A stretch of DNA of 64,000 bases from NCBI RefSeq assembly GCF_002929745.1, contig NZ_PJIQ01000011.1, positions 1 through 64,000 of the forward strand, written 5' to 3'. The stretch comes from Arthrobacter sp. B1805 (GTDB taxonomy: Bacteria > Actinomycetota > Actinomycetes > Actinomycetales > Micrococcaceae). The position numbers were made by a program, and so were the translations under genes. Positions 1 through 64,000 of the stretch are shown in pieces. Position 1 is the first letter of the stretch, and each line of letters starts with the position of its first letter. The notes under the pieces were generated by a model, which saw only the letters and a list, made by a program, of their open reading frames with translations, was not told where the DNA came from and did no database searches.

Positions 1-86
1 CCGGCAGCGACGTCGTCCATCGAGGCAGCTGCAATGCGGGCCAGGGCGGCGACGTCGTCCAAAAGCGCGACGAGACCGCCGCTCAC
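1..86 (-). CDS. DUF808 (YedI-type) membrane protein, N-terminal part only
   Basis: The reverse strand from a GTG at 86 reads VSGGLVALLDDVAALARI and stays open to the window edge. The LLDD-A-LAR pattern is the characteristic start of the DUF808/YedI family of predicted inner-membrane proteins, whose function is unknown. A GGGGA stretch 5-9 bases upstream can serve as ribosome binding site. Only about 28 codons are visible, so completeness cannot be judged. The gene diverges from the DUF3105 gene at 458. Confidence 0.7.
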   Translation of the reverse strand, partial: MSGGLVALLDDVAALARIAAASMDDVAA

Positions 87-205
87 AGTGCGTCCCCGCA
101 CTGCCCGAGGGCGCACTGCTGGGAGTAGATGCCATACATGAGGCGGGTGATCGGCATATACGGAGTATATGGCGGCTGGCAGCCCTCCATGGGGGAAGCC
201 TGTGG

Positions 206-240
206 TTGCCGAGACGCAATCCTCCGCTGCGTCTCGGCAA
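206..240. promoter_or_regulatory. perfect 13-bp inverted repeat between divergent genes
   Basis: The arms TTGCCGAGACGCA (206-218) and TGCGTCTCGGCAA (228-240) are perfectly complementary around a 9-base loop. A third partial arm, GTCTCGGCA, follows at 245-253. No T-tract follows, so it does not look like a classic terminator. It lies between divergent genes, so an operator or RNA structure is possible. The rest of 87-457 shows no convincing gene. Confidence 0.5.
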
Positions 241-457
241 TCAAGTCTCGGCATAGAAGTGAGCGGCGAAACTCATCTTCCGTGATGGATGTATGGCGGG
301 TGTGAAAGGGCCGCACGGGGGTAGTCGAGTGATACATCCCCTGCGATTTTGACCGCCGTTTCACGGGTTGGATAAGCCCACCGGTACATTGGTTCAAGGC
401 ATACGGTTCAAGCTGCGGCCAGCGCCCGCAACGATTGACATACCGAAGGGCATTTTG

Positions 458-1111
458 TTGAACAAGAAACGGTCTCAGGAGAATCAGGACCGCCAGGCGC
501 GGCTGGCCGCTATCCAAGCCCAGCAGCGTGCCAGTCAACGCAAGCGTAACGCTCTGATCTTCGGCGGCATCGGCGCGGTCATCTTGGCGATCATCATCGC
601 GGTGACCCTCGTGATCGTGAACCAGGTCCAGGTGAACCGTGACCGGGAGGCAGCGGCCTCACAGCCCATCGAAGGCATCGAAGAATACCCCGACGTCACG
701 TTCGACCACGTCGAGGGCGCGGTCCAGTACGAGCAGTCGCCCCCCGTGGGTGGGGACCATGCTCCGGTCTGGACCAACTGCGGCGTCTACACCGAGCCTG
801 TCCCCGACGAGAACTCAGTCCACTCCATGGAGCACGGCGCCGTGTGGCTCATGTACAACCCGGACATTGGACAGGAAGAAATCGATCAACTGACCAGCCT
901 CGTAGGAACGCGGTCCCACGTGCTGCTCAGCCCCGACCCCGACCTCGACACCCCAATCGCCGCCAGCGCATGGGGCCTGCAATTGAAGGTCGACTCCGCA
1001 GACGACGCGCGGCTCGGCACCTTCCTCGACAAATACATCCAGGGCGAGCAGACCCGCGAGCCCGGTGCAACCTGCTCCGGCGGCATCACGCCAGCGGGGC
1101 AGGCTTCCTAA
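458..1111 (+). CDS. DUF3105 membrane-anchored protein
   Basis: A short basic N-terminus (KKRSQENQDRQAR) is followed by one membrane segment (about residues 30-50 from the chosen start, rich in Ile/Val/Ala) and an extracytoplasmic domain. That domain has the DUF3105 signature (NCGVYTEPVPDENSVHSMEHGAVW). Function is unknown; the conserved His and Cys residues are family features. I chose the TTG at 458 because GAAGGG lies 7 bases upstream; an in-frame ATG at 368 would add 30 residues that do not fit the family. It stands alone, with 150 bases of apparently empty DNA after it. Confidence 0.75.
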   Translation: MNKKRSQENQDRQARLAAIQAQQRASQRKRNALIFGGIGAVILAIIIAVTLVIVNQVQVNRDREAAASQPIEGIEEYPDVTFDHVEGAVQYEQSPPVGGDHAPVWTNCGVYTEPVPDENSVHSMEHGAVWLMYNPDIGQEEIDQLTSLVGTRSHVLLSPDPDLDTPIAASAWGLQLKVDSADDARLGTFLDKYIQGEQTREPGATCSGGITPAGQAS

Positions 1112-1260
1112 AGCTCATCTGTTGCGTTTGGAGACCTTCGCACTACCACCTACCGACCGCTGACGAGCCCTAGCCCTTAGCCTCACTGGCACACCGGCTC
1201 AGACAAGCGACGACATTCTCCACATGAGACGCGGTTGGACAGCCTTTGTCCAGGGACGCC

Positions 1261-2031
1261 CTATCCGGATCCCTTGCCGAAGCCTTTCTCTCGGGCTGGC
1301 TTGTGGAGCGTCTTTGGTCGTCCTTGAAAGGGTCGCTTGGTGGTAGTGACCGATGCGGACGGTGGGGTGCCGTTGCTGAGGTCTGTGGCGAGGAATGCTT
1401 CGACTCCTTCGCGTGCGGCGGGGTCGTTCCCGAACTGGGTCATCAGTGTGTCGGCCAGGGCTGCGCGGCGGTCACCGGAGTCCCACAGCTCCTCCGCGTT
1501 CGCGGCCGCGTTCTGGGTATCAACATCGTTCCGGAGGTCCCCGCGGGCGACCTCGCCTGATTGCTGCTCGGCGACCACGTAGTCGCGTTGAGCGTCCTCT
1601 TTCTCCGATGCCTGCTCCAGCTCGACGTCGTTTTCCTGGCCGGCCTTCTGCACCTCGAGGTACTCCTCGGGGGTCAGTTTGTACCTGGTCTGGATCTCGT
1701 CGTGCATGTGCTCGAGGGAGGCCAGAGCCATGGTGTCGAGCTTCTCCCACTGCTGCGCCATGGCGTAGTGCGAGGCGATGTCCTCGGGGCGTGCTGATTC
1801 CCAGAATTGCGGCTGGTGAACAGCCGCCAGCTGGGTGCGCATGACTGCTCTCTCAGCTTCGAATCGTTCCTCGAGTTGTCGGCGCTGCGCGTCCTCGGCG
1901 CGCTGCATTTGCTCGTTCCGTTCGGCGCGCTGGCGTGCCAGCATCTCTCCAAGTCGGCCGGCTACAGCCAGTGCGGACTGCAGCTGAGGCCGGAACAGTC
2001 CTTCGGCTCCATCGGGTGCGTCGTGATTCAT
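1261..2031 (-). CDS. coiled-coil protein of the mobilization operon
   Basis: This is a highly charged Gln/Glu/Arg-rich protein of 256 residues. Residues about 25-70 should form a coiled coil (LARQRAERNEQMQRAEDAQR), and the basic tail ends KTLHKPAREKGFGKGSG. I do not recognise a named family. The start at 2031 is supported by GGGGAG about 10 bases upstream and lies 5 bases after the relaxase stop, so it is almost certainly co-transcribed with mobC and the relaxase. A role as accessory factor of relaxosome assembly or coupling is inferred from position only. Confidence 0.65.
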   Translation of the reverse strand: MNHDAPDGAEGLFRPQLQSALAVAGRLGEMLARQRAERNEQMQRAEDAQRRQLEERFEAERAVMRTQLAAVHQPQFWESARPEDIASHYAMAQQWEKLDTMALASLEHMHDEIQTRYKLTPEEYLEVQKAGQENDVELEQASEKEDAQRDYVVAEQQSGEVARGDLRNDVDTQNAAANAEELWDSGDRRAALADTLMTQFGNDPAAREGVEAFLATDLSNGTPPSASVTTTKRPFQGRPKTLHKPAREKGFGKGSG

Positions 2032-2035
2032 TCTT

Positions 2036-3601
2036 CTATCTCCCCATCTCTTGGTCATTACCCCTGTCATGCCCTTGGTGCTGCTTCGCTCGAGGCGGCA
2101 CCATGATCGTCGGCTGCGCTTCGGTCAGTGGACGGACGGCCTTCGGCGTCATTCCTTCAGGTGCCGGCAGCTGGGGCTCTGGTACCTCGGGCAGGGGTGC
2201 TGCGACGATGGCGAGCTGTTGGCGCACGCTGTCGGTCAGCACCCGGGCTTCACGGAGGTCGTTGTTGCTGCGCTGCATGTCCCGCAGGAGGCGAATGGTA
2301 CGCACGACCTGCTGCATGATGAGGGCCTGCGCGACCGGCGACGGTGCGGTCGCTGCGGCCATGAGGAACGCAGCTGTACCCGCCATTCTCAGAGGCGCCT
2401 GTACGGGTGTGCTGATCGTGACACCGGAATGGTGAGCGGAACGAGCGAGGGCCCGCGACGCCTGTGCAAGGGGTCCGGGTTCGGCTTCCGTGGCCTTCGA
2501 CCAGGCGCCGAGGACGCCGGATGTTTCCCGGGCCACGTGTGCCCACGTCTGGTGATCATCAGGGGCGACTGAGGACATGACCCTGCGAGCCTTGGCCATG
2601 TCGAGCGAGAGCTTCCGAGCGGCTTCCTCGTCGATGGCACGACCGAACACGGTCGTCGCACGAGGACCGCGAAGCATGTCCGGGGCCCGCCCGTGAACGA
2701 TGCGCTGGTGGCGCTTGGCAGCCCACCATTCCTCTGCTGCTTCCTGGGACGCTTCCGGAGTATCGGACCACTCCGTGCGCAACGCTGGAAGGGTGAGATC
2801 CTTTGCCAGCTTCCCGCCACCGAACCACACCGGGTCCATACCCTTGGGTGGTCGTTCCGCGACGGAGTACCCGGTGACGACAGAGCGGCCACCGTCAGCG
2901 AAGCGGGCGCTGACGAGCAGTTCCTGGCGTCGTAGCCGGCGCACGAACTCTGCCTCGGATTCGGAGGCGACAGCACTTGCCCTGACGACGCGCTCCATGC
3001 GGTGACGGGCCGGTTCGATGGTGTTCCCGATACGGCGGTCGGTCAGCTGTTCGGCGGGCTTCAGACCGCGCTCGGAGTGCTGTCCCAGCTCGATGAGTCC
3101 GAACTGCTTCTCGAGGTTCCGGGCGGCGGTTTGTGCCTTCGGGAAGTCCGACCAGTCGCTCCACTTCGTGCCGTCCTCACGGACGCGGGAAGCGACGATG
3201 TGGATGTGGTCGTTACCTGCGGTGCTCGTGCCGTGGTGCACGGCGACCCACTGGCAGGGTGCCTTGCCGTCATTACCGGTGAAGCCCATGTCGTCCATGA
3301 ACTTCTCCGCCATGTCCGCCCACTCGCGGTCACTGACGGGACGCTCGTCGGCGCGCAGCGACAGAGAGCAGTGCCAGACGTGGCTGTCCATCTCGACGTC
3401 GTTGATGCGCTTGTTCAAGTCGATTTCATCCGCGACCAGGACCGCGGATTGGTCGTTGAGCTGGGCGTCATCGAACCACGACATGATGACCGGACTACCC
3501 GTCACGAGGTGCGGATCAGTGTGCTCGTTACTCTTACCCGGGCCGACCAGGTACTTCATCAGGCCGACAGTGCGAGAGCCTTTGGTGATGTTCGGGATCA
3601 T
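2036..3601 (-). CDS. MOBP-type relaxase
   Basis: This is the putative DNA-nicking transferase that starts conjugative mobilization at oriT. The N-terminus carries a candidate catalytic Tyr in GLMKYLVGPGKSNEH (about residue 17). The histidine motif that binds the metal is visible in HHGTSTAGNDHIHIVASRV (about residues 122-140). This order and the 521-residue length fit MOBP/MobA-MobL-like relaxases of actinobacterial plasmids. The C-terminal third is helical and lacks a helicase or primase domain. The start ATG overlaps the mobC stop in ATGA, giving translational coupling. No coupling protein or type IV secretion genes are in the window, so transfer would need a helper. Confidence 0.88.
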   Translation of the reverse strand: MIPNITKGSRTVGLMKYLVGPGKSNEHTDPHLVTGSPVIMSWFDDAQLNDQSAVLVADEIDLNKRINDVEMDSHVWHCSLSLRADERPVSDREWADMAEKFMDDMGFTGNDGKAPCQWVAVHHGTSTAGNDHIHIVASRVREDGTKWSDWSDFPKAQTAARNLEKQFGLIELGQHSERGLKPAEQLTDRRIGNTIEPARHRMERVVRASAVASESEAEFVRRLRRQELLVSARFADGGRSVVTGYSVAERPPKGMDPVWFGGGKLAKDLTLPALRTEWSDTPEASQEAAEEWWAAKRHQRIVHGRAPDMLRGPRATTVFGRAIDEEAARKLSLDMAKARRVMSSVAPDDHQTWAHVARETSGVLGAWSKATEAEPGPLAQASRALARSAHHSGVTISTPVQAPLRMAGTAAFLMAAATAPSPVAQALIMQQVVRTIRLLRDMQRSNNDLREARVLTDSVRQQLAIVAAPLPEVPEPQLPAPEGMTPKAVRPLTEAQPTIMVPPRAKQHQGHDRGNDQEMGR

Positions 3602-4032
3602 GGCTTCAACTCGTACATCTTCGCTTCGATCTGGCGCATGAGTCGGCGTGCTTCCTGCACGGCTGCCAGGGCGTTGTCTTTGACCTCGCCAGTGGCATTC
3701 GCGTGGCGTGCCAGCTGGTTCACATTGTTCGCCGCCGTTCCCACCAAACGGCGAATCTCCAGCAGCGTCACGACTTCCTGCTTCTTCAGCGTCAAGACAG
3801 CCGGGTCACCAGAACCGAGCGCAGCATCGATAAGGATCGCGGACGGCGACAGACCTGTCTGAGCCTCCAGCTGCAGCAGCTGAGCCCGCTCCATCTCTGA
3901 CATCGACACCCGCACGTACACGGTCTTACCCTCGATGCGCTTGCGCCGGGAAGACCACACGTGCCGCTTGCCGGCACTAGGAGGACGCGCAGCGGGCTCC
4001 TGCTCCTGGCTCTCGCTCCCCTGTTCAGACAC
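3598..4032 (-). CDS. mobC: MobC-family relaxosome accessory protein
   Basis: MobC proteins bind near oriT and help the relaxase nick. The C-terminal half has the family pattern, with a ribbon-helix-helix-like stretch (KTVYVRVSMSEMERAQLLQLEAQ) followed by a bacterial mobilization domain (RRLVGTAANNVNQLARHAN). I favour a GTG start at 4032 because GGGGGAG lies 8 bases upstream. An upstream ATG at 4110 would add 26 poorly conserved-looking residues. It is the first gene of the mob operon, overlaps the relaxase start by 4 bases, and lies directly downstream of the candidate oriT. Confidence 0.82.
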   Translation of the reverse strand: MSEQGSESQEQEPAARPPSAGKRHVWSSRRKRIEGKTVYVRVSMSEMERAQLLQLEAQTGLSPSAILIDAALGSGDPAVLTLKKQEVVTLLEIRRLVGTAANNVNQLARHANATGEVKDNALAAVQEARRLMRQIEAKMYELKP

Positions 4033-4129
4033 TGCCAGCACTCCCCCGCTCTTGATCTTCGGCCCAGCGCAGCGCCCCTCTAACGGAGGCCCCACACCCA
4101 AGTGTGTCACCGCTCAGCCGCAGGCGCCA

Positions 4130-4280
4130 GCGGAATCAGTGGTTATGGCACATAACCCCATAGCTTGCTCCGTCAGGGGCTCCGCCTGCTCCTTCGAGCG
4201 GTTTCGGAGGGCTCGGGGTGTTGACGTTGCTGAGGGCGCTCCGCGCCTGTCACCTTTTTGAACGGCTGCGCCGTTCCGTT
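4130..4280. other. candidate oriT / relaxosome region
   Basis: The gene-free stretch upstream of mobC holds a perfect 7-bp inverted repeat GGTTATG-GCA-CATAACC (4141-4157), followed at once by CCATAGCTTGCTCCG, and then a second perfect repeat GAACGGC-TGC-GCCGTTC (4260-4276). An inverted repeat next to a conserved strip just upstream of mobC and relaxase is the usual oriT layout. The nick base cannot be assigned by eye. The rest of 4111-4494 shows nothing else convincing. Confidence 0.5.
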
Positions 4281-4494
4281 TCGGCTGGTCATCATACTGT
4301 CCACCCTTCTCTTGGCAAGGCTCCGAGGACGGCTTTCGCGGCATATCCTCGCTTCGCTGCGGTATTCCACGGTCCGACCTCTCCACCTTGCCAATTCACT
4401 TCGCGTCCAAGTGGTCAAGGGCGTGCCGAAAGGAACGGTGATGAGGCAAGAGCTGGACTACTGACTGTCAGGCAGAGCCGTTAAAGTTCAGCAC

Positions 4495-4797
4495 ATGACG
4501 ATCAATGTGGAAGACATCGAGAACCAGGCACGTCAGCTTCTCAATTCTCGCGTTGCTGCTGTGCGTGAACTCGTGAAAGCACGGCAGCGTGTGACCGAGT
4601 TGCAAACCCAGCTCGCTGAAGCCGAACGTGAGGACAAGAAGGCGTACGTGCGTGCGACCAAAGACGGATGGAGCGAGGACGAACTGAAGAAGCTTGGCCT
4701 CGACAACGGTGCAGCCGCCAAGCGGCGCGCACGGCGGACTACTACACCCGAACCAGCAGGCAGCTCCCCAGCGCCGGCAGATTCCCTCAGTAACTAG
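4495..4797 (+). CDS. small plasmid-type coiled-coil protein
   Basis: This 100-residue protein has an N-terminal heptad-rich helix (residues about 5-50, with LLNSRVAAVRELVKARQRV), a short acidic-basic linker (GWSEDELKKLG) and a basic, proline-rich disordered tail. It is transcribed away from mobC and ends just before a strong hairpin terminator. I know no assigned function. Similar small helix-plus-GWSEDELKKLG proteins are common beside mobilization genes, so a DNA-binding or relaxosome role is possible but unproven. Confidence 0.65.
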   Translation: MTINVEDIENQARQLLNSRVAAVRELVKARQRVTELQTQLAEAEREDKKAYVRATKDGWSEDELKKLGLDNGAAAKRRARRTTTPEPAGSSPAPADSLSN

Positions 4798-4818
4798 AAC
4801 ACCCTGTCGTTAACGGAC

Positions 4819-4855
4819 AAGGGGGTGGCTCACCGCGCCGGTGAGCCACCCCCTT
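4819..4855. terminator. strong bidirectional hairpin terminator
   Basis: Perfect 16-bp arms (4819-4834, AAGGGGGTGGCTCACC, and 4840-4855) enclose the 5-base loop GCGCC. It lies between the end of the small coiled-coil gene and the end of the convergent helicase gene, where a shared terminator is expected. Each arm ends in AA/TT, giving a short T-tract both ways. Confidence 0.8.
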
Positions 4856-4884
4856 CACCTTGTGTGGAGAGTTGATGTGGAAGG

Positions 4885-7800
4885 TCAGTTACCGATACCG
4901 TTCTTCCGATCCTTCTCAACGCCTGGGCGGTGATTAGATGGTGATGCTTTCGCCGCTCCGCCAGCAGTTCCGCCGGGCGTCGGCGGAGTTGGGAAGCTCG
5001 AGCGTGTAGCTCGTTTCAAGGCTTCCAAGTCAGGGGCCAACGTCGTCTGTGCCGGATCTTCTCCGCGCATCTCCCGGCCGATCCTTTCAACGTCCCACTT
5101 GGCTGCTTCCAGCGCCTTACTGTGTTTGAACGGTTCCCGCAGCGCAGTGGCAGCATCACGGTACTCCTGGCGCGCTTCCTCGATCTTGTTCTGCAGGGCC
5201 GTTACCTCCTCGGGCAGTCTGCGCACCTGGTTCTCCAAGCGCTGAATCACTCCCACGGTAGGGAACAATGCATCGGTGCGTTTGAGTTCCACTGCCACGC
5301 CGGGCGCGCCCTCGACCTGCAGTTCCACCTTGGACGCTCCGATGTCGAGCATGTTCGCATGCTTCTGCACATACCGGATGTCATGGCCGGCGATATTCGC
5401 GATGATGCCAAGGTCTCTGGAACCTTGGATCGGCGGACGCCCTGCGGCGTTGGCGCTTGTCCATTGCCGCAGCGCTTCCACGGCGTCCGGGCGCTTGTCA
5501 ACGGTCTTCCCGTTGATGGTCATACGGAACGCATCCCCTGTCGTGTCCAGGGTTGTACGATCAGCCGCCGCGCGTAGTGCCGGGAGCATCGCAACCATCG
5601 CCTCCCCCCTCGTTTGGGCACTGCTCTTACGGTGAGTAAGTGCTGCCCGGTTACGGTTCCACCCTGTTTCGAGACGGGTCAGCCGCGACAGTTCCTGATC
5701 GGCTTTGGACTTCTCCAGGATCAACGGATTGCCGCTGGAAATGGCTTTGACCTCCGCAAAGGACAGGGTGTTATCACCGACGTCCTCAATCTCCCGCACG
5801 TCAAGGCGGCCGCGCATGATCTGGTCGATGAACTTGCTCTTGCGCTCCAGCGTCTGCCACATGAAAGTATCGAACGATCCCTTGGTCACCACCTGCGAGA
5901 TGGCAACCTCGGGGTTCTGATTGCCTTGCCGGATGATGCGGCCGTGGCGTTGGGAGACGTCGGCCGGCCGCCATGGTGCGTCGAGGTCAACCAGGTGCAC
6001 GGCGCGGGCCTGCATGTTCGTACCCGTACCCATCTTCTGTGTTGATCCGATGAGCACGGCGACGTCACCGGTCCGGCATGCCTCGAAGAGCCGGCCTTTC
6101 TCGGCGTCGTTCTTCGCCTCGTGCGCGAAGCGCACCTTGTGCTCGGGTACGCCTCGCTGTACGAGGTCCTCGCGCAGCTGCCCGTACACGTTCCACTTGT
6201 CCGAGGGAGTGCCGAGGTCGCAGAACACGATCTGCAGGGCGCCCGGCGTCGGATGTGTATCTTTCGTCTCCGGGTCGATGTAGACGCGGTCCTTGGTCTC
6301 CTCGTACACCTTGGCTACGAGGTCCGCTGTCGCACTGATCTTCGTGGCTCCGACGAGGGCGTCCAGCTCCGGGTCGACCAGGCGCATGTCGAGAGCGGCT
6401 TTGCGTCCGTCGCTGGAAATCTTCAGCATGTTGTCCTCGGTCGGATCGACCAGACGTGCCTGGATCTTCTCGGCGCGGTCTGCGATGTCCGCGATGTACG
6501 CCTCGAGCTCGATGGACGGCTCGACCGTGACCATGCGCGGTGAGCGCCTGCCGTCCTCGCGTTCCTCGATGTCGGGCACGGGTAGCTGCAGGTCCTCGGC
6601 GGTCTTCACATCCGCGAAGGTGTGGAACATCTTCAGCAGCTCGGGCACGTTCTGGAACTTCGAGAACCGTTCCTTCATCTTGAAGCTGTCACCGCCGGCG
6701 ACGGTCATCTCCATCTCGGTCACGACCTGGCCGAAGGTCGCAGCCCAAGTGTCGAAGTCGTTGATGCCGGCCTTCTCCAACAGATCAGGGCGCAGGTATC
6801 GCTGCATCACGTACATCTCGGTGACACTGTTGGCGATCGGCGTCGCTGTAGCGCCGGTGATCACCCGGTCACCGTGCACGCTGCGCAGGTACTCGACCTT
6901 CGCATGGAGGTCTGATGCACGCTTGGACCCATCGATTGCCGCGTCTTGAATGTTCGAGGCGGTCGAGAGGTTCTTGAAGTCGTGCAGCTCGTCCACGACC
7001 AGATAGTCGATGCCTGTCTGCTCGAAGGTGATGCCCGGGTCGGCGGGGGTCTCGCGGAGCCGTTTGATCTTCTCCTCATCAGCCTGCAGGCGCGACTCCA
7101 GCTTCTTCACGCTCATCGCCTTGTTACCGCTTGCGAGGGCCCGCTCCTTCGCGGCCAGGATTTCCTGGCGCTTCCGGTCCACCTCACGGGTGAGGTATTC
7201 GGACTCGGACTCGGCGGAGAGCGGGATGCGCTCGAACGCGGTGCGGGTCATGATGACGGCGTCCCAGTCGTTCGCGGCCGCGCGCGCGACGAACTGTCGG
7301 CGCTTGTCGCCGGCGAGGTCGGCGGACGACGCAGCGAGGATCTGCGCCTGGGGGTAGATCTGCAGCCATTCGCGGGCGAACTGGTCGAGCATGTGATTCG
7401 GTACGACAATCGCGGGTTTGCGCGCCATACCCAGTCGCCGCAGCTCCATCGAACCCATGACCATCTCAGCGGTCTTACCCGCCCCGACCTCGTGGAAGAG
7501 TCCCACCGACGGCTCGGAAATCATGCGCGCCACAGCGGCACGCTGGTGGGGTTTGGGCGCCCAGTCCTTCTTGAGCCCGGGCAGGGTGAGACGTTCACCT
7601 TCGACGGTGTAGTCGCGCAGCACAAGCGAGTTGAACCTACGGTTGTATTCGTCGGTGAGGGCGATGGCGCGGTCTGCGTCCTCCCACACCCACTCCCCGA
7701 AACGGTCCTGCATCAGCTGGGCCTTCTCCTGGGCCGATGCCGTCTCGACAGGGTTGAGAATGCGCCGCTGGCTCTCGGGATCAGGGTCCGGGTCAGTGAC

Positions 7801-10485
7801 CTGCACACGCTTCTGCTCGAGCAGGCACTTGAATATCTCGCCCGCCGGCATCCGCTCGGTCCCCCAGTCGTTGCGGGCCAGGAAGCTGTGCCTGTTCGCC
7901 TGGACATCCCAGTTCGCGCCGGTCACCCTGTCCACGCGTGCCCGCGGGTCGCGGGTAATGTGCTGCAGGAACTCCTGATGGACGTCGGCCGAGATCCAGA
8001 TGGAGCCGATGCGGGCTTCGATTTCATCCGCACCCAGCGGCAGCGGCATGGCCGCTTTCAGGTCCTCGACGTTGCGCTGGAACCGCTCGTCCTCGGCCGC
8101 AGCGACGGTAGCGACGTCGAGCTTCTCCCGGATGTTGCCGCTGAGATACTCGGCACGGGTTTCCATGACGCCGGGTTCACCGGGGATGTCATAGACCAGC
8201 TCCCCCAGTGCGTCCCTGGCCGCTGCTGGGTCGACGCCGAGCAGGTTGGCTATCTCGGTGAGGTCGACGTCGCCTCGGGCGTCCAGAGTGACCGCAAGGG
8301 CTTCAGCCGGGGTGTCGACGCCTCGGATGGGTTGGCGCGGCTGGACCTGGCGTTCGCTCTGCAACGCTGCCGGAGTCGCCTTCTGGCTGGCCTCATTGAA
8401 CCGCTCCAGAGCAGGGACAATCGGCCCGAAGGGGTCGCTGCGCAGCAGCGCCACTGCCTTCGGCGTCACCCTAGCCATGATGTCCTCGCCGGCGTCATTG
8501 ACCTTGCCGGTACGACGTTCGGTGAAGCGGTTGATCGGGCCGAAGGAATCCACGTAGGTGCGGTAGGAATCGCGCAGGTTGGCGCGTTCGGTGGCGAGCT
8601 CCGGGGTGTCCTCCACGTTGCTCGCCTCGAGCGTGAGCACGGAGCGGGCGAGGTCGCGGAGTTGGAGCAGGGACCGCAGTTCCCGTGCCTGGGTCGCGGG
8701 GACCTTCAACGGGGCGATTGATCCGTCGATGTCGACCTGTCGGAAGGTCCCGTCCGGTTCGGACATGATGTGTCCGGCCTGGAGCTGCTTGCCTGCAGGG
8801 ACGATGGCTACGGATTCGATGACCTGCCCGGCCTGACGCTCTGCCACTCCCCTGCCGGCACCGACGGCGGTGAGGGCGAGGTCCTGCAACTGGTTGTGCA
8901 GCAGCTCCGGTACGGAGCGCAGGTCCTCGTTGCGCACGGTGAGCGTCGCTGCCCCGTACATGCCGTTACCCACCACGGGCTCACCCAGCACCCGCTGCGG
9001 GTTCTCAATGAAGTAGGCATTCATCCGGGCCACGTCCTGGCTCGCATCGAGCACCACATCCTGCGCAGCATCCTGGCTGTCACCTACGGAAAGGACGCGC
9101 GACTCCAGCCACTGCGGGCTGAGCGGTTCCTCGCCTGGGAGTCGTTTGCGAAAGATCAGGACGTCGGTGAGGGCGTCGGTTCCGGCGGCGCGACGGTGTG
9201 CGCCGGTCGGCAGGCGGACTGCGCCGAGCAGGTCGGCTGTCTCGTAGATTTCACGGCGAGCTGCCGGGTTCTGGGCGTCCATGGTGAACGCGGACGAGAT
9301 GACGCCGACGACTCCACCGGGTCGGGTGAGGTCCAGGGACTTGATGATGAAGTGGTTGTGCATCGAGTGGTTGCCCGCGTTGTGTCGCGGGTCGTGCAGC
9401 CTGGTCTTGGCGAACGGGACGTTACCGACAGCAGCGTCGAAGTAGCCAGTCGGCAGGCGGGTGTCAGCGAAGGACTCGGCGCGGATGTCGGCGTCCGGGT
9501 AGAGGGCCTGGGAGATGCCTGCGGTGATCGGGTCCAGCTCCACACCGGTCATGGTCACGGTCTCGGGTGCGAGTCCGATGAAGGTTCCGGCGCCTGATCC
9601 CGGTTCCAGGACGCGACCACCGTCGAAGCCCAGCTTGTTGAGGGTTTGCCAGAGTTCCGTGGCGAGGGCGGGGTCGGTGTAGTGGGCGTTGATGACGGTC
9701 CGGTTCGCGGCCCGGTACTCGTCCTCGCTCAGCAGCTCGCGCAGCTCGGCGCGGTCAGCCTCGTACTCGCTCCGGGTTTCATCGAACACCTCGGCCACAC
9801 CTGCGGCGCCCCAGCTCCCCCACCGGGCCAGCACAGTGCGCTCCTGCGCGGTGGCTGCCCGGTCCTGGTCCTGCAGCTCGCGCAGCATACGCAGTGCAGC
9901 GACATTGGCCTGGAAGCGTGCACGGGCTCCGGATGGGGCTAGGTCATCCTGCCGCGCAGGAATGAAGCGACCCTCCGGTGTGGCTGGTACTAGGGGCGCT
10001 GGCTGTTCCGGTCCATCTCCTCGGCCCTCAGCGTCTCCAAGTCCTCCTGATACCCGTGGTTGAACGACTGCAGTATCTCGTGCATCAGCCTGGTCGACTC
10101 CGGCAGGTCCTCGTCCGAGTCGTCGCCCTCCATCTCCATCGTTTCCGGCGTCAACATCTCCGCCCTCACGATTTCCTCGGCCTGCATCCTCGAGGCGTTC
10201 AGCCGTCCCACCTTCTGCAGGTACGTCTCGCCCTCCGGGTCCGGTCCCGCGATCTGGTACTGCAGCTCCCCCACCTGATTCATCGCTTCCTCGCCCAGCT
10301 TCCGGAACCACTCGTCCGGGTCCGGGATCAGGGCGTACTGCGACGGGGCTGTCATCTTCCAGGTCTCCTGCGCGAATTTGCCGTACTTGTTCATCGAGAA
10401 CCTCCTCTGGTGGTGCGAAAAGAAATGCGTCTAGGTCGAATGCTTCTTGTCCATCAATCTGGTTGCGCTTGCGCGATCGTGCCAT
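4885..10485 (-). CDS. giant DarB-like N6-methylase / DEAD-box helicase
   Basis: About 1,866 residues. After a charged low-complexity region (to about residue 170) comes the conserved start RFIPARQDDLAPSG. A methyltransferase-like domain follows, with SAM motif LEPGSGAGTF (about 295) and an NVPF catalytic-type motif (about 355). The SF2 helicase core has Walker A HEVGAGKTAEM (about 1000), Walker B-like VVDELHDF (about 1160) and motif VI QRHGRIIRQGN (about 1515). Proteins of this build occur on plasmids and phages (P1 DarB is one) and often protect incoming DNA from restriction; that role is inference here. I chose the ATG at 10485 (AGGGGG upstream). The first 170 codons overlap another gene at 9990-10394, so a later start is possible. 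Confidence 0.85.
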   Translation of the reverse strand: MARSRKRNQIDGQEAFDLDAFLFAPPEEVLDEQVRQIRAGDLEDDSPVAVRPDPGPGRVVPEAGRGSDESGGGAAVPDRGTGPGGRDVPAEGGTAERLEDAGRGNREGGDVDAGNDGDGGRRLGRGPAGVDQADARDTAVVQPRVSGGLGDAEGRGDGPEQPAPLVPATPEGRFIPARQDDLAPSGARARFQANVAALRMLRELQDQDRAATAQERTVLARWGSWGAAGVAEVFDETRSEYEADRAELRELLSEDEYRAANRTVINAHYTDPALATELWQTLNKLGFDGGRVLEPGSGAGTFIGLAPETVTMTGVELDPITAGISQALYPDADIRAESFADTRLPTGYFDAAVGNVPFAKTRLHDPRHNAGNHSMHNHFIIKSLDLTRPGGVVGVISSAFTMDAQNPAARREIYETADLLGAVRLPTGAHRRAAGTDALTDVLIFRKRLPGEEPLSPQWLESRVLSVGDSQDAAQDVVLDASQDVARMNAYFIENPQRVLGEPVVGNGMYGAATLTVRNEDLRSVPELLHNQLQDLALTAVGAGRGVAERQAGQVIESVAIVPAGKQLQAGHIMSEPDGTFRQVDIDGSIAPLKVPATQARELRSLLQLRDLARSVLTLEASNVEDTPELATERANLRDSYRTYVDSFGPINRFTERRTGKVNDAGEDIMARVTPKAVALLRSDPFGPIVPALERFNEASQKATPAALQSERQVQPRQPIRGVDTPAEALAVTLDARGDVDLTEIANLLGVDPAAARDALGELVYDIPGEPGVMETRAEYLSGNIREKLDVATVAAAEDERFQRNVEDLKAAMPLPLGADEIEARIGSIWISADVHQEFLQHITRDPRARVDRVTGANWDVQANRHSFLARNDWGTERMPAGEIFKCLLEQKRVQVTDPDPDPESQRRILNPVETASAQEKAQLMQDRFGEWVWEDADRAIALTDEYNRRFNSLVLRDYTVEGERLTLPGLKKDWAPKPHQRAAVARMISEPSVGLFHEVGAGKTAEMVMGSMELRRLGMARKPAIVVPNHMLDQFAREWLQIYPQAQILAASSADLAGDKRRQFVARAAANDWDAVIMTRTAFERIPLSAESESEYLTREVDRKRQEILAAKERALASGNKAMSVKKLESRLQADEEKIKRLRETPADPGITFEQTGIDYLVVDELHDFKNLSTASNIQDAAIDGSKRASDLHAKVEYLRSVHGDRVITGATATPIANSVTEMYVMQRYLRPDLLEKAGINDFDTWAATFGQVVTEMEMTVAGGDSFKMKERFSKFQNVPELLKMFHTFADVKTAEDLQLPVPDIEEREDGRRSPRMVTVEPSIELEAYIADIADRAEKIQARLVDPTEDNMLKISSDGRKAALDMRLVDPELDALVGATKISATADLVAKVYEETKDRVYIDPETKDTHPTPGALQIVFCDLGTPSDKWNVYGQLREDLVQRGVPEHKVRFAHEAKNDAEKGRLFEACRTGDVAVLIGSTQKMGTGTNMQARAVHLVDLDAPWRPADVSQRHGRIIRQGNQNPEVAISQVVTKGSFDTFMWQTLERKSKFIDQIMRGRLDVREIEDVGDNTLSFAEVKAISSGNPLILEKSKADQELSRLTRLETGWNRNRAALTHRKSSAQTRGEAMVAMLPALRAAADRTTLDTTGDAFRMTINGKTVDKRPDAVEALRQWTSANAAGRPPIQGSRDLGIIANIAGHDIRYVQKHANMLDIGASKVELQVEGAPGVAVELKRTDALFPTVGVIQRLENQVRRLPEEVTALQNKIEEARQEYRDAATALREPFKHSKALEAAKWDVERIGREMRGEDPAQTTLAPDLEALKRATRSSFPTPPTPGGTAGGAAKASPSNHRPGVEKDRKNGIGN
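9990..10394 (-). CDS. small acidic protein nested in the helicase 5' end
   Basis: This 134-residue protein (starting MNKYGKFAQETWKMTAP) is read on the same strand as the helicase but in another frame, entirely inside it. Its start has an ideal AGAGGAGG site 6 bases upstream. Almost every codon ends in G or C, as in real genes of this DNA. The helicase frame here encodes only Gly/Asp/Arg-rich low-complexity sequence. The protein looks helical and globular with an acidic stretch (MEGDDSDEDLPE). I do not recognise the family. Either the two genes truly overlap or the helicase starts near 9965. Confidence 0.72.
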   Translation of the reverse strand: MNKYGKFAQETWKMTAPSQYALIPDPDEWFRKLGEEAMNQVGELQYQIAGPDPEGETYLQKVGRLNASRMQAEEIVRAEMLTPETMEMEGDDSDEDLPESTRLMHEILQSFNHGYQEDLETLRAEEMDRNSQRP

Positions 10486-10579
10486 CTTCGGGCCCCCTGG
10501 TGCCGGTGGGAATACTGCTCCCAACCGTATCTAGCGCCCGACGCGGCTCGACGGAAACGTCACTCTGGTGCGCTATGAC

Positions 10580-11227
10580 TCATTTGAGGCCACTCCGACT
10601 CTCTCTGTAGGCCGCGCCCGCGAGACCATCGGTGCGTAGGGCTCGAATAATCGTGGAGCGGTGGACCTTGAACTGCTTTGCGATCGCTTCGACCGTCAGC
10701 TTCTCCTCGTTTCTCAGCCTCCGTGCTTCGACGACGTCGTGCGGCTGCAGCCGCGGTGGCCGGCCACCTTTCCCCGTTGCGACCGCGAGGCCGGCCTTCG
10801 TCCGTTCCCGGATCAGCTCGCGCTCCATCTCGGCAACACTGGCGATGATGTTGAACATCAGCCGACCTGAAGCGGTCGTGGTGTCGATCCCCTCGGTCAG
10901 GGACCGGAACATGACGCCCCGCTCGTGAAGCGAATCGAGAAGTTCGACGAGCCCTCGCACCGTCCGACCCAATCGGTCCAATTTGGTCACGACGAGTGTG
11001 TTCCCCGGCTGCAGAGCCCTCAGGCATGCATCCAGCTCCGGCCGGGACATCGTCGCCCCGGACTTCCCGTGATCGGCGTAAACGTCATAGCAACCGGCGT
11101 CGACCAGCTGCCGACGCTGCGCCTCGAGGTTCTGGTCGATCGTGGACACGCGGGCGTATCCCAACATCACCCCATCAGGCACCAGTCGAGGTTCATCGAC
11201 GCCCTTGAGGCGTTCCGGTCGCTCCAT
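10580..11227 (-). CDS. serine recombinase (resolvase/invertase family)
   Basis: A 215-residue small serine recombinase. The catalytic domain begins GYARVSTIDQNLEAQR (catalytic Ser about residue 27), followed by the YADHGKSGATMSRPEL and VVTKLDRLGRTVRG motifs. A long E-helix and a C-terminal helix-turn-helix (LTVEAIAKQFKVHRSTIIRAL) bind DNA. GGGGGAGG precedes the ATG. Such enzymes resolve multimers or transposition cointegrates, or invert DNA. The 70-bp repeat at 11671 lies about 440 bases upstream and could belong to its site, but nothing proves this. Confidence 0.88.
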   Translation of the reverse strand: MERPERLKGVDEPRLVPDGVMLGYARVSTIDQNLEAQRRQLVDAGCYDVYADHGKSGATMSRPELDACLRALQPGNTLVVTKLDRLGRTVRGLVELLDSLHERGVMFRSLTEGIDTTTASGRLMFNIIASVAEMERELIRERTKAGLAVATGKGGRPPRLQPHDVVEARRLRNEEKLTVEAIAKQFKVHRSTIIRALRTDGLAGAAYRESRSGLK

Positions 11228-11670
11228 ACAGTCCTCCCCCAGTTCCGAAGGTGGCAGAAACCGTCAGCGTCCGCCTCACCCCCGCGATACGACCATACAC
11301 GTTTCGCACTTGGTTTGAGATATAAAAATCGGGCACCTTCCGGCATCCTCAGGCGGATCAAAACTTTCTGGCTCTTAAACGGTCGAGGCTAACCGGGTAG
11401 GCGTTGAAAGGTTGGTGCGCCTCTTGCCCACATGTGCACGGCACAAGCTCCCTACACTCCGCTGCTTGTCCCACACACACCTGGACAGCAGGAACCAAGG
11501 CCCGCCTGCACACACCCACCTGCGTCACCGACACCGGTCACTTACCTCGATCGAGCGGTGGCCGTGCACAGCCTCCTACCGGCGTGGTCGCGAACAGCAT
11601 GAGCTGGTTCGACTTAGGGCTAATAGGACTAATAGTGGCAATAGGGATAACGCACCGAGGTCCGTGGTGT

Positions 11671-11740
11671 TGGTCATCCACTTGTGGGCGGGTGGAGCCC
11701 GAAGGGTGGAGCTCAAGGCCGTCCACCTGTGGGTGAGCTA
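11671..11740. repeat. 70-bp long-range direct repeat, copy A
   Basis: This is identical at 68 of 70 positions to 34696-34765, in the same orientation. Inside it, CCACNTGTGGG occurs twice (itself a CCAC..GTGG palindrome) and GGGTGGAGC occurs twice, so it looks like a protein-binding array rather than coding DNA. It sits in the 816-bp gene-free stretch 11228-12043, which otherwise holds only an A/T-rich block (GGGCTAATAGGACTAATAG near 11627) and a hairpin near 11944-11966. Confidence 0.85.
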
Positions 11741-12043
11741 CGGGTTCGTTTGAGCCTACGATTCACATCGGTGCACCCTAGACACCAATGGGCACTCTCG
11801 CTCCTACCTCGCTGACAAGGAAGCTGACACTGGTACGGCCGCACTCTGCCCCGGTACCTGCAGGTTTGTGCAGGCGAGCCCGAGACACCGGAAGGACGCG
11901 GACTCCCGTGCAGGCGACCGCGGGAAGCGACAGCGGCATGTTGGCCGAAAACGATAGTTTTTGGCCAGTGCCTCTTGATGTACTTGGATTCTGTTGGTCG
12001 AAGCAACACCCAATTGAGGGGTTTCTTCGAGCGGATCTTCCCC

Positions 12044-12937
12044 TTACCTGTTGGAGGGGTCTTGCGGCTGGTAGTCGTACTTGTGGTCTGACGCGTACGA
12101 CTGGAACGTGTCGTCGGTTGTTGATCCTTTGATTCCCAGGGAATTGCTCATGAGGGTGCTGAGGTCCTGAAGGGAGTGGTGCAGTGCCAGACCTGATGCC
12201 CGCACCTCCGGATCAGCCAGGTCCTTGGCGAGTTCGCTGAGTGCTACCGCGTAGGAGAGGGACGTGGCCAGCGACGCTGCGGCCGTTGATTCACGGAAGT
12301 AATACGACTCGCTGGTTTGTGTGAGGTCTACCCTGGTTTGGATGATGCCGTCGGTGATGCTGTCGAGGACGCGGCTGGTCGTCTCGGGTGTGAACTCAGA
12401 CAGGTGTTGCAGGTACAGCCCATCCCGGAGGACGGTGAGGCGAAGCGCGAGGGCCCGACGACGGGCGAGGGCCGGGTAGAGCTGCAAAAACCATGACACC
12501 GCGGCCGTGAGCAGGGCAAAACCGATCAGTGCTTCGGCAGGGGATAGCGCCCTGATCCAGGGGTCGGTGGCGATGACGTCTCCGAAGCCGAGGGTCGACA
12601 GTGTGACAGTGGAGATATAGAGCGCTTCGATGAAGTCGGGGTATCGGGAAGGGTTGATGCCGTCGGCGTACGTGAAACCCTGCGGAACGTGGGGGTAATA
12701 CACCAGTGCCCACCCGAGGACCTGCAGAGCCGCCCACAGCAGAATCACTGCCACGATACCGAAGGGCCCGGCCAGGGATACTGCTTTCAGTCCTAGCGGC
12801 TTGGAGATTCTCCAGGTGCTGTTCATGGCGGCTTTGGTTAGCCCTCCCTGGCCGCTGGGATGGAGCAGGGTGTGGAAGACATCCCTGAGCCCGACTCCGA
12901 TAATGATGAATCCCAGCACGGTGAATATCCATGTCAT
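12044..12937 (-). CDS. two-TM potassium channel protein
   Basis: A 297-residue membrane protein with an N-terminal membrane helix, a second helix (about 55-80), a pore loop and an inner helix. The selectivity filter reads STVTLSTLGFGDVIATD, a TLGFGD version of the K+ channel TVGYGD. The C-terminal half is cytoplasmic and helical without a recognisable RCK/TrkA domain. It ends facing the recombinase region and lies 57 bases downstream of the APC permease gene, so the two may be co-transcribed. A general K+ channel (Ion_trans_2) is the safest call; the gating signal is unknown. Confidence 0.8.
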   Translation of the reverse strand: MTWIFTVLGFIIIGVGLRDVFHTLLHPSGQGGLTKAAMNSTWRISKPLGLKAVSLAGPFGIVAVILLWAALQVLGWALVYYPHVPQGFTYADGINPSRYPDFIEALYISTVTLSTLGFGDVIATDPWIRALSPAEALIGFALLTAAVSWFLQLYPALARRRALALRLTVLRDGLYLQHLSEFTPETTSRVLDSITDGIIQTRVDLTQTSESYYFRESTAAASLATSLSYAVALSELAKDLADPEVRASGLALHHSLQDLSTLMSNSLGIKGSTTDDTFQSYASDHKYDYQPQDPSNR

Positions 12938-12994
12938 ATCAAAATCCTTCCATTGGAACTGATGACCGCCTCACAACGGGCTTGTTTCCTGACC

Positions 12995-14320
12995 TCACGT
13001 GGTGGTGTCCGTTGAAGCCCGGTCGTGATGGCGCACTATCGCCCATTGGGTGACGATGATGACGATGGCGACCACGGCGGTGATGACCAGGGTGGTCGGG
13101 TCCGATTGTGCTTTGAGGAGCAGGAAGGGAACCAGGACTGCACCGTCGAGTACGATCGCGGCACCTGGGACCCAGGCGTTGGCGCCAGTCTCGTTCCGGA
13201 GGTGACGGATGATGCCCCAGTGGATGGCGATGTCCATGGTGAGGTAAAGAATCGCGCCGAGGGAAGCGATCTGCGAGAGGTCGAAGAAGGCGGCCATGAT
13301 GATCGCGAGCCCGGCTGTGATGAACAGTGACTGGTGTGTCACGTGTCCTGGCAGTCCTGGCGCCTGGCCCATCTCGCGGAGCATGTCGTAGAGCTTGGAA
13401 ACAGAGAACAGGCTGGCAACAAGTCCGGAGAGTGTTGCGATGACGGCGATGATGACGGTGAGCATCACACCGAATGAGCCGAAGGCAGGTTCAGCTGCTT
13501 CGGCGAGAGCGTAGTCCCTGGCCTCCACGATCTGGGGGACGGTGAGACTTCCGGTGACGGCTACCGTGATCAGGAGATAGAGCACCGTGCATAGGCCGAT
13601 GGAGATCATGATGGAGCGGCCGATGTTGCGCTCAGGACGGCGGAGGTCACCACCCTGGTTCGTGATGGTGGTGAAGCCCTTGTAGGCGAGGATGCAGAGG
13701 GTTACCCCGGCCAGGAATCCGAGAAGACCAGACTCGGGTGGAGTTCGCTGCGCCGTCGAGAACAACCGACCCAACGAGGAAACACCAGCGGCAAGGATCC
13801 CACCAACAGCAAGAACGGCTATGCCGATGATTTTCAGGGCAGCGGTGATGGTCGCTGAACGTTCCACCCACTGGTTACCGACCAGATTCACCAGCGCTGC
13901 GGCGGCTATGGCAAGCACGGCCAGAATGGGTACCCAGAGCGCCGAGGACTGCATCCCGAAAGCTCTGAGAAGGTATGTGCCGAAGGTTCGCCCGAGCAGG
14001 CTTTCGGCCATGATCATCGACACATACATGAACAGGGAAAGCGAGCCGGCGGCGACGCCGGGACCGTATGCGGCTTTAAGGAGCATCGCGATACCACCGG
14101 ACGACGGGTTCGTCGCGGAATAGCGCACATAGGAATACGAACTGAAACCGACGACGACGGCACCAGCCAGGAATGCCCAGGGAACCCAGCCGCCGGCGAG
14201 CTCGGCGACCTGTCCGACCAAGGCGAAGATCCCGGCTCCGATCATGACTCCCGTGCCGAGGGCCACCGATCCGACCAATGACAGCTTCTGATCTTCTTTC
14301 GACGTATCTTCTTTTTTCAT
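12995..14320 (-). CDS. APC-family amino acid/polyamine permease
   Basis: A 441-residue polytopic protein of about 12 membrane helices. The first helix has the APC consensus GTGVMIGAGIFALVG, the substrate-backbone binding loop of this family. The ATG at 14320 was chosen because GAGGGAG lies about 8 bases upstream; the frame is open further up but without a site. The substrate cannot be told from sequence. It precedes the K+ channel on the same strand, and the copper-storage gene lies upstream on the same strand. Confidence 0.85.
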   Translation of the reverse strand: MKKEDTSKEDQKLSLVGSVALGTGVMIGAGIFALVGQVAELAGGWVPWAFLAGAVVVGFSSYSYVRYSATNPSSGGIAMLLKAAYGPGVAAGSLSLFMYVSMIMAESLLGRTFGTYLLRAFGMQSSALWVPILAVLAIAAAALVNLVGNQWVERSATITAALKIIGIAVLAVGGILAAGVSSLGRLFSTAQRTPPESGLLGFLAGVTLCILAYKGFTTITNQGGDLRRPERNIGRSIMISIGLCTVLYLLITVAVTGSLTVPQIVEARDYALAEAAEPAFGSFGVMLTVIIAVIATLSGLVASLFSVSKLYDMLREMGQAPGLPGHVTHQSLFITAGLAIIMAAFFDLSQIASLGAILYLTMDIAIHWGIIRHLRNETGANAWVPGAAIVLDGAVLVPFLLLKAQSDPTTLVITAVVAIVIIVTQWAIVRHHDRASTDTTT

Positions 14321-14482
14321 GCCAGTCTCCCTCGTGGGTCCGTCCCCGTGGCAGTCCCGGACCCCACACGATGTGAGGCCCGGGACTGCATCAGGCGCCA
14401 TTCGGTCAATCGAGGATTAACCGAATGGCTGGTAGCTGCTCTTCACTGCGTTCTGGCAGGTGGGAGTGCCAGAACGTGGGTG

Positions 14483-14893
14483 CTAGCCGAGGACGGACAA
14501 CAGTTCCTCGCAGGCTTTTTCGCATCGGCGGCACGCTTCGGCGCAGATACGGCAGTGCTCGTGCATCTCGGCGTGCTGTTCACATTCATCCGCGCAGGCC
14601 TTGCACGCGGTACGGCAGGCCTCCACGATGCTGCGGGTGATGTTCGCGTCATACCCGGTGTGGCGAGACAGAACGTTGCCCGTGGTCGAGCAGATATCAG
14701 CGCAGTCCAGATTGGTTCGAATGCACTTGGTGAGTTCGGCGACCATGTCCTCACTGAGGCAGGCATCGGCACAGGCGGTGCAGGTCTGGGCACACTCGAA
14801 GCAGGCTTGGATGCACTCTGCGAGTTTGGCCCGGTCCACTCCCCCCAAATCCTTGGGGTAGGTGTCGAGCATGGACGTCACGTGGTGTGTCAT
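14483..14893 (-). CDS. four-helix-bundle copper-storage protein (Csp-like, DUF326)
   Basis: A 136-residue protein with 18 Cys, many in CxxxC spacing along predicted helices (ACFECAQTCTACADAC, CRICAEACRRCEKAC). This is the hallmark of Csp copper-storage proteins, whose four-helix bundle is lined with Cys that bind many Cu(I) ions. No signal peptide is visible, so it should be cytosolic like Csp3. It is a close paralogue of the gene at 16166-16573, mostly identical by eye. The DUF305 gene lies between the two on the same strand. Copper regulation is likely. Confidence 0.88.
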   Translation of the reverse strand: MTHHVTSMLDTYPKDLGGVDRAKLAECIQACFECAQTCTACADACLSEDMVAELTKCIRTNLDCADICSTTGNVLSRHTGYDANITRSIVEACRTACKACADECEQHAEMHEHCRICAEACRRCEKACEELLSVLG

Positions 14894-15354
14894 AGGTCTT
14901 CTCCTTGTTCAGGGTGTGGCAACAAGAGTGTTCGGGGCACAAGAGTCGGCCACAGGGGGTGCGCTTCGTTCTCTTGTCCGGGCTCGCCAATAACCGCACA
15001 TGGGCGGCGTGAAGCCGCGGTAGGGTCTGTGTTCCTGTCGTGAGGTGCCGGTCGGGCGGGCTTATGTCCGACTGATCGATAGGGCAGTCAGCGACGGGGC
15101 GAGGTGGTCGCGTCTCTCCTGCCAGGCATGAGATACCCAAGGAGGCAATGAACCGGTATGCGACGAAAACGATGCGACCGCCAGAGCGGAGCCGACTCCC
15201 TGCTCACTCAGCACCGCCCCTTGCGGAGACATAACGCCCTGCGAAGCTTTCGGGCTCCCAGGCTCATCGGTTGAAGGTAAGTTCCGGTCCTATGCCCTGG
15301 ACCACGGGTACGACTACGAGCCGTGATGAAAGCGGTGATGGGTTCCGGCCTGAA

Positions 15355-15402
15355 AGCAGGGCAATCCGCGGCTCCGCCTGCGGAAGCACGGACTGCCCTG
15401 CT
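15355..15402. terminator. possible terminator hairpin after the DUF305 gene
   Basis: The arms AGCAGGGCA (15355-15363) and TGCCCTGCT (15394-15402) are perfect and enclose a second pairing CCGC/GCGG. It lies 75 bases past the DUF305 stop on that gene's strand. There is no strong T-tract. The rest of the 583-base gap 14894-15476 shows no convincing gene. Confidence 0.4.
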
Positions 15403-15476
15403 GCATAGCCTTTGACAACGGTGCTGCCCCTGATGCTTGTCGTCCAAAAAGTGCGTAGCGGCAGGAGCAACCCGGC

Positions 15477-16082
15477 TCAGAAGGTTTCGGTAGACCGGCC
15501 GCCCTGGCGGTCATACCACTGCTCGAGCCAGGCTTGCATCTGGCCGATTTCGTCCAACTGTGTTTGGCGAATGGTCTGGCAGAGGCCGAGAAGCTCACTG
15601 TGTTCCGCGTTCTCCAGGCAGGTTCCGCTCTCGCGGACCGCCGCCCAGTGGTGACGGATCATCGACTGCATGAATCGAATCTCGTACTGAGCCCCGGTGA
15701 AGTTCTCCATGCGCTGCATGGACTGCATCTGGCCCGTACTCAGTTGCGGTTCGTAGGAGATGCCGTACCACTGTTGGAGCCAGGACTGCATGTCGTTGAT
15801 CTGGGCGGACTGAGACTCGATAATGGATTGGCACAAGGCAGCCAGCTCAGGGTGGACAGCCTTATCAAGGCAGGTCTGCGCCATCATCACGGCCATCGTG
15901 TGGTGGTCAATCATGTTCTTGAGGAAGTCAACTTCGTAACTGGCGGCCTGTTCGCTTTGGGCAGGAGCGTCTGCCAAAGCCGGAGTGGCCGTCGCTACGC
16001 CAACCCCGGTGACTGCCGACAAGGCCAGGACGACCGAGGCTACTGCCGCGGGGACGGTTTTCTTTGGTGTGGTGTTGAACAT
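15477..16082 (-). CDS. secreted DUF305 protein, two-domain
   Basis: A 201-residue protein with a signal peptide (VPAAVASVVLALSAVTGVGVATATPALADA). Two similar DUF305 units follow: FLKNMIDHHTMAVMMAQTCLDKAVHPELAALC (from about 53) and FMQSMIRHHWAAVRESGTCLENAEHSELLGLC (from about 135). The paired His and Met residues suggest metal (copper) binding outside the membrane; the family is often found in copper-resistance loci. The second unit lacks the Met pair of the first, so it may bind less or be structural. It lies between the two copper-storage genes. Confidence 0.85.
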   Translation of the reverse strand: MFNTTPKKTVPAAVASVVLALSAVTGVGVATATPALADAPAQSEQAASYEVDFLKNMIDHHTMAVMMAQTCLDKAVHPELAALCQSIIESQSAQINDMQSWLQQWYGISYEPQLSTGQMQSMQRMENFTGAQYEIRFMQSMIRHHWAAVRESGTCLENAEHSELLGLCQTIRQTQLDEIGQMQAWLEQWYDRQGGRSTETF

Positions 16083-16095
16083 GCGAATCTACTTC

Positions 16096-16161
16096 CTTAT
16101 CTGTTCGCTGACGTGTGAAGATCCCGGACTTATCTGTTCGCTGATGTATGAAGATCCCGGA
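16096..16161. repeat. tandem 33-bp repeat, two units
   Basis: The units at 16096-16128 and 16129-16161 abut exactly and differ at 2 of 33 positions. They fill the gap between the DUF305 start and the stop of the upstream copper-storage gene. The unit begins CTTATCTGTTCGCTGA and ends GATCCCGGA. It could be a recent duplication of a leader or binding site. Confidence 0.85.
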
Positions 16162-16165
16162 ACGT

Positions 16166-16573
16166 TCAGTTCAGGGAAGAGATGAGCTCCTGGCACGCCT
16201 TTTCGCAACGGCGGCACGCTTCGGCGCAGATCCGGCAGTGCTCGTGCATGCCAGCGTGCTGCTCGCACTCGTCGGCGCATGCCTTGCAGGCGGCTGCACA
16301 GGCTTCCAGTACCGCTTTGGTGACGTTGGCGTCGTAACCGGTGTGGCGGGAAAGGATGCTACCTGTGGTGGCGCAGATGTCGGCGCAGTCCAGGTTGGTG
16401 CGGATGCACTTGGTGAGCTCGGCGACCATGTCCTCACTCAGGCAAGCGTCTGCACAGGCGGTACAGGTCTGCGCGCATTCAAAACACGCGGCGATGCACT
16501 CCGCGAGCTTCTCGCGGTCGACACCGCCCAGGTCCTTCGGGTACGTCTCAAGCATTGAAGTGATGTGAGTCAT
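16166..16573 (-). CDS. second four-helix-bundle copper-storage protein (Csp-like)
   Basis: A 135-residue paralogue of the 14483-14893 protein with the same 18 Cys in the same positions (AECIAACFECAQTCTACADAC, CRICAEACRRCEKAC). It has no signal peptide, so a cytosolic Cu(I) store is expected. A CsoR-like palindrome lies about 150 bases upstream at 16724-16750. It is the first gene of a likely copper-induced set with the DUF305 gene. Two copies may raise capacity or be expressed differently. Confidence 0.88.
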   Translation of the reverse strand: MTHITSMLETYPKDLGGVDREKLAECIAACFECAQTCTACADACLSEDMVAELTKCIRTNLDCADICATTGSILSRHTGYDANVTKAVLEACAAACKACADECEQHAGMHEHCRICAEACRRCEKACQELISSLN

Positions 16574-16723
16574 TTTCTTGCTCCTTCTCCGATGGTTGAT
16601 CCTGCCGTTCAGAACGGAAGCTGGCCGGCGGAACCCGCGCGGCCCTCCTCCTTCACGCTAACTTCTGGTATCCGATGAGTCCAACCCTGCGGAAGCACCC
16701 GGGTCAGGTTCACAGAAGCCTTG

Positions 16724-16750
16724 AATTTATACCCCTCTAGGGTATAAATT
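16724..16750. promoter_or_regulatory. CsoR-like copper operator
   Basis: AATTTATACCC (16724-16734) and GGGTATAAATT (16740-16750) form a perfect 11-bp inverted repeat with spacer CTCTA. The TACCC..GGGTA core matches the style of CsoR-family operators. It sits between the divergent copper-storage gene and the copZ-like pseudogene and could control both. No csoR gene is in the window. The match to CsoR sites is from memory of the motif, not a search. Confidence 0.6.
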
Positions 16751-16825
16751 TCCGCACGCTCCCCTCAGGAGAACCGAAGCGCTGAGGCAGCGAGCGGTGA
16801 AGCAGGTTTTAAGGATGACTTCGCC

Positions 16826-17040
16826 GTGACGGGCTTGACGTGCGGGTCCTGCGCGTCCCGTGTCTCTGCCGCTGTTGGTGCCCTTCTGCCGCTGTTGGTG
16901 CCCTGGAGGGCGTCGAGGGAGTTCAGGTTGGTCTCGTCGCTGGCGGAACCTCCACTCTGAGCATCAACAGCAGCACGCCCTTGAGGGAAACCGATGTCGA
17001 GGCCGCCGTGGAGCAGGCCGGCTACCGGGTCCGTTCCTAG
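16826..17040 (+). pseudogene. copZ: copZ-like HMA copper chaperone, broken by a 20-bp duplication
   Basis: From a GTG at 16826 the frame reads VTGLTCGSCASRVSAAVGAL, with the MTCxxC-type copper site as LTCGSC. It then loses phase because TCTGCCGCTGTTGGTGCCCT is repeated in tandem (16865-16884 and 16885-16904). Removing one copy restores GALEGVEGVQVGLVAGG... through AVEQAGYRVRS to the stop at 17040, an otherwise complete HMA domain. The start is also uncertain: AGGA lies 12 bases upstream and no ATG is in frame. It faces away from the CsoR-like operator. The 156 bases after it are empty. Confidence 0.75.
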
Positions 17041-17196
17041 TTACGGCCCCGTAAGTGGTGGCTAACCCCGGTAGTCGGCGCACCTCCGACTGCTTGTAGG
17101 TGGCCGTTGGATCAGGATGCCGTAGCGGGGGCCCGGTGCGTGGCATAGCAATGCCGGACACCGGTCCCCTGTGTGGTGGATCAGGTATCGCAGGAC

Positions 17197-18174
17197 TCAG
17201 CCCGCGAGTCCCTTCTCGGTGAGCCAGTCGGCTGCCGCGTCCGCCGGGTTCCGCTTCTCGTCTCCGCTGACCTCGCGGTTCAGCGACAGGAGGTCCTCGG
17301 TGGTCAGCTGGGCGGACACCTCGTTGAGGACGTTCTGCGCTTCCTCGCTGACGGTCTCCGTGTTGATGAGCGGCAGGACCTGCTGGGCGATGAAGTTGTT
17401 TTCCGGGTCCTCCAGGACAACGAGGTCGTTGTCCTGGATCGATGGCGTCGTCGTGTAGATGTCGGCGGCCTGCACGTCGTCGTTCAGCAGTGCCTGCAGG
17501 GTGACCTGCCCACCGCCGTCGTTGATGGCCTCGAAGCCGCCGGGCTCGCAGTTGTACTTCTCCTTGAGGCCGGGCAGGCCGTAGGCACGCTCCTGGAACG
17601 TGCTCGGGGCGCCGATGGTGATCTCTCCGCAGACCTCCGTGAGGTCCGCGATGGACTCCAGGCTGTACTTCTCCGCGGTCGCGGCCGTGACGACGAGTGC
17701 GTCCTTGTTCTCCGCGTCCGCGGGCTCGAGGACGCCGAGTTCCACGTCGGGTGACTTCGCGGCGAGGGCATCGGGCAGCGCCGCCACGATGTCCTCGGCG
17801 GATTCGGCGGTGGCGTCGGGATCAGCGAAGAGCAGCAGGTTGCCGCTGTAGTCCGGGATGATGTCGATCGAGCCGTCCTCGAGGGCGGTGTAGTAGATCT
17901 CGCGCGAGCCGATGTTGGGTTTGGTCGTGGCCTCGACGCCGGCCGCGGTGAGGGCCCCGGCGTAGATCTCGGCGATGATCTGGCTTTCGGGGAAATCAGC
18001 TGACCCGACGACGACGGAGCCGCCGGTGGTCGAGGACGCGGACGCGGTGTCCTCCGGTCCGCCCTGGGGGTCGCTGTTGGCCCCGCAGGCGGCCAGCGCC
18101 AGCGTGGCCGTGAGGCCGCCGGCCAGTCCCATCAAAGCGCGCCGTCCGGCGTGTTGTGCTGACAGGTTCTTCAT
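17197..18174 (-). CDS. ProX/OpuAC-type glycine betaine-choline binding lipoprotein
   Basis: A 325-residue substrate-binding protein. The N-terminus is a lipoprotein signal (GLTATLALAACGANS; lipobox Cys about residue 30). The mature part opens VVVGSADFPESQIIAEIYAGAL and has NIGSREIYYTALEDGSIDIIPDYSG, typical of the quaternary-amine (OpuAC/OsmF) binding family used for osmoprotectants. No permease or ATPase gene is adjacent; the next gene belongs to the nuo operon. It is therefore an orphan binding protein that would need a transporter encoded elsewhere. GGAGG lies upstream of the ATG. Confidence 0.85.
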   Translation of the reverse strand: MKNLSAQHAGRRALMGLAGGLTATLALAACGANSDPQGGPEDTASASSTTGGSVVVGSADFPESQIIAEIYAGALTAAGVEATTKPNIGSREIYYTALEDGSIDIIPDYSGNLLLFADPDATAESAEDIVAALPDALAAKSPDVELGVLEPADAENKDALVVTAATAEKYSLESIADLTEVCGEITIGAPSTFQERAYGLPGLKEKYNCEPGGFEAINDGGGQVTLQALLNDDVQAADIYTTTPSIQDNDLVVLEDPENNFIAQQVLPLINTETVSEEAQNVLNEVSAQLTTEDLLSLNREVSGDEKRNPADAAADWLTEKGLAG

Positions 18175-18390
18175 GGTGTTCCTCCTTGTGTACTGGCGAC
18201 GGCCTTCTGCCGGCCAGATCCTTGGGTCTTTCCCGGACCGGGGCTACCCAAACCTGTCACAGTCACCCGGTGAGGGGGGCGGATTTCGTAGGCCTTGGTA
18301 TGTGGCGGTTGGGAGCTTGCTCGGAATGCAGCCAAAGGACTCTCTCTTGGCGTCCGTTCCCGTCGGCGCACCGGGGAGATCAGCGGGGTA

Positions 18391-19821
18391 TCAGTGGGCG
18401 AGGGAACCCTCCAGCCATGGCCAGAAAAGACCGGCGAACAGCCCGAGGGTAAGGGCAACTGCGCCGGCAACCACGGCTGTGGAAGCTGCCCACCCTCGGG
18501 TGGAAGAGGCCTCATCGGAAGCTACGCGGGGTCTGGGGGCGGCGGGATCGCGCGCAAAGGCCGGGGCAATCCAGCGGAGATAGTAGAAGAGGCTGGCCAC
18601 GGTGTTCAGGGCGGCCAGGACGACAAGCCAGGTCAGCCCTCCGTCCCATCCTGCTGTGAATGTGGTTAGTTTCCCCACGAATACGGCTGTAGGAGGGGTT
18701 CCGACCAGGCTCAGGAGACTGATCAGTAGCGCGCCGGCAAGCCAGGGCGCTGTGCGGATCAGGCCCCGGTAGTCTTCCACCTCGTGTCGCCCGGTGGCTG
18801 CGACAACGGCGAAAGCTCCCACATTTGATGCCGCGTAGGCGGCCAGGTAAAACAACAACGAGGGTAGTGCCAGGGCGCTCTGGCCGGCGACGGCAACCGG
18901 TATCAGAAGGTAGCCGGCCTGACTGACGGTCGACCAGCCAAGGAGCCGGCGTACGTCCGTCTGGAAGTAGGCCGCGAAGTTCCCGATAGTCATGCTCGCC
19001 GCAGACAGCAGTCCGATCAACAACGGCCAGTTCACGGTGTCCGGCATGGAACTCAGAAGCCGGTATGCTGCGATGAATGCTCCTACCTTGGGGACCGTGG
19101 TGAGGAACGTAGCGGCAGTGATTCCTGCTCCCTGGGCGGCGTCCGGTATCCAGAAGTGACCCGGCACAGCTCCGGCTTTGAAGGCCAATCCGGCCAGGAC
19201 TCCGACCAGGCCGACGGCGATAGCCGCAGCAGGCGCCCCGGTGAGTTCGGTGCTCAACTCCTCGTAGGTGCTCCCGCCCGCCAACGCGTAGAGGACAGCG
19301 ACTCCCAGCATCAGGGCGATACCGAAGAAAGCGCCGAGCAGGTAGGTTTTCAGGGCTGCTTCCGCCGCGTGCGGTGAGCGCCCCATTCCAATCAGGGCGT
19401 AGAGCGGAATGCTGGCCAGCAGGTACCCCACGGCGAGGACCAGCACGTCACTCGTTCCGGACATGACCATCGCCCCCAGCGCTGAGAGCAGCATCAGGGA
19501 GTAGGTTTCGCTCTCCCGCGATGTCCCCGTAAGTTCCCTACCGCCCAAGGAGATCACCAGAAGTGTCGCTACACAGATGATCGCCCGGGCAACACCGGTT
19601 GCCGTATCCACTGCGAACGTCCCGGTGAACACCGTTTCGGGTTCACCCAGTGTTCCCGCTACGGCGAACCCTGCCCCCACGGCCACCGCCAGGGCTGCAA
19701 TCAGCCTGCTGATCCACTGCTTGTTCCGGGGTGAGAAGGAGCCAGCCAACAGGGCAGTGACAGCACCGGTGAGGACGACGATTTCCGGCGCGAGGACGGA
19801 AAAGTCCATGCCCATACTCAT
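18391..19821 (-). CDS. nuoN: NADH-quinone oxidoreductase subunit N
   Basis: A proton-translocating antiporter-like subunit of the complex I membrane arm, about 476 residues and 14 predicted helices. The core has LPSLLFYLAAYAASNVGAF and KVGAFIAAYRLL stretches typical of NuoN, with the buried Lys and Glu expected for proton transfer. The start is unclear: ATG 19821 (used), GTG 19830 and TTG 19845 are in frame, the last overlapping the nuoM stop. It is the last gene of the nuoA-nuoN operon. Confidence 0.9.
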   Translation of the reverse strand: MSMGMDFSVLAPEIVVLTGAVTALLAGSFSPRNKQWISRLIAALAVAVGAGFAVAGTLGEPETVFTGTFAVDTATGVARAIICVATLLVISLGGRELTGTSRESETYSLMLLSALGAMVMSGTSDVLVLAVGYLLASIPLYALIGMGRSPHAAEAALKTYLLGAFFGIALMLGVAVLYALAGGSTYEELSTELTGAPAAAIAVGLVGVLAGLAFKAGAVPGHFWIPDAAQGAGITAATFLTTVPKVGAFIAAYRLLSSMPDTVNWPLLIGLLSAASMTIGNFAAYFQTDVRRLLGWSTVSQAGYLLIPVAVAGQSALALPSLLFYLAAYAASNVGAFAVVAATGRHEVEDYRGLIRTAPWLAGALLISLLSLVGTPPTAVFVGKLTTFTAGWDGGLTWLVVLAALNTVASLFYYLRWIAPAFARDPAAPRPRVASDEASSTRGWAASTAVVAGAVALTLGLFAGLFWPWLEGSLAH

Positions 19822-19834
19822 GCCGTCCACGGGG

Positions 19835-21331
19835 TTATCGTCCAACCAGGACGACGACGGCAGCGGAGGCAGGTTCGATCAGGTCAAGGAGTACCCGTGG
19901 AACGACGCCGATCAGTAGCGACAAGCACAACAGCGTACCGATGGGCAGCAACTCGGTTGTGCGCAGGTCGGAGACCTGAGCGGATCGTCCCTGCACTGCT
20001 CCGGTAAGGAGGCGTTGAACAGCCAGAAGGAACAACGCAGCGGTGATCAGGATCCCGGGGAGGGCCACGGCTACCCACGGAACAGTGCCGATTGATCCCG
20101 CGAAGATCTGGAACTCGGCGATGAAACCGCTGAAACCGGGCAGCCCGAGCGACGCGAAGGCGCCAACGGCAAACAGGAGCGCGAACTTCGGTGCCGGACG
20201 GGCCAGCCCCCCGTAGGAGTCCATGTCGTAGGTTCCGGCCCGGTCCTTGAGCACACCCGCGAGAAGGAACAGTGCCGCGGTGATCAGGCCGTGACTGACC
20301 ATTTGCGTCAGTGCCCCGGTCACGGCGATTTCCCGCGCTGCCGCGTCATTACCTCCTGCCGCCCCTGCTGCACCGACAGCAAGCACGACGTAGCCCATAT
20401 GGTTGACCGAGGTGTAGGCGATCATCCTTTTCAGGTCGCTCTGCGCCAGCGCCACCAGCGCCCCGTACAGCACCGAGATGATGCCGATGATGATGATTAC
20501 CCACGCCCAGTCTCGCCACGCGGTCGGAAGCATGGGCATCGCGATGCGTACGAACCCATAGGTGCCCATTTTCAGGAGGATCCCGGCAAGGACCGCCGAC
20601 CCGATCGCCGGTGCGTCCGTATGTGCAGGAGGCAGCCACGTGTGAAAGGGAAAGGTGGGGGTCTTGATGGCCAGCCCCAGAAGGACTGCGCCGAGGACCA
20701 CTCCGCCTGCTACGGGGTTGCCATTCAATGGAGCCAACCGGGCGAGTTCGACCATGTCGAAGGTCCGCGGCTCGGAGTAGAGGTACAGCCCGATGAAACC
20801 CAGCAGCAGGGCCAATGATCCCAGGAACGTGTACAGGAAGAATTTCAACGCGGACCGGGCCGCGTTGCCGTGACCCCACCCGGCGATGACGAAGTACATT
20901 CCCACAATCGACAGGTCGAAAAACAGGAAGAACAGAATAAGGTCCTGTGCCGCGAATACACCCAGGCATGAGGTCTGCAGGAACAGGAACAGGGCCGCCT
21001 GCGCGCGGGGACGGTTCTGTTCCCTCAGCGCGTAAATAGAACAGGCTAGGAACACAACCACCGTCAATGCCAGCAACGGCAAGGACAAACCATCGACGCC
21101 GATGTGATAGCTGCTACCCACCGACGGAATCCATGTGACCTGCTCCTCGAACGCCAGCCCCCCATTCGGAGGCTGCTCGTATGCCGCCCACATCCCAGCT
21201 ACAGAAGCGGTATCAGCGGCGGCGACCACCACCCAGGCCCACCGGGCTGCCCTGTCCGGGATCCCCGGAAACACCGCCAGCACGAGGGCGGCGGCTAGGG
21301 GTAGGAAAATGACGAGACTGAGCACGGTCAC
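19835..21331 (-). CDS. nuoM: NADH-quinone oxidoreductase subunit M
   Basis: A 498-residue antiporter-like membrane subunit. It has the family core PTFPFHTWLPPAHTDAPAIGSAVLAGILLKMGTYG (about residues 225-260) and LKRMIAYTSVNHMGYVVL. The Lys in LLKMG and the Glu in the fifth helix area are the usual proton-path residues. GTG at 21331 overlaps the nuoL stop in GTGA, so translation is coupled. The protein looks intact and of normal length. Confidence 0.93.
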   Translation of the reverse strand: MTVLSLVIFLPLAAALVLAVFPGIPDRAARWAWVVVAAADTASVAGMWAAYEQPPNGGLAFEEQVTWIPSVGSSYHIGVDGLSLPLLALTVVVFLACSIYALREQNRPRAQAALFLFLQTSCLGVFAAQDLILFFLFFDLSIVGMYFVIAGWGHGNAARSALKFFLYTFLGSLALLLGFIGLYLYSEPRTFDMVELARLAPLNGNPVAGGVVLGAVLLGLAIKTPTFPFHTWLPPAHTDAPAIGSAVLAGILLKMGTYGFVRIAMPMLPTAWRDWAWVIIIIGIISVLYGALVALAQSDLKRMIAYTSVNHMGYVVLAVGAAGAAGGNDAAAREIAVTGALTQMVSHGLITAALFLLAGVLKDRAGTYDMDSYGGLARPAPKFALLFAVGAFASLGLPGFSGFIAEFQIFAGSIGTVPWVAVALPGILITAALFLLAVQRLLTGAVQGRSAQVSDLRTTELLPIGTLLCLSLLIGVVPRVLLDLIEPASAAVVVLVGR

Positions 21332-23259
21332 CTCACAAGAAGTAGGACGACGAGTGCCGCTGCGAGAACTACAGCGGCCTGGGCATAGTAGTGGTGAACC
21401 TGGCCTGTTTGCGGGCGACGGGCCAGCGTACCGAATCTGCGCGCGCCCCGACCGGTGGCCTCCACCGCCGCATCAACGCCCCTGGCATCCGCCCGTGCTG
21501 CCGCAGCGGCCAGGGACAGTCCACCACCGGATACGGCGCCGATGGTGCCATCAATGTGTTCGTCATCGAAACGGGCAGCACTACCGGCGGCACCGGCGAC
21601 ATAGGCCACGCCGGACCACACACCACGATCCACCACGTGGTCATCGAAACGAGCCAGGGCACGGGCGAGGGCCAGCACAGGACGAACGGTGAGCGCGTGT
21701 GTTGCCCGCTCGAGGCCCAGCCACCCTGCCGCCCACGAGGGCTCCTTCACACCGAAACGGGCCACCAGGACGAGAACAACAAGGGCCAGGACCGCCGAAA
21801 GCGCCAGTTCCCACCACCTGGCGGTAGGCGAGTCCTGGTCGCCGAGTGCTACGCGCAGGACCTCGCCGACCGGGGGTAGAGCGAGCACGCCGAGCGTCGC
21901 GGCGCCCGCGGCGAGGATGACCAGCGGAACCCGTTCCCACACCCCGATGTGCCGGGTGCCGTGTTCCTCGGTGTCATAACCGGAAGCGGTGTCAGTAACA
22001 GGTCGGCGCCACACGATGATCAGGGCCTTACCTGCATAGGCTGCCGACAGCAAGGATGCGGCCAGACCTACTATGTAGAGGGCAGGGGATTCCTCCAGGG
22101 CTGCTGCAAGAACTTCGTCCTTGGTCCCCCACAGCGAGAGCGGAGCGATCCCGGCAAGGCTTAGCGCCCCGACAGTGAAACCCACCCCGACCAGCGGCCA
22201 CTGTCGTCCCGCCCCCCGCAGGGCCGCGAGTTTCTTAGTCCCCAACGCGGACAGCCAAGCTCCGGCGACAAGGAACAGCAGGGCTTTCGTCGCCGCGTGC
22301 GACACCAGGTGGGCGGTCCCCCCCGCTGTCGCGCCGAGCCCGGCGCCGAGCACCACAAAGCCGAGCTGCGCAGCCGTCGACGCGGCCAACAACTGCTTGA
22401 GATCCTTCTGCGCCACAGCGACCGCACCCAATGCCAGGGCCGTCAGGACCCCGACCCAGGCGGCCGCACTCGCGGCCCATCCGGTGACTTCCAACAGTGG
22501 TGCCAAGCGCAGCAGCAAGTACCCACCCATCGCCACCATCGCCGCCGAGTGCAGTAGCGCACTGACCGGACTCGGCCCTTCCATGGCGCGGGAAAGCCAA
22601 AAGCTGAACGGCAATTGCGCGGCCTTACCCAATGCCGCCACAAGAATCCCGGCTGCGATGATGTGCCGCCACCCCTCCGGGGCGCCGGCCAGGTCCGTCA
22701 ATGCCAGGCCACCGCCTGCGGCCAGGGCCGCACCGGCAGCGGCATACAAACCCAGGTCAGCGCCACGAGTCGTCAGGAAAGCAGTCAGGCCGGCCGAAAC
22801 CCGGTCACGGTCCTGCCACCGAAACCCGATCAACGCGTAGGACATAGCACCCATCAGTTCCCAGGAGAACAACAGGGCCGGCAGTGTCGTCGCCGTGACG
22901 GTCACGATCACGGACGCAACGAAGATGAGCATCAAACCGTGGAACCTCGCCGGCGGCGCCACCTCGGGTGCGATGTCCTTAGCTGACGCGAAAACCAACA
23001 CCAGCAAGGCAACCACGGCCACCGAGGGAAGAATGACCGCCGAAAGGGAATCCACGGCCAGCCCAAAACCCGCACTCTGGATAAAGGGCACTGCCACCGA
23101 GGGGCGAACCACAGCAACGACAGCAGCCAGCACGGTGACAACCACAGAGACACCCAGCGACACGGGAACCGCAGCCCTGGACAGGTGGTTCCCGCCCAGG
23201 CACAGCACTGTTCCGGCCACCGCAGGCAGGCCGATCACGACCCAGAGCAGCACATTCAT
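21328..23259 (-). CDS. nuoL: NADH-quinone oxidoreductase subunit L
   Basis: A 643-residue antiporter-like subunit with about 16 helices. The core contains LPFSFWLSRAMEGPSPVSALLHSAAMVAMGGYLLLR (NuoL motif with HSA.MV.AG) and the C-terminal lateral helix region. ATG 23259 overlaps the nuoK stop in ATGA. The frame is open about 120 codons further up, but that part is a shadow of nuoK. Compared with standard NuoL, some conserved positions are shortened around QLPFSFWLS, which fits the divergent NuoL/Mrp-like group. Confidence 0.9.
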   Translation of the reverse strand: MNVLLWVVIGLPAVAGTVLCLGGNHLSRAAVPVSLGVSVVVTVLAAVVAVVRPSVAVPFIQSAGFGLAVDSLSAVILPSVAVVALLVLVFASAKDIAPEVAPPARFHGLMLIFVASVIVTVTATTLPALLFSWELMGAMSYALIGFRWQDRDRVSAGLTAFLTTRGADLGLYAAAGAALAAGGGLALTDLAGAPEGWRHIIAAGILVAALGKAAQLPFSFWLSRAMEGPSPVSALLHSAAMVAMGGYLLLRLAPLLEVTGWAASAAAWVGVLTALALGAVAVAQKDLKQLLAASTAAQLGFVVLGAGLGATAGGTAHLVSHAATKALLFLVAGAWLSALGTKKLAALRGAGRQWPLVGVGFTVGALSLAGIAPLSLWGTKDEVLAAALEESPALYIVGLAASLLSAAYAGKALIIVWRRPVTDTASGYDTEEHGTRHIGVWERVPLVILAAGAATLGVLALPPVGEVLRVALGDQDSPTARWWELALSAVLALVVLVLVARFGVKEPSWAAGWLGLERATHALTVRPVLALARALARFDDHVVDRGVWSGVAYVAGAAGSAARFDDEHIDGTIGAVSGGGLSLAAAAARADARGVDAAVEATGRGARRFGTLARRPQTGQVHHYYAQAAVVLAAALVVLLLVR

Positions 23260-23558
23260 CCGGACAGGTCCGTTGCCGTGTCGGTCATATCCGATTCCCG
23301 TGAACGGTGAAGCAAGGTAGCAACAGCGAAACCCATCGCCATCTCCACGGTCATCGCGGCAATAACCACCAGTAACAGCACCTGCCCATCTGGGGCAGGA
23401 GCGAGGAACCACCACAAACCCGCGACCGCGAGGATCACCCCGTTGAGCATCAGTTCCAGGCCCATCATCACCATGACAACGACTTGTTGGGATAGCGCAC
23501 CGTACAACCCCACACAGAACAGGGCCGCGGACGCCACCAACACCGCATCCAACGTCAT
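23256..23558 (-). CDS. nuoK: NADH-quinone oxidoreductase subunit K
   Basis: A 100-residue protein with three membrane helices. The second helix reads VVMVMMGLELMLNGVILAVAGLW, carrying the conserved buried Glu of NuoK (GLELMLN). The third has a second Glu (AAMTVEMAMGFAVA). Both are needed for proton transfer in known complex I. Its start overlaps the nuoJ stop, and its stop overlaps the nuoL start (ATGA each). Confidence 0.93.
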   Translation of the reverse strand: MTLDAVLVASAALFCVGLYGALSQQVVVMVMMGLELMLNGVILAVAGLWWFLAPAPDGQVLLLVVIAAMTVEMAMGFAVATLLHRSRESDMTDTATDLSG

Positions 23559-24124
23559 GACCGGCCATCCTTCTGCTCAGGCCCGCGCGGTGGCGAGATG
23601 CGCAGGTCATCACCAAAACGGTCGTAACGCCCCCTCGGACTGGCCAGCACCAATGCGGCGACGAGCGTGGCGAACAGCACCGGGCTCACCGTAAGCATCA
23701 CCAGCATCTTCGAACCCATGATGGCCTCCCCTAAGGACTGGGTCAGATCCGCGGCCGGTCCCCCCCGCCGTGCTGGCCACGGCACCAACAAGGCACCACC
23801 AGCCAGGACAACGAACCCCCCACCCGCCAGAATCATCGAGCTGCGCTTGCTATGAACCATGCTCATCGGCATCAAGGCCGGGTTCATCCCCATGAACATG
23901 ATCATGAAAACTGCCATGATGGCCATCTCCATCACCATCATCAAAATCGTGATCACGCCGATGTACTCGAGGTTGAACAACAGCAGCATCACCCCGACCG
24001 AGACGAACGACAGGGCCAAGGCGTACGTAGCCCGCGCCATGGAATCCACCCGGAACACTGCAATACCCGCAGCGACCGCGACAACCGCAAGGAACCAGAA
24101 GAACCCTCCGAGAACGACACTCAC
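23555..24124 (-). CDS. nuoJ: NADH-quinone oxidoreductase subunit J
   Basis: A 189-residue protein with five membrane helices. LEYIGVITILMMVMEMAIMAVFMIMFMG matches the NuoJ third helix, including the pi-bulge region. The start is a GTG at 24124 that overlaps the nuoH stop in GTGA; the longer reading frame upstream has no support. The tail SPPRGPEQKDGRS is polar and cytoplasmic. Confidence 0.9.
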   Translation of the reverse strand: MSVVLGGFFWFLAVVAVAAGIAVFRVDSMARATYALALSFVSVGVMLLLFNLEYIGVITILMMVMEMAIMAVFMIMFMGMNPALMPMSMVHSKRSSMILAGGGFVVLAGGALLVPWPARRGGPAADLTQSLGEAIMGSKMLVMLTVSPVLFATLVAALVLASPRGRYDRFGDDLRISPPRGPEQKDGRS

Positions 24125-25056
24125 CGCCCCACCACCACCAGACTGACGAAAAGAACCTGAAGGAGCACCGCGGGCAGGACGACCACCCAAGCCGCTTCCA
24201 CCAACCGGTCAGGCCGTAGGACAGCAAACATCCGTCGTACCCCGACGAACACAAACAGCACCGCCAACGTCTTCACCAACGTCCAAACCCACGGCGGAGC
24301 AAATGGCCCAGACCCACCACCCAGGAACAACGCCACAGCAAACCCGGCGCCGGCACTTAGCAGCGCATACCGCCCCGCTAACAACAGCAACCGGTCAACC
24401 CCGGACAGCTCCACCAGCACTCCTCCGCCGATGTCCCGACCCAACGCCGGACTGAAGGGGCCCCACACCGAAAAGGCAATCACCCCCGCACAGAAAACCA
24501 GGAACGCCACCGGCATCCACACCACAAACCACAGCCCCTCCTGGGCCGTCACTACGTCTCCTACGCGCAAGCTACCCGCAGCAACCACAGGCGCTGTTAG
24601 GGCAAACATCAACGGCAACTCATACAACAGGGCCTGCCCGAGGAACCGGTACCCGCCCACAAGGGAAAATGCACTGTTGGCTCCCCAACCCGCCATCCAC
24701 ACCAGTGCCCACACCATCACGTCCATGGCGTTGAACCACACAACGCCCACCGAAAGGTCAGCTACCACCCATGACCCAAGCGGAACCACCACAGCCTTCA
24801 ACAAAGCCACGACGAGCAGGCCAGACACACCAACACGCCACAACAACGAATCCGCGGCCACAACAGACCGACGCCTCTGACGCAACAACCGAGCCACTTC
24901 CCACACAGGGCTAGCCACGCCAGAACGAACAGACCGACGCCCCATCCGAGCAACGAACACCCCATCAAGCGCCGCCGCAAAAAAAGCCACACACCCAAGG
25001 AGCACAGCTGCCACAACGGGTCCCAGCAGGCCTACCTGCACAACACCATCAGGCAT
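24121..25056 (-). CDS. nuoH: NADH-quinone oxidoreductase subunit H
   Basis: A 311-residue membrane protein that in complex I forms the quinone tunnel with NuoB and NuoD. About eight helices are visible, with FLGQALLYELPLMFALTAPV and the cytoplasmic loop ending ELSGVDRLLLLAGRYA corresponding to the conserved E..Y region. Key acidic loops are shorter or altered (LVELSGVDRLLLLAGRYA in place of the usual AEGE..LVSGF.VEY), which fits the loss of a normal peripheral arm. The start 25056 has GGGAGGAG upstream and overlaps the previous gene by 8 bases. Confidence 0.85.
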   Translation of the reverse strand: MPDGVVQVGLLGPVVAAVLLGCVAFFAAALDGVFVARMGRRSVRSGVASPVWEVARLLRQRRRSVVAADSLLWRVGVSGLLVVALLKAVVVPLGSWVVADLSVGVVWFNAMDVMVWALVWMAGWGANSAFSLVGGYRFLGQALLYELPLMFALTAPVVAAGSLRVGDVVTAQEGLWFVVWMPVAFLVFCAGVIAFSVWGPFSPALGRDIGGGVLVELSGVDRLLLLAGRYALLSAGAGFAVALFLGGGSGPFAPPWVWTLVKTLAVLFVFVGVRRMFAVLRPDRLVEAAWVVVLPAVLLQVLFVSLVVVGR

Positions 25057-26245
25057 CGACTCCTCCCACCCTCGCAGCGGCAACAGTGTCCAAACCCAAA
25101 GACGCGATGACCAGGCGGGCAGCAAACAGATCAAGACCAACAATCAGGCCCGGCACCTGCTGCAGACGCCCACTCTCCTCATCCGCGGTATACCGCAGAC
25201 AAGGCTCCCCGGAATGCGTATCAGCCTCCAGCACCCAACGAGCACGGCCTACCAGGGCGTCTAAACGTTCCAGCACCTCCGGTAAGTCCTTAAAGGACCA
25301 CCGGAATACCTTCGAACGACTGATCCCCCGCCCAAGAGCGCTCAGCTCCGACACAGCATCCTCTAAAGGCATCCCTCCCAGCAGACCATCACGGACACGA
25401 AAGGCCCTCCAGGCAAACCGCTCCCACCCCATCAATGCCAACAGGCTTGCCACCTGATCGCAGTAACGCACAGACAACAAACGAGCTCCATCTCCCCCTG
25501 CTCCCGACGAGCTGCCCAACACCTCCCCCACACTCGGAGCCTTTTCCGTCGGCGAACCAGCCATCAGATCCACCGACGCCTCCGTGATGACATCGCCTTG
25601 CAAGGCACACCGAACGACAAGCCCAGCCGGCCAGTAACGCAACACAGGACCCAACGAAACATGCAAAACATCAAGACCAAGACCATCACGGTCCGGTCCC
25701 CCCTCAGCTAAACCGATACCACCGGGCATCGGCATGCCCATCCCACCGTGGTCCATCCCACCGTGGTCCATCCCGCCGTGGTCCATCCCGCCGTGGTCCA
25801 TCCCGCCGTGGTCCATCCCGCCGTGGTCCATCCCGCCGTGCCCGGTACCAGGGCTGGCCGGGTCATTGCTGGGTGATTGTGTGACTGCCGCATGGGGAAT
25901 TTTGACCGCGGTACGGGTCAACGCGTCCTTCTGTTGGGCCGAACATTCGACGAGTGCTTCCCTTGCTTGGTCAAGTACGTCAGCTACCTCAGTCGGGTGA
26001 TTGACCTTCACTCGTACTCTCGGCCCTGGGAGTTGATCCCACACGCGGTCCAGCACTTCGTTCAGATCGTCAGAGGGAGTCCCGCACGTCAACAAGATGT
26101 CCGAGTCGGCTGGCGAGTTTGATTCGATCCAGCTCCGTCGAAAAAGCTCACGCTCAGTAAAAATTCGGGTGTTGCTCCATCCGGGGACTTCGACGAGGAG
26201 TACGTGAGGTTGTCGTGCAGCCATCTCGGACAAAGCTTTTGTCAC
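25049..26245 (-). CDS. chimeric NuoB/NuoD-like protein with HGGMD repeats
   Basis: 398 residues. Residues about 48-80 (SDILLTCGTPSDDLNEVLDRVWDQLPGP) resemble the NuoB segment before its cluster, but the Fe-S cysteines are absent. Residues 136-169 are seven HGGM units, mostly spaced by Asp. From about 191, LDVLHVSLGPVLRYWPAGL recalls the NuoD start, followed by LLALMGWERFAWRAFRVRDGL. It occupies the nuoBCD position; the GTG at 26245 overlaps the nuoA stop in GTGA. I infer a degenerate fused peripheral subunit that caps the membrane arm without redox centres. The His/Met repeat could bind copper. The NuoB/NuoD relation is my reading by eye and needs a profile search. Confidence 0.7.
   Translation of the reverse strand: MTKALSEMAARQPHVLLVEVPGWSNTRIFTERELFRRSWIESNSPADSDILLTCGTPSDDLNEVLDRVWDQLPGPRVRVKVNHPTEVADVLDQAREALVECSAQQKDALTRTAVKIPHAAVTQSPSNDPASPGTGHGGMDHGGMDHGGMDHGGMDHGGMDHGGMDHGGMGMPMPGGIGLAEGGPDRDGLGLDVLHVSLGPVLRYWPAGLVVRCALQGDVITEASVDLMAGSPTEKAPSVGEVLGSSSGAGGDGARLLSVRYCDQVASLLALMGWERFAWRAFRVRDGLLGGMPLEDAVSELSALGRGISRSKVFRWSFKDLPEVLERLDALVGRARWVLEADTHSGEPCLRYTADEESGRLQQVPGLIVGLDLFAARLVIASLGLDTVAAARVGGVDA
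25741..25840. repeat. 15-bp coding tandem repeat (HGGMD)
   Basis: Six exact-length 15-bp units, TCCCRCCGTGGTCCA on the plus strand, run from 25741 to 25830, followed by a partial unit to 25840. Two units carry A and the rest G at position 5. On the minus strand they encode Met-Asp-His-Gly-Gly. The low divergence suggests recent expansion or active copy-number change by slippage. Confidence 0.95.
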
Positions 26246-26592
26246 GTCCACCGGAGGGCTCCTTCCCGCCAGGCCCATACGACTCCTGCCATCAGGACGC
26301 CCAGAAAAACGAACATCTCGGCCACAGCTTCGAACCCGGAGGCCACGACGATGACAGCCCACGGATACATGAAAAGCATTTCGACGTCGAAGGCGAGGAA
26401 GAGCATGGTCAGCGGGTAGTACCGAGCGTGATACCGAGACAGTGCGTGTTCGCTGGGCGTCCAGCCCGACAGAAAAGGTGCACTTTCGATGGGATCAGCG
26501 GAAACAGCAGTGAACCGAGATGTGACGTATAGGCCACCAACAACAGCTAACGCAAGCAAAAGCATGACGATTACGTTGAGATAGGTAGACAC
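26242..26592 (-). CDS. nuoA: NADH-quinone oxidoreductase subunit A
   Basis: A 116-residue protein with three membrane helices, the first gene of the short nuo operon. YYPLTMLFLAFDVEMLFMYPWAV is the conserved NuoA second helix with its acidic DVE motif. The start is GTG 26592, with AGGAGGTCG directly upstream. In NuoA the loop before this helix normally carries the quinone-site Cys; here the loop reads PFLSGWTPSEHALSRYHAR, without it. Confidence 0.92.
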   Translation of the reverse strand: MSTYLNVIVMLLLALAVVGGLYVTSRFTAVSADPIESAPFLSGWTPSEHALSRYHARYYPLTMLFLAFDVEMLFMYPWAVIVVASGFEAVAEMFVFLGVLMAGVVWAWREGALRWT

Positions 26593-26820
26593 ATCGACCT
26601 CCTAATAGGCAACCTTTAAGGACTACCGTTGCACTCGTTCTCACAGTCATACGGTGGTAAGTTTTCTGCCAATTGACAACCTCTCGTAGCCCGGAGAGGA
26701 AGGCGTTCGTACGATTCCGGTAGCGCTAAAGTGCCGTATGTTCAGCGGCAGTAACGACACAACTCAGGACGCCACCCCTTGCTCCTCCGTTCACCTGTAA
26801 AGGTGGGGCGAGAACGACAG

Positions 26821-26835
26821 TACCCCACCGGGGTA
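26821..26835. promoter_or_regulatory. palindrome TACCCC-ACC-GGGGTA
   Basis: A perfect 6-bp inverted repeat with a 3-base spacer lies about 230 bases upstream of nuoA and next to the IS30 remnant. Its TACCC..GGGTA style recalls the operator at 16724-16750, but the spacer is shorter. The rest of the gap 26593-26842 shows no gene. Control of the nuo operon from here is only a possibility. Confidence 0.3.
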
Positions 26836-26842
26836 TAGTGCG

Positions 26843-27205
26843 TCAGGGTTGTTCGGGTGAGTGAAGGCCGAGATCGGTCCGCTTGGGAAAGTGCTGCCGA
26901 AGCAGCCCATTGGTGTTTTCATTAGTACCGCGTTGCCAGGGCGAGCGAGGCTCGCAGAAGTAAATCGGGATACCACTGGCGGCGGCGAACTCGGCACGTT
27001 GGCTCATCTCGGTTCCCTGATCCCAGGTGAGTGATGTCCCCAGGGATCTCGGCAGCCCGGCGAAAGCCTGGATGAGGCCGTCTCTGAGCTCACGGGTTCG
27101 GTTGCTTCCAGGAAGATGGACGAGCATCACACAGCGGGCACTGCGCTCGACCAGAATCGCTATGGCAGAGCGGTTCTGAGCCCCATAATGAGGTCCCCTC
27201 CCCGG
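26843..27205 (-). pseudogene. IS30-family transposase remnant
   Basis: The reading MLVHLPGSNRTRELRDGLIQ, then SLTWDQGTEMSQRAEFAAASG and YFCEPRSPWQRGTNENTNGLLRQ, is the C-terminal DDE part of an IS30 transposase (D in WDQG, E in NENTNG). The preceding GDLIMG and NRSAIAILVERSARCV are also present but one base out of frame near 27175. The C-terminus stops early after HSPEQP. Both ends of the element are gone. It is related to, but clearly different from, the complete copy at 33373-34539. Confidence 0.85.
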
Positions 27206-27783
27206 CTCCGGGCGCCGTACGATCTGCGGGGTCGTAGAGTCTGTCGCTGGTCATCAGCACGTCCCCGGCGAAGAGGAAGGGTCTGCGGGGTACTGATCCC
27301 GGATTTCGTTGCCGCGTACACCGTGTAGAAGGGCAGACCGGTGAGGGCGATGCCGCTGGAGACGGCAAGCAGGACACTACCCTGCGGGGACGCGGCCTCC
27401 TTGAGAGCCGCTAGTAATGCCCGGGTCAGCAAGATCGGGGCGGTGAGGTTCAGGGCGATCATAGCCAGCACATCTTCTTCTGGCAGATCCTCCAGGTGCC
27501 CTGCCCGTACGTTCCCCGCGTTGTTTACCAGAAGATCCACCGGGCCCCGCTGCCGGGCGACCTCGGCGACCCGCTCGACGGCCCCTGGTTCGGTGATATC
27601 AGCATCCAGCACTTCTGCCTGCCCGCCAACAGAACGCACCATCTGCGCCGTTTCCTCCAGTGGGACGTGGCGCCGGCCCACCAACAGCAAGTTACCGCCG
27701 CGCTGCCCGAATCCTATGGCGAGGGATCCGCCGATGCCGCTCCCGGCACCAGTAATGATCCCGGTCCTGTTAGCGATGTCCAC
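27160..27783 (-). pseudogene. truncated short-chain dehydrogenase/reductase
   Basis: From the GTG at 27783 (GGAGGGAGG upstream) this is a normal classical SDR: cofactor motif TGAGSGIG, NNAG, catalytic Ser (VSSG) and YAATK (Tyr-x3-Lys). SDR similarity stops at about 27295, just after the catalytic Lys. The frame then runs 45 codons through unrelated sequence into the IS30 remnant (GDLIMG). The substrate-binding C-terminal quarter is lost, so the product is probably inactive. Confidence 0.75.
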
Positions 27784-27885
27784 GGGTCCTCCCTCCAACG
27801 ATGATGGTTCTTGCGCAGGAATCTAGGGCGCGTGTCCGCGATGCGCGGATCTCGGAACCCACTCGGGATGCCCGGCCGAACAAGG

Positions 27886-28495
27886 TCATGCGCGAGATGC
27901 CCGCCTGGCTCGTGTGGCTATCCGGAGCGCTGCTTCGGTGGTGACCCCTAGGACCAGGTGAGCGACGGCGCCGCGTGCGTGGGCCTGCCGTGGATACCGG
28001 GTCGGCCCTGCGGCGATACCGAGCAAGGGCGCGGCCGTTTCGTCCGTGATGGCGAACAGCGCCAGACCGTAGGCTGCTCCGCTGCCGGCCCGTACTGCTG
28101 GGACACGCTGGCGAAGAACACCGCGTAGACGGCACCGGGTAGGACACCCAAGGCGTAGTGCACGACCATCCCGGTTATGTTCGGCTGATCCGGCAGTCGG
28201 CGCCCGATGAGCGCGGCTGCTTTATCGGCTGCGGCGTGTGCCACGTCGAGGTTTCCCGGACGGGCGCGGTGTTCACGCTGCAGTGCTGAAACTTCTTCGT
28301 TGTCGTACATGAACCAGCCGACCCGGTCCATCACCCACACCCCGGCAGCACCAGCGGCGGCTCCAAGCAGCAGGCTCGCACCCACCCCACCAGAGGAGCG
28401 CCCACGACGTGTTCTAGGAGATGTCCCTCGCGGGGTCGTTGTGTCCTGCACCGAGGGCACGTCACCATCTGACTCGACCGGGCTGACCTCCGTCA
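27886..28495 (-). pseudogene. DUF1440 (YagU-like) membrane protein, frameshifted
   Basis: From ATG 28495: a polar N-terminus, a helix (GASLLLGAAAGAAGVWVMD), then VGWFMYDNEEVSALQREH and GMVVHYALGVLPGAVYAVFFA, as in DUF1440/YagU inner-membrane proteins. Near 28095-28110 the match jumps frame: RAGSGAAYGLALFAITDE... HARGAVAHLVLGVTTEAAL runs in the next frame to a TGA at 27886. A one-base change therefore breaks the gene, or the base is a sequencing error. The IS1380 element sits 50 bases upstream. Confidence 0.72.
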
Positions 28496-28544
28496 TCCGC
28501 CGCACCTTCCCGTAAGAATCCACTCCAGTTCCGGAACACGTTAG

Positions 28545-30275
28545 CCCGGGGTTTTCATGAGGCTGCCCTCCGCCGGGTGTGTTAAAGCGACGAAAGGTGC
28601 TTCTGAGCTGGGGAAATAGTGTTGTTGACGCACTGTTCCACCGGCTGAAAGAAGCACCTTTCTGATGTCCAAGATTACCGGAGTTTTCCCGTCCCTTCCT
28701 GTCGCCACGACGGGCCAGTCGCTGGTCTCCCATGCCGGGCTGAACGTGATGACGTCCTTTGTTGATGCGCTCGGGTTCAGGGGTTTGTGCGAGGACCGTT
28801 TGGGCCAGTTCGTCCCCTTCGGGGCCTGGCACCGGCCCGGCACGATTGTGGGCTCCTTGGCGGTCATGCTCGCCGGCGGCGGAGAACACGTCTCCGATCT
28901 GGACATCCTGCGGACCGGTGCCGGCGTCTTCGGACAGGTCGCCTCGAACGCGACAATCTCGCGGTTCTTTGAGCGGACCGTGACCGACCCTGACGTCTTC
29001 AACGACGGCTTCGCCACGTTGACGCGGGAACTGCGCTCCAGGGCGTGGGAAGCTGCCAGGGACCGGAACCCGGCGCTGAAGGCCACCGCCCTTGACCCGC
29101 TCATCATTGATCTCGATGCAACCCTCGTCACCTCCCACAGTGACAAGGAACAGGCCGTCGGCACGTACAAGGGCGGGTACGGCTTCGCCCCTTTCGTCGC
29201 CAGCGTCGACTGCGGCGCGGGCAACGGGACCGGGGAAATTCTGGCCGCGCTCCTGCGTCCTGGCAACGCCGGGGCCAACAGCGCCAAGGACCACATCAAG
29301 GTGTTCACCCAGGCCATCGAACAGCTCCCCGATGACTTCTACGACCAGCAGGGACAGCTGATTGGTGAGAAGGTGCTGGTGCGCACCGACAGCGCCGGAG
29401 CGTCCCGGGAATTCCTGCACCACCTCTCATCCTTGGGAGTGCAGTTCAGTGTCTCCTACCCGGTACCCGTGCCCAAGGCCCACATGGTCGGGTGGATCAA
29501 CGACAAGAAGTACTGGCAGCCGGCCCTGGACCAGGACGGCAATGAACGCACCGATGCGTGGGTCCTCAACGCCACCGACGTCCTCGGGCTCACCGGCTAC
29601 CCTGAGGGCACGAACCTGTACTTGCGTGCCGAGCCCCTGCACCCCGGGGCGCAGCCGACCCTGCTCGATACCGACGGGCACCGCATCACGGCTTTCCTGA
29701 CGAACTCGCCCTCCTGGCACGGGCCCGCCCTGGATGCCCGACACCGGGCCCGGGGACGGTGTGAGAACCGGATCAAAACCCTGAAGAACACCGGGCTCGG
29801 GAAGCTGCCGTTCTTCGACTTCCACGCTAACCAGGCCTGGGCCAACATCGCCGCCCTGGCCATGAACCTCATCTCCTGGCTGCAACTCACCGCCCTGCCC
29901 ACCGGACACAAAGCCCGCGGATGGGACATCAAGCGCTGGCGCTACCGGCTCTTCGCCACCGCAGGGAAACTCATCACCAGGGCCCGACGGACCCGGCTGC
30001 TAATCCCCGACAAAGCACCGGAAACCGCCACGATCACCACACTCCTGGCCGCCATTGCCGGGCTCAAGAACAGCCTCCGACAACAGATCCCCATCCTGGC
30101 CTGAAGACCGCCCGGCCAGCCCCAACAACGACCAGAACGACCCATCGCAGACGTGGAACCCGACGCCCAACCAGCGACAACAGGGCCCGCCAGCACGCCC
30201 AAAACCCCAAAATCAGCCCGGACCGGAATCAAATCCGGATCCGACAACCAACCCCAGCACCATGAAAAATCGAGG
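28545..30275. mobile_element. IS1380-family insertion sequence
   Basis: The ends match as imperfect inverted repeats: CCCGGGGTTTTCATGAGG on the left and, reverse-complemented, CCTCGATTTTTCATGGTG on the right. The flanks read TTAG (28541-28544) and CTAG (30276-30279), an imperfect 4-bp duplication. The length of about 1.73 kb is normal for the family, and one full transposase gene lies inside. It separates the DUF1440 pseudogene from the IS3 element. Confidence 0.85.
28665..30104 (+). CDS. IS1380-family transposase
   Basis: A 479-residue DDE transposase. The catalytic Asp residues are likely in LIIDLDATLV (about 145) and LVRTDSAGAS (about 243), and the distal part has HRARGRCENRIKTLKNTGLGKLPF, where the Glu completes the triad. 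The length and these motifs are standard for IS1380. No frameshift is seen, so the element is probably active. The ATG lies about 120 bases inside the left end. Confidence 0.92.
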   Translation: MSKITGVFPSLPVATTGQSLVSHAGLNVMTSFVDALGFRGLCEDRLGQFVPFGAWHRPGTIVGSLAVMLAGGGEHVSDLDILRTGAGVFGQVASNATISRFFERTVTDPDVFNDGFATLTRELRSRAWEAARDRNPALKATALDPLIIDLDATLVTSHSDKEQAVGTYKGGYGFAPFVASVDCGAGNGTGEILAALLRPGNAGANSAKDHIKVFTQAIEQLPDDFYDQQGQLIGEKVLVRTDSAGASREFLHHLSSLGVQFSVSYPVPVPKAHMVGWINDKKYWQPALDQDGNERTDAWVLNATDVLGLTGYPEGTNLYLRAEPLHPGAQPTLLDTDGHRITAFLTNSPSWHGPALDARHRARGRCENRIKTLKNTGLGKLPFFDFHANQAWANIAALAMNLISWLQLTALPTGHKARGWDIKRWRYRLFATAGKLITRARRTRLLIPDKAPETATITTLLAAIAGLKNSLRQQIPILA

Positions 30276-30558
30276 CTAGGTCCTTATGCGGCTTCCGCAA
30301 CAGGAACGAGCAAGGGCCCAGATGTCATGCAACAGCGGTCCGCCGCGTAGTCCGTCTGGGCATGGTTGCAGCTCGCTGAGTGATCGAAATTGGTGTCTAG
30401 CGAGTCTGCTGTGTGGAGTCCTCAGCAAGCTTCAGACTCGTCTTCTTAGGTCAAGTCCTTTTAGGTGGTGTATCGGTTTCCCTGTGATCCTTCGTTTCTC
30501 TAGGTGAACCGCTCTGGGTTTGATGGAGGCTCCTGACCTTGGAAACGAGAATAGAGTT

Positions 30559-30903
30559 ATGGCATCAAGTCAGGGAGCTGGGAAGCCTACGGCACGTCGG
30601 TACTCCCCAGAAGAGAAGGCTGCAGCAGTCCGGATGGTGCGGACCCTACGAGCAGAGCTCGGGACCGAGCACGGGACAGTTCACCGGGTCGCTTCGCAGC
30701 TGGGGTACGGGACGGAATCGGTCCGATCGTGGGTCCGGCAAGCCGACGTCGATGACGGTCACACTGCCGGCGTAAGTACCTCCGAAGCCAAACGACTGCG
30801 GGAGCTCGAGCAAGAAGTCCGGGAACTGCGACGGGCGAACGAGATCCTGAAGCGGGCCGCGAGTTTCTTCGGGGCGGAGCTCGACCGCCAACACAGGAAA
30901 TAG
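30559..30903 (+). CDS. IS3-family OrfA (transposase helix-turn-helix subunit)
   Basis: A 114-residue protein with a helix-turn-helix (YSPEEKAAAVRMVRTL... HRVASQLGYGTESVRSWVRQ) and a leucine-zipper tail (RLRELEQEVRELRRANEILKRAASFF). It binds the IS ends and can act as a regulator. The upstream in-frame part before ATG 30559 lies in the terminal repeat. OrfB continues in the -1 frame near the end of this gene, so the transposase is made by programmed frameshifting around the GAGTTTCTTCGG stretch at 30861. Confidence 0.9.
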   Translation: MASSQGAGKPTARRYSPEEKAAAVRMVRTLRAELGTEHGTVHRVASQLGYGTESVRSWVRQADVDDGHTAGVSTSEAKRLRELEQEVRELRRANEILKRAASFFGAELDRQHRK

Positions 30904-31823
30904 TCGCGTTCATCGACGCGAACAGACACGACATCGTTGAAGGCCGACCGCTTGGAGTCGAGCCCATCTGCACCCTGCTGCAGGTGGCCCCAAGTACGTA
31001 CTACGCGGCGAAGAACCGCGCCCCGTCCGCACGAGCGGTCAGCGACGCCGCCCTCACACCAGAACTGGTGGCCTTGTGGGAGGAGAACTACCGCGTTTAC
31101 GGTGTCCGCAAACTCTGGAAAGCCGCCCGTCGTGCCGGGTTGGATCTCGGCCGGGACCAGACGGGCCGGTTGATGCGCGCCGCCGGCCTCGAGGGCGCCA
31201 CCCGTTCAAAGCGAATCAAGACCACGCGGCCCGATCCGACTGCAACCAGGCATCCGGATCTCGTCCGGCGGGAGTTCACCGCGACGGCGCCGAACCGGCT
31301 GTGGGTGACCGACCTGACGTTCGTGCCCACGTGGGCCAGCGTCGCGTATGTCTGCTTCATCATCGACGCGTACTCACGGATGATCGTCGGCTGGCGGTGC
31401 GCGTCGCACATGCGTACCGAGATGGTCCTCGACGCAATCGAGATGGCCCGGTGGAGCCGCGGCACTCACCACGAAGACCTGCGCTGTCACAGCGATGCGG
31501 GCAGCCAATTCACATCAATCCGCTACGGCGAACGCCTCGCTGAAATCGGCGCTACCCCATCGATCGGGACCGTCGGCGACAGCTACGACAACGCCCTTGC
31601 CGAAACGGTGAACGGCTACTACAAGACCGAACTCGTTCGCGGTCCAGCTCGATCTGGCCCGTGGAAGACGGTCGAGGACCTCGAGCTAGCGACCCTCGGA
31701 TGGGTCCACTGGCACAACACCCAACGCCTGCACGGCTACCTCGGCGATGTCCCGCCCGTGGAGTTCGAGCAGGCGTTCTATGCTGACCAAACCGACCACA
31801 ATCGGCTGGTGGGAATCACATAA
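30858..31823 (+). CDS. IS3-family OrfB (DDE integrase domain)
   Basis: In the -1 frame relative to OrfA the reading EIVAFIDANRHD... GVEPICTLLQVAPSTYYA is followed by the rve integrase core. The visible catalytic residues are D in WVTDLTFVPTW, D in RCHSDAGSQFTS and E in NALAETVNGYYKTEL. It is normally made only as an OrfAB fusion; a lone GTG start exists at 30984. The catalytic triad is complete, so the element looks functional. The exact frameshift point is not determined. Confidence 0.88.
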   Translation, partial: REFLRGGARPPTQEIVAFIDANRHDIVEGRPLGVEPICTLLQVAPSTYYAAKNRAPSARAVSDAALTPELVALWEENYRVYGVRKLWKAARRAGLDLGRDQTGRLMRAAGLEGATRSKRIKTTRPDPTATRHPDLVRREFTATAPNRLWVTDLTFVPTWASVAYVCFIIDAYSRMIVGWRCASHMRTEMVLDAIEMARWSRGTHHEDLRCHSDAGSQFTSIRYGERLAEIGATPSIGTVGDSYDNALAETVNGYYKTELVRGPARSGPWKTVEDLELATLGWVHWHNTQRLHGYLGDVPPVEFEQAFYADQTDHNRLVGIT

Positions 31824-31943
31824 CGCGAGTCTCCATCAAACCCAGGGCGATTCACCCAACCCTCATGCCGAGATCTCCTCGCTCAAGTATTCGGACCCCA
31901 GTTGCACCGATCGTGAACAGCAGCGTGCCAGCTCCTTCCTGAA

Positions 31944-32558
31944 TCAGAAGACATCGGCCCCTACCTGCATGCTCAGGTAGCGGTACACCGTTGCCCGGCT
32001 CAGGCCGATGATCTTCCCGATATCCGCCGGCGCCAGCCCCTGCGCTTTCAACTCGTGAGCGCGCCTGACCTTCGCATGCTCGGCGGTGACCTCCCGACGA
32101 CCTGCCTTCCGCCCGTGCTCGGCGGCCGCAGCCATACCCGCTCTGGTCCGCTCAGCCAGCTGGTCCCGCTCGAGCTGCGCGAATGCCGACATGACGGTCA
32201 GCATCGCCCTACCCATCGAACCGGTCGTACTGATCCCCTCGGTGACACTCCGGAAATGCACACCCCTCTGTTCGAGGTCATCGATCAGCGCCAGCAGATT
32301 CCGGGTGTTGCGTCCCAACCGATCCAGCTTCCACACCACCACCTCATCCCCCGCCCGAAGATGATCCAAGAGCTTATCCAGCTCGGGTCGACTCGCTCGC
32401 GTGCCGCTCACCCCGTGATCGGTGAAAATCCGAACACAGCCCGCCGCCGAGAGCGCTGCATGCTGCAGATCCGCGTTCTGCTCCAACGTGCTGACCCTGG
32501 CATACCCGATACTTCCCACCCCGACTCCCCCACACTCATCAAAGGCTGATTTTCCCAT
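31944..32558 (-). CDS. serine recombinase (invertase/resolvase family)
   Basis: The catalytic domain starts SIGYARVSTLEQNADLQHAAL. Next come IFTDHGVSGTRASRPELDKLL and VVWKLDRLGRNTRNLL, then the E-helix (GRAMLTVMSAFAQLERDQLAERTRAGM). The C-terminal helix-turn-helix is LAPADIGKIIGLSRATVYRYL. The ATG at 32558 has a weak site; a GTG at 32519 preceded by GGGGGAG may be the true start. It is a different subfamily from the recombinase at 10580. The 318 bases upstream of it (32559-32876) hold no gene but include a short match to 11867-11888. Confidence 0.88.
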   Translation of the reverse strand: MGKSAFDECGGVGVGSIGYARVSTLEQNADLQHAALSAAGCVRIFTDHGVSGTRASRPELDKLLDHLRAGDEVVVWKLDRLGRNTRNLLALIDDLEQRGVHFRSVTEGISTTGSMGRAMLTVMSAFAQLERDQLAERTRAGMAAAAEHGRKAGRREVTAEHAKVRRAHELKAQGLAPADIGKIIGLSRATVYRYLSMQVGADVF

Positions 32559-32876
32559 TCCTGAGAATACTCCCAGTGAGACACATTGTTGGGACGGGGC
32601 ACTCTTCCCCACTCCCCCGCCGATCCTGGAGTTCACCAACCTGGGTAACGAGCTCTGCGTCCGTCCGGTCAAAGGATCCCTTTGACGAGACCCACTGCAG
32701 GAGCGCCCACTGGGGCATCCACGAGCTACTGCGGGTGTGCAGGCGAGTACGAGACACGGATGCTCATCTGCGCGGAAGCTGGAACTCCCTGACTTGTCAC
32801 ACCGGGGCCACTTCGACCTATCACAGTCAACAGCGGAACTTGAAGCGGGCGGACAGCTGTATGCCACGCTGGATGG

Positions 32877-33287
32877 ATGATTACGGGCGACGGTGCGCGG
32901 TTCGAGCTGACAGTCGAGCAAGGCTTCAACCGCTTGCGGTGGTCGCCCAACGTAACGACTATTTCCGGTGAGGACGTGCAGGCAACAGCCGACGCGTTCG
33001 AGACAGTCTTCGGTCCTGACAGGCGTCCCTTGCTGGTGCATGTCGGTGCTCTTGGTGGGATTACCGCCCAAGCTCGGCAGATGTTGCTCGAGGGAACCCA
33101 TCCCACGCGGGTTGCGATCCTCAGCGCGGATCTGGTCACCAAAGTCATCACTGCGTTTGCCTACGCCGCGGTAAGACCCACCCGGCTCTTCAGCGACGAG
33201 ACCGAAGCCATCCGCTGGTTACTCGACGCACTCCCCGAACCCAAACCCGAACACGCCGACGCCGACCCATCTCCCCTGTCGCACTAG
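32877..33287 (+). CDS. DUF7793/STAS-like small protein
   Basis: A 136-residue protein with alternating strand-helix pattern: EQGFNRLRWSPN, then RPLLVHVGALGGITAQARQMLL, and a domain end RLFSDETEAIRWLLDAL. This is the SpoIIAA/STAS-like fold of the DUF7793 group common in Micrococcaceae, with unknown function. A role in signalling or as an anti-sigma-type partner is only suggested by the fold. It is flanked by mobile genes, so it may be cargo. The ribosome site is weak (GGATGG). Confidence 0.65.
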   Translation: MITGDGARFELTVEQGFNRLRWSPNVTTISGEDVQATADAFETVFGPDRRPLLVHVGALGGITAQARQMLLEGTHPTRVAILSADLVTKVITAFAYAAVRPTRLFSDETEAIRWLLDALPEPKPEHADADPSPLSH

Positions 33288-33372
33288 TTGTGGATCAGAA
33301 CGTAGGTGCATAACCGGTGGTGGTCTCAACCGGTCAACGCACCGCCCCTGATCGGATAGGTAGGTTGACTAG

Positions 33373-34539
33373 ATGGTTCGTGATTTTGGGTTTACTGCAG
33401 AGCAGCAGGACCAGCTGTGGGATCAGTGGCGGCGTGGTGATTCTCTTCGTGCGATCGCCCGGGATCTGGGCAGCGGAAGCAACACGGTGCGGCGCTTTCT
33501 CCTGCAGTCCGGTGGTATTCGCTTGCCGGCATCGAAGCGCAACGACAGGCATCTATCGAGTGCTGATAGGGAGGAGATCTCCAGGGGAATTGCTGGGGGC
33601 CGATCGGCGGCGGCCATCGCTGCGGACTTGGGGCGCGCTGCGTCGACGGTGTCGCGGGAAATTCAACGTAACGGCGGCCGTGAGCAATACCGTGCTGTGA
33701 ATGCCGATAAGCGGGCGGTGATGCTGGCAAAGCGCCCGAAGCCACAGCGCTTGGACACGAACCTGATGCTCCTCATCGTGGTGGCCTTTAAACTGGGGCA
33801 GGACTGGTCTCCCGAGCAGATATCTCAGTGGCTGCGGCGTACGTATCCCGAGGACGGATCGATGCGTCTGTCCCATGAAGCGATCTATCGGTCCATCTAC
33901 ATCTCTGAGCGCAAAGCACTCGCCCGGTGCCTCGGGCGGCCGTCACATCATCTGCGGTCAGGACGCACGATGCGCGTACCGCAGGCTCCACGGGTGAGTA
34001 AGCGGGGGCGCTTGAGGAACATGGTCTCTATCCATCACCGTCCGGCTTCTATAGAGAACCGGACTGAAGTTGGTCATTGGGAAGGTGACCTGGTGATGGG
34101 TTCACGCCCCTCGGCCATCGCGACATTGGTTGATAGAAAGAGCCGCTATGTGCGGTTGGTGCACTTACCGGACGGGATCAAAGCCGACGTTGTGCGGCAA
34201 GCACTGACCACGAGCTTTCGCGATTTGCCTGCTGGGCAGCGCCGCTCTCTGACATGGGATCGTGGCAGGGAGATGGCTGAGCATCAGGAGTTGACGGCAG
34301 AGTTGGATTTGCCGGTCTACTTCTGCGATAGGCGTAGTCCGTGGCAGCGGGGTTCGAACGAGAACACAAACAGGTTGTTGCGTCAGTACTTGCCGAAGAA
34401 CAGTGACCTACAGCAGTTCAGCCAGCAGGAGCTCGATGAGATTGCCGAGAGAATCAACTCCAGACCCCGAAGAGTTCTTGACTGGTCGACGTCTGCTGCC
34501 ACGTTCAAGGGCGACAGCGGTATAGCTGGGGCCAGGTGA
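33373..34539 (+). CDS. IS30-family transposase
   Basis: A 388-residue transposase with N-terminal helix-turn-helix regions (SLRAIARDLGSGSNTVRRFL and GRSAAAIAADLGRAASTVSREI) and the IS30 DDE core. The catalytic residues are in GHWEGDLVMG (D), LTWDRGREMAEH (D) and PWQRGSNENTNRLLRQ (E). The C-terminal end (STSAATFKGDSGIAGAR) differs from the usual IS30 tail and may be trimmed. A candidate left end is GGTGGTCTCAACCGGTCAAC at 33315, but I cannot find a matching right end, so the element borders are open. Confidence 0.88.
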   Translation: MVRDFGFTAEQQDQLWDQWRRGDSLRAIARDLGSGSNTVRRFLLQSGGIRLPASKRNDRHLSSADREEISRGIAGGRSAAAIAADLGRAASTVSREIQRNGGREQYRAVNADKRAVMLAKRPKPQRLDTNLMLLIVVAFKLGQDWSPEQISQWLRRTYPEDGSMRLSHEAIYRSIYISERKALARCLGRPSHHLRSGRTMRVPQAPRVSKRGRLRNMVSIHHRPASIENRTEVGHWEGDLVMGSRPSAIATLVDRKSRYVRLVHLPDGIKADVVRQALTTSFRDLPAGQRRSLTWDRGREMAEHQELTAELDLPVYFCDRRSPWQRGSNENTNRLLRQYLPKNSDLQQFSQQELDEIAERINSRPRRVLDWSTSAATFKGDSGIAGAR

Positions 34540-34548
34540 CGAGTAGTG

Positions 34549-34665
34549 CGAAGAATTCTTCGACGCGGCCCGGAGCGCGTCGTGCGGACGCCGTGACCAG
34601 TTAGGCGGCTGCGGACTTCGCGAAGCTCAGCGTAGTACTGACCAGGAGTTGCGTCGCAACGCTGA
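34549..34665. repeat. cluster of short perfect palindromes
   Basis: Within 117 bases are CGAAGAATTCTTCG (34549-34562), ACGCG..CGCGT (about 34563-34580), CTTCGCGAAG (about 34617-34626) and GTTGCG-T-CGCAAC (about 34648-34660). This follows the IS30 stop and precedes the 70-bp repeat copy B. The whole gap 34540-35040 has no credible gene. It may be an IS end, a recombination site or a structured RNA. Confidence 0.5.
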
Positions 34666-34695
34666 TAATTCTGTCTGCGCAGTCGCCTCTTGTCC

Positions 34696-34765
34696 TGGTC
34701 ATCCACCTGTGGGCGGGTGGAGCCCGAAGGGTGGAGCTCAAAGCCGTCCACCTGTGGGTGAGCTA
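34696..34765. repeat. 70-bp long-range direct repeat, copy B
   Basis: This matches 11671-11740 at 68 of 70 positions in the same orientation, 23,025 bases away. It contains the same doubled CCACCTGTGGG and GGGTGGAGC units. The flanks of the two copies are unrelated except for the preceding TGGTC. Confidence 0.85.
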
Positions 34766-35040
34766 TCACCTTGTCCCGCTTATCTGAGGAGGTGTAAGCG
34801 TTCTGGGAGAGTGATTCTGCAGGGGTACCTCGCAAAGCGCTGGCAGACCTTACTCTCTTGCTCTGGCTGTGCTTGTCGCCGGCGCTGTGGAGAGATGGCT
34901 GTTGGTGTCCTGGATTACAGAGAGCCGGGCGCATGGCCCATAACCTCGGTAGCTGAATACAACGGGCTTTGGCGTCATCTGATGGCGGCCATCTGGGTTT
35001 CGTTCAGTGTCAGCATCCGCTTGAAGGGAAGAGGTTGAAG

Positions 35041-35331
35041 ATGATTTTCGAACACGCGACTTTGACGGTAGGGCAGGAGAACCGTGAGGGTTTCCTGCAG
35101 GCGTACCCGGACATCCAGGCGCATCTTCTGACGGCACAGGGGTGCCGGTCCGTTGATCTGTACCCGAGCGTTGATCGGGAGGACGTGTACTTGTTGCGGG
35201 TGGCGTGGGATCGGCTTGAGGACCACACCGAGGTCTTCCCGGAGAGTGAGCCCGGTCGCGCTGTGCTGGCTGGGTTGCAGAAGTATGTGCAGTCGGTCGA
35301 CGTGGTTCACTTCAGCGGGTCCCCCGTCTGA
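35041..35331 (+). CDS. antibiotic-biosynthesis-monooxygenase-like (ABM) protein
   Basis: A 96-residue dimeric alpha-beta barrel protein: MIFEHATLTVGQENREGFLQ, then LLTAQGCRSVDLYPSVDRED, then VYLLRVAWDRLEDHTEVFPES. This is the ABM fold, found in heme-degrading and quinone-modifying monooxygenases and in many stress proteins. GAAGAGG lies just before the ATG. It converges with the methyltransferase gene, whose stop is 4 bases away. The substrate is unknown. Confidence 0.8.
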   Translation: MIFEHATLTVGQENREGFLQAYPDIQAHLLTAQGCRSVDLYPSVDREDVYLLRVAWDRLEDHTEVFPESEPGRAVLAGLQKYVQSVDVVHFSGSPV

Positions 35332-35335
35332 CTTG

Positions 35336-35992
35336 TCAGCTTGCGGGGTGATGTCCGGTGCGGATTTGCAGGTGTCCTGCGCGAGCGGACCGGGCTGTCA
35401 CGTCGATGCAGTCACGTTCGACGGCCGCGAAGGGGTGGGCGGTGATGTCCGCGCCGCCGAGGCGGCAGGCTAGGCGGGCCAAGGCGCGGGCTCCGGGGAT
35501 ACGGCTGGTGGGATCTTGCATATCGACGACACAGAGGCGTCCGCCCGGTGCGGTGAGGTCCTGCATCATCGTCCATCCGGCCTCCCACGGCTTCATGAGG
35601 GACAGTGCGTAGGTTGCCAGGGCCGCGTCGGAGAGAGGCAGGCCTCCTTGGGAGGTGATGGATTCGATGATCGCCTCGGTGGGAGTCGTGGTGGTATCGG
35701 CCTGGACGAGGATGATGTTGGTCCATCCTTGTCGGGTTGCTTTTCGCCGGGCTTGGGCGAGCATTTCAGCGCTCCGGTCGATTCCGACGATGGTGCCGGC
35801 CGGTCCGATACGTTCTTTCAGGTGCCGAAAGTTCAGTCCGGTACCGCACCCGACGTCGAGTACTTGCGCGCCGGGGTGAAGATCAAGGGTTTGGACGCCG
35901 AGTTTCCGACCGGCCCGGTAGACGGGGATCTCGGCCGACATGAGGTCGTAGAGGGGCGCGAAGCTGCTGTACTTGTCGGCGATCAGAATCAC
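35336..35992 (-). CDS. class I SAM-dependent methyltransferase
   Basis: About 218 residues. The SAM motif is VLDVGCGTGLNFRHLKERIG, followed by the acidic end of strand two, GIDRSAEMLAQARRKA. A post-motif LVQADTTTTP and LCVVDMQDPTSRIPG complete the UbiE/Methyltransf_11-type fold. The start is a GTG at 35992 without a good ribosome site; a downstream ATG at MSAEIPVYRAG is an alternative. The frame is open much further up but non-coding in character. It diverges from the flavoprotein gene. The substrate is not evident; a lipid or quinone is plausible given the neighbours. Confidence 0.8.
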   Translation of the reverse strand: MILIADKYSSFAPLYDLMSAEIPVYRAGRKLGVQTLDLHPGAQVLDVGCGTGLNFRHLKERIGPAGTIVGIDRSAEMLAQARRKATRQGWTNIILVQADTTTTPTEAIIESITSQGGLPLSDAALATYALSLMKPWEAGWTMMQDLTAPGGRLCVVDMQDPTSRIPGARALARLACRLGGADITAHPFAAVERDCIDVTARSARAGHLQIRTGHHPAS

Positions 35993-36116
35993 TCCACAGG
36001 TGTAGGCGCCACGATCTGGCGTTGGGACGACCAGCTTAGGCTCACACCCTGATCGGTTCCCTTTCAGGTAGACCGCCGGCAACCAACGATGCATTGAGCG
36101 AAGAGATGAGGCGTAG

Positions 36117-37565
36117 ATGAGATCGAGTACGGACGTGATTGACCTGCTGGTCGTTGGCGGGGGAACGGCAGGGATCGTGGGGGCGAAGACGGCCGCACGT
36201 CTGGGCGCCCGCGTTGTGCTGGTGGAGCGTTCCCGCACGGGCGGGGATTGCCTGTGGACGGGGTGCGTTCCGTCGAAAACGCTTCTGTCCGCGGCTGCTG
36301 GCGCAGTCGATGCCCGTCGTGGATCGGGTGAGCCGGTGGTGTTTGCTGAGGTCAGAGAGCGGATTGCCGCCGCGATCAGGACGATCGAGCCCGATGATTC
36401 TCCTGCGTCCCTCGAGGAGACCGGTGTGACGGTCCGGCAGGGTGTTGCCCGCTTCACGGGACAGGGCCGGGCGGAGATCGATGGGGAGACGGTGCACTTC
36501 CGTCAGGCCCTGATCGCGACCGGCAGCGAGCCGGCGCTCCCACCCATCGATGGACTGGACACGGCGCCGGTGGTGACATCGGAGACGGTGTGGGACCTTA
36601 CGGAGCTGCCCAGGCATCTGGTGATCATCGGTGGAGGACCTATCGCCTGTGAGCTGGGTCAGGCTTTCGCCCGGCTCGGCTCGGAGGTGACGTTAATTGC
36701 CCAGTCCCGAATCCTGCCCAAGGAAGATCCGGACGCGGCAACGATCATCCGTTCCAACCTCACCGACGACGGCGTGCACGTCATCGAGGGCAGTAACGTG
36801 AAGGAAGTCACCACCTCCACTGGTGGCGGGCAGGAGCCGGTCAGTCGCGTGCGACTCGGTGACGGACGGACCTTTCTCGCCGATTCGATCTTGGTTGCGG
36901 CGGGCCGGCACCCCCGCAGCGAAGGTCTCGGTCTTGAGCTCATCGGCGTCGACACCGACAGCAAGGGCCAGGTAGTGGTCGATCCGAGCATGCGGACGTC
37001 GAATCCGCTTGTGTGGGCAGCCGGAGACGTGACGCAGAACCCTGACTTCACCCACCTCGCCGGGGTCCATGCGAGCACCGCGGCATCGAACGCCGTGCTG
37101 GGAGTGCGCAGGTCGGTGAGCACGGTCGTGCCCCGGGTGACCTACACTTCCCCCGAGGTCGCGGCGGTAGGGGTGACCGAAGCCGACGACCGGCGACACC
37201 GTGTGTCCACGATCGAGTACGCCCACACGGACCGGGCGATCACCGAGAACCAGGAGACAGGTTTCGCCCGCCTGATCATTGACCGGCGCGGCCGTATCCT
37301 CGGTGGCACCATTGTCGGCCCCAGGGCAGGAGAGAGTCTGGGCGAGTTGACCCTGGCGGTCCACCAGAAGCTCACCACACGGGACTTGGCAGGTGTCACC
37401 CACCCCTACCCGACCTATAACGACGCCCTGTGGAACGCAGCCATCGCCGACGCCAGTTCGTCGCTCAAGAAGCCTCTCGTCCGAACCCTCATGTCAGTGC
37501 TGATCTGTGTCACGCGGTGGCGGGCCGAGCGTAAGAACCCCGAAGGTCGGCCCGTGACCAGCTGA
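36117..37565 (+). CDS. MerA-like pyridine-nucleotide disulfide oxidoreductase
   Basis: A 482-residue flavoprotein. The FAD motif is VVGGGTAGIVGAKTAARLG. The redox pair is GGDCLWTGCVPSK (C-x4-C), the NAD(P) motif is VIIGGGPIACELGQAF, and the second FAD site is VWAAGDVT. The C-terminal dimer domain has VTHPYPTYNDAL, with the His-Pro of disulfide reductases. It lacks an HMA domain and the C-terminal Cys pair of true mercuric reductase. Together with the TVP38 gene downstream it resembles the flavoprotein-TVP38 pairs of many bacteria. The electron acceptor is unknown. Confidence 0.87.
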   Translation: MRSSTDVIDLLVVGGGTAGIVGAKTAARLGARVVLVERSRTGGDCLWTGCVPSKTLLSAAAGAVDARRGSGEPVVFAEVRERIAAAIRTIEPDDSPASLEETGVTVRQGVARFTGQGRAEIDGETVHFRQALIATGSEPALPPIDGLDTAPVVTSETVWDLTELPRHLVIIGGGPIACELGQAFARLGSEVTLIAQSRILPKEDPDAATIIRSNLTDDGVHVIEGSNVKEVTTSTGGGQEPVSRVRLGDGRTFLADSILVAAGRHPRSEGLGLELIGVDTDSKGQVVVDPSMRTSNPLVWAAGDVTQNPDFTHLAGVHASTAASNAVLGVRRSVSTVVPRVTYTSPEVAAVGVTEADDRRHRVSTIEYAHTDRAITENQETGFARLIIDRRGRILGGTIVGPRAGESLGELTLAVHQKLTTRDLAGVTHPYPTYNDALWNAAIADASSSLKKPLVRTLMSVLICVTRWRAERKNPEGRPVTS

Positions 37566-37651
37566 CCGGGCCGCGGCTCCCGCACCACCTGACACTACTC
37601 ATACGGCCGTACGGCCACACGGGCGGCTGGTCGAGGGTAGGTCCTGGGCGG

Positions 37652-38299
37652 TCAGCCGAGGATTCGGTAGCCGGCGATGATCCGCTGGGTGGCGCTGACG
37701 GAGACGAGGAGAGCCCAGATGAGGGCGATCTGCCAGGACAGGAAAGGCAGGATCAGCCAGAGGCTGTGCACGATGACCGTTTCGGTTCCTTCGGCGAGAC
37801 CGCCGAGGAAGGACAGGGACCGGCCGTCGTCGATGGTGCGCCCTGTTTTTTCGGCGATCGAGGAAAAGGCCAGGAAGACGCTGCCGTTGATGTAGTACGC
37901 GAAGAGGACGAGGAGGAAGGGTAGCCATGGGGCACCGAAGGCAGTCGTGGCTCCCACGGCGACTCCGACGACGGTCGCCCCGTAGACGACGAAGTCAGCA
38001 GCAATGTCCCAGAAGCCTCCTTGCCCGCCGTCCGGTGCTGTTGGGGCTTGTCCCGGCCGGGCTGTTTGTGTTGCCCGGCGGCGGGCCAGGGGTCCGTCGA
38101 TCCCGTCGGCCAACCGGCACAGGAGCCACGCGATGAGCGCCGGGACCCACAGCTGTGCGGCAGCCATGCCTGCGCTGGCGAGTCCGAGGACGAGGTTCGC
38201 GCCGGTCAGCCGGTTGGGGCTGATCCAGGGGACGTCGAGGATAGCGGCGGTGCGGTTCAGGGCTGGTGCCAGGAGTGGCCGTAGTCGGCTGTCAAACAT
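37652..38299 (-). CDS. CDP-alcohol phosphatidyltransferase family protein
   Basis: A 215-residue membrane protein with about six helices. The catalytic motif D-G-x2-A-R-x(n)-G-x3-D-x3-D is visible as DGIDGPLARRRATQT...GGFWDIAADF; the spacer is longer than the usual eight residues because of an inserted TARPGQAPTAPDGGQ loop. Such enzymes move a phospho-alcohol from or to CDP-lipids. Its start overlaps the TVP38 stop by 8 bases, so the two form an operon. E. coli YnjF belongs to the same family, and its gene neighbours match those here. Confidence 0.85.
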   Translation of the reverse strand: MFDSRLRPLLAPALNRTAAILDVPWISPNRLTGANLVLGLASAGMAAAQLWVPALIAWLLCRLADGIDGPLARRRATQTARPGQAPTAPDGGQGGFWDIAADFVVYGATVVGVAVGATTAFGAPWLPFLLVLFAYYINGSVFLAFSSIAEKTGRTIDDGRSLSFLGGLAEGTETVIVHSLWLILPFLSWQIALIWALLVSVSATQRIIAGYRILG

Positions 38300-38969
38300 C
38301 GGTGGCTCGATTCCTGCGGCGGACCCGCAGGGTGTAGATGAGGCCTGCGAGGGTGAGAGCGCCGAGGACAGCCGCGGCGACAGTGGCGGGCCAGCCGAAG
38401 TCCAGGCCGTAGGCGCCCAGGGCGAGGAAACTCACGGTGCCGGGCAGGATCCCGACCATGGTGCCCAGCAGGTAGGGCCACCAGCCGAGCGCGGTCAGTC
38501 CGGCCGAGTAGTTGATGGCGGTGAAGGGCAGGACCGGGACCAGGCGCACCCCGACGACGGCGATGAATCCGCGCTCACCGAGGACGGCGTCGACTTTCTC
38601 CACCCGGGTACCGGTGAACTTCTCGACCGCGTCGCGTCCGAGCAGGCGTCCGAGCCAGAACGCGGCGGTAGCACCGAGCAGCGCCGCCACGTAGACGAGC
38701 AGCAGTCCCGGGAGGAAACCGAACAGGACGCCTGCTGCGATGGACAGGACGTTCTTGGGCACGGGGGCGAGGGTCAAGGCCGCATAGCCGAGGGCGAACC
38801 CGGCGGGCCCCCACCAACCGGCCCGGTCGACCATGGCGCGCAGCTCGCCGACGTCGGGAAGAGGGACCATCAGCACGACCACGGTCGCGATGATGATGAT
38901 CGCGACCAGCAGCAGGACCCGGCCGAGCGGGGTCATCAGCGGCGCACGGCGCCCGGCGTCGTGCTGCAT
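38292..38969 (-). CDS. TVP38/TMEM64 (DedA-like) membrane protein
   Basis: About 225 residues with five to six helices. The VTT domain shows GWWGPAGFALGYAALTLAPVPKNVLSIAAGVLFGF and FIAVVGVRLVPVLPFTAINYSAGLT, the re-entrant F/G-x3-R-x-VP-PF motif of the family. These proteins are linked to lipid scrambling. The ATG at 38969 has GGGAG upstream; a further ATG at 39020 lacks one. It is the first gene of a two-gene operon with the phosphatidyltransferase and diverges from the ABC operon. A related protein is encoded at 48606. Confidence 0.85.
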   Translation of the reverse strand: MQHDAGRRAPLMTPLGRVLLLVAIIIIATVVVLMVPLPDVGELRAMVDRAGWWGPAGFALGYAALTLAPVPKNVLSIAAGVLFGFLPGLLLVYVAALLGATAAFWLGRLLGRDAVEKFTGTRVEKVDAVLGERGFIAVVGVRLVPVLPFTAINYSAGLTALGWWPYLLGTMVGILPGTVSFLALGAYGLDFGWPATVAAAVLGALTLAGLIYTLRVRRRNRATDV

Positions 38970-39170
38970 GGTCTCCCACCGTAGTCGCCTGATGTCCCGA
39001 TCCTGTCTGATCATCCCCATGTGGTCTGATCCACGTTGGTCTGCCTGCTGTCACGCGATCTAGCTGAATCTGGCCTGATCTGACTAATGCAGCCGGGAAT
39101 GGCCCGTCGAGGATCGGTGCCGCTTCGAAGAATACTGGAACCAGCTCTTACTCACTTTTGCGAAGGACTC

Positions 39171-40472
39171 ATGGATCACACACGCACCTTCCCTTCCCTG
39201 CCGGGTGTCCGGCCTCATGTCCGGTTTCGTGTTCGTCCGCGGAGACCTACGGCGCTCGTGTTCGCCGCCGTATCTGCTGTGGCCGGGCTGGCGGTGAGTT
39301 CCTGCGCCGCACCGTCACCGGACAGCCCGTCGGCCTTCACATCGTTCGAGAACGTCCAGGCCGAGGCTGACGGGCAGACGGTCGACCTGTGGATGTATGG
39401 CGGGGATGAGCAGGGCAACGCGTACGTCGACGACGTCCTGGCGCCGGCCGCGGCAGCTGAGGGGGTGACGCTGCGACGGGTACCGATCACTGACACGGCC
39501 GACGCCGTGAACCGGGTACTGTCCGAACGACAGGCAGGGCGGACGGACGGGTCGGTGGACCTGGTCTGGGTCAACGGCGCGAACTTCAGTACCGGCCAGC
39601 AGGCTGAGGCGTGGCGGTGCGACTGGACGGGCCTGCTGCCGAACATGGAGCTCACCGACCCGGAGGACCCGTTGCTCCTGAACGACTTCGGGACGCCAGT
39701 GGACGGGTGCGAGGCGCCCTGGCACAAAGCCCAGTTCACGTTCTTCTACAACTCCGCGACCGTGACCGATCCACCGACCACCCTTGAGGGCATCCTGCAG
39801 TGGGCGAAGGACCATCCCGGGCGCTTCACCTACCCTGCCCCGCCGGACTTCACCGGCAGCGTGTTCCTGCGCGAAGTGATGCTCAGCGCCGCCGGCGGAG
39901 CCGACGAGGTACCCCTGGACTTCAGCGACGCAGCGTTCGACGAGCACTCCCCCGCAGCCCTCGACGCCCTGACCGGCGTGGCACCGTCCCTGTGGCGTGA
40001 AGGGGCCACCTACCCGCGTGATGAGCAGGCACTGAACACTCTGTTCGCTGACGGTGAGCTCGACATCGCCATGACCTACGGCCCTGCCACCCTGACCGAC
40101 CTCGTCGCCTCCGGCGCCCTGCCGGACACCACGAGGGTCCTCACCCTCGAGGAAGGGACCGTGGGGAACGCGAGTTTCCTGGCGATCCCCGCGAACGCGT
40201 CCGACCCGGCCGGCGCGATGGTCGTCGCGAACCTGGCCCTGTCACCGGACCAGCAGGCGGCCAAGGCCGATCCCGGCACGTGGGGCCAGTTCCCGGTCCT
40301 GGACCCCGGACGCCTGACCCCGGAGGATCAGGCCCTCTTCGACCAGCTGCCTGACTCCCCGGTGGTGCCCACCTACGAGGAACTGTCCCGCAACGCGCAC
40401 GGGGAACTGTCCGCCGAGTGGGTGCCGGCCCTCGACGAGGCATGGCGGCAGGACGTCGCAACCACACGATGA
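39171..40472 (+). CDS. ABC transporter substrate-binding lipoprotein, YnjB-like
   Basis: A 433-residue protein. A lipoprotein signal ends at AVSSCAAPS (Cys about residue 45). The mature part (VDLWMYGGDEQGNAYVDDVL...) and the VWVNGANFSTGQQAEAWRCDW, PAPPDFTGSVFLREV, FADGELDIAMTYGPATL stretches fit the family-1-type binding proteins of E. coli YnjB. GAAGGA lies before the ATG. The stop overlaps the next start in ATGA, opening a four-gene operon. The ligand is unknown; thiamine-, iron- and phospholipid-related ligands are all conceivable. Confidence 0.82.
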   Translation: MDHTRTFPSLPGVRPHVRFRVRPRRPTALVFAAVSAVAGLAVSSCAAPSPDSPSAFTSFENVQAEADGQTVDLWMYGGDEQGNAYVDDVLAPAAAAEGVTLRRVPITDTADAVNRVLSERQAGRTDGSVDLVWVNGANFSTGQQAEAWRCDWTGLLPNMELTDPEDPLLLNDFGTPVDGCEAPWHKAQFTFFYNSATVTDPPTTLEGILQWAKDHPGRFTYPAPPDFTGSVFLREVMLSAAGGADEVPLDFSDAAFDEHSPAALDALTGVAPSLWREGATYPRDEQALNTLFADGELDIAMTYGPATLTDLVASGALPDTTRVLTLEEGTVGNASFLAIPANASDPAGAMVVANLALSPDQQAAKADPGTWGQFPVLDPGRLTPEDQALFDQLPDSPVVPTYEELSRNAHGELSAEWVPALDEAWRQDVATTR

Positions 40473-41416
40473 ACACCTCGACGACGAGTGGGCGACCTCG
40501 CCGGGCAGAACCGCGCATCCGTGCATCCACCGGCCGGCGGACACCAGTGCATCACCGGGCGGCACCTCGGGCTGCCTTGTCCGCTGGGAGGGCGCGGAGC
40601 GTCCTGCTGGCGATACCGGCGGTCGTCCCTGTCGTGCTGGTCATCGGCGTGTCTATCGCCGGAGCGGCAGCCCAGAGCCTGGGATTGATGCCGTTCATCG
40701 GTGCGCCCGTTCTCAGTACACAGGCGTGGGCGGGGTCCGCCGGTGACCTGGGCCGGTCGGTGCTGGTCTCCGTGTACATCGCGGTGGTGTCTACGGTGCT
40801 GTCTCTGATCGTGGGGTTCCTGATCGCCGTGTACGTGCTGGCCGCACCCCGGATGGGGCGGGTCGTCGCGGCCCTCAGTGCGGCGACCATCCCCGTACCG
40901 CACCTCATCGGGGCCGGCGCCATGGGCCTGCTGCTATCCGACAGCGGATTCCTCGACCGTGTCTTCGGCATGCCGCCAGGTTTCCCTTCCCTCGTCGGCG
41001 GTCCCTGGTTCGGCGCGGTCATCGTCGAGTACGCGTGGAAGGAATCGGCGTTCGTCGCCCTCGTGCTCATCGGGAGCATGGCCCGGTCTGTCACGGGCAT
41101 GTGTGATGCTGCGGCGACACTCGGGGCGACAGCGTGGCAACGCATCGTCCATATCGTCCTGCCCCTGTCCCGGCCCGCGCTGGCCGTGTCCGCTCTCATC
41201 GTGGTCGTCTACACCTTCGGGTCCTACGAAGCCGCCTGGCTGCTCGGGCCGACGTCACCGGAACCGGTGTCGGTGCGAGCCGTGCGCCTGTTCGGGTCCG
41301 TTGACCTCGCTGCCAGGCCCGAGGCGATGGCCACGGCCCTGGTCTCCCTCGCGGCCGGCGTCGTGGCGATCCTTGCAGGCCTCGTGGTGCTCCGCGGATC
41401 CAGGGGGCTCCGATGA
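40469..41416 (+). CDS. ABC transporter permease (first), YnjC N-half-like
   Basis: A 315-residue membrane protein with about six helices and a long basic N-terminus (residues 1-45). The EAA-type cytoplasmic loop reads DAAATLGATAWQRIVHIVLPLSRPAL, which contacts the ATPase. ATG 40469 overlaps the binding-protein stop. In E. coli the permease of this system is one fused protein; here it is split into two genes. The end overlaps the second permease in ATGA. Confidence 0.88.
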   Translation: MNTSTTSGRPRRAEPRIRASTGRRTPVHHRAAPRAALSAGRARSVLLAIPAVVPVVLVIGVSIAGAAAQSLGLMPFIGAPVLSTQAWAGSAGDLGRSVLVSVYIAVVSTVLSLIVGFLIAVYVLAAPRMGRVVAALSAATIPVPHLIGAGAMGLLLSDSGFLDRVFGMPPGFPSLVGGPWFGAVIVEYAWKESAFVALVLIGSMARSVTGMCDAAATLGATAWQRIVHIVLPLSRPALAVSALIVVVYTFGSYEAAWLLGPTSPEPVSVRAVRLFGSVDLAARPEAMATALVSLAAGVVAILAGLVVLRGSRGLR

Positions 41417-42333
41417 CCGCGCACCCGGCCACGGATCGGCTTTTGCCATCCCGCCCGTCCCGCCCGTCACCGGCCGGGCAGGCGCGGGGCGGGTCGGCGA
41501 GGAGCGGGTCGGCTGGTCTCAGCGTGCGCGCCAGGCCGGTGGTGCGGGCTGTCTTCGGTGTTCTGCTCGTGCTCTGGATCCTGGTCCCGCTGGTGCCGCT
41601 GGCCCTGTGGTCCGTGGCCGACCGGTGGCAGGCTCCAGCGGTCCTGCCGAATGCTTACTCCCTCGACGCCTTTGCGGTCCTGGGCGCCCCGGGGACACTG
41701 AGCGCCGCAGCGTCGTCATTGCTGCTCGGTAGTGCTGTCGCGATCATCGCGACCCCGCTGGGGCTGATGGGGGCTCTGGCCGCCCGCGCGCTTCCCGGAC
41801 GGTACGGGCGGGCCGTCGATCTCATCCTGCTGCTTCCTCTGGCAGTCCCACCGTTCGCCCTCGTGATGGGCGCGAACATCACACTGCTGCGCCTGTACGT
41901 GCCGCCCTTCGCAGGTGTCGTCCTCCTCCTGGTGGTGATCGCCCTGCCCTACACGGCGTTCATGTTCCGCAGCGCCCTGGCCACCTATGAGCAGCGTTTC
42001 GAGGACGTCGCCCTCACCCTGGGCGCTGATCCGCGGCAGGTCCTCCGACATGTGCGGATGCCGTTACTGTCTGCGGCGACCGTTCGGGCGTTCTTCCTCG
42101 CGTTCCTTGTCGGCTGGGGCGACTACATCACGACCCTGCTGGTCGGTGGCGGGCAGCTGACGACCCTGCCGATGCTGCTGGGATCTGCGGCATCCTCCAC
42201 GGGCAACGAACAGCTCGTCGCCGTCCTGTCCCTGGCCGTCATCGTCCCGCCGGCGTTCATCCTGGCCGCCGTCACCCTGCCGGCCGTCATCACGACACGA
42301 GCCGCGGCGCTGACCCGGAAAGCACACCCATGA
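41413..42333 (+). CDS. ABC transporter permease (second), YnjC C-half-like
   Basis: A 306-residue membrane protein with six helices after a disordered N-terminus (RPSRPSPAGQARGGSARSG). The ATPase-contact loop is EDVALTLGADPRQVLRHVRMPLL. Heterodimer formation with the previous permease is expected. Both ends overlap neighbours by 4 bases (ATGA), which indicates coupled translation and fixed stoichiometry. Confidence 0.88.
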   Translation: MTAHPATDRLLPSRPSRPSPAGQARGGSARSGSAGLSVRARPVVRAVFGVLLVLWILVPLVPLALWSVADRWQAPAVLPNAYSLDAFAVLGAPGTLSAAASSLLLGSAVAIIATPLGLMGALAARALPGRYGRAVDLILLLPLAVPPFALVMGANITLLRLYVPPFAGVVLLLVVIALPYTAFMFRSALATYEQRFEDVALTLGADPRQVLRHVRMPLLSAATVRAFFLAFLVGWGDYITTLLVGGGQLTTLPMLLGSAASSTGNEQLVAVLSLAVIVPPAFILAAVTLPAVITTRAAALTRKAHP

Positions 42334-43499
42334 GCTCGAGGCTTGAAGCCCGGAACATCTCCCGATCCTTCGGGTCCACGGAGGTCCTGCATGCCGTGTC
42401 GCTGACCGTCCCGGCATCGGGATGCGTCGCGTTGCTGGGGGCTTCGGGCAGCGGCAAGTCGACGTTGCTGCGCATCATCGCCGGACTCGACGCGCCGTCC
42501 GGCGGGCAGGTCCTCGTCGATGGTGAGGACCTGGCCCTGGTGCCCGTGGAGCGACGCGGCATGGCCCTGGTCTTCCAGAAAGCCCTGCTTTTTCCGCACC
42601 TGAATGTCATCGACAACGTCGCCTTCGCCGCGCGGATGGCCGGAAGCAGCCGGAAACAAGCCCGCGCGGAGGCGATGGAGTACCTCGAGCTCGTCCACCT
42701 GGCAGATTATGCCCACCGACCGGTCGGCAGGCTCTCCGGAGGGCAGGAGCACCGCGTCGCCCTCGCCCGCGCCCTGGCCCGCAACCCCGGCATCCTGCTC
42801 CTGGACGAGCCCCTCGCGTCCTTGGATGTGCAGCTGCGCCACACCATGTATGAGCTGATCGGTGACATTCGCGCCCAGCTGGCCCCCACGATCGTCGTCG
42901 TAACCCACGACCGGCAGGAAGCCTCGATCCTCGCGGACACGATCGCCGTCCTCGATGACGGGCGCATCCTGCAGCACGGCTCTGTGCATCAGGTCCACTA
43001 CCAGCCTGCGACCCGCACCGTGAACGAGCTCCTCGGAGGACTCAACACCATTCCCGGCATCGTCCTCGACGGCCGCCATCATTCCGTCCTGGGATCTCTG
43101 CCCGTCCAAACCGGCGCCGAGGACGGGCCGTCAGATCTCATGGTCCGACAGGAAGCCCTCACCCTCTTACCCACCGAGAGACTCATGGAGACACTCCCAG
43201 AGAGACTTGGGGAGGAACTCACGGAGGGACGTGCCGAGGGACGTATTGATGGGCCAGACAGCAGGACCGTCACCAGTGGGCACGCGACCATCAAGGGGTG
43301 CGTGTCCTCTCTGACGTCCCTCGGCGCGAGGACCCTGGTGCGTGTGCTCGTTACAGGAGGTTCGCAGAACATCGGAGAGGTTGAGGAGCCGGAGGTCATG
43401 ATCACCGTGGATGTTCCCGGCCACCCTGCACTGTTGTCCGGTCAGGTCATCACCGTGGGCCTGCAGGACCAGCAGGCCTGGGCCGTTCCGGCAGAGTGA
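42330..43499 (+). CDS. ABC transporter ATP-binding protein, YnjD-like
   Basis: 389 residues. The first 240 form a standard ATPase: Walker A GASGSGKST, Q-loop LVFQKALLF, signature LSGGQEHRVALARAL, Walker B ILLLDEPLASLD and switch VVTHDR. The signature has E-H where Q-R is usual. The rest is a TOBE-like regulatory domain split by a charged insert (about 280-320; METLPERLGEELTEGRAEGR). E. coli YnjD lacks this C-terminal part, so the protein is closer to the iron/polyamine ATPase group in that respect. Confidence 0.88.
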   Translation: MSSRLEARNISRSFGSTEVLHAVSLTVPASGCVALLGASGSGKSTLLRIIAGLDAPSGGQVLVDGEDLALVPVERRGMALVFQKALLFPHLNVIDNVAFAARMAGSSRKQARAEAMEYLELVHLADYAHRPVGRLSGGQEHRVALARALARNPGILLLDEPLASLDVQLRHTMYELIGDIRAQLAPTIVVVTHDRQEASILADTIAVLDDGRILQHGSVHQVHYQPATRTVNELLGGLNTIPGIVLDGRHHSVLGSLPVQTGAEDGPSDLMVRQEALTLLPTERLMETLPERLGEELTEGRAEGRIDGPDSRTVTSGHATIKGCVSSLTSLGARTLVRVLVTGGSQNIGEVEEPEVMITVDVPGHPALLSGQVITVGLQDQQAWAVPAE

Positions 43500-43598
43500 C
43501 ACACCATGTGATGTGAGTGTGTTCCAGATTGCAGAACTCATCTCCTCCGTAGGCCTACCGTCGAAGGACACTGACAGTCAGGACGAGGAGGCAGCATC

Positions 43599-43766
43599 AT
43601 GAGCGCTTCACACAGGGCGCTGAATGCTGCAGGCACGTCGGCTTCCAGGTCCGCTCGGATGCCGCCAATCCCCGTGACCAGGCCGGTTTTCGCTGGTGTC
43701 ATCGGTGGTCTCGGCGGCGGGATGGTGTTCGGTGTCCTCAAGGCGATGATGGGCATGCTGCCGATG
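43599..43766 (+). pseudogene. truncated membrane-protein gene (N-terminus only)
   Basis: GAGGAGG sits 8 bases before an ATG at 43599. The reading has a polar start and one membrane helix, RPVFAGVIGGLGGGMVFGVLKAMMGMLPM. It then hits a micro-duplication (GCCGATGC repeated near 43757-43780) and runs antisense through the end of the alarmone synthetase gene. The helix resembles small multi-helix membrane proteins, but only one helix remains. I see it as a 5' fragment. Confidence 0.55.
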
Positions 43767-43780
43767 CGCCGATGCGCCGA

Positions 43781-44524
43781 TCACGGTCTGGGTTCAGGGT
43801 TTCTCATCGCTCGGGCAAAGTCCTCCAGCAACTCCTCCGACAATTGAGGATTCGAACGACGTTCGTGAGCTTTCTCGGTGCGCTGCAGATCGGTCACCTC
43901 TTCATGCAGCCGCTCCATCTTCCGGTCGAGGCGATCTGCGACATCAGCTGCATCCTTGAGTTCGGCGATCAATCTCTCCGGAACCGCGCCTTCGTATTTG
44001 TAGTAAATCTTGTGCTCCAGGCTCGCCCAGAAGTCCATGGCAATAGTTCGGATCTGCAGTTCCACCGGTACCTGATCCACCCTGTCCAGGGTGAAGACAG
44101 GAACGGAAAGCAGTATGTGCAATGACTTGTAGCCGTTGGACTTCGGGTTACGGATGTAGTCCTTGGTTTCCAGCACGGTAACGTCTTCCTGCCGTACGAG
44201 CATGTCGCGGAGCCGGTACGCATCGGATATGAAGCTGCAAGTGATACGGATCCCCGCGATGTCGAGGATGTTCTTGCGAATGGACACCAGCGAGAGTTCG
44301 ATACCGCGACGCCGGGCCTTCTCGAAAATGCTGTCTGCACTCTTCAGCCGAAAGGAGACATGTTCGATCGGGCTGTAGTCATGAGTCAGCTCAAACGCTT
44401 CCTTAAGGATGTTGATCTTCGTCAACATCTCATCGGAGCCGAACTTGTATGACAACAAGAACCGGGCAAACTCGTCACGCAGTGCCCTCATCTCACGGAA
44501 ATCAGGCAACTCGTTGGAGTTCAT
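43781..44524 (-). CDS. small alarmone synthetase ((p)ppGpp synthetase, RelA/SpoT-like)
   Basis: A 247-residue single-domain synthetase. Motifs in order: SFRLKSADSIFEKARRRG, DIAGIRITCSFISDAYRLRDML, RNPKSNGYKSLHILL and VPVELQIRTIAMDFWASLEHK. There is no hydrolase domain. Such SASs (RelQ/YjbM type) make pppGpp/ppGpp/pGpp under stress, mostly under transcriptional control. A coiled-coil tail (DRLDRKMERLHEEVTDLQ) may drive tetramer formation. It stands alone; the 317 bases upstream (44525-44841) show no gene. Confidence 0.88.
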   Translation of the reverse strand: MNSNELPDFREMRALRDEFARFLLSYKFGSDEMLTKINILKEAFELTHDYSPIEHVSFRLKSADSIFEKARRRGIELSLVSIRKNILDIAGIRITCSFISDAYRLRDMLVRQEDVTVLETKDYIRNPKSNGYKSLHILLSVPVFTLDRVDQVPVELQIRTIAMDFWASLEHKIYYKYEGAVPERLIAELKDAADVADRLDRKMERLHEEVTDLQRTEKAHERRSNPQLSEELLEDFARAMRNPEPRP

Positions 44525-44841
44525 CTGAACATTCTAGAGTCCGCCGATGGTAGACCCTGCGCTGGCAACGTCCCAGGCCGCCGCTCCCATTCATGGGACC
44601 AGGCTCGGTGACCGGCCCCGTGTGTGGATTCGCAAATCAGTCGCAAATTCCAAGCCAAGAGGTAACGCAGACGCCTTGCGCCGCACGCCCTGATCATTTG
44701 ACCGTGCCCGGCCATGCCATCCGTCCGCGCACCGGGCCGACTGCGAAGGGCTGAGGATTGGGTCTTTGGTTCCTCACTGCAGTTGCTTCAAGGTGGACTC
44801 CTCCAACAACCGGGCGCTGAGAAGGAGGAGTGGGACAGCCG

Positions 44842-45126
44842 TCACAAGGTTGCCCGTGCCAGCCAGCTCATCATCGCTCCGCTACGGCCGTTCCTGTAGC
44901 TGTGTCGCTTCACGAGAAGCAACTGACGGCTAACCGTTTCCAGGAAGTCGACCACTTCGTCGATGCTGAGATCCGCGCCCTCCGCGATGTCCGCAGCGGA
45001 AGCACCATGCGGGGTAGCCATAGCTACGGCTTGCTTCAGGTCAAGGAATGCCTGGTCTAGTTGGCATTGAGTCGATTCCTGGGCCGCAACTGCGAGGCGT
45101 ATGCACTTCAGATCGTGAGCGTCCAT
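44842..45126 (-). CDS. small helix-turn-helix-like protein
   Basis: 94 residues, helical. The middle part (HGASAADIAEGADLSIDEVVDFLE) looks like a helix-turn-helix in which ADIAEGADLSIDEV is the core. The start MDAHDLKCIRLAVAAQ has no strong ribosome site within view. I do not recognise a family. It may regulate a nearby gene or be a plasmid-type small regulator. Support is codon use and composition only. Confidence 0.5.
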   Translation of the reverse strand: MDAHDLKCIRLAVAAQESTQCQLDQAFLDLKQAVAMATPHGASAADIAEGADLSIDEVVDFLETVSRQLLLVKRHSYRNGRSGAMMSWLARATL

Positions 45127-45244
45127 GAGGAAAGGCTCTCCGCTGGGTTGGGTGATGCGTCTTCGGCTGCGCTTCTCGCGCCCGAGTGATAGTTGATTGT
45201 TGACCGTGGTGCGCGATGCTCCACGGCCAGCGACACAGTGTTGG

Positions 45245-45281
45245 CCTAACCGGCCCTACAGGCCCTGGTTGGCCGGTTAGG
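45245..45281 (-). terminator. terminator at the end of terC
   Basis: CCTAACCGGCC (45245-45255) and GGCCGGTTAGG (45271-45281) form a perfect 11-bp stem with a 15-base loop. The stem includes the terC stop codon at 45277-45279. No long T-tract is present. Confidence 0.6.
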
Positions 45282-46470
45282 TGTTGGTCTGTTGCTGGAG
45301 GGCGTCGTCGTGCTCAGTGTGGGCCTTGGCGATGTTCTTCATGAACTCGGTTTCGTTGCGGATGTAACGCTTATACTTCTCCGGCAACTTTTTGAGGTCC
45401 TGCTCCTCGGCACACAGCTTCGCGAAGATCCGTTCACGTTCCGTGATGTCGGTCTCGTAGGTGAGGTCGAGGTACTCGGTTGCGTGCCTCTTGGCGCCGG
45501 AAATGGCGTTGATGGCCTTGCCCTTGGGGCTGACCAGGGAGGCAATGACTGTCACGACGAGGACACCGAGGATGACACTGAGAGACAGGCCGGTGGTGAT
45601 CTCGAAGACCGGGACAGGCGCCCCGTCATTGATGAAGGGCAGGTTGTTCTCGTGCAGGGCGTGGAGGATGAGCTTCACGCCGATGAAACCGAGAATCGCC
45701 GCTAGGCCGTAAGAGAGGTATATAAGCCGATCGAGCAGGCCGTCGATGAGGAAGAACAGCTGACGAAGACCCATGAGCGAGAAGGCTGTCGCGGTGAACA
45801 CGATGAAGGTGTTCTGTGTTAGGCCGAAGATCGCTGGGATCGAGTCCAGGGCGAAGAGGATATCGGTGCCGGCGATGGCGATCATGACCAGGAGCATGGG
45901 AGTCAGAACGCGTTTGCCGTTCTCGACGGTGAACAGCTTGTCGCCGTCGTAACGGTCCGAGGCGGGCAGGAAGCGCTTGGCGAGGCGGACCATTGCTGGC
46001 TCTTCATGCTCGGCCGACTTCGGCTTGAGCAGGTTACCTGCAGTGAGGAGCAGGATGAGCCCGAAGATGTAGAACACCCACGCGAAGCTGTTGATCAGGG
46101 TGGCTCCGAGGAAAATGAATCCAGTACGGGCGATGAGGGAAAAGACGATACCGAACAGGAGCACTTTCTGTTGGTCGGCGCGGGGCACCCGGAAGCTGGT
46201 CATGATTATGAGGAACACGAAGAGGTTGTCGACGGACAGCGCCTTTTCGGTGATGTAGCCCGCGAAGTACTCCGAGCCCATCGTCCCGCCCCCGAAGACC
46301 AGGACCCCGACTCCGAACAGGACGGCCAAGCCCACATAGATGGAGGACCAGATGGCCGATTCCTTGAGTGATGGCGTGTGGGCTTTGCGAACGTGGAAGA
46401 AGAAATCGAAGAGTAGTAGTCCGACAATCGCAACGATGGTCAGGGTCCAGACATAAACCGGAACATCCAT
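45277..46470 (-). CDS. terC: TerC/Alx-family integral membrane protein
   Basis: A 397-residue protein with about nine helices. Signature stretches are YITEKALSVDNLFVFLIIMTSF and IAIAGTDILFALDSIPAIFGLTQNTFIVFTATAFSLMGLRQLFF, with the conserved acidic residues (EK, D in SVDN, D in GTD and LDS) thought to bind metal ions. TerC/Alx proteins act in Mn2+ export and metallation of secreted proteins or tellurite resistance. The polar C-terminal 70 residues are cytoplasmic. The 233 bases upstream show no gene; I looked for a yybP-ykoY riboswitch and did not find one. Confidence 0.9.
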   Translation of the reverse strand: MDVPVYVWTLTIVAIVGLLLFDFFFHVRKAHTPSLKESAIWSSIYVGLAVLFGVGVLVFGGGTMGSEYFAGYITEKALSVDNLFVFLIIMTSFRVPRADQQKVLLFGIVFSLIARTGFIFLGATLINSFAWVFYIFGLILLLTAGNLLKPKSAEHEEPAMVRLAKRFLPASDRYDGDKLFTVENGKRVLTPMLLVMIAIAGTDILFALDSIPAIFGLTQNTFIVFTATAFSLMGLRQLFFLIDGLLDRLIYLSYGLAAILGFIGVKLILHALHENNLPFINDGAPVPVFEITTGLSLSVILGVLVVTVIASLVSPKGKAINAISGAKRHATEYLDLTYETDITERERIFAKLCAEEQDLKKLPEKYKRYIRNETEFMKNIAKAHTEHDDALQQQTNT

Positions 46471-46703
46471 GGGGCGGGTTCTTTCGGGCTAAGGGGCCAG
46501 GTATGGAGGGCAAAGCGTTGAAGAGGGGGGGGTAGCGCGCTGTGTTGATTGCGGAACGAGTCCAACTCAATACCAGGTGTTCAGGAGTCGGGAATCACAA
46601 ACCCGGGACAACTGTTGTGGGGTCTCGGGGTAGTTGGCGCTCTGAGGGGGTCCCGGAGACGCCTACGACAGTGCCCTGTGAACTCGTCCTAGCGCTGCGC
46701 TGG

Positions 46704-47249
46704 TCACATCTTGATCGTGAGGTTCAAGGCCTCGGCGAAGTACGGGGTGTCGACCATGACGGCATACCGGCCAGCTTTGATGCTCTGAACACTGGCGAAA
46801 TCGCGCCTGCCACGGGTGGCCCAATGAGTAACGAATCCGAAGATCGCACCCCAGAATGCTGCGAAGACGAGACTACCTAGGATGACGGTCAGCCAGATGG
46901 CACCGGGCGCGAAGATGCCGATCAGCAGACCGAAAAGCACTCCGAACCATGCACCTCCTGCGGCGCCAGCCAAGGCCGCTTTGCCTTTGGTCATCCGTCC
47001 GATGACCTGCTCCTCAGTTCGAATGTCCAGTCCCACGATCCGAACGTGCTCGACGGGGAACTTGCTGTCTGAGAGTGAATCGACCAACCGCTGTGCCTGC
47101 TCGTAGTCCGCGAATTCCCGGAGAACAACTGATGCACCATCGACGTGCTGATCCTGTTCTGCAGCACCAGCACCAGATGTTGGGGAGGTGGATGACGAGG
47201 AGCTAGGGGTGGAGCCTGGCGTCGAGATCTGGAGCGGAGGTTGCGACAT
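46704..47249 (-). CDS. general stress protein with YflT domain and membrane pair
   Basis: A 181-residue protein. A Ser/Thr-rich start is followed by a YflT/GSP17M-like domain (SVVLREFADYEQAQRLVDSLSDSKFPVEHVRIVGLDIR) and two membrane helices (GAAGGAWFGVLFGLLIGIFAPGA and ILGSLVFAAFWGAIFGFV). A short domain end (YAVMVDTPYFAEAL) follows. The family is stress-induced in many actinobacteria; the molecular role is unknown. It diverges from the MarR gene at 47351, and the palindrome at 47300-47314 lies between them. Confidence 0.83.
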   Translation of the reverse strand: MSQPPLQISTPGSTPSSSSSTSPTSGAGAAEQDQHVDGASVVLREFADYEQAQRLVDSLSDSKFPVEHVRIVGLDIRTEEQVIGRMTKGKAALAGAAGGAWFGVLFGLLIGIFAPGAIWLTVILGSLVFAAFWGAIFGFVTHWATRGRRDFASVQSIKAGRYAVMVDTPYFAEALNLTIKM

Positions 47250-47288
47250 GAGAATGCCTTCCTAAGCGAAGAGATAAATTTAGTTGGT

Positions 47289-47322
47289 CAAACCATACTA
47301 AACCATGATGGTTTGGTTTGCA
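47289..47322. promoter_or_regulatory. likely MarR operator
   Basis: AAACCA-TGA-TGGTTT (47300-47314) is a perfect 6-bp palindrome, with extra half-sites CAAACCAT (47289-47296) and GGTTTG (to 47320). A wider A/T-rich pair AAATTTAGTTGG ... CCAAATTTA frames it. It lies between the divergent stress-protein and marR genes, as expected for an autoregulated MarR. Confidence 0.6.
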
Positions 47323-47350
47323 ACACCAAATTTAGAGGTACTCTCGTTCT

Positions 47351-47899
47351 ATGGAAGGCAGCCAAGTTGAACGGGGAGTCGATGTGGAGGAACAAACACC
47401 AGGAGTGCAGGTACGGCAGGGGTTCACGCAGCTCGCCCATTGGGCGAGTAGGCCCGATGTTCGCCGGTATCTTTATGGCTCGGCGGACAACAAGCTGTCC
47501 CCCGCGGATGCTGGGCTGTTGGAGTTCCTGACCAGCAGTGGTCCGATGCGGATCTCCGACCTAGCCGCTGTCCAGGGGGTGGATAAGTCCACGATGACCC
47601 CCCAGGTCAGGCGCCTTGAGGAGCGGGGGTTTGTTATCCGCGAGCTAGACCCCACCGACCGTCGGGCGATGCTGGTGAGGACCTCCCCTACGGGAGTGGA
47701 AGTCCAGCAACGGATTGGTCAAGCAGGAGCCGAAGTACTCGACGATGTCCTGTCCTCCTGGTCGAAGGAAGACAGGGAGGCCCTCGGTTCGCTCATGGTT
47801 CGGTTCGCAAATCAATTAGCCCGGCACCGGTCCCTGGACGACGCCACGCCCGGAGCGCCCGCCACACCTACCCAGGAGCAAGACCATGCCCACCCCTGA
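47351..47899 (+). CDS. MarR-family transcriptional regulator
   Basis: A 182-residue protein with a winged helix (LEFLTSSGPMRISDLAAVQGVDKSTMTPQVRRLEERGFVIRELDPTDRRAMLVRTSPTG, about residues 55-115). The wing has the DxRxxL-type DRRAMLV motif. It diverges from the stress-protein gene across a palindrome and overlaps the next gene by 14 bases, so it probably controls both units. The N-terminal 20 residues may be too long; a start closer to RQGFTQLAHW is possible. Confidence 0.87.
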   Translation: MEGSQVERGVDVEEQTPGVQVRQGFTQLAHWASRPDVRRYLYGSADNKLSPADAGLLEFLTSSGPMRISDLAAVQGVDKSTMTPQVRRLEERGFVIRELDPTDRRAMLVRTSPTGVEVQQRIGQAGAEVLDDVLSSWSKEDREALGSLMVRFANQLARHRSLDDATPGAPATPTQEQDHAHP

Positions 47900-48344
47900 C
47901 CTCGCGCATACTTTCGAGTCGATCATCAGCGCGATCACTTCCGGTGACCTTGACGCGCTGGACCCGCTCATTAGGTACGACATCATCGACCACAACCTCA
48001 TCCCGGGACAGGGCGACGGGTTGCCGGGGCTGAAATATTGGGCCCGAACACTACGGACTGCAATGCCGGACATCACCGCAACCATCTGCGACACGGTCAG
48101 TGAGACCGACAAAATGGCAGCACGAGTCCGTTGGGCCGGTAACCACATTGGAGAGCTACCCGGAGCTCCAGCTACACACGCCTACATCGAATTCGAATCC
48201 TTCTACATCTTGCACTTCACCGAAGGACGCGCAATCAAGTGGTGGGACGGATCCGACACCCGAGAGTCCATGCGCCACCTCTATCGAAGAGTGCGACTAC
48301 TCGAAGCAAGAAACACCATGAACTCCTCCTCGACCGGTTTCTGA
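47886..48344 (+). CDS. SnoaL-like ester-cyclase-fold protein
   Basis: A 152-residue NTF2-fold protein. Typical pieces are HTFESIISAITSGDLDALDPLIRYDIIDHNLIPGQGDGLPGLKYWARTLRTAMPDI and VRWAGNHIGEL, then ILHFTEGRAIKWWDGSDTRESMRHL. Polyketide cyclases and many small isomerases or carriers share it. The start overlaps the marR end by 14 bases, so the two are one transcript. The substrate may be the effector sensed by the MarR; this is inference. Confidence 0.83.
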   Translation: MPTPDLAHTFESIISAITSGDLDALDPLIRYDIIDHNLIPGQGDGLPGLKYWARTLRTAMPDITATICDTVSETDKMAARVRWAGNHIGELPGAPATHAYIEFESFYILHFTEGRAIKWWDGSDTRESMRHLYRRVRLLEARNTMNSSSTGF

Positions 48345-48605
48345 ATTCAGGAGGATACTCTCCATCTCATGATGGAAAACGTCGACGGCGATAGCGGCCC
48401 GCTAGAACTGTCGGACAACAATCTGTTCGACGGGTCACGTCGTTGAACCCGGTCTACTGGGCGGCGCTAGGGCAACAGCTCGGCGAGGAGTCGCCCGATC
48501 TTCACCCGGTGGATTTTGGTCGAGGACCACGTCTTCAAAAAGCGCGAACACTGAAGTATCAGTTCTCACACATCGTCCCAGACAACCCCGAGCGAATGGC
48601 GGCAT

Positions 48606-49352
48606 ATGGAACATTTCAAACGGGCAGGTAGATACACCAAGCCGGCGGGGGGAGAACCAGCCGAAGGGTGTGGGATCGCAAGGTTGACGTCGGAGGAGCA
48701 GCGTCCATCGTCAAGAGGAGTAGCCATCCCAGATGCAGAGCGGTGCCCGGATATTGCCGCATCAACGTCGTCTGAGGGTGCGTCGCTGAGCCCGTCTTCG
48801 ACCGTGCGTTCGGGAGCCGTCCGGGCAGCCGTGTTGGTGGCGCTTTGCGTAATGCTGGTCGTCGTCTGGCTCGCCCTGCCGGCGCCCTCGGTCAAGGACA
48901 TCCGCGAAACGATTGGTTCCTTCGGCTGGTGGGGCAGCGTCGTGTTCGTCGCCGGGTATGGGGTCCTGAGTCTGGTGCCGATTCCGAAGAGCGTGGTCAG
49001 CGTCGCAGCCGGGTTCATCTGGGGATTCGGACTCGGCGTCGCACTGGTCACCATCGCGTCTGCCATCGGTGCGGGACTTGCGTTCCTCATCGGCCGTGCG
49101 CTCGGCCGAGATCTGGTGGAACGGGTGATCGGCGATCGACTCCGGCGCATCGACGACGCACTTTCGGAGAAAGGGCTTCGAGCCGTCATCGTTCTCCGGC
49201 TCATCCCGATACTGCCCTTCACCGTCGTGAACTACGGGGCCGGCCTGACCGAGGTGAGTGTGCGCGACTACGCCCTCGGTACCCTCATAGGGATACTGCC
49301 CGGAACTGTCGTCTTCGTCGTGATCGGTGCAATCAGCTCCACACTCGCGTGA
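48606..49352 (+). CDS. second TVP38/TMEM64 (DedA-like) membrane protein
   Basis: The membrane core starts at about residue 70: AVLVALCVMLVVVWLAL, GWWGSVVFVAGYGVLSLVPIPKSVVSVAAGFIWGFG, then AVIVLRLIPILPFTVVNYGAGLT, the VTT motif with R-x-IP-x-PF. It is a clear paralogue of the 38292-38969 protein. The first 65 residues are polar and variable; a later TTG (LTSEEQ) may be the start, and no good ribosome site marks ATG 48606. Nothing convincing lies in 48345-48605. Confidence 0.8.
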   Translation: MEHFKRAGRYTKPAGGEPAEGCGIARLTSEEQRPSSRGVAIPDAERCPDIAASTSSEGASLSPSSTVRSGAVRAAVLVALCVMLVVVWLALPAPSVKDIRETIGSFGWWGSVVFVAGYGVLSLVPIPKSVVSVAAGFIWGFGLGVALVTIASAIGAGLAFLIGRALGRDLVERVIGDRLRRIDDALSEKGLRAVIVLRLIPILPFTVVNYGAGLTEVSVRDYALGTLIGILPGTVVFVVIGAISSTLA

Positions 49353-49447
49353 CCGCCCGTGACAATCCTCCGCAGGGTTGCGGCGATCACCGCCTCCAAT
49401 CGGTCTCCGATCGAATGATTCTCTTCTTCAACCGATAGGAGTCGACC

Positions 49448-50017
49448 GTGGGTTTGTTCAGTGGACGAAGCAGGGGTGAATCGCTCGCGGCGAAGGAGCT
49501 CGGCCTGATCAGTAACAATCCGGGCAAGGTCAAGAGTGGCATCGCCAAGGCCGGCGCCTTCGCCAACAAGAGGACACACGGGAGATACTGGCGCCACATC
49601 CTCGGAGTGCAGACAAAAGCAGAGAAGGCCATCGAAACGTTGCCAGGAGGAACGGCCCCTGCAGCACCGGTGGAAACGATAGGATCTACCGCCTCAGGTA
49701 GGAAACGCCGAGGCCATCGTTCTCGGAACGCAGGAGTGCCGCTTGCAGATTACCAGTGCATGACGGCGAGGCCTGAAGCGCCTAAGTACGGCACGATTCA
49801 ACCAGGAGATGGAGGAGTCGTAATCCACCGAAGCACTCATAAACCCCACCGGAGCCAGTCGCGGCTCACGGTACCGCCATGGGTCCGTTTCGTTGCGTTT
49901 GTGCAACCCGTCAGTGGACCGACCGCCAGAAGGTCCGTGAATCAACATCAGGGGAGCCATCTCAGGGTCTCCTGCGCTCAGATAGGACAGCGTCATGCCA
50001 TGCACTCGATCTGGTGA
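49448..50017 (+). CDS. small basic hypothetical protein, doubtful C-terminal half
   Basis: A GTG at 49448 opens MGLFSGRSRGESLAAKELGLISNNPGK. The first about 75 residues (to LPGGTAPAAPVE) look coding: basic, helical and with normal codon use. The rest is Arg/Ser/His-rich and lies antisense to an alpha/beta-hydrolase fragment, so the true gene may end earlier by a lost stop. I do not recognise a family. The ribosome site is weak (GATAGGAG about 10 bases upstream). Confidence 0.4.
   Translation: MGLFSGRSRGESLAAKELGLISNNPGKVKSGIAKAGAFANKRTHGRYWRHILGVQTKAEKAIETLPGGTAPAAPVETIGSTASGRKRRGHRSRNAGVPLADYQCMTARPEAPKYGTIQPGDGGVVIHRSTHKPHRSQSRLTVPPWVRFVAFVQPVSGPTARRSVNQHQGSHLRVSCAQIGQRHAMHSIW
49922..50005 (-). 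pseudogene. alpha/beta-hydrolase fragment
   Basis: The minus strand reads VHGMTLSYLSAGDP, then APLMLIHGPSGG: the first beta strands and oxyanion-loop HG of an alpha/beta hydrolase. The match stops after about 28 residues; nucleophile elbow and His are missing. It is a decayed gene start between the TVP38 and DUF6640 genes. Confidence 0.55.
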
Positions 50018-50174
50018 CGGTCCACGGAATCGTTTATCAGTAGGCTTAGTACTCCATACGTTCCACAGCAGACCGCAGGAAAGCGCGTCCCTCACACTGT
50101 CGACCGGTCAGCGTCCCGCTGGACGTCGGTTGCGCGGCTGGTCGAGGAGTGTGGGAGTCGGAAGGAGACAAGGC

Positions 50175-50606
50175 GTGTCTGCAGGTCGAAAGGTTCTTAG
50201 TATCGTGGCCGGTGTCACCGCTGTAGGCGGGTTTGCGGCCGATTGGAATCGTACCCACTTGTTCAATCCGAACTGGTCGCCGCATGCGAGGTTCCACGAC
50301 GCGCAGACGGTGGCCACGGGGGCTCTGTTAGGGCTGGGGGGTTTGTGGGCGTTGAACCGGAAGGGTTCGGCGCCGCAGCGAGACGTCGCTCTGGGGGCGT
50401 TGTTGCCTACTTTTTTTTGGGCGTCGATGGGTGCGGCGTTCGGGTTTCCTGGCGCTGAGGGCTTGCAGTCCGAGTTCCCTGAGTTGGTCCCCCGTGTCCG
50501 GGGGGTGTGGATCGACGAGCGGTTCGGCAGTGCTGTAATGCTGGGGTTGATCGCTGTGGGCTATGGGCTGGACCGCCGGTCGCAAGCCGACCAAGCTCGC
50601 CGGTAA
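50175..50606 (+). CDS. DUF6640-like four-helix membrane protein
   Basis: A 143-residue protein with four helices: VLSIVAGVTAVGGFAADW, ATGALLGLGGLWALN, VALGALLPTFFWASMGAAFGF and SAVMLGLIAVGYGLD. Polar loops include NRTHLFNPNWSPHARFHDAQTV, the typical H-R-F-H-D stretch of this family. Function is unknown. The GTG at 50175 has AAGGAGA 8 bases upstream. It stands alone after the degraded region. Confidence 0.72.
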   Translation: MSAGRKVLSIVAGVTAVGGFAADWNRTHLFNPNWSPHARFHDAQTVATGALLGLGGLWALNRKGSAPQRDVALGALLPTFFWASMGAAFGFPGAEGLQSEFPELVPRVRGVWIDERFGSAVMLGLIAVGYGLDRRSQADQARR

Positions 50607-50627
50607 TCCACCGGCACTCAGAGGCCC

Positions 50628-50790
50628 TTGAGGACGTATTACTACGACGCCCTTACACCGGTGTTCGTCTGGGTGATGCCGTTGGTGCTGACCGCGGGCA
50701 GTGATATTGACCTTCGTGAAAGAGGAGCCCCGGACGCCTCAACCGTCGGGCATGACGTGGCCCCCGCGCACCAGCGACCGCCAGCGCTTG
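50628..50790 (+). pseudogene. 3' fragment of an EmrB/QacA-type MFS gene
   Basis: The reading MRTYYYDALTPVFVWVMPLVL closely matches the last helix of the intact pump at 53135 (SSYNDALTPIFIWMVPLAL). After a one-base shift near 50700 the sequence continues ILTFVKEEPRTPQPSG, matching LLFFVQEKPLATG. Only the last about 45 codons remain. It points to an older second copy of the efflux gene, or a deletion of a neighbouring block. Confidence 0.7.
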
Positions 50791-50915
50791 CCGGTACGTG
50801 TTCCTCACTGCACACGCGACAAGCGTTAAGTCGGGGTTGAGTGGGCTGGACGAATATATTGCGGTCTGGAGGGGTTAGTTCCTAAGTCAGTACATTCAAC
50901 AGGAGGACGGTCGCT

Positions 50916-51893
<978 letters not shown>

Positions 51894-51909
51894 CTTGTGT
51901 CGCGGAACG

Positions 51910-52497
51910 ATGGCACACCGAACCGAAGGGAGCCCGCCGGAGAGGGCTTCGGGGGCCTCCCACGGTTCCGGGCCGAGCCCTCAGCAGCTTGATGCTGGCG
52001 CTGCTGCTGTCGAGGTGCTGGAACGAGAGTTGACTCTGCTGTGGCAGCGGGAGCGGTCGATGTCCCGCCAGGTATCCGGTCGGGTATCTGGCGGGACGCA
52101 TGTGGGCATGGAGCCGGCGGCGTATGGGCTGCTGAGCGTTCTTCAGCAGGAGGGTCCTCTGCGTCTTACCGCTATCGCAGCGATCCTGGAAGTCGGAAAG
52201 CCTTCGCTGAGCAGGCAGGTCACGGTACTGGAACACCTCGGTCTGGTCCGACGCGAAACGGACCCCGTTGATGCCCGTGCCCAAATGATTACCCTCACGG
52301 ACGCCGGGATCAGCCGGTTGGAGGCTGTTCAGCATGCCCGAACACGCGCCTTCCACAGGCTCCTAGCTGGTTGGGACATCAACGATCTGACCGCACTGAC
52401 TGACCTGGTGGGGCAGTTGAACACCATAAGTCTGGCCAAGGACAGGCTTGCCAACTATAACCTCCCTGAAACTGCATTTGTGCATCGCCTGCATTAG
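51910..52497 (+). CDS. MarR-family transcriptional regulator
   Basis: A 195-residue protein with a winged helix: GLLSVLQQEGPLRLTAIAAILEVGKPSLSRQVTVLEHLGLVRRETDPVDARAQMITLTDAG (about 80-140). The wing has DARAQMI. The N-terminal 30 residues are polar and may be overlong; the ribosome site for ATG 51910 is weak. It follows the reductase gene closely and precedes a TetR gene by 14 bases, so the block 50916-54781 may be one transcript. Confidence 0.85.
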   Translation: MAHRTEGSPPERASGASHGSGPSPQQLDAGAAAVEVLERELTLLWQRERSMSRQVSGRVSGGTHVGMEPAAYGLLSVLQQEGPLRLTAIAAILEVGKPSLSRQVTVLEHLGLVRRETDPVDARAQMITLTDAGISRLEAVQHARTRAFHRLLAGWDINDLTALTDLVGQLNTISLAKDRLANYNLPETAFVHRLH

Positions 52498-52511
52498 TGC
52501 AAATATAAGGT

Positions 52512-53138
52512 GTGACTGATTCCCTCCCCGTATCTTTGCGTGAGCGTAGGCGGGCCGAGACGTGGGAAGCCCTTCATGAGGCAGCCGCGCTGCTGGCGCT
52601 GGAGCGCGGTATCGAACACACCACGATCGAGGCGATAGTAGATCAGGCGGGGGTATCACCACGGACATTCTTCAATTACTTCCGCAGCAAGGAAGATGCG
52701 GTGCTGGGACTGCGTGAGCCATCCCTTGACCGAAATCTGCTGTCGGAACTCTCTCTTGAGCAGGAGCTTTTAGGCCAGGTGTCACGCCTGTTGCTCGCGG
52801 TGGCCCAGACGGCGCTTGGCAGCACGGACTCGGCCAGGCGTCGGAGTCTGATGAAAGACCAGCCTCATCTGCGCCAGCGACAGATGGAATACATGATCAA
52901 GGCCGAGGACATGGTGCGCCGGGGACTGGCCGATTGGTTGACGGAAAACCCGGGCTGGCCAGGCAGCAGCACGGAGTTCAGCGCCGAAGAGATTTCCCGG
53001 ATGCTCGTCATGGTTGGTGGCGTCCCGGTCCGGTTCACCCTGACAGCTCCGGGTTATGAACCCGGCACGGGCCTCACCGCGGAAGACATTGCCCCCGCGA
53101 TAACACTCCTTCATCACCTGCAAAGGAACCTTTCATGA
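52512..53138 (+). CDS. TetR-family regulator (first)
   Basis: A 208-residue protein. The DNA-binding part is WEALHEAAALLALERGIEHTTIEAIVDQAGVSPRTFFNYFRSKEDAVLG, a clear TetR helix-turn-helix. The start is a GTG at 52512. Half-sites TTGTGCA and AGTGCAAAT lie just upstream at about 52478-52506. They resemble the core of the perfect operator at 54811 (TTTGCACT..AGTGCAAA), so the two TetR proteins may recognise related sites. The stop overlaps the pump start in ATGA, so it is the local repressor of the MFS pump. Confidence 0.87.
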   Translation: MTDSLPVSLRERRRAETWEALHEAAALLALERGIEHTTIEAIVDQAGVSPRTFFNYFRSKEDAVLGLREPSLDRNLLSELSLEQELLGQVSRLLLAVAQTALGSTDSARRRSLMKDQPHLRQRQMEYMIKAEDMVRRGLADWLTENPGWPGSSTEFSAEEISRMLVMVGGVPVRFTLTAPGYEPGTGLTAEDIAPAITLLHHLQRNLS

Positions 53139-54781
53139 CCACCGTCCCCGCCCACAAAGCCAACCCCGGCGAAGGGAAGCAGCACATCGTTCTGCTCTTC
53201 GTCGGCCTGATGCTCTCAATGCTGCTGGCAGCGCTGAACCAGACGGTCCTGAGCACCGCCCTGCCCACGATCGTGGGCGAGCTCAATGGTGTTGACCAGA
53301 TGCTGTGGGTGATCACCGCGTTCATTCTCGCCTCGACCATCATGATGCCGGTGTACGGCAAGCTCGGTGACCTGATGGGCCGCAAAGAGCTGCTGATGGC
53401 TGCCATCGTGCTGTTCATGGCGGGATCCGTCGTGGGAGCCCTGGCCGGGAACATGGAAGTGCTCATCACCGCCCGTGTCATTCAGGGCCTGGGTGGTGGT
53501 GGCCTGATGATCCTGTCCCAGGCGATCATCGCCGACGTTGTTCCGGCCCGGGAACGAGGCAAATACATGGGCGTCATGGGTGGGGTTTTCGCCATTTCCT
53601 CCGTGGCCGGCCCACTGTTGGGCGGTTGGTTCACGGAAGGCCCCGGCTGGAGATGGGTCTTTTGGATCAACATTCCGCTGGGCCTGCTGGCACTGGCCGG
53701 GGCTGTCTTCTTCCTGAAACTCCCCCGTCGCAGGGGGAAGCTGCGGCTGGACCTGGGCGGCATGGTGCTCATCGCCATCGCGACGACCTGCCTGGTGCTG
53801 TTCGCCACCTGGGGTGGAAGTAAGTACGAATGGACCGACCCGATCATCCTGGCCCTGATCGCCGGCACTATCCTGGCCGCGGTGGCCTTTGTCCTCGTGG
53901 AGCGGCGCACGGCCGAGCCGATCATTCCCCTGCACCTGTTCAGGGACCGCAACTTCAACCTCACTACCATCGCGGGCCTGCTGATCGGTGTGGCGATGTT
54001 CGGGGCCATCGGCTACCTTCCGACCTACCTGCAGATGGCTTTCGGGGCCAGCGCCACCGAATCCGGGCTGCTGATGATCCCGATGATGGGCGCCCTGCTG
54101 GTCGCCTCGGTCGTCTCCGGCCAGCTGGTATCCAAGACCGGACGGTACAAATGGATGCCGATCGCCGGGAGCATCATCGTTGCCGTAGCTCTGGCACTGC
54201 TGTCCACCCTCACACCGGAACAGCCCCTGTGGGAGATCTGCGCCTACCTGGCCGTCATGGGCCTCGGGTTGGGCCTGAACATGCAGATCCTGGTCCTGAT
54301 CGTGCAGAACTCCTTCCCCCTCAGCCAGGTCGGAACGGCCACCGCGTCGAACAACTTCTTCCGCCAGATCGGCGCCACCCTCGGATCAGCGGTCGTCGGC
54401 AGCCTTTTCGCCAGCCGCCTGCAGGACCTGCTCCTGGAACGACTCCCCGCAGCCGCCGGGAACGGGGCCAGCGCCGGTGCATCCAACTCGCTGACACCGG
54501 CACTGGTCAACACCCTGCCGGCCCCGGTCAGGGATGTGATCATCTCCTCCTACAACGACGCCCTGACACCGATCTTCATCTGGATGGTTCCCCTGGCACT
54601 GCTCGCCACCGTGCTGCTGTTCTTCGTCCAGGAAAAACCACTGGCCACCGGCATCGAACACGACATCCTGCCCGAGTCGGTTTCCGAAGGCAACATCCTG
54701 ATCACCACCGACGACGACAGCAGCACCGATACCAATGACGAAACCGATGTCCCTGCCGAGCGTGTCCGCTCCGGGCGGTAG
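53135..54781 (+). CDS. MFS multidrug transporter, DHA2 (EmrB/QacA) family
   Basis: A 548-residue protein with 14 predicted helices. Motif A-like GKLGDLMGRKELLM lies after helix 2; RVIQGLGGGGLMILSQAIIADVVPARERGKYMG is the motif B/C-like helix 4-5 region; GVFAISSVAGPLLGGWF is antiporter motif C. Proton-coupled export of drugs or cationic toxins is expected. It overlaps the TetR gene by 4 bases. The C-terminus (DDDSSTDTNDETD) is acidic and cytoplasmic. A decayed copy of its 3' end lies at 50628. Confidence 0.93.
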   Translation: MTTVPAHKANPGEGKQHIVLLFVGLMLSMLLAALNQTVLSTALPTIVGELNGVDQMLWVITAFILASTIMMPVYGKLGDLMGRKELLMAAIVLFMAGSVVGALAGNMEVLITARVIQGLGGGGLMILSQAIIADVVPARERGKYMGVMGGVFAISSVAGPLLGGWFTEGPGWRWVFWINIPLGLLALAGAVFFLKLPRRRGKLRLDLGGMVLIAIATTCLVLFATWGGSKYEWTDPIILALIAGTILAAVAFVLVERRTAEPIIPLHLFRDRNFNLTTIAGLLIGVAMFGAIGYLPTYLQMAFGASATESGLLMIPMMGALLVASVVSGQLVSKTGRYKWMPIAGSIIVAVALALLSTLTPEQPLWEICAYLAVMGLGLGLNMQILVLIVQNSFPLSQVGTATASNNFFRQIGATLGSAVVGSLFASRLQDLLLERLPAAAGNGASAGASNSLTPALVNTLPAPVRDVIISSYNDALTPIFIWMVPLALLATVLLFFVQEKPLATGIEHDILPESVSEGNILITTDDDSSTDTNDETDVPAERVRSGR

Positions 54782-54810
54782 CCTCCCCCTTCATTCGCTG
54801 GTAACTATCC

Positions 54811-54849
54811 GTACGGGAGGGTTTGCACTGAGTGCAAACCCTCCCGTAC
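54811..54849. promoter_or_regulatory. perfect 39-bp palindrome, TetR operator and possible terminator
   Basis: The arms GTACGGGAGGGTTTGCACT (54811-54829) and its exact complement (54831-54849) flank a single G. The inner part TTTGCACT-G-AGTGCAAA is a textbook TetR operator. It lies 10 bases before the second TetR ATG and 30 bases after the MFS stop. The GC-rich outer arms could also fold as a terminator of the pump transcript. Confidence 0.85.
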
Positions 54850-54858
54850 GCTGTTTTC

Positions 54859-55488
54859 ATGAGTGGTTCTTCAGGCGAGGTCCGCTCCGTCCAGTCCGGA
54901 TGGGAAACGAACAAAGCCGCAACCCGGACCACGATTGTAAAGACGGCAATGGATCTCGTGCGTGTGAAGGGACCTGCCGGATTAACCGTGGATGACATCG
55001 CCGCGGGCGCCGGAGTATCACGGCGTACGTTCTTCAATTACTTCCCCAGTCGTGAGGCTGCCCTGGTGGTCAGCATCGAAGACTTCCTGGACCATGCGGC
55101 GGACCAATTCCTGTCCCGCCCGGCACAGGAGCCGCTGCTTGAATCGATGTATGAGGTGCTGATCGCCCTGGCGGACCCGATTCACCTGGCCGCGATGACC
55201 GAGGTATATGGCCTGGCTGGGACCGATGCGCAGATGAACCGGTTCCAGCTCCAAGGGTGGGAGAGCTGCGCTGACCGGCTGATCGCCGCTATCAGTCAGC
55301 GCCCCGGAGCCGGCTCCGATCCGCTCTACGCCAGTGCCTTGGTCGGCTCTGTGCTCTCATCCGGGAAGGCCGCGCTAGCCCAGTGGTACAGCCGTACCGG
55401 CGGCGATGTTACCGAGGAGTCTTTGCAGCTTTTGCGTCAGCTCCTGGTCGACGTGGTCGGATACCTGCGCCACGGCTTCACCCGATAA
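54859..55488 (+). CDS. TetR-family regulator (second)
   Basis: A 209-residue protein. The helix-turn-helix region reads ATRTTIVKTAMDLVRVKGPAGLTVDDIAAGAGVSRRTFFNYFPSREAALV. I chose ATG 54859 because the earlier ATG lies inside the operator palindrome. The C-terminal ligand domain is divergent, as usual. It sits between two exporters (MFS upstream, MMPL 54 bases downstream) and likely represses the MMPL gene and itself through 54811-54849. Confidence 0.88.
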   Translation: MSGSSGEVRSVQSGWETNKAATRTTIVKTAMDLVRVKGPAGLTVDDIAAGAGVSRRTFFNYFPSREAALVVSIEDFLDHAADQFLSRPAQEPLLESMYEVLIALADPIHLAAMTEVYGLAGTDAQMNRFQLQGWESCADRLIAAISQRPGAGSDPLYASALVGSVLSSGKAALAQWYSRTGGDVTEESLQLLRQLLVDVVGYLRHGFTR

Positions 55489-55542
55489 TCCACCTTTCCA
55501 TCAGAATTTTCACCAGAACCTTTATCAGAACGGCTGAAATCA

Positions 55543-58077
55543 ATGGCATCTCTGCTTTATCACCTGGGCCGGCTGGCCTACCGGCGCCGCTGGTTGGTCC
55601 TGGCTCTGTGGACGGCGGTGGTGCTGGGCACCGGTGGCGCCGCGGTGGCGTTCCACGGCACGATGAGCAACAACTTCAGCATTCCGGGTACCGAAAGCCA
55701 GCGTGTCCTGGATCAGCTCGAAGAGGAACTGCCCGAAGCAGCCGGCGGCAGTGGCGCCGTAGTCTTCGATGCCGGTTCCGGTAGTTTCACGCCCGCCCAG
55801 GAACAGGCCATCGCAGATGCGCTGGCCCGGCTGAGCGATGTCCCCGAGATCCAGTCAGCGGCCAACCCCTTCGAGCTGCAGAACCAGATCGACGACGGAG
55901 CAGTCCAACTGGCCGAGGGCAAAGCCCAGCTGGAGGCAGCCAAAGCACAGATCACTGAGGGCCGCCAGCAGCTGGATGCCCAGCAGGCACAGTTGGATGC
56001 CGCTGCGGCAGCCGGGGCCCCCGGCATAGACCAGGCCCTCGCCCAGTTGGGGGCAGCCCGTGAAGAGCTGGAAGCCGGCGCGAGCGAAATCGCCGCCAAC
56101 GAGGAATCCCTGGCACTGGGCCAGCGCGCCCTTGATGCCTCAGCCGGCACCCGGACCGTCTCGGAGGACGGAACAACGGCCGTCACACAGGTCCAGTTCA
56201 CCGAATCGATTTACGAAGTCGCGCCCGAAGTCCGTGAAGAAGTAAAGGACATTCTCTCGGAGCCCTCCGCCTCGGGGGTCGAGGTTTATCTGAGCCAGAG
56301 CATCACCCAGGATGTCTCCGAAGTCATCGGCGCCGCGGAGATCATCGGAATCGGCGTCGCGGCCCTGGTTCTGATCGTCATGCTCGGAACCCTGGTCGCT
56401 GCCGGCCTGCCGTTGTTGATGGCCGTCATCGGTGTGGCCGTCGGGGTCGGCGGGACTTTCGCGCTCTCCGGCGTGATCGAAATGGCGTCCGTGTCGGTAT
56501 TTCTGGCTCTGATGCTCGGACTTGCTGTCGGCATCGATTATTCGCTCTTCATTGTCAACAGGCACCGGACCCAGTTGCTGCGCGGCATGGGCATGGAGGA
56601 ATCCGTGGCCCGGGCCACGGGAACGTCAGGGAATTCGGTGCTGTTCGCCGGGCTGACCGTCGTCATCGCCCTGGCCGCCCTGTCCGTGCCCGGCCTTCCC
56701 TTCCTGACCATCATGGGTCTGGCAGGTGCCGGTACCGTGGCGCTGGCAGTGCTCGTCGCCCTCACCCTGACTCCTGCGATGCTGGGATTCATCGGAACCC
56801 GGATCGTGTCCAAACGCGCCTGGGGCAAGGCACGCGCCGTCAACGCCGCCGCGGCCGAGAAGGCCGCCCTTGGCGGGATGTCGGCTGCAGCCGTGGAAGA
56901 AGCAGCCGATCAGGAACACAGCCGCCACGGCTGGGGCGCGTTCGTGACCCGCCACCCCATCATTGTCCTGAGCGTGACGGTCCTGGCCCTGGCCATCACC
57001 GCGCTTCCAGCCGCGCAGCTCCGGGTAGCCCTGCCTGATGGAGGCAGCGAACCGGTGAACTCCGACGCCTACAAGGCCTACACCGCCCTCGGTGAGTCCT
57101 TCGGTGAAGGCGTCAACGGTCCCATCATTGCCGTCGGTGAACTTCCTGCAGGCCTCAGCGACACCGAGTCACAAGAACTGCAGTACGACGTCGCTGACCG
57201 TCTCCGGGAGGTCAACAACGTGACCGCAGCCCTGCCCGCCCTCGTCAGCGAGGACGGTCGGACCGCGATCTTCCAGGTGATCCCGGCCGAAGGACCAGCC
57301 AGCGCCAGCACCGAACAAGCAGTCGCCGACCTGCGCAGCGCCGCCACGGACATCGAAACGGACACCGGGGTGAGCATCGGCCTGACCGGTCAGACAGCCG
57401 CCAACATTGACGTCTCCGAGAAACTGTTCAACGCCCTACCCCTGTACCTGGGCGTCGTCATCGGGCTCTCACTGGTGCTGCTGCTGCTGGTCTTCCGCTC
57501 CATCCTGGTCCCGCTGCTGGCAACCGGCGGGTTCCTGCTCTCCATGGCGGCGACCTTCGGCGCCATCGTCGCCATCTACCAGTGGGGCTGGCTCGGGGAA
57601 ATCTTCGGGGTCCACAACCCCGCGGCAGTCCTCAGTTTCCTGCCGATCATCCTCATCGGCGTACTGTTCGGCCTGGCCATGGACTACCAGGTATTCCTGG
57701 TCTCGGGCATGCGCGAGTCCCACATCCACGGAGAAGACGCCCGCAGCGCCGTCCGGACCGGCTTCAGCCACGGTGCGCGCGTCGTCACCGCCGCAGCGAT
57801 CATCATGACAGCCGTCTTTGCAGGATTCATCTTCTCCGGACTGACCATGGTCCGTCCCATCGGATTCAGCCTGTCCTTCGGTGTCCTGGTCGACGCATTC
57901 CTGATCCGGATGACAATCATCCCCGCCGCGATGCACCTCCTCGCCGAAAAGGCCTGGTGGATCCCCCGCTGGCTGGACCGCATCCTGCCCGATGTCGACG
58001 TCGAAGGCGCAAAACTCCCAGCCCCTCCTACCCCCACCGGGCCTTCCGCCCCGGATCTGGTCAGCGCACGCAGCTGA
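55543..58077 (+). CDS. MMPL-family RND transporter
   Basis: An 844-residue protein with the RND layout: helix 1 (WLVLALWTAVVLGTGGAAVAF), a periplasmic loop, five helices including VFLALMLGLAVGIDYSLFIVNRHRTQLLRGM (the GxDY proton-relay motif of MMPL), a second loop, and helices ending with VLFGLAMDYQVFLVSGMRE (second GxAxDY). The first loop has a coiled coil (about 115-200; QLEAAKAQITEGRQQL). MMPL proteins export lipids or hydrophobic compounds. It follows the second TetR gene closely. Confidence 0.93.
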   Translation: MASLLYHLGRLAYRRRWLVLALWTAVVLGTGGAAVAFHGTMSNNFSIPGTESQRVLDQLEEELPEAAGGSGAVVFDAGSGSFTPAQEQAIADALARLSDVPEIQSAANPFELQNQIDDGAVQLAEGKAQLEAAKAQITEGRQQLDAQQAQLDAAAAAGAPGIDQALAQLGAAREELEAGASEIAANEESLALGQRALDASAGTRTVSEDGTTAVTQVQFTESIYEVAPEVREEVKDILSEPSASGVEVYLSQSITQDVSEVIGAAEIIGIGVAALVLIVMLGTLVAAGLPLLMAVIGVAVGVGGTFALSGVIEMASVSVFLALMLGLAVGIDYSLFIVNRHRTQLLRGMGMEESVARATGTSGNSVLFAGLTVVIALAALSVPGLPFLTIMGLAGAGTVALAVLVALTLTPAMLGFIGTRIVSKRAWGKARAVNAAAAEKAALGGMSAAAVEEAADQEHSRHGWGAFVTRHPIIVLSVTVLALAITALPAAQLRVALPDGGSEPVNSDAYKAYTALGESFGEGVNGPIIAVGELPAGLSDTESQELQYDVADRLREVNNVTAALPALVSEDGRTAIFQVIPAEGPASASTEQAVADLRSAATDIETDTGVSIGLTGQTAANIDVSEKLFNALPLYLGVVIGLSLVLLLLVFRSILVPLLATGGFLLSMAATFGAIVAIYQWGWLGEIFGVHNPAAVLSFLPIILIGVLFGLAMDYQVFLVSGMRESHIHGEDARSAVRTGFSHGARVVTAAAIIMTAVFAGFIFSGLTMVRPIGFSLSFGVLVDAFLIRMTIIPAAMHLLAEKAWWIPRWLDRILPDVDVEGAKLPAPPTPTGPSAPDLVSARS

Positions 58078-58083
58078 CACAAT

Positions 58084-58119
58084 CCCCCAGTGCCGGCCCC
58101 ACCATGCCGGCACTGGGGG
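58084..58119 (+). terminator. terminator after the MMPL gene
   Basis: Perfect 14-bp arms CCCCCAGTGCCGGC (58084-58097) and GCCGGCACTGGGGG (58106-58119) with loop CCCACCAT lie 7 bases past the stop. There is no T-tract, as is common in GC-rich actinobacteria. Confidence 0.7.
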
Positions 58120-58268
58120 CACCATGATCGACACGGAGCAACACACGCGGTCATCGAATAAACGCACACCAGGCCGCAGAACTCGAGCCTGTCACAGTCA
58201 CGAACACACTTCTTGTGAACTGCTGAAACTGTTCCCACTGCACCGCGCAGTAATTAGCGGAACTCGGT

Positions 58269-60098
58269 CTAGACCGGTGAGGGAAGCCTGACCGTGAACG
58301 TAGAACCGTGACCGGGTTCGCTCGTGCAGAAAATTTCCCCCTGATGGCCTTCGATGATCGCTCTGGTGATGGAGAGCCCAAGCCCTGTTCCCGGAACCGA
58401 CGAAGCCCTTGCCGACCTGGTCCGGAAAAACTTCTCGAACACCCGTTCCGCGTCCAGTGGCGACATCCCCACGCCGGTGTCCCTGACACTCAAGGTGAGT
58501 TGACCATCTTCGGTTCGTGCCTCCACAGCGATCGCACCACCTTCGGCGGTGTACTTGATGGCGTTGGAGAGCAGGTTATCGAGCACCTGGCTCATCCGCA
58601 GCGGATCAGCGTACGTCCACAACGGCGATGGCACATCGGTGCTGATCTTGACCCCAGCCTCGGCTGCCTGTAGCGACGCCGATACGATCACCGAGTCGAT
58701 GAGGCCCGCGATGTCCATCGTGCGTGGATGCGTTGTCATCGCGGCTGAGGTCGATAGCAACAGGTCGGAAACCATCTCCGTGAGACGCTCAGCTGACCGG
58801 TGCGCGATATTAACATGGTGGGAAACTTCTTGTAGCTCATGAGCCTCCTGAGCGAGCTCGAGATTACCCAGGATGGACGTCAAAGGCGCCCGCAGCTCAT
58901 GTGACACCATAGCGATGATGTCGTCCTTCGCCGTTACCGCCTCCACAAGACTCGTGACATCGCTATAGGCAACTACGGCCCCTGCGAACTCCCCGGACTC
59001 GGCGTTCATGCTTCGCGCCGCGGTGGACAAAGCCAGTGCACCTTTTCCTTCACCGGCCCACACGTAGTAATCAGCGAACGTTTCCCCGCGGATAGCCCTG
59101 GTGGCCGGCATCCTATCCATCGGCAACAAGGTCCTACGGTCCTGCCCGTACAACACCAACGAGCGGCCGTTGACATCTGATCCTGGGACGGACTCCTCAA
59201 AGACCTTTTGCTGTCTGTTGCGCAGGACTATCTGACCCGTGGCATCGACGACCATGACGCCGACGTCGATGGTATCCAGGACGGCCTTGAGGAGTTTCTC
59301 GCTTTTCTCGCTGGATTCAAGCAGCTGTAGCAGTTCCGCGTCCTTTCGTTCCAGCTTCCGCTGCTGAAGGAACAAGGTCGCGGTCACGAAGCGCACCGTC
59401 AACGCCACCGCCAGCAGCATCAGCGCCACCAGGACTGTCGTGGTTATTTGGGTTGCCGTGACCTTCAGTGATCCCAACAGCAAGGGCACCAATCCCAGCA
59501 CCAACGGCACGACAAAGCTGATGAGCATTATGAGTCTCGGAAAACGGCCAGAAGCCGCCAGCCAAATCACCGGGAAAATCAACAGGACACTCAGCCCTGG
59601 AAGGAACTCTGCGGCCCCGAGACGTGAAAGAGCTAGAGCAACCACATTCCCTGCCGGAATACTCAGCGTCGCAACCGACGGCAACCGCTTCCACGGGACC
59701 ACCCAACATGCCACGAACAACAGCGAATGAACCAGCAACGAAACCTGGAACAACCCTTCACCCAGCAGTCCAGGCCACGCAGCAGGCACAGCCAAAGCCA
59801 CACACCCGATGATGACTGTCAGCGGTAACTGGACCAGCACCATCCGAGTCCTCAAAGTCAAGCCTTCCAGATATGAAAGCCCCGAAGACTCTGCCTCCCT
59901 AAACATCGCAGGAGGGAAAGGGGAAGACAGCGCGCTGCAGTAAGGGATCGTGCCAAGGAGAGACCATGGGTTTATTATTACCGCTACCACCGCAGGAAGA
60001 GCGGCATAGAAACCACGCCAGTGGTTCCGCGTAGCTGCCCCCTTCGCACGGCCTTCCGCTCGTGAACTGGATATCGGTGACGGGAACGATGACTCCAA
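58269..60098 (-). CDS. membrane-bound PAS sensor histidine kinase
   Basis: About 609 residues. The N-terminal half has about seven helices (from about 30 to 235), a coiled-coil linker (QQRKLERKDAELLQLLESSEKSEKLL) and a PAS domain (LDTIDVGVMVVDATGQIVLRN). HisKA then has MVSHELRAPLTSILGNLEL (phospho-His). The ATPase has QVLDNLLSNAIKYTAEGG (N box), DTGVGMS (G1) and GTGLGLSI (G2). The start is uncertain: TTG 60098 is the longest, an ATG lies at about 59905. No response regulator gene is adjacent, so it is an orphan kinase. The signal is unknown. Confidence 0.88.
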   Translation of the reverse strand: MESSFPSPISSSRAEGRAKGAATRNHWRGFYAALPAVVAVIINPWSLLGTIPYCSALSSPFPPAMFREAESSGLSYLEGLTLRTRMVLVQLPLTVIIGCVALAVPAAWPGLLGEGLFQVSLLVHSLLFVACWVVPWKRLPSVATLSIPAGNVVALALSRLGAAEFLPGLSVLLIFPVIWLAASGRFPRLIMLISFVVPLVLGLVPLLLGSLKVTATQITTTVLVALMLLAVALTVRFVTATLFLQQRKLERKDAELLQLLESSEKSEKLLKAVLDTIDVGVMVVDATGQIVLRNRQQKVFEESVPGSDVNGRSLVLYGQDRRTLLPMDRMPATRAIRGETFADYYVWAGEGKGALALSTAARSMNAESGEFAGAVVAYSDVTSLVEAVTAKDDIIAMVSHELRAPLTSILGNLELAQEAHELQEVSHHVNIAHRSAERLTEMVSDLLLSTSAAMTTHPRTMDIAGLIDSVIVSASLQAAEAGVKISTDVPSPLWTYADPLRMSQVLDNLLSNAIKYTAEGGAIAVEARTEDGQLTLSVRDTGVGMSPLDAERVFEKFFRTRSARASSVPGTGLGLSITRAIIEGHQGEIFCTSEPGHGSTFTVRLPSPV

Positions 60099-60222
60099 AC
60101 ATCTGCGCGAGGGCGGGAACCGGGAGAAATCTAGCGGGTTCCACTCCTCCCTGCATGCGCTCCGTCACTGAGCAGATGACAAGCACAACCGTCCGAACCG
60201 CCGCAGCGCGGTCAACGCACGA

Positions 60223-60253
60223 ACGCCGCCCACCCCATAAAGGTGAGCGGCGT
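60223..60253 (-). terminator. terminator after the CHRD gene
   Basis: ACGCCGCCCACC (60223-60234) pairs with GGTGAGCGGCGT (60242-60253) with one mismatch and a 7-base loop, about 60 bases past the CHRD stop on its strand. Nothing else is visible in 60099-60312. Confidence 0.55.
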
Positions 60254-60312
60254 CCGCGGTAGTACTTCCAGGATCAGACTCGGTGTCGCAGTCTAGCCCT
60301 TTGGGGACCTAC

Positions 60313-61089
60313 TCAGGCCTTAGTGGCCGTGCGGCGGACCATATAGGTACCGCCGGCTGCTGCGGCGAGGACGAGGCCGCCACCGAGGGCGATCATGCCG
60401 GCGTTGGTGCTGCCGGTTTCCTGGGCGACACCGGTGTCGGCTCCGCCTTCGGGCATGGCGCCCATCTGGGTGGCGGTCAGCGTGCCGCACAGTGCCGGCG
60501 AGGTGGCGCCGAGCGGGAGGTCCGGGTTCAGGTCGCTGGGCGAGTTGAAGACTTCCTCGGACACGCCAGCGGTGGCGGGGTCCAGGCCGTGGACGACGAC
60601 GACTGCGGTACCGGACTCCAGCGATGCCTTGGTAGCGGCGTCGAGGGTGATCTCGCGCTGGACACTGTATGTGCCGCCCTGGCCGCCGAGCTCAAGGTTC
60701 AGGCCCTCGGCCGGGGTGGTGGCACCGCTGGTGGTCAGCGTGGTCTGAATGGCGCCGTAGAGATCCGCAGCTTCGGTGACGCTGACGATGCCGTCACTGT
60801 TGGCGTCCTTGGCCGGGGTTGGGCACTGGCCCAACGCTCCGCCGTGGACGTGCTGGACGTGCGGGTACGGTCCGTCCATGAAGGTCTCGGCGAGGCCGGA
60901 AACCTGCAGGTTCACCATCGCGGTGTCGCCGGTGACGTCGACGGTGATCGTGCCGGTGCCCGTGGTGCCGTTGAGCTGGCCCAGGGTCGAGGAGTAGGAA
61001 GCGTCAGCTGCCATGGCGGATCCGCCGGACAGGGCCAGGGCGCCCAGGGCGAGGGTCGGGACTGCGAGCAGTCGCATGGTGTTCTTCAT
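60313..61089 (-). CDS. secreted CHRD-domain protein with C-terminal wall/membrane anchor
   Basis: A 258-residue protein. The signal peptide is RLLAVPTLALGALALSGGSAMAAD. The CHRD domain has YSSTLGQLNGTTGTGTITVDV, HVQHVHGGALGQCP and VVVVHGLD, the His-containing core of chordin-like repeats, split by an EF-hand-like DANSDGIVSVTEA (Ca2+ loop DANSDGIVSVTE). The end QETGSTNAGMIALGGGLVLAAAAGGTYMVRRTATKA has a sortase-like xxxTG motif, helix and basic tail. AAGGA precedes ATG 61089. It should sit at the cell surface; the biological role is unknown. Confidence 0.85.
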   Translation of the reverse strand: MKNTMRLLAVPTLALGALALSGGSAMAADASYSSTLGQLNGTTGTGTITVDVTGDTAMVNLQVSGLAETFMDGPYPHVQHVHGGALGQCPTPAKDANSDGIVSVTEAADLYGAIQTTLTTSGATTPAEGLNLELGGQGGTYSVQREITLDAATKASLESGTAVVVVHGLDPATAGVSEEVFNSPSDLNPDLPLGATSPALCGTLTATQMGAMPEGGADTGVAQETGSTNAGMIALGGGLVLAAAAGGTYMVRRTATKA

Positions 61090-61337
61090 CAGGTGAGTCC
61101 TTTGCTGTGCGAGTGAGACGCACACAACTTATCAGTGTGCTTACCGTGATTCGGATAGCTTCTGCAAAGAGATGGGCACCGATTTTCTAACATTCGTACA
61201 ACCGGCCCTGAAAGGTGACCTGTTCGGGTCGCATGCTGACCCGCATGGCCAGTGCGTTCCTGTCCCGGGGCAACGTGCTCGAGCAGTTCCACGACGCCCC
61301 AGGATGTGCGTGCGAGCCATGCCTGGTTCATCGGTGA

Positions 61338-61463
61338 TCACCAGGCATCCTGCAGCGCGGGGACCTGGTTCTTGAACGCTTTCCCGGATAGGGGCCTCCC
61401 ATGGATAAGGACCGCGGGACGCCCGTCCCCACCGGTGTCATCCACGTGCAGGTGGTGTTCTTG
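61338..61463 (-). pseudogene. alpha/beta-hydrolase remnant
   Basis: The minus strand reads QEHHLHVDDTGGDGRPAVLIHG, then RPLSGKAFKNQVPALQDAW before a stop at 61338. This is the N-terminal strand, oxyanion loop (HG-x-PLSG) and first helix of a peroxidase-type alpha/beta hydrolase. Nucleophile and His parts are gone. The surrounding 61090-61791 shows no other gene, so this is an eroded fragment. Confidence 0.65.
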
Positions 61464-61791
61464 AACAGACAGTGATGAGCGACGATCTCCGTCATCGCAT
61501 CTGTCCTTCTGGTGTTGATCCAGAACCGATGTACAACGAACCTGAATCCAATGAAGTAGCGACGCGACTCCGCGGCCACGTCTCCACCCTAGATATCCGT
61601 CAGCATGCTGTCCTTCGGCGGATCGGTGCGCTACCGCACAGTCCCTTTCATTCTGAGCAGCACCGCCATATCGATATTCCGCGTGGAACCGTGCAGTGTC
61701 GGGAGGTCGTGGGAGCGCTGGGCGGGGTGGGTGGGGTGGGTTTATCCATAGAAGCCGTCGAGCTTGGTGCTGCTGGTGTTGTGGATGATTT

Positions 61792-62224
61792 TCAGGAGAA
61801 GCCGATTGAGTTCCGTGCTTTCATACCTGTGAGTCCTGCGTCACTGAGGTCGTTGGTGGTCAGAGCAATGTCCCACACGGTCGTGAGTGCTCCCCTGCCG
61901 CTATCGGTGATCTGTACCGGGTTCCTGCGTCCGCGGGCCCGGTCACCCATGCGGCGGATCAACCCACGCTCCTCGAGCCCGTCGAGCAGCGGTGCGATGC
62001 TTTGCGGACGCACCAGCACCGACCGTGCCAGATCAGCCTGCGTCATCTTCGGGGCAATCGCCAGGTACGCAAGGACCCCGAAAATGGATGGGATTGAACC
62101 CATGGGCTGCGAGGCGTTCGGACAAGCGCTGACCCATAGAGCGCGCCACACGCACGATGCTCCACGTCAGAATCTGATCCAGCTCCTGGGCTGTCAACCC
62201 TCGATCATCGTCCACAACACCCAC
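61792..62224 (-). pseudogene. MarR-family regulator, frameshifted
   Basis: From GTG 62224 the frame reads GLTAQELDQILTWSIVRVARSMGQRLSERLAAHGFNPIHF and then goes out of phase. In the next frame GVLAYLAIAPKMTQADLARSVLVRPQSIAPLLDGLEERGLIRR and RARGRRNPVQITDSG give the winged helix and run to 61792. The break is at TTTT (about 62080), where one T fewer restores a continuous MarR. It diverges from the PPOX gene and probably once controlled it. A sequencing error cannot be excluded. Confidence 0.8.
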
Positions 62225-62313
62225 TCCTCTTACCGCATCCCCGCTGCTAGCCTCCCTTACAGAATCCTGTTCCTTTCGTGATGGATTCTGTTCTCCTACT
62301 CGGGAAGGTTCTC

Positions 62314-62811
62314 ATGACTGATACGACGACCAAGGACAGCAAGCACATCGCCGAACTGGTGAGCGACGCGAAAGTGGCGATGCTGACCACGATGACAGTC
62401 GACGGGCAGCACGTCAGCCGGCCGATGGGCCTGCAGGAAGCAGAGTTCGACGGCGACCTGTGGTTCTTCGCCTACGAACAATCCGCGAAGGTCGCGCAGG
62501 TCAAGGTGAACCCCGCGGTCAACGTGTCGTTCTCCAACGACAAGAACAGTTCATGGACTTCGATCACGGGCCGCGCAGAGATTGTTCATGACCGGCACAA
62601 AGCCGAAGAGCTCTACACCCCGACCCTGAAGGCGTGGTTCCCGGACGGAGTGGACACTGAGGGCATCACCTTGATCAAGATCCACGCCGACTCCGCGGAG
62701 TACTGGGAAGGACCCAGCAGCACCGTTGGATTCGCCCTCGGGACTCTGCGCGCCGCGGTGACGAAGAATCCCGACAACGACCCCATCACCAACAAAACCG
62801 TGCAGCTATGA
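62314..62811 (+). CDS. pyridoxamine 5'-phosphate oxidase-family (stress protein 26-like) protein
   Basis: A 165-residue split-barrel flavin-binding protein: SDAKVAMLTTMTVDGQHVSRPMGLQEAEFDGDLWFFAYEQSAKVAQVKVNPAVNVSFSND, and WTSITGRAEIVHDRHKAEELYTPTLKAWFPDG. This is the GSP26/PPOX-related group that binds FMN or F420; the catalytic role is unclear. GGAAGG precedes ATG 62314, and the longer frame from 62278 has no site. It is divergent from the broken MarR gene. Confidence 0.87.
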   Translation: MTDTTTKDSKHIAELVSDAKVAMLTTMTVDGQHVSRPMGLQEAEFDGDLWFFAYEQSAKVAQVKVNPAVNVSFSNDKNSSWTSITGRAEIVHDRHKAEELYTPTLKAWFPDGVDTEGITLIKIHADSAEYWEGPSSTVGFALGTLRAAVTKNPDNDPITNKTVQL

Positions 62812-62857
62812 CACCAGGACCGGCACCCGCGGCGACGAGAGCACCAGCAGGTCACCG

Positions 62858-63052
62858 TTGTCCCGGGTGCTGGTCCTCGAAGCCAACAGGCCCTCGGGCA
62901 AGAAAATAGTTCAGCAAGCACTGGAACGCGGCCATCGAGTTGTCGCCCTGACGCGGAACCCGGATATGCACCCACTCCGGCACAAACACCTGGTCATGAT
63001 CGGAGGAAATGCCACCGTCCCTGCTGTCCAGGACGACGCAATTGCCCGGTGA
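62858..63052 (+). pseudogene. NmrA/NAD(P)-binding protein, N-terminal fragment
   Basis: A TTG at 62858 opens SRVLVLEANRPSGKKIVQQALERGHRVVALTRNPD, the Rossmann first strand (G-A-x-G-x-x-G here changed to E-A-N-R-P-S-G), then VMIGGNATVPAVQDDAIAR and a stop. A full protein would be about 200 residues or more. The altered dinucleotide motif and early stop show decay. The following 268 bases hold no gene. Confidence 0.7.
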
Positions 63053-63320
63053 GACCAGGTGATCTCCATAATCAGTGCTCCTGCCGAATTCAAAACGACC
63101 TTATGAGGAACGCATCAGCGCCGGCCTCCCGACAGCCCCGACGACGAGGGCGGATCAGTGAGCGTTCAACGCCACCTTCGGCTGCCAGAGAAAACCAGCG
63201 GCGTGTGGCAAGCGGTGGGATCCACCTGCGGATCAATAACGGCCCGCAAACAACCGATTGTGCGCCGGTCCGGTTCGACGTTTCCTCGGCCGGCAGGGTC
63301 GGGGAAGAGGTTGAGCAAAT

Positions 63321-64000
63321 TCAGCCAGCGGCGGGGTAGACCACCCCGGTGAGCCGCTCCGACTCCTCCCACAGCCTCCGCGCCGCCGCGTCATCAGATG
63401 CCGACGCAGATCGCTCGACCCTTTTCGGGGCGCCGCGCAGCTCGAACAGGCCTGGTCCCCAGTAGTCACCGGTGCGCACGTCCGGCATTGTGGCGGCATA
63501 GATCGAGGGAAGGGCGCCGGCCTCGTCGCTCTGCGCCAGAACAGCGTTGCCGATCTTCATCACACCGGCCAGCAGTGATGAGCCATGTCCGTTCTGCAAG
63601 TGGGTGGCGGCGTAACCAGGATGCGCTGCGGCGACACACAGCGCCGGGTAACGGCGCCCCAGCTCCCGGGCGAACAACAGATTCGCCAGCTTGCTCTGGC
63701 CGTATGCGCCCCACCGAGAGTACGAGCGCTCAGACTGCAGGTCCTCGAAGCGCATCGCGCCGATCCGGTGCGCTCCACTGGAAACGACCACGACCCGAGG
63801 AACGGGTGCCGCGAGCAGCAGCGGCAACAGATGACCGGTCAGGGCGAAGTGCCCCAGATGATTGGTGCCCAATTGCATCTCGAAGCCGTCCGCCGTGACA
63901 CGCCGCGGTGTCGCCATGACGCCAGCATTATCGACCAACAGGTCCAGGACCGCGGCGCGTTCCTGCACCTGTCCGGCAGCCGCCTCCACTGAACTCAGCG
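63321..64000 (-). CDS. short-chain dehydrogenase/reductase, 5' end outside window
   Basis: The frame is open to the window edge (LSSVEAAAGQVQERAAVLDLLVDNAGVM...). SDR motifs seen: DNAGVM, NHLGHFALTGHLLPLL, catalytic Ser in VVVVSSGAH, YGQSK (Tyr-x3-Lys), then AAHPGYAATHLQ. This is the retinol-dehydrogenase-like group acting on diverse alcohols. The Rossmann glycine motif lies beyond 64000. The visible part has no defect. The GTG at 63989 is not a true start, since homology runs upstream of it. Confidence 0.85.
   Translation of the reverse strand, partial: LSSVEAAAGQVQERAAVLDLLVDNAGVMATPRRVTADGFEMQLGTNHLGHFALTGHLLPLLLAAPVPRVVVVSSGAHRIGAMRFEDLQSERSYSRWGAYGQSKLANLLFARELGRRYPALCVAAAHPGYAATHLQNGHGSSLLAGVMKIGNAVLAQSDEAGALPSIYAATMPDVRTGDYWGPGLFELRGAPKRVERSASASDDAAARRLWEESERLTGVVYPAAG

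Follow-up and report, generated by a model that had tools for sequence, protein, structure and literature searches.

In the literature that we found, almost no function is assigned to the ydjX-ynjF neighbourhood of Escherichia coli K-12, and a search of open-licence full texts, with paywalled work outside its coverage, returned no study of what YnjBCD or YnjF do. As read in MG1655, the genes run ydjX-ydjY-ydjZ-ynjA-ynjB-ynjC-ynjD-ynjE, with ynjF on the opposite strand, and the operon includes YnjA (AhpD-like) and YnjE (a sulfurtransferase). A genetic-interaction screen places ynjABCDEFI with the Suf genes (PMC3930520); another study puts an FNR site at ydjXYZ-ynjABCD and describes direct activation of ynjE by FNR (PMC3688515). 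According to a further paper, DedA proteins of the COG0398 type resemble eukaryotic phospholipid scramblases at their putative binding tip, and their commonest domain fusions are with a disulfide reductase of the type encoded at the locus described here, 90% of the proteins being unfused (PMC10127716). No tie of COG0398/TVP38 proteins to CDP-alcohol phosphatidyltransferases (CDP-APs) or to YnjBCD was found in the open-licence papers retrieved.

A related gene set lies in the window (the whole stretch of DNA that was analysed, 64,000 nucleotides from Arthrobacter sp. B1805). An earlier note, made from the sequence alone, had placed a binding protein, two permeases, an ATPase, a CDP-alcohol phosphatidyltransferase, a TVP38 protein and a MerA-like flavoprotein between 36117 and 43499, and had pointed out that the E. 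coli genes are neighbours too; all of the named genes are present there. The unit extends farther leftward, to 35336, by the addition of a SAM methyltransferase gene, which is a member of it:

35336 to 35992, minus strand: class I SAM methyltransferase (Methyltransf_25 of Pfam, 59 bits), divergent from the flavoprotein gene
36117 to 37565, plus strand: MerA-like FAD/NAD(P) disulfide reductase (best NCBIfam model PRK06370.1-3, NF004991; motif GGDCLWTGCVPSK)
37652 to 38299, minus strand: YnjF-type CDP-AP (PF01066, 23.4 bits; gathering score, 22)
38292 to 39020, minus strand: TVP38/VTT (DedA) membrane protein (PF09335, 94 bits; gathering score, 33.9)
39171 to 40472 (open frame from 39087), plus strand: YnjB-family substrate-binding lipoprotein (NF008633 [COG4134], 446 bits; cut-off, 203)
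40469 to 41416, plus strand: ABC permease 1 (YnjC residues 33 to 237; PF00528, 23.5 bits, under the gathering score of 26.4)
41413 to 42333, plus strand: ABC permease 2 (YnjC residues 388 to 500; PF00528, 58 bits)
42330 to 43499, plus strand: ABC ATPase of 389 amino acids (aa) (PF00005, 117 bits; about 170 aa longer than YnjD, at the C-terminus)

The YnjB gene is followed by permease and ATPase genes, the gene order of the YnjB family. Neighbouring genes of this operon, with start codons picked by eye, overlap by 4 bases (ATGA between the YnjB and permease 1 genes, as read in the sequence), the TVP38 and CDP-AP genes overlap by 8 bases, and a lipobox, VSSC, was read by eye in YnjB. A search for an operator common to the two divergent intergenic regions of the locus found neither a k-mer of 8 to 10 bases present in both nor a palindrome (7-base arms with one mismatch), and a sigma-70 scan returned one site versus 0.5 expected.

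Like E. coli K-12, which has two TVP38 proteins, the window holds a YnjB-family protein, permease, ATPase, TVP38 and YnjF in one neighbourhood, with identities of 38% for YnjB, 37% for YnjD and 34% for YnjF over its length. E. coli differs in its fused permease, its 217-aa ATPase and its YdjY, YnjA and YnjE, with no flavoprotein or methyltransferase at that place, whereas the window has split permeases (26 and 30% identical to separate parts of YnjC), a 389-aa ATPase, the flavoprotein and the methyltransferase. The split permease and extra ATPase domain, which the earlier note pointed out at this locus, turn out to be the family norm: four proteobacterial ATPases near YnjB are 210 to 221 aa long and the other 101 of 105 are at least 264 aa, in a list of lengths in which some genomes appear twice, two of the YnjB loci are weak and the value for locus L084 belongs to another ATPase. 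The annotated ATPase of an IncC plasmid is 213 aa.

The Asp motif of the window CDP-AP is complete (D65, D68, G69, A72, R73, G94, D98 and D102, invariant in 25 of 25 aligned sequences) and matches the full D-x2-D-G-x2-A-R...G-x3-D-x3-D of phosphatidylinositol-phosphate synthases (6h53, 6wm5) and other CDP-alcohol phosphatidyltransferases. By profile, the phosphatidylinositol-phosphate synthases are its closest PDB relatives (E = 2e-16). Unlike them, it has AEGTET aligned with their IERPER, the arginines being missing, and a loop insertion after the AR; its AR-to-G spacing is longer than that of E. coli YnjF. By its sequence, the protein is a putative enzyme that would move phosphatidyl from CDP-diacylglycerol onto an alcohol. 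The window TVP38 carries a VTT domain over the cut-off, as do COG0398/TVP38-type DedA proteins, and its identity to YdjX (32%) and YdjZ (35%) suggests that it belongs to the COG0398 subfamily. Family membership is likewise what suggests that it may scramble lipids, and what lay behind the "repair" of a head group that the earlier note thought possible.

Mercuric reductase MerA, which has a C-terminal vicinal cysteine pair, was set aside as the identity of the flavoprotein: the MerA model TIGR02053 gave 361 bits (cut-off, 454), and the C-terminus holds one Cys, with no CC in the last 25 residues. A SAM methyltransferase lies near YnjB in 10 of 105 loci, the window included. Of 14 other loci from the genus and order, a number of which are truncated, 8 have it as well, and 7 of these 8 also have the flavoprotein. 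The third-best PDB match of the methyltransferase profile is phosphatidylethanolamine N-methyltransferase 8ys9 (E = 2e-10).

The AlphaFold2 model of YnjB (pLDDT 93) has a substrate-binding-protein fold. Its best structural matches (Foldseek, VIA) are a mixed list, of binders of phosphonates, dinucleotides, thiamine, iron, sugars and polyamines, with close scores, so the fold names no cargo, and no ligand was drawn from it. A single-sequence search with YnjB against the PDB returned no match and a profile search only weak ones. The first Foldseek match is STM0429, which we take to be PhnS, and, as in 2-aminoethylphosphonate (Phn) importers, Phn models are the top-scoring NCBIfam models for the window ATPase and permease 2. 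Assignment as such an importer was rejected, the PhnT2 and PhnV models scoring under their cut-offs (244 versus 458 and 67 versus 359).

The neighbour survey covered 105 loci and 296 genomes, with 68 YnjB loci having full flanks; 80 named loci are the best 80 of 577 relatives by similarity, so that close kin are over-represented, and in at least two pairs of loci (L061/L122 and L072/L142), all four outside the full-flank set, the contig is the same. With HMMs that include sequences from the counted loci and match thresholds that we set, a YnjF-type CDP-AP was found within 8 kb of YnjB at 34 of 68 full-flank loci, TVP38 at 33 and a MerA-like gene at 33, against 0, 0 and 2, respectively, of 60 control windows (19 kb each, all from actinobacterial genomes and positioned at round coordinates rather than drawn at random). 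Control matches for accessories were 1/60 each for MT2-type methyltransferase, YnjA-like and TIGR04283-like genes and 0/60 for the other accessory families. CDP-AP and TVP38 occur together at 31 of the 68 loci, alone at 3 and 2, respectively, and neither occurs at 32 (p = 2e-13, a value that overstates independence because the loci are related to each other). These 31 loci show 15 gene orders as scored (13 if a double match at L050 and an extra TVP38 at L056 are set aside), and the combination is found in Actinomycetota, Bacillota and Chloroflexota as well as Pseudomonadota. The set is also carried by a Metabacillus plasmid, an E. coli IncC plasmid and a Pseudoalteromonas plasmid; no relatives were found in viral contigs by the patterns used. 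Among the 296 actinobacterial genomes, YnjB scored over the cut-off in 26 and the YnjF type (140 bits or more, our own threshold) in 18, with an overlap of 13 (Fisher p = 4e-12, subject to the same relatedness).

The earlier note had proposed one shared pathway and had named co-occurrence at chance level as the outcome that would speak against it; the survey instead found the combination far above the controls, in at least four phyla and 15 gene orders as scored. That the set is kept together in so many contexts points to one pathway, whose most likely role is to build or modify a membrane lipid. The proposal is supported in part; about half of the YnjB loci are without the lipid genes. Passive synteny or a chance neighbourhood could draw on the relatedness of the loci, some of which are near-identical, and is exceedingly improbable in view of the many gene orders, the phyla, the plasmids and the near-empty control windows.

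Within the genus of the window, the gene set mostly moves as a unit. In two genus members, a 19-kb stretch has the flavoprotein and YnjBCD but neither CDP-AP nor TVP38, and a third locus, which is truncated, resembles them. A YnjF-type CDP-AP stands next to a MerA-like gene in four genomes that gave no match for YnjB (three of these YnjF scores are low, at 145 to 159 bits), which makes the importer an optional element that the lipid part can do without. YnjF is distant from YnjB, or on a different contig, in four genomes, where the stretch examined holds none of the partners. Other YnjB lineages have a nucleoside hydrolase (13/68 loci) or an APH-type kinase (9/68), and neither is found at any of the 34 CDP-AP loci. 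Among 27 YnjB-bearing actinobacterial genomes, 10 have the kinase and 14 the YnjF type, with no overlap. The two types coexist within one family, where their YnjB proteins are up to 76% identical, and the YnjB alignment has no column conserved at ≥80% to different residues between them. TVP38 and the kinase occur together at locus L140.

We read the locus, with a probability of roughly 0.4, as a membrane-lipid module that is mobile and optional and brings its own importer for a small alcohol, in which the cargo, the reaction, the scrambling and the order of steps are what we infer. The YnjB surface lipoprotein, the two permeases and the ATPase would bring in a small hydroxylated compound, the YnjF-type enzyme would react this alcohol with CDP-diacylglycerol to form a special phospholipid and release CMP, and TVP38 would equilibrate the product between the leaflets. 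The methyltransferase and the FAD disulfide reductase, with a tetraether-synthase-like radical-SAM protein in many relatives, may act on the head group or tails, either by modifying them or by keeping them reduced. A similar importer in other lineages would instead be coupled to a kinase, a nucleoside hydrolase or both, which would phosphorylate or cleave the cargo. It is these kinase and nucleoside-hydrolase loci, and their exclusion from CDP-AP loci, that speak for an alcohol as the cargo. It is also conceivable, if doubtful, that two functions share one stress regulon, with YnjBCD as a salvage importer whose cargo is not the head group and a co-induced lipid module that uses a cell-made alcohol. 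The loci that have one half of the set, that is, YnjF-type and MerA-like genes without YnjB in four genomes and YnjBCD with the flavoprotein alone in two or three genus loci, fit such a division, as do an ECF sigma factor beside 12 of 105 loci and an anti-sigma-like gene beside 11. The mutual exclusion of kinase and YnjF types beside similar importers is more easily explained by a shared cargo.

Recurrent partners in relatives, besides the ECF sigma/anti-sigma pair, are a second FAD enzyme and the radical-SAM protein, which is absent from the window genome. The model of the radical-SAM partner, only moderately sure at pLDDT 68, is nearest GDGT-MAS (7tol) by Foldseek (E = 7e-9 versus 9e-4 for the next) and by Z score (14.8 versus 11.4 for the next non-GDGT-MAS entry). 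Like GDGT-MAS/Tes, the protein has, besides this nearest predicted fold, a CX3CX2C motif, other conserved Cys, and a conserved Met in its C-terminal part; unlike them, it has a single conserved Cys before the radical-SAM motif, hence no rubredoxin-type N-terminal site, and it is 16% identical. Membership in the Tes family by sequence was rejected (20 bits on the tetraether synthase model; cut-off, 450). Two Bacillus loci carry a lysyl-phosphatidylglycerol-synthase membrane domain and a fatty-acid desaturase, and a Pseudoalteromonas locus carries a distant OlsE-like lipid hydroxylase (99 bits; cut-off, 475). As sequence and model matches, these partners and the methyltransferase support a lipid context for the set. 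A metalloid pathway resembling that of arsenosugar phospholipids, in which an imported or cell-made deoxyribosyl-metalloid would be glycosylated and then placed on lipid, is very unlikely. The "arsenosugar biosynthesis" transferases TIGR04282 and TIGR04283 score over their cut-offs beside YnjBCD in one Streptomyces locus, which also holds a radical-SAM protein and an MTAP-like phosphorylase, and in two desulfobacterial loci, with weaker matches in one further actinobacterial locus. Set against this, the two types occur in only 4 and 3 of 105 loci, respectively, the TIGR04283 type is found at 2/68 full-flank loci versus 1/60 control windows, scans of two radical-SAM proteins gave no match to an arsenosugar model, and the HMMs built for the survey found neither transferase within 8 kb of the window YnjB.

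An envelope module for redox or thiol stress, in which the flavoprotein, TVP38, AhpD-like and rhodanese-like proteins would handle a thiol or sulfur compound imported by YnjBCD and the CDP-AP would be secondary, strikes us as unlikely. It would account for the MerA-like gene at 33 of 68 loci, for YnjA and YnjE in the E. coli operon and for the reductase fusions of COG0398 proteins (90% of which are unfused) (PMC10127716), the grouping with Suf genes (PMC3930520) and the FNR site and FNR activation of ynjE (PMC3688515). It leaves unexplained why CDP-AP and TVP38 are equally constant (34 and 33 of 68 loci) and why a lipid-synthase-like radical-SAM protein is a partner, and the E. coli locus has no flavoprotein.

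The survey yields a defined, widespread system with a core of YnjF-type CDP-AP and flavoprotein, usually with TVP38, an optional importer and recurrent accessories. It offers gene context for the bacterial relatives of tetraether lipid synthase, which, according to one study, exist in bacteria not known to make such chains (PMC9433317), and for the COG0398 DedA proteins, whose bacterial function is described as open (PMC10127716). In its widest form, which we hold to be rather doubtful as a whole, the membrane-lipid reading would describe a cross-phylum, plasmid-mobile system that scavenges an outside alcohol as a stress-inducible phospholipid head group, with tails often modified by a radical-SAM enzyme of the tetraether-synthase type and an importer that can be re-wired to kinase or nucleoside-hydrolase salvage, and E. 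coli ydjX-ynjF would represent a reduced form of it.

The unit lies in a draft actinobacterial genome of 3.80 Mb (79 contigs) with a single YnjB gene. The gene set claimed for it in the earlier note, comprising YnjB, permeases, an ATPase, a phosphatidyltransferase, TVP38, and a MerA-like flavoprotein, was recovered from the window by ORF lists and family scans, together with a methyltransferase gene; start codons were chosen by eye:

35336-35992, minus strand, methyltransferase (ORF list/family scan)
36117-37565, plus strand, MerA-like flavoprotein (ORF list/family scan)
37652-38299, minus strand, YnjF-type CDP-alcohol phosphatidyltransferase (CDP-AP), overlapping the TVP38 gene
38292-39020, minus strand, TVP38, overlapping the CDP-AP gene
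39171-40472, plus strand, YnjB, 4-base overlap with the first permease gene
40469-41416, plus strand, permease 1, 4-base overlap with the permease 2 gene
41413-42333, plus strand, permease 2, 4-base overlap with the ATPase gene
42330-43499, plus strand, ATPase, last gene of the YnjB operon

The counterpart neighborhood of E. coli MG1655, read directly, encodes proteins 26 to 38% identical to those of the unit. Directly downstream of the unit, a family scan identified a RelA/SpoT-type (p)ppGpp synthetase (43781-44524, minus strand), followed by a TerC-like membrane protein recognized by eye (45277-46470, minus strand) and, ∼10 kb downstream of the unit TVP38, a further TVP38/VTT gene (48852-49352, plus strand; 49% identity to the first).

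For the linkage survey, 105 loci were assembled from the best 80 of 577 YnjB relatives in one scan, 24 loci from 296 actinobacterial genomes, and the window. Sixty-eight of them, with about 8 kb on either side of YnjB, formed the full-flank set, and 60 actinobacterial windows, each 19 kb long, served as controls. The proposed association of TVP38 and CDP-alcohol transferase genes with ynjB homologues proved to be above chance: within 8 kb of YnjB, CDP-AP was found in 34/68 loci (0/60 controls), TVP38 in 33/68 (0/60 controls), and a MerA-like gene in 33/68 (2/60 controls), with all three present in 28/68. From the density of VTT matches in the window's genome (7 in total), about 0.03 would be expected per 16 kb. 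CDP-AP and TVP38 occurred together in 31 full-flank loci, in 15 orders and orientations as scored (13 without two double TVP38 hits), so that inherited synteny alone is insufficient as an explanation. At the genome level (YnjF-type threshold, at least 140 bits), YnjB exceeded the cutoff in 13 of 18 YnjF-type genomes versus 13 of 278 others among the 296 (Fisher P = 4e-12, kinship ignored).

The gene set was found again on plasmids of E. coli (IncC), Metabacillus, and Pseudoalteromonas, and the patchy occurrence of YnjB in the genus (11/35 genomes) fits horizontal transfer. Upstream of the unit (30984-34539), IS3-like and IS30-like transposases and a resolvase were recognized by eye. The IncC plasmid locus (L034, CP063738.1, 1-15567) adds DoxX, two FAD enzymes, an ECF sigma factor, an AhpD-like gene, and HAD type II to the cassette; its TVP38 is short (162 amino acids) and adjoins an IS150 transposase. 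Matches with the same 38.1% identity were carried by plasmids of Salmonella, Klebsiella, Citrobacter, and Providencia, with cattle as the source of many. Across the 105 loci, accessory genes included an ECF sigma factor (12), an anti-sigma-like small gene (11), a SelD-N-terminus-like FAD enzyme (10), and HAD type II (5).

CDP-AP, TVP38, and MerA-like genes are all missing from roughly half of the YnjB loci; this half consists of the loci seen in Rhodobacterales and Desulfobacterota, most Chloroflexota loci, and some from a Rubrobacter-like family. Within the genus, two members carry only the flavoprotein and YnjBCD, and a third, incomplete locus looks alike. Four genomes have YnjF and YnjB apart from each other, with YnjF at a distance or on a separate contig and no partners in the stretch examined; in a fifth, it is on a separate contig, adjoined by TVP38 and MerA-like genes. 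Four YnjF-type genomes without a YnjB match have CDP-AP adjoining a MerA-like gene, one adding TVP38 and one a radical SAM gene and an ECF pair (YnjF scores were low, 145 to 159 bits, in three of the four). The importer is therefore optional, and the constant core appears to be CDP-AP and the flavoprotein, usually with TVP38.

Among 135 hand-chosen neighbor proteins from 26 loci without CDP-AP, the top Pfam families were APH-type kinases (11), nucleoside hydrolases (9), and xylose-isomerase-like TIM barrels (5). Nucleoside hydrolase genes were present in 13 of the full-flank loci and APH-type kinase genes in 9; neither occurred in any of the 34 CDP-AP loci, and 16/68 had neither these nor a core gene. 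Of 27 YnjB-bearing genomes (one counted through a YnjB fragment below the cutoff), 10 have the kinase, 14 are YnjF type, none is both, and 3 are neither. TVP38 and a kinase share a single locus, L140. One family holds both locus types, with YnjB identity of up to 76%, and under an 80% rule no YnjB alignment column was conserved differently between them. CDP-AP and kinases alike use a hydroxyl group of their substrate; most simply, both locus types would handle a single class of cargo, a small alcohol that meets one of two fates. In Rubrobacter-like loci L119, L120, L124, L126, and L128 to L130, an APH-type kinase, a nucleoside hydrolase, and YnjBCD lie close together, possibly as a riboside or polyol salvage operon. 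TIGR04282/TIGR04283 "arsenosugar" transferases above the cutoff adjoin YnjBCD in three surveyed loci (L057, 982-3166; L084, 7599-8980; L111, 13895-15231), the first also with an MTAP-like phosphorylase.

All CDP-alcohol motif residues are kept in 25/25 aligned YnjF-type proteins, whose nearest solved structures are PIP synthases. Where PIP synthases have IERPER, the window CDP-AP has AEGTET, and a different, perhaps unphosphorylated, acceptor would therefore be expected. COG0398 DedA proteins have been proposed to resemble phospholipid scramblases, and a reductase of the MerA-like flavoprotein's type is their commonest fusion partner (PMC10127716). A radical-SAM partner, present in 19/105 loci and absent from the window's genome, gave a model (pLDDT 68) that two aligners matched best to the tetraether synthase GDGT-MAS; in sequence, the partner stands far from the tetraether synthases. 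In Bacillus, a VTT protein adjoins a lysylphosphatidylglycerol-synthase membrane domain at one locus (L118, 5837-8016), and another has a fatty-acid desaturase (L113, 4107-5018).

In E. coli, an FNR site is listed for ydjXYZ-ynjABCD and direct FNR activation described for ynjE (PMC3688515), ynjA was up 1.6-fold and ynjB 1.4-fold with BaeR (PMC2731931), the ynjABCDEFI genes grouped with Suf genes by their genetic interactions (PMC3930520), and a PdhR-binding peak precedes ydjX (PMC7660256); the passages of these four papers on these genes assign no function to YnjBCD or YnjF. A search of open-licence full-text literature found no description of the neighborhood. The neighborhood is real and conserved, and it most likely represents a putative lipid-modification module with an optional importer.
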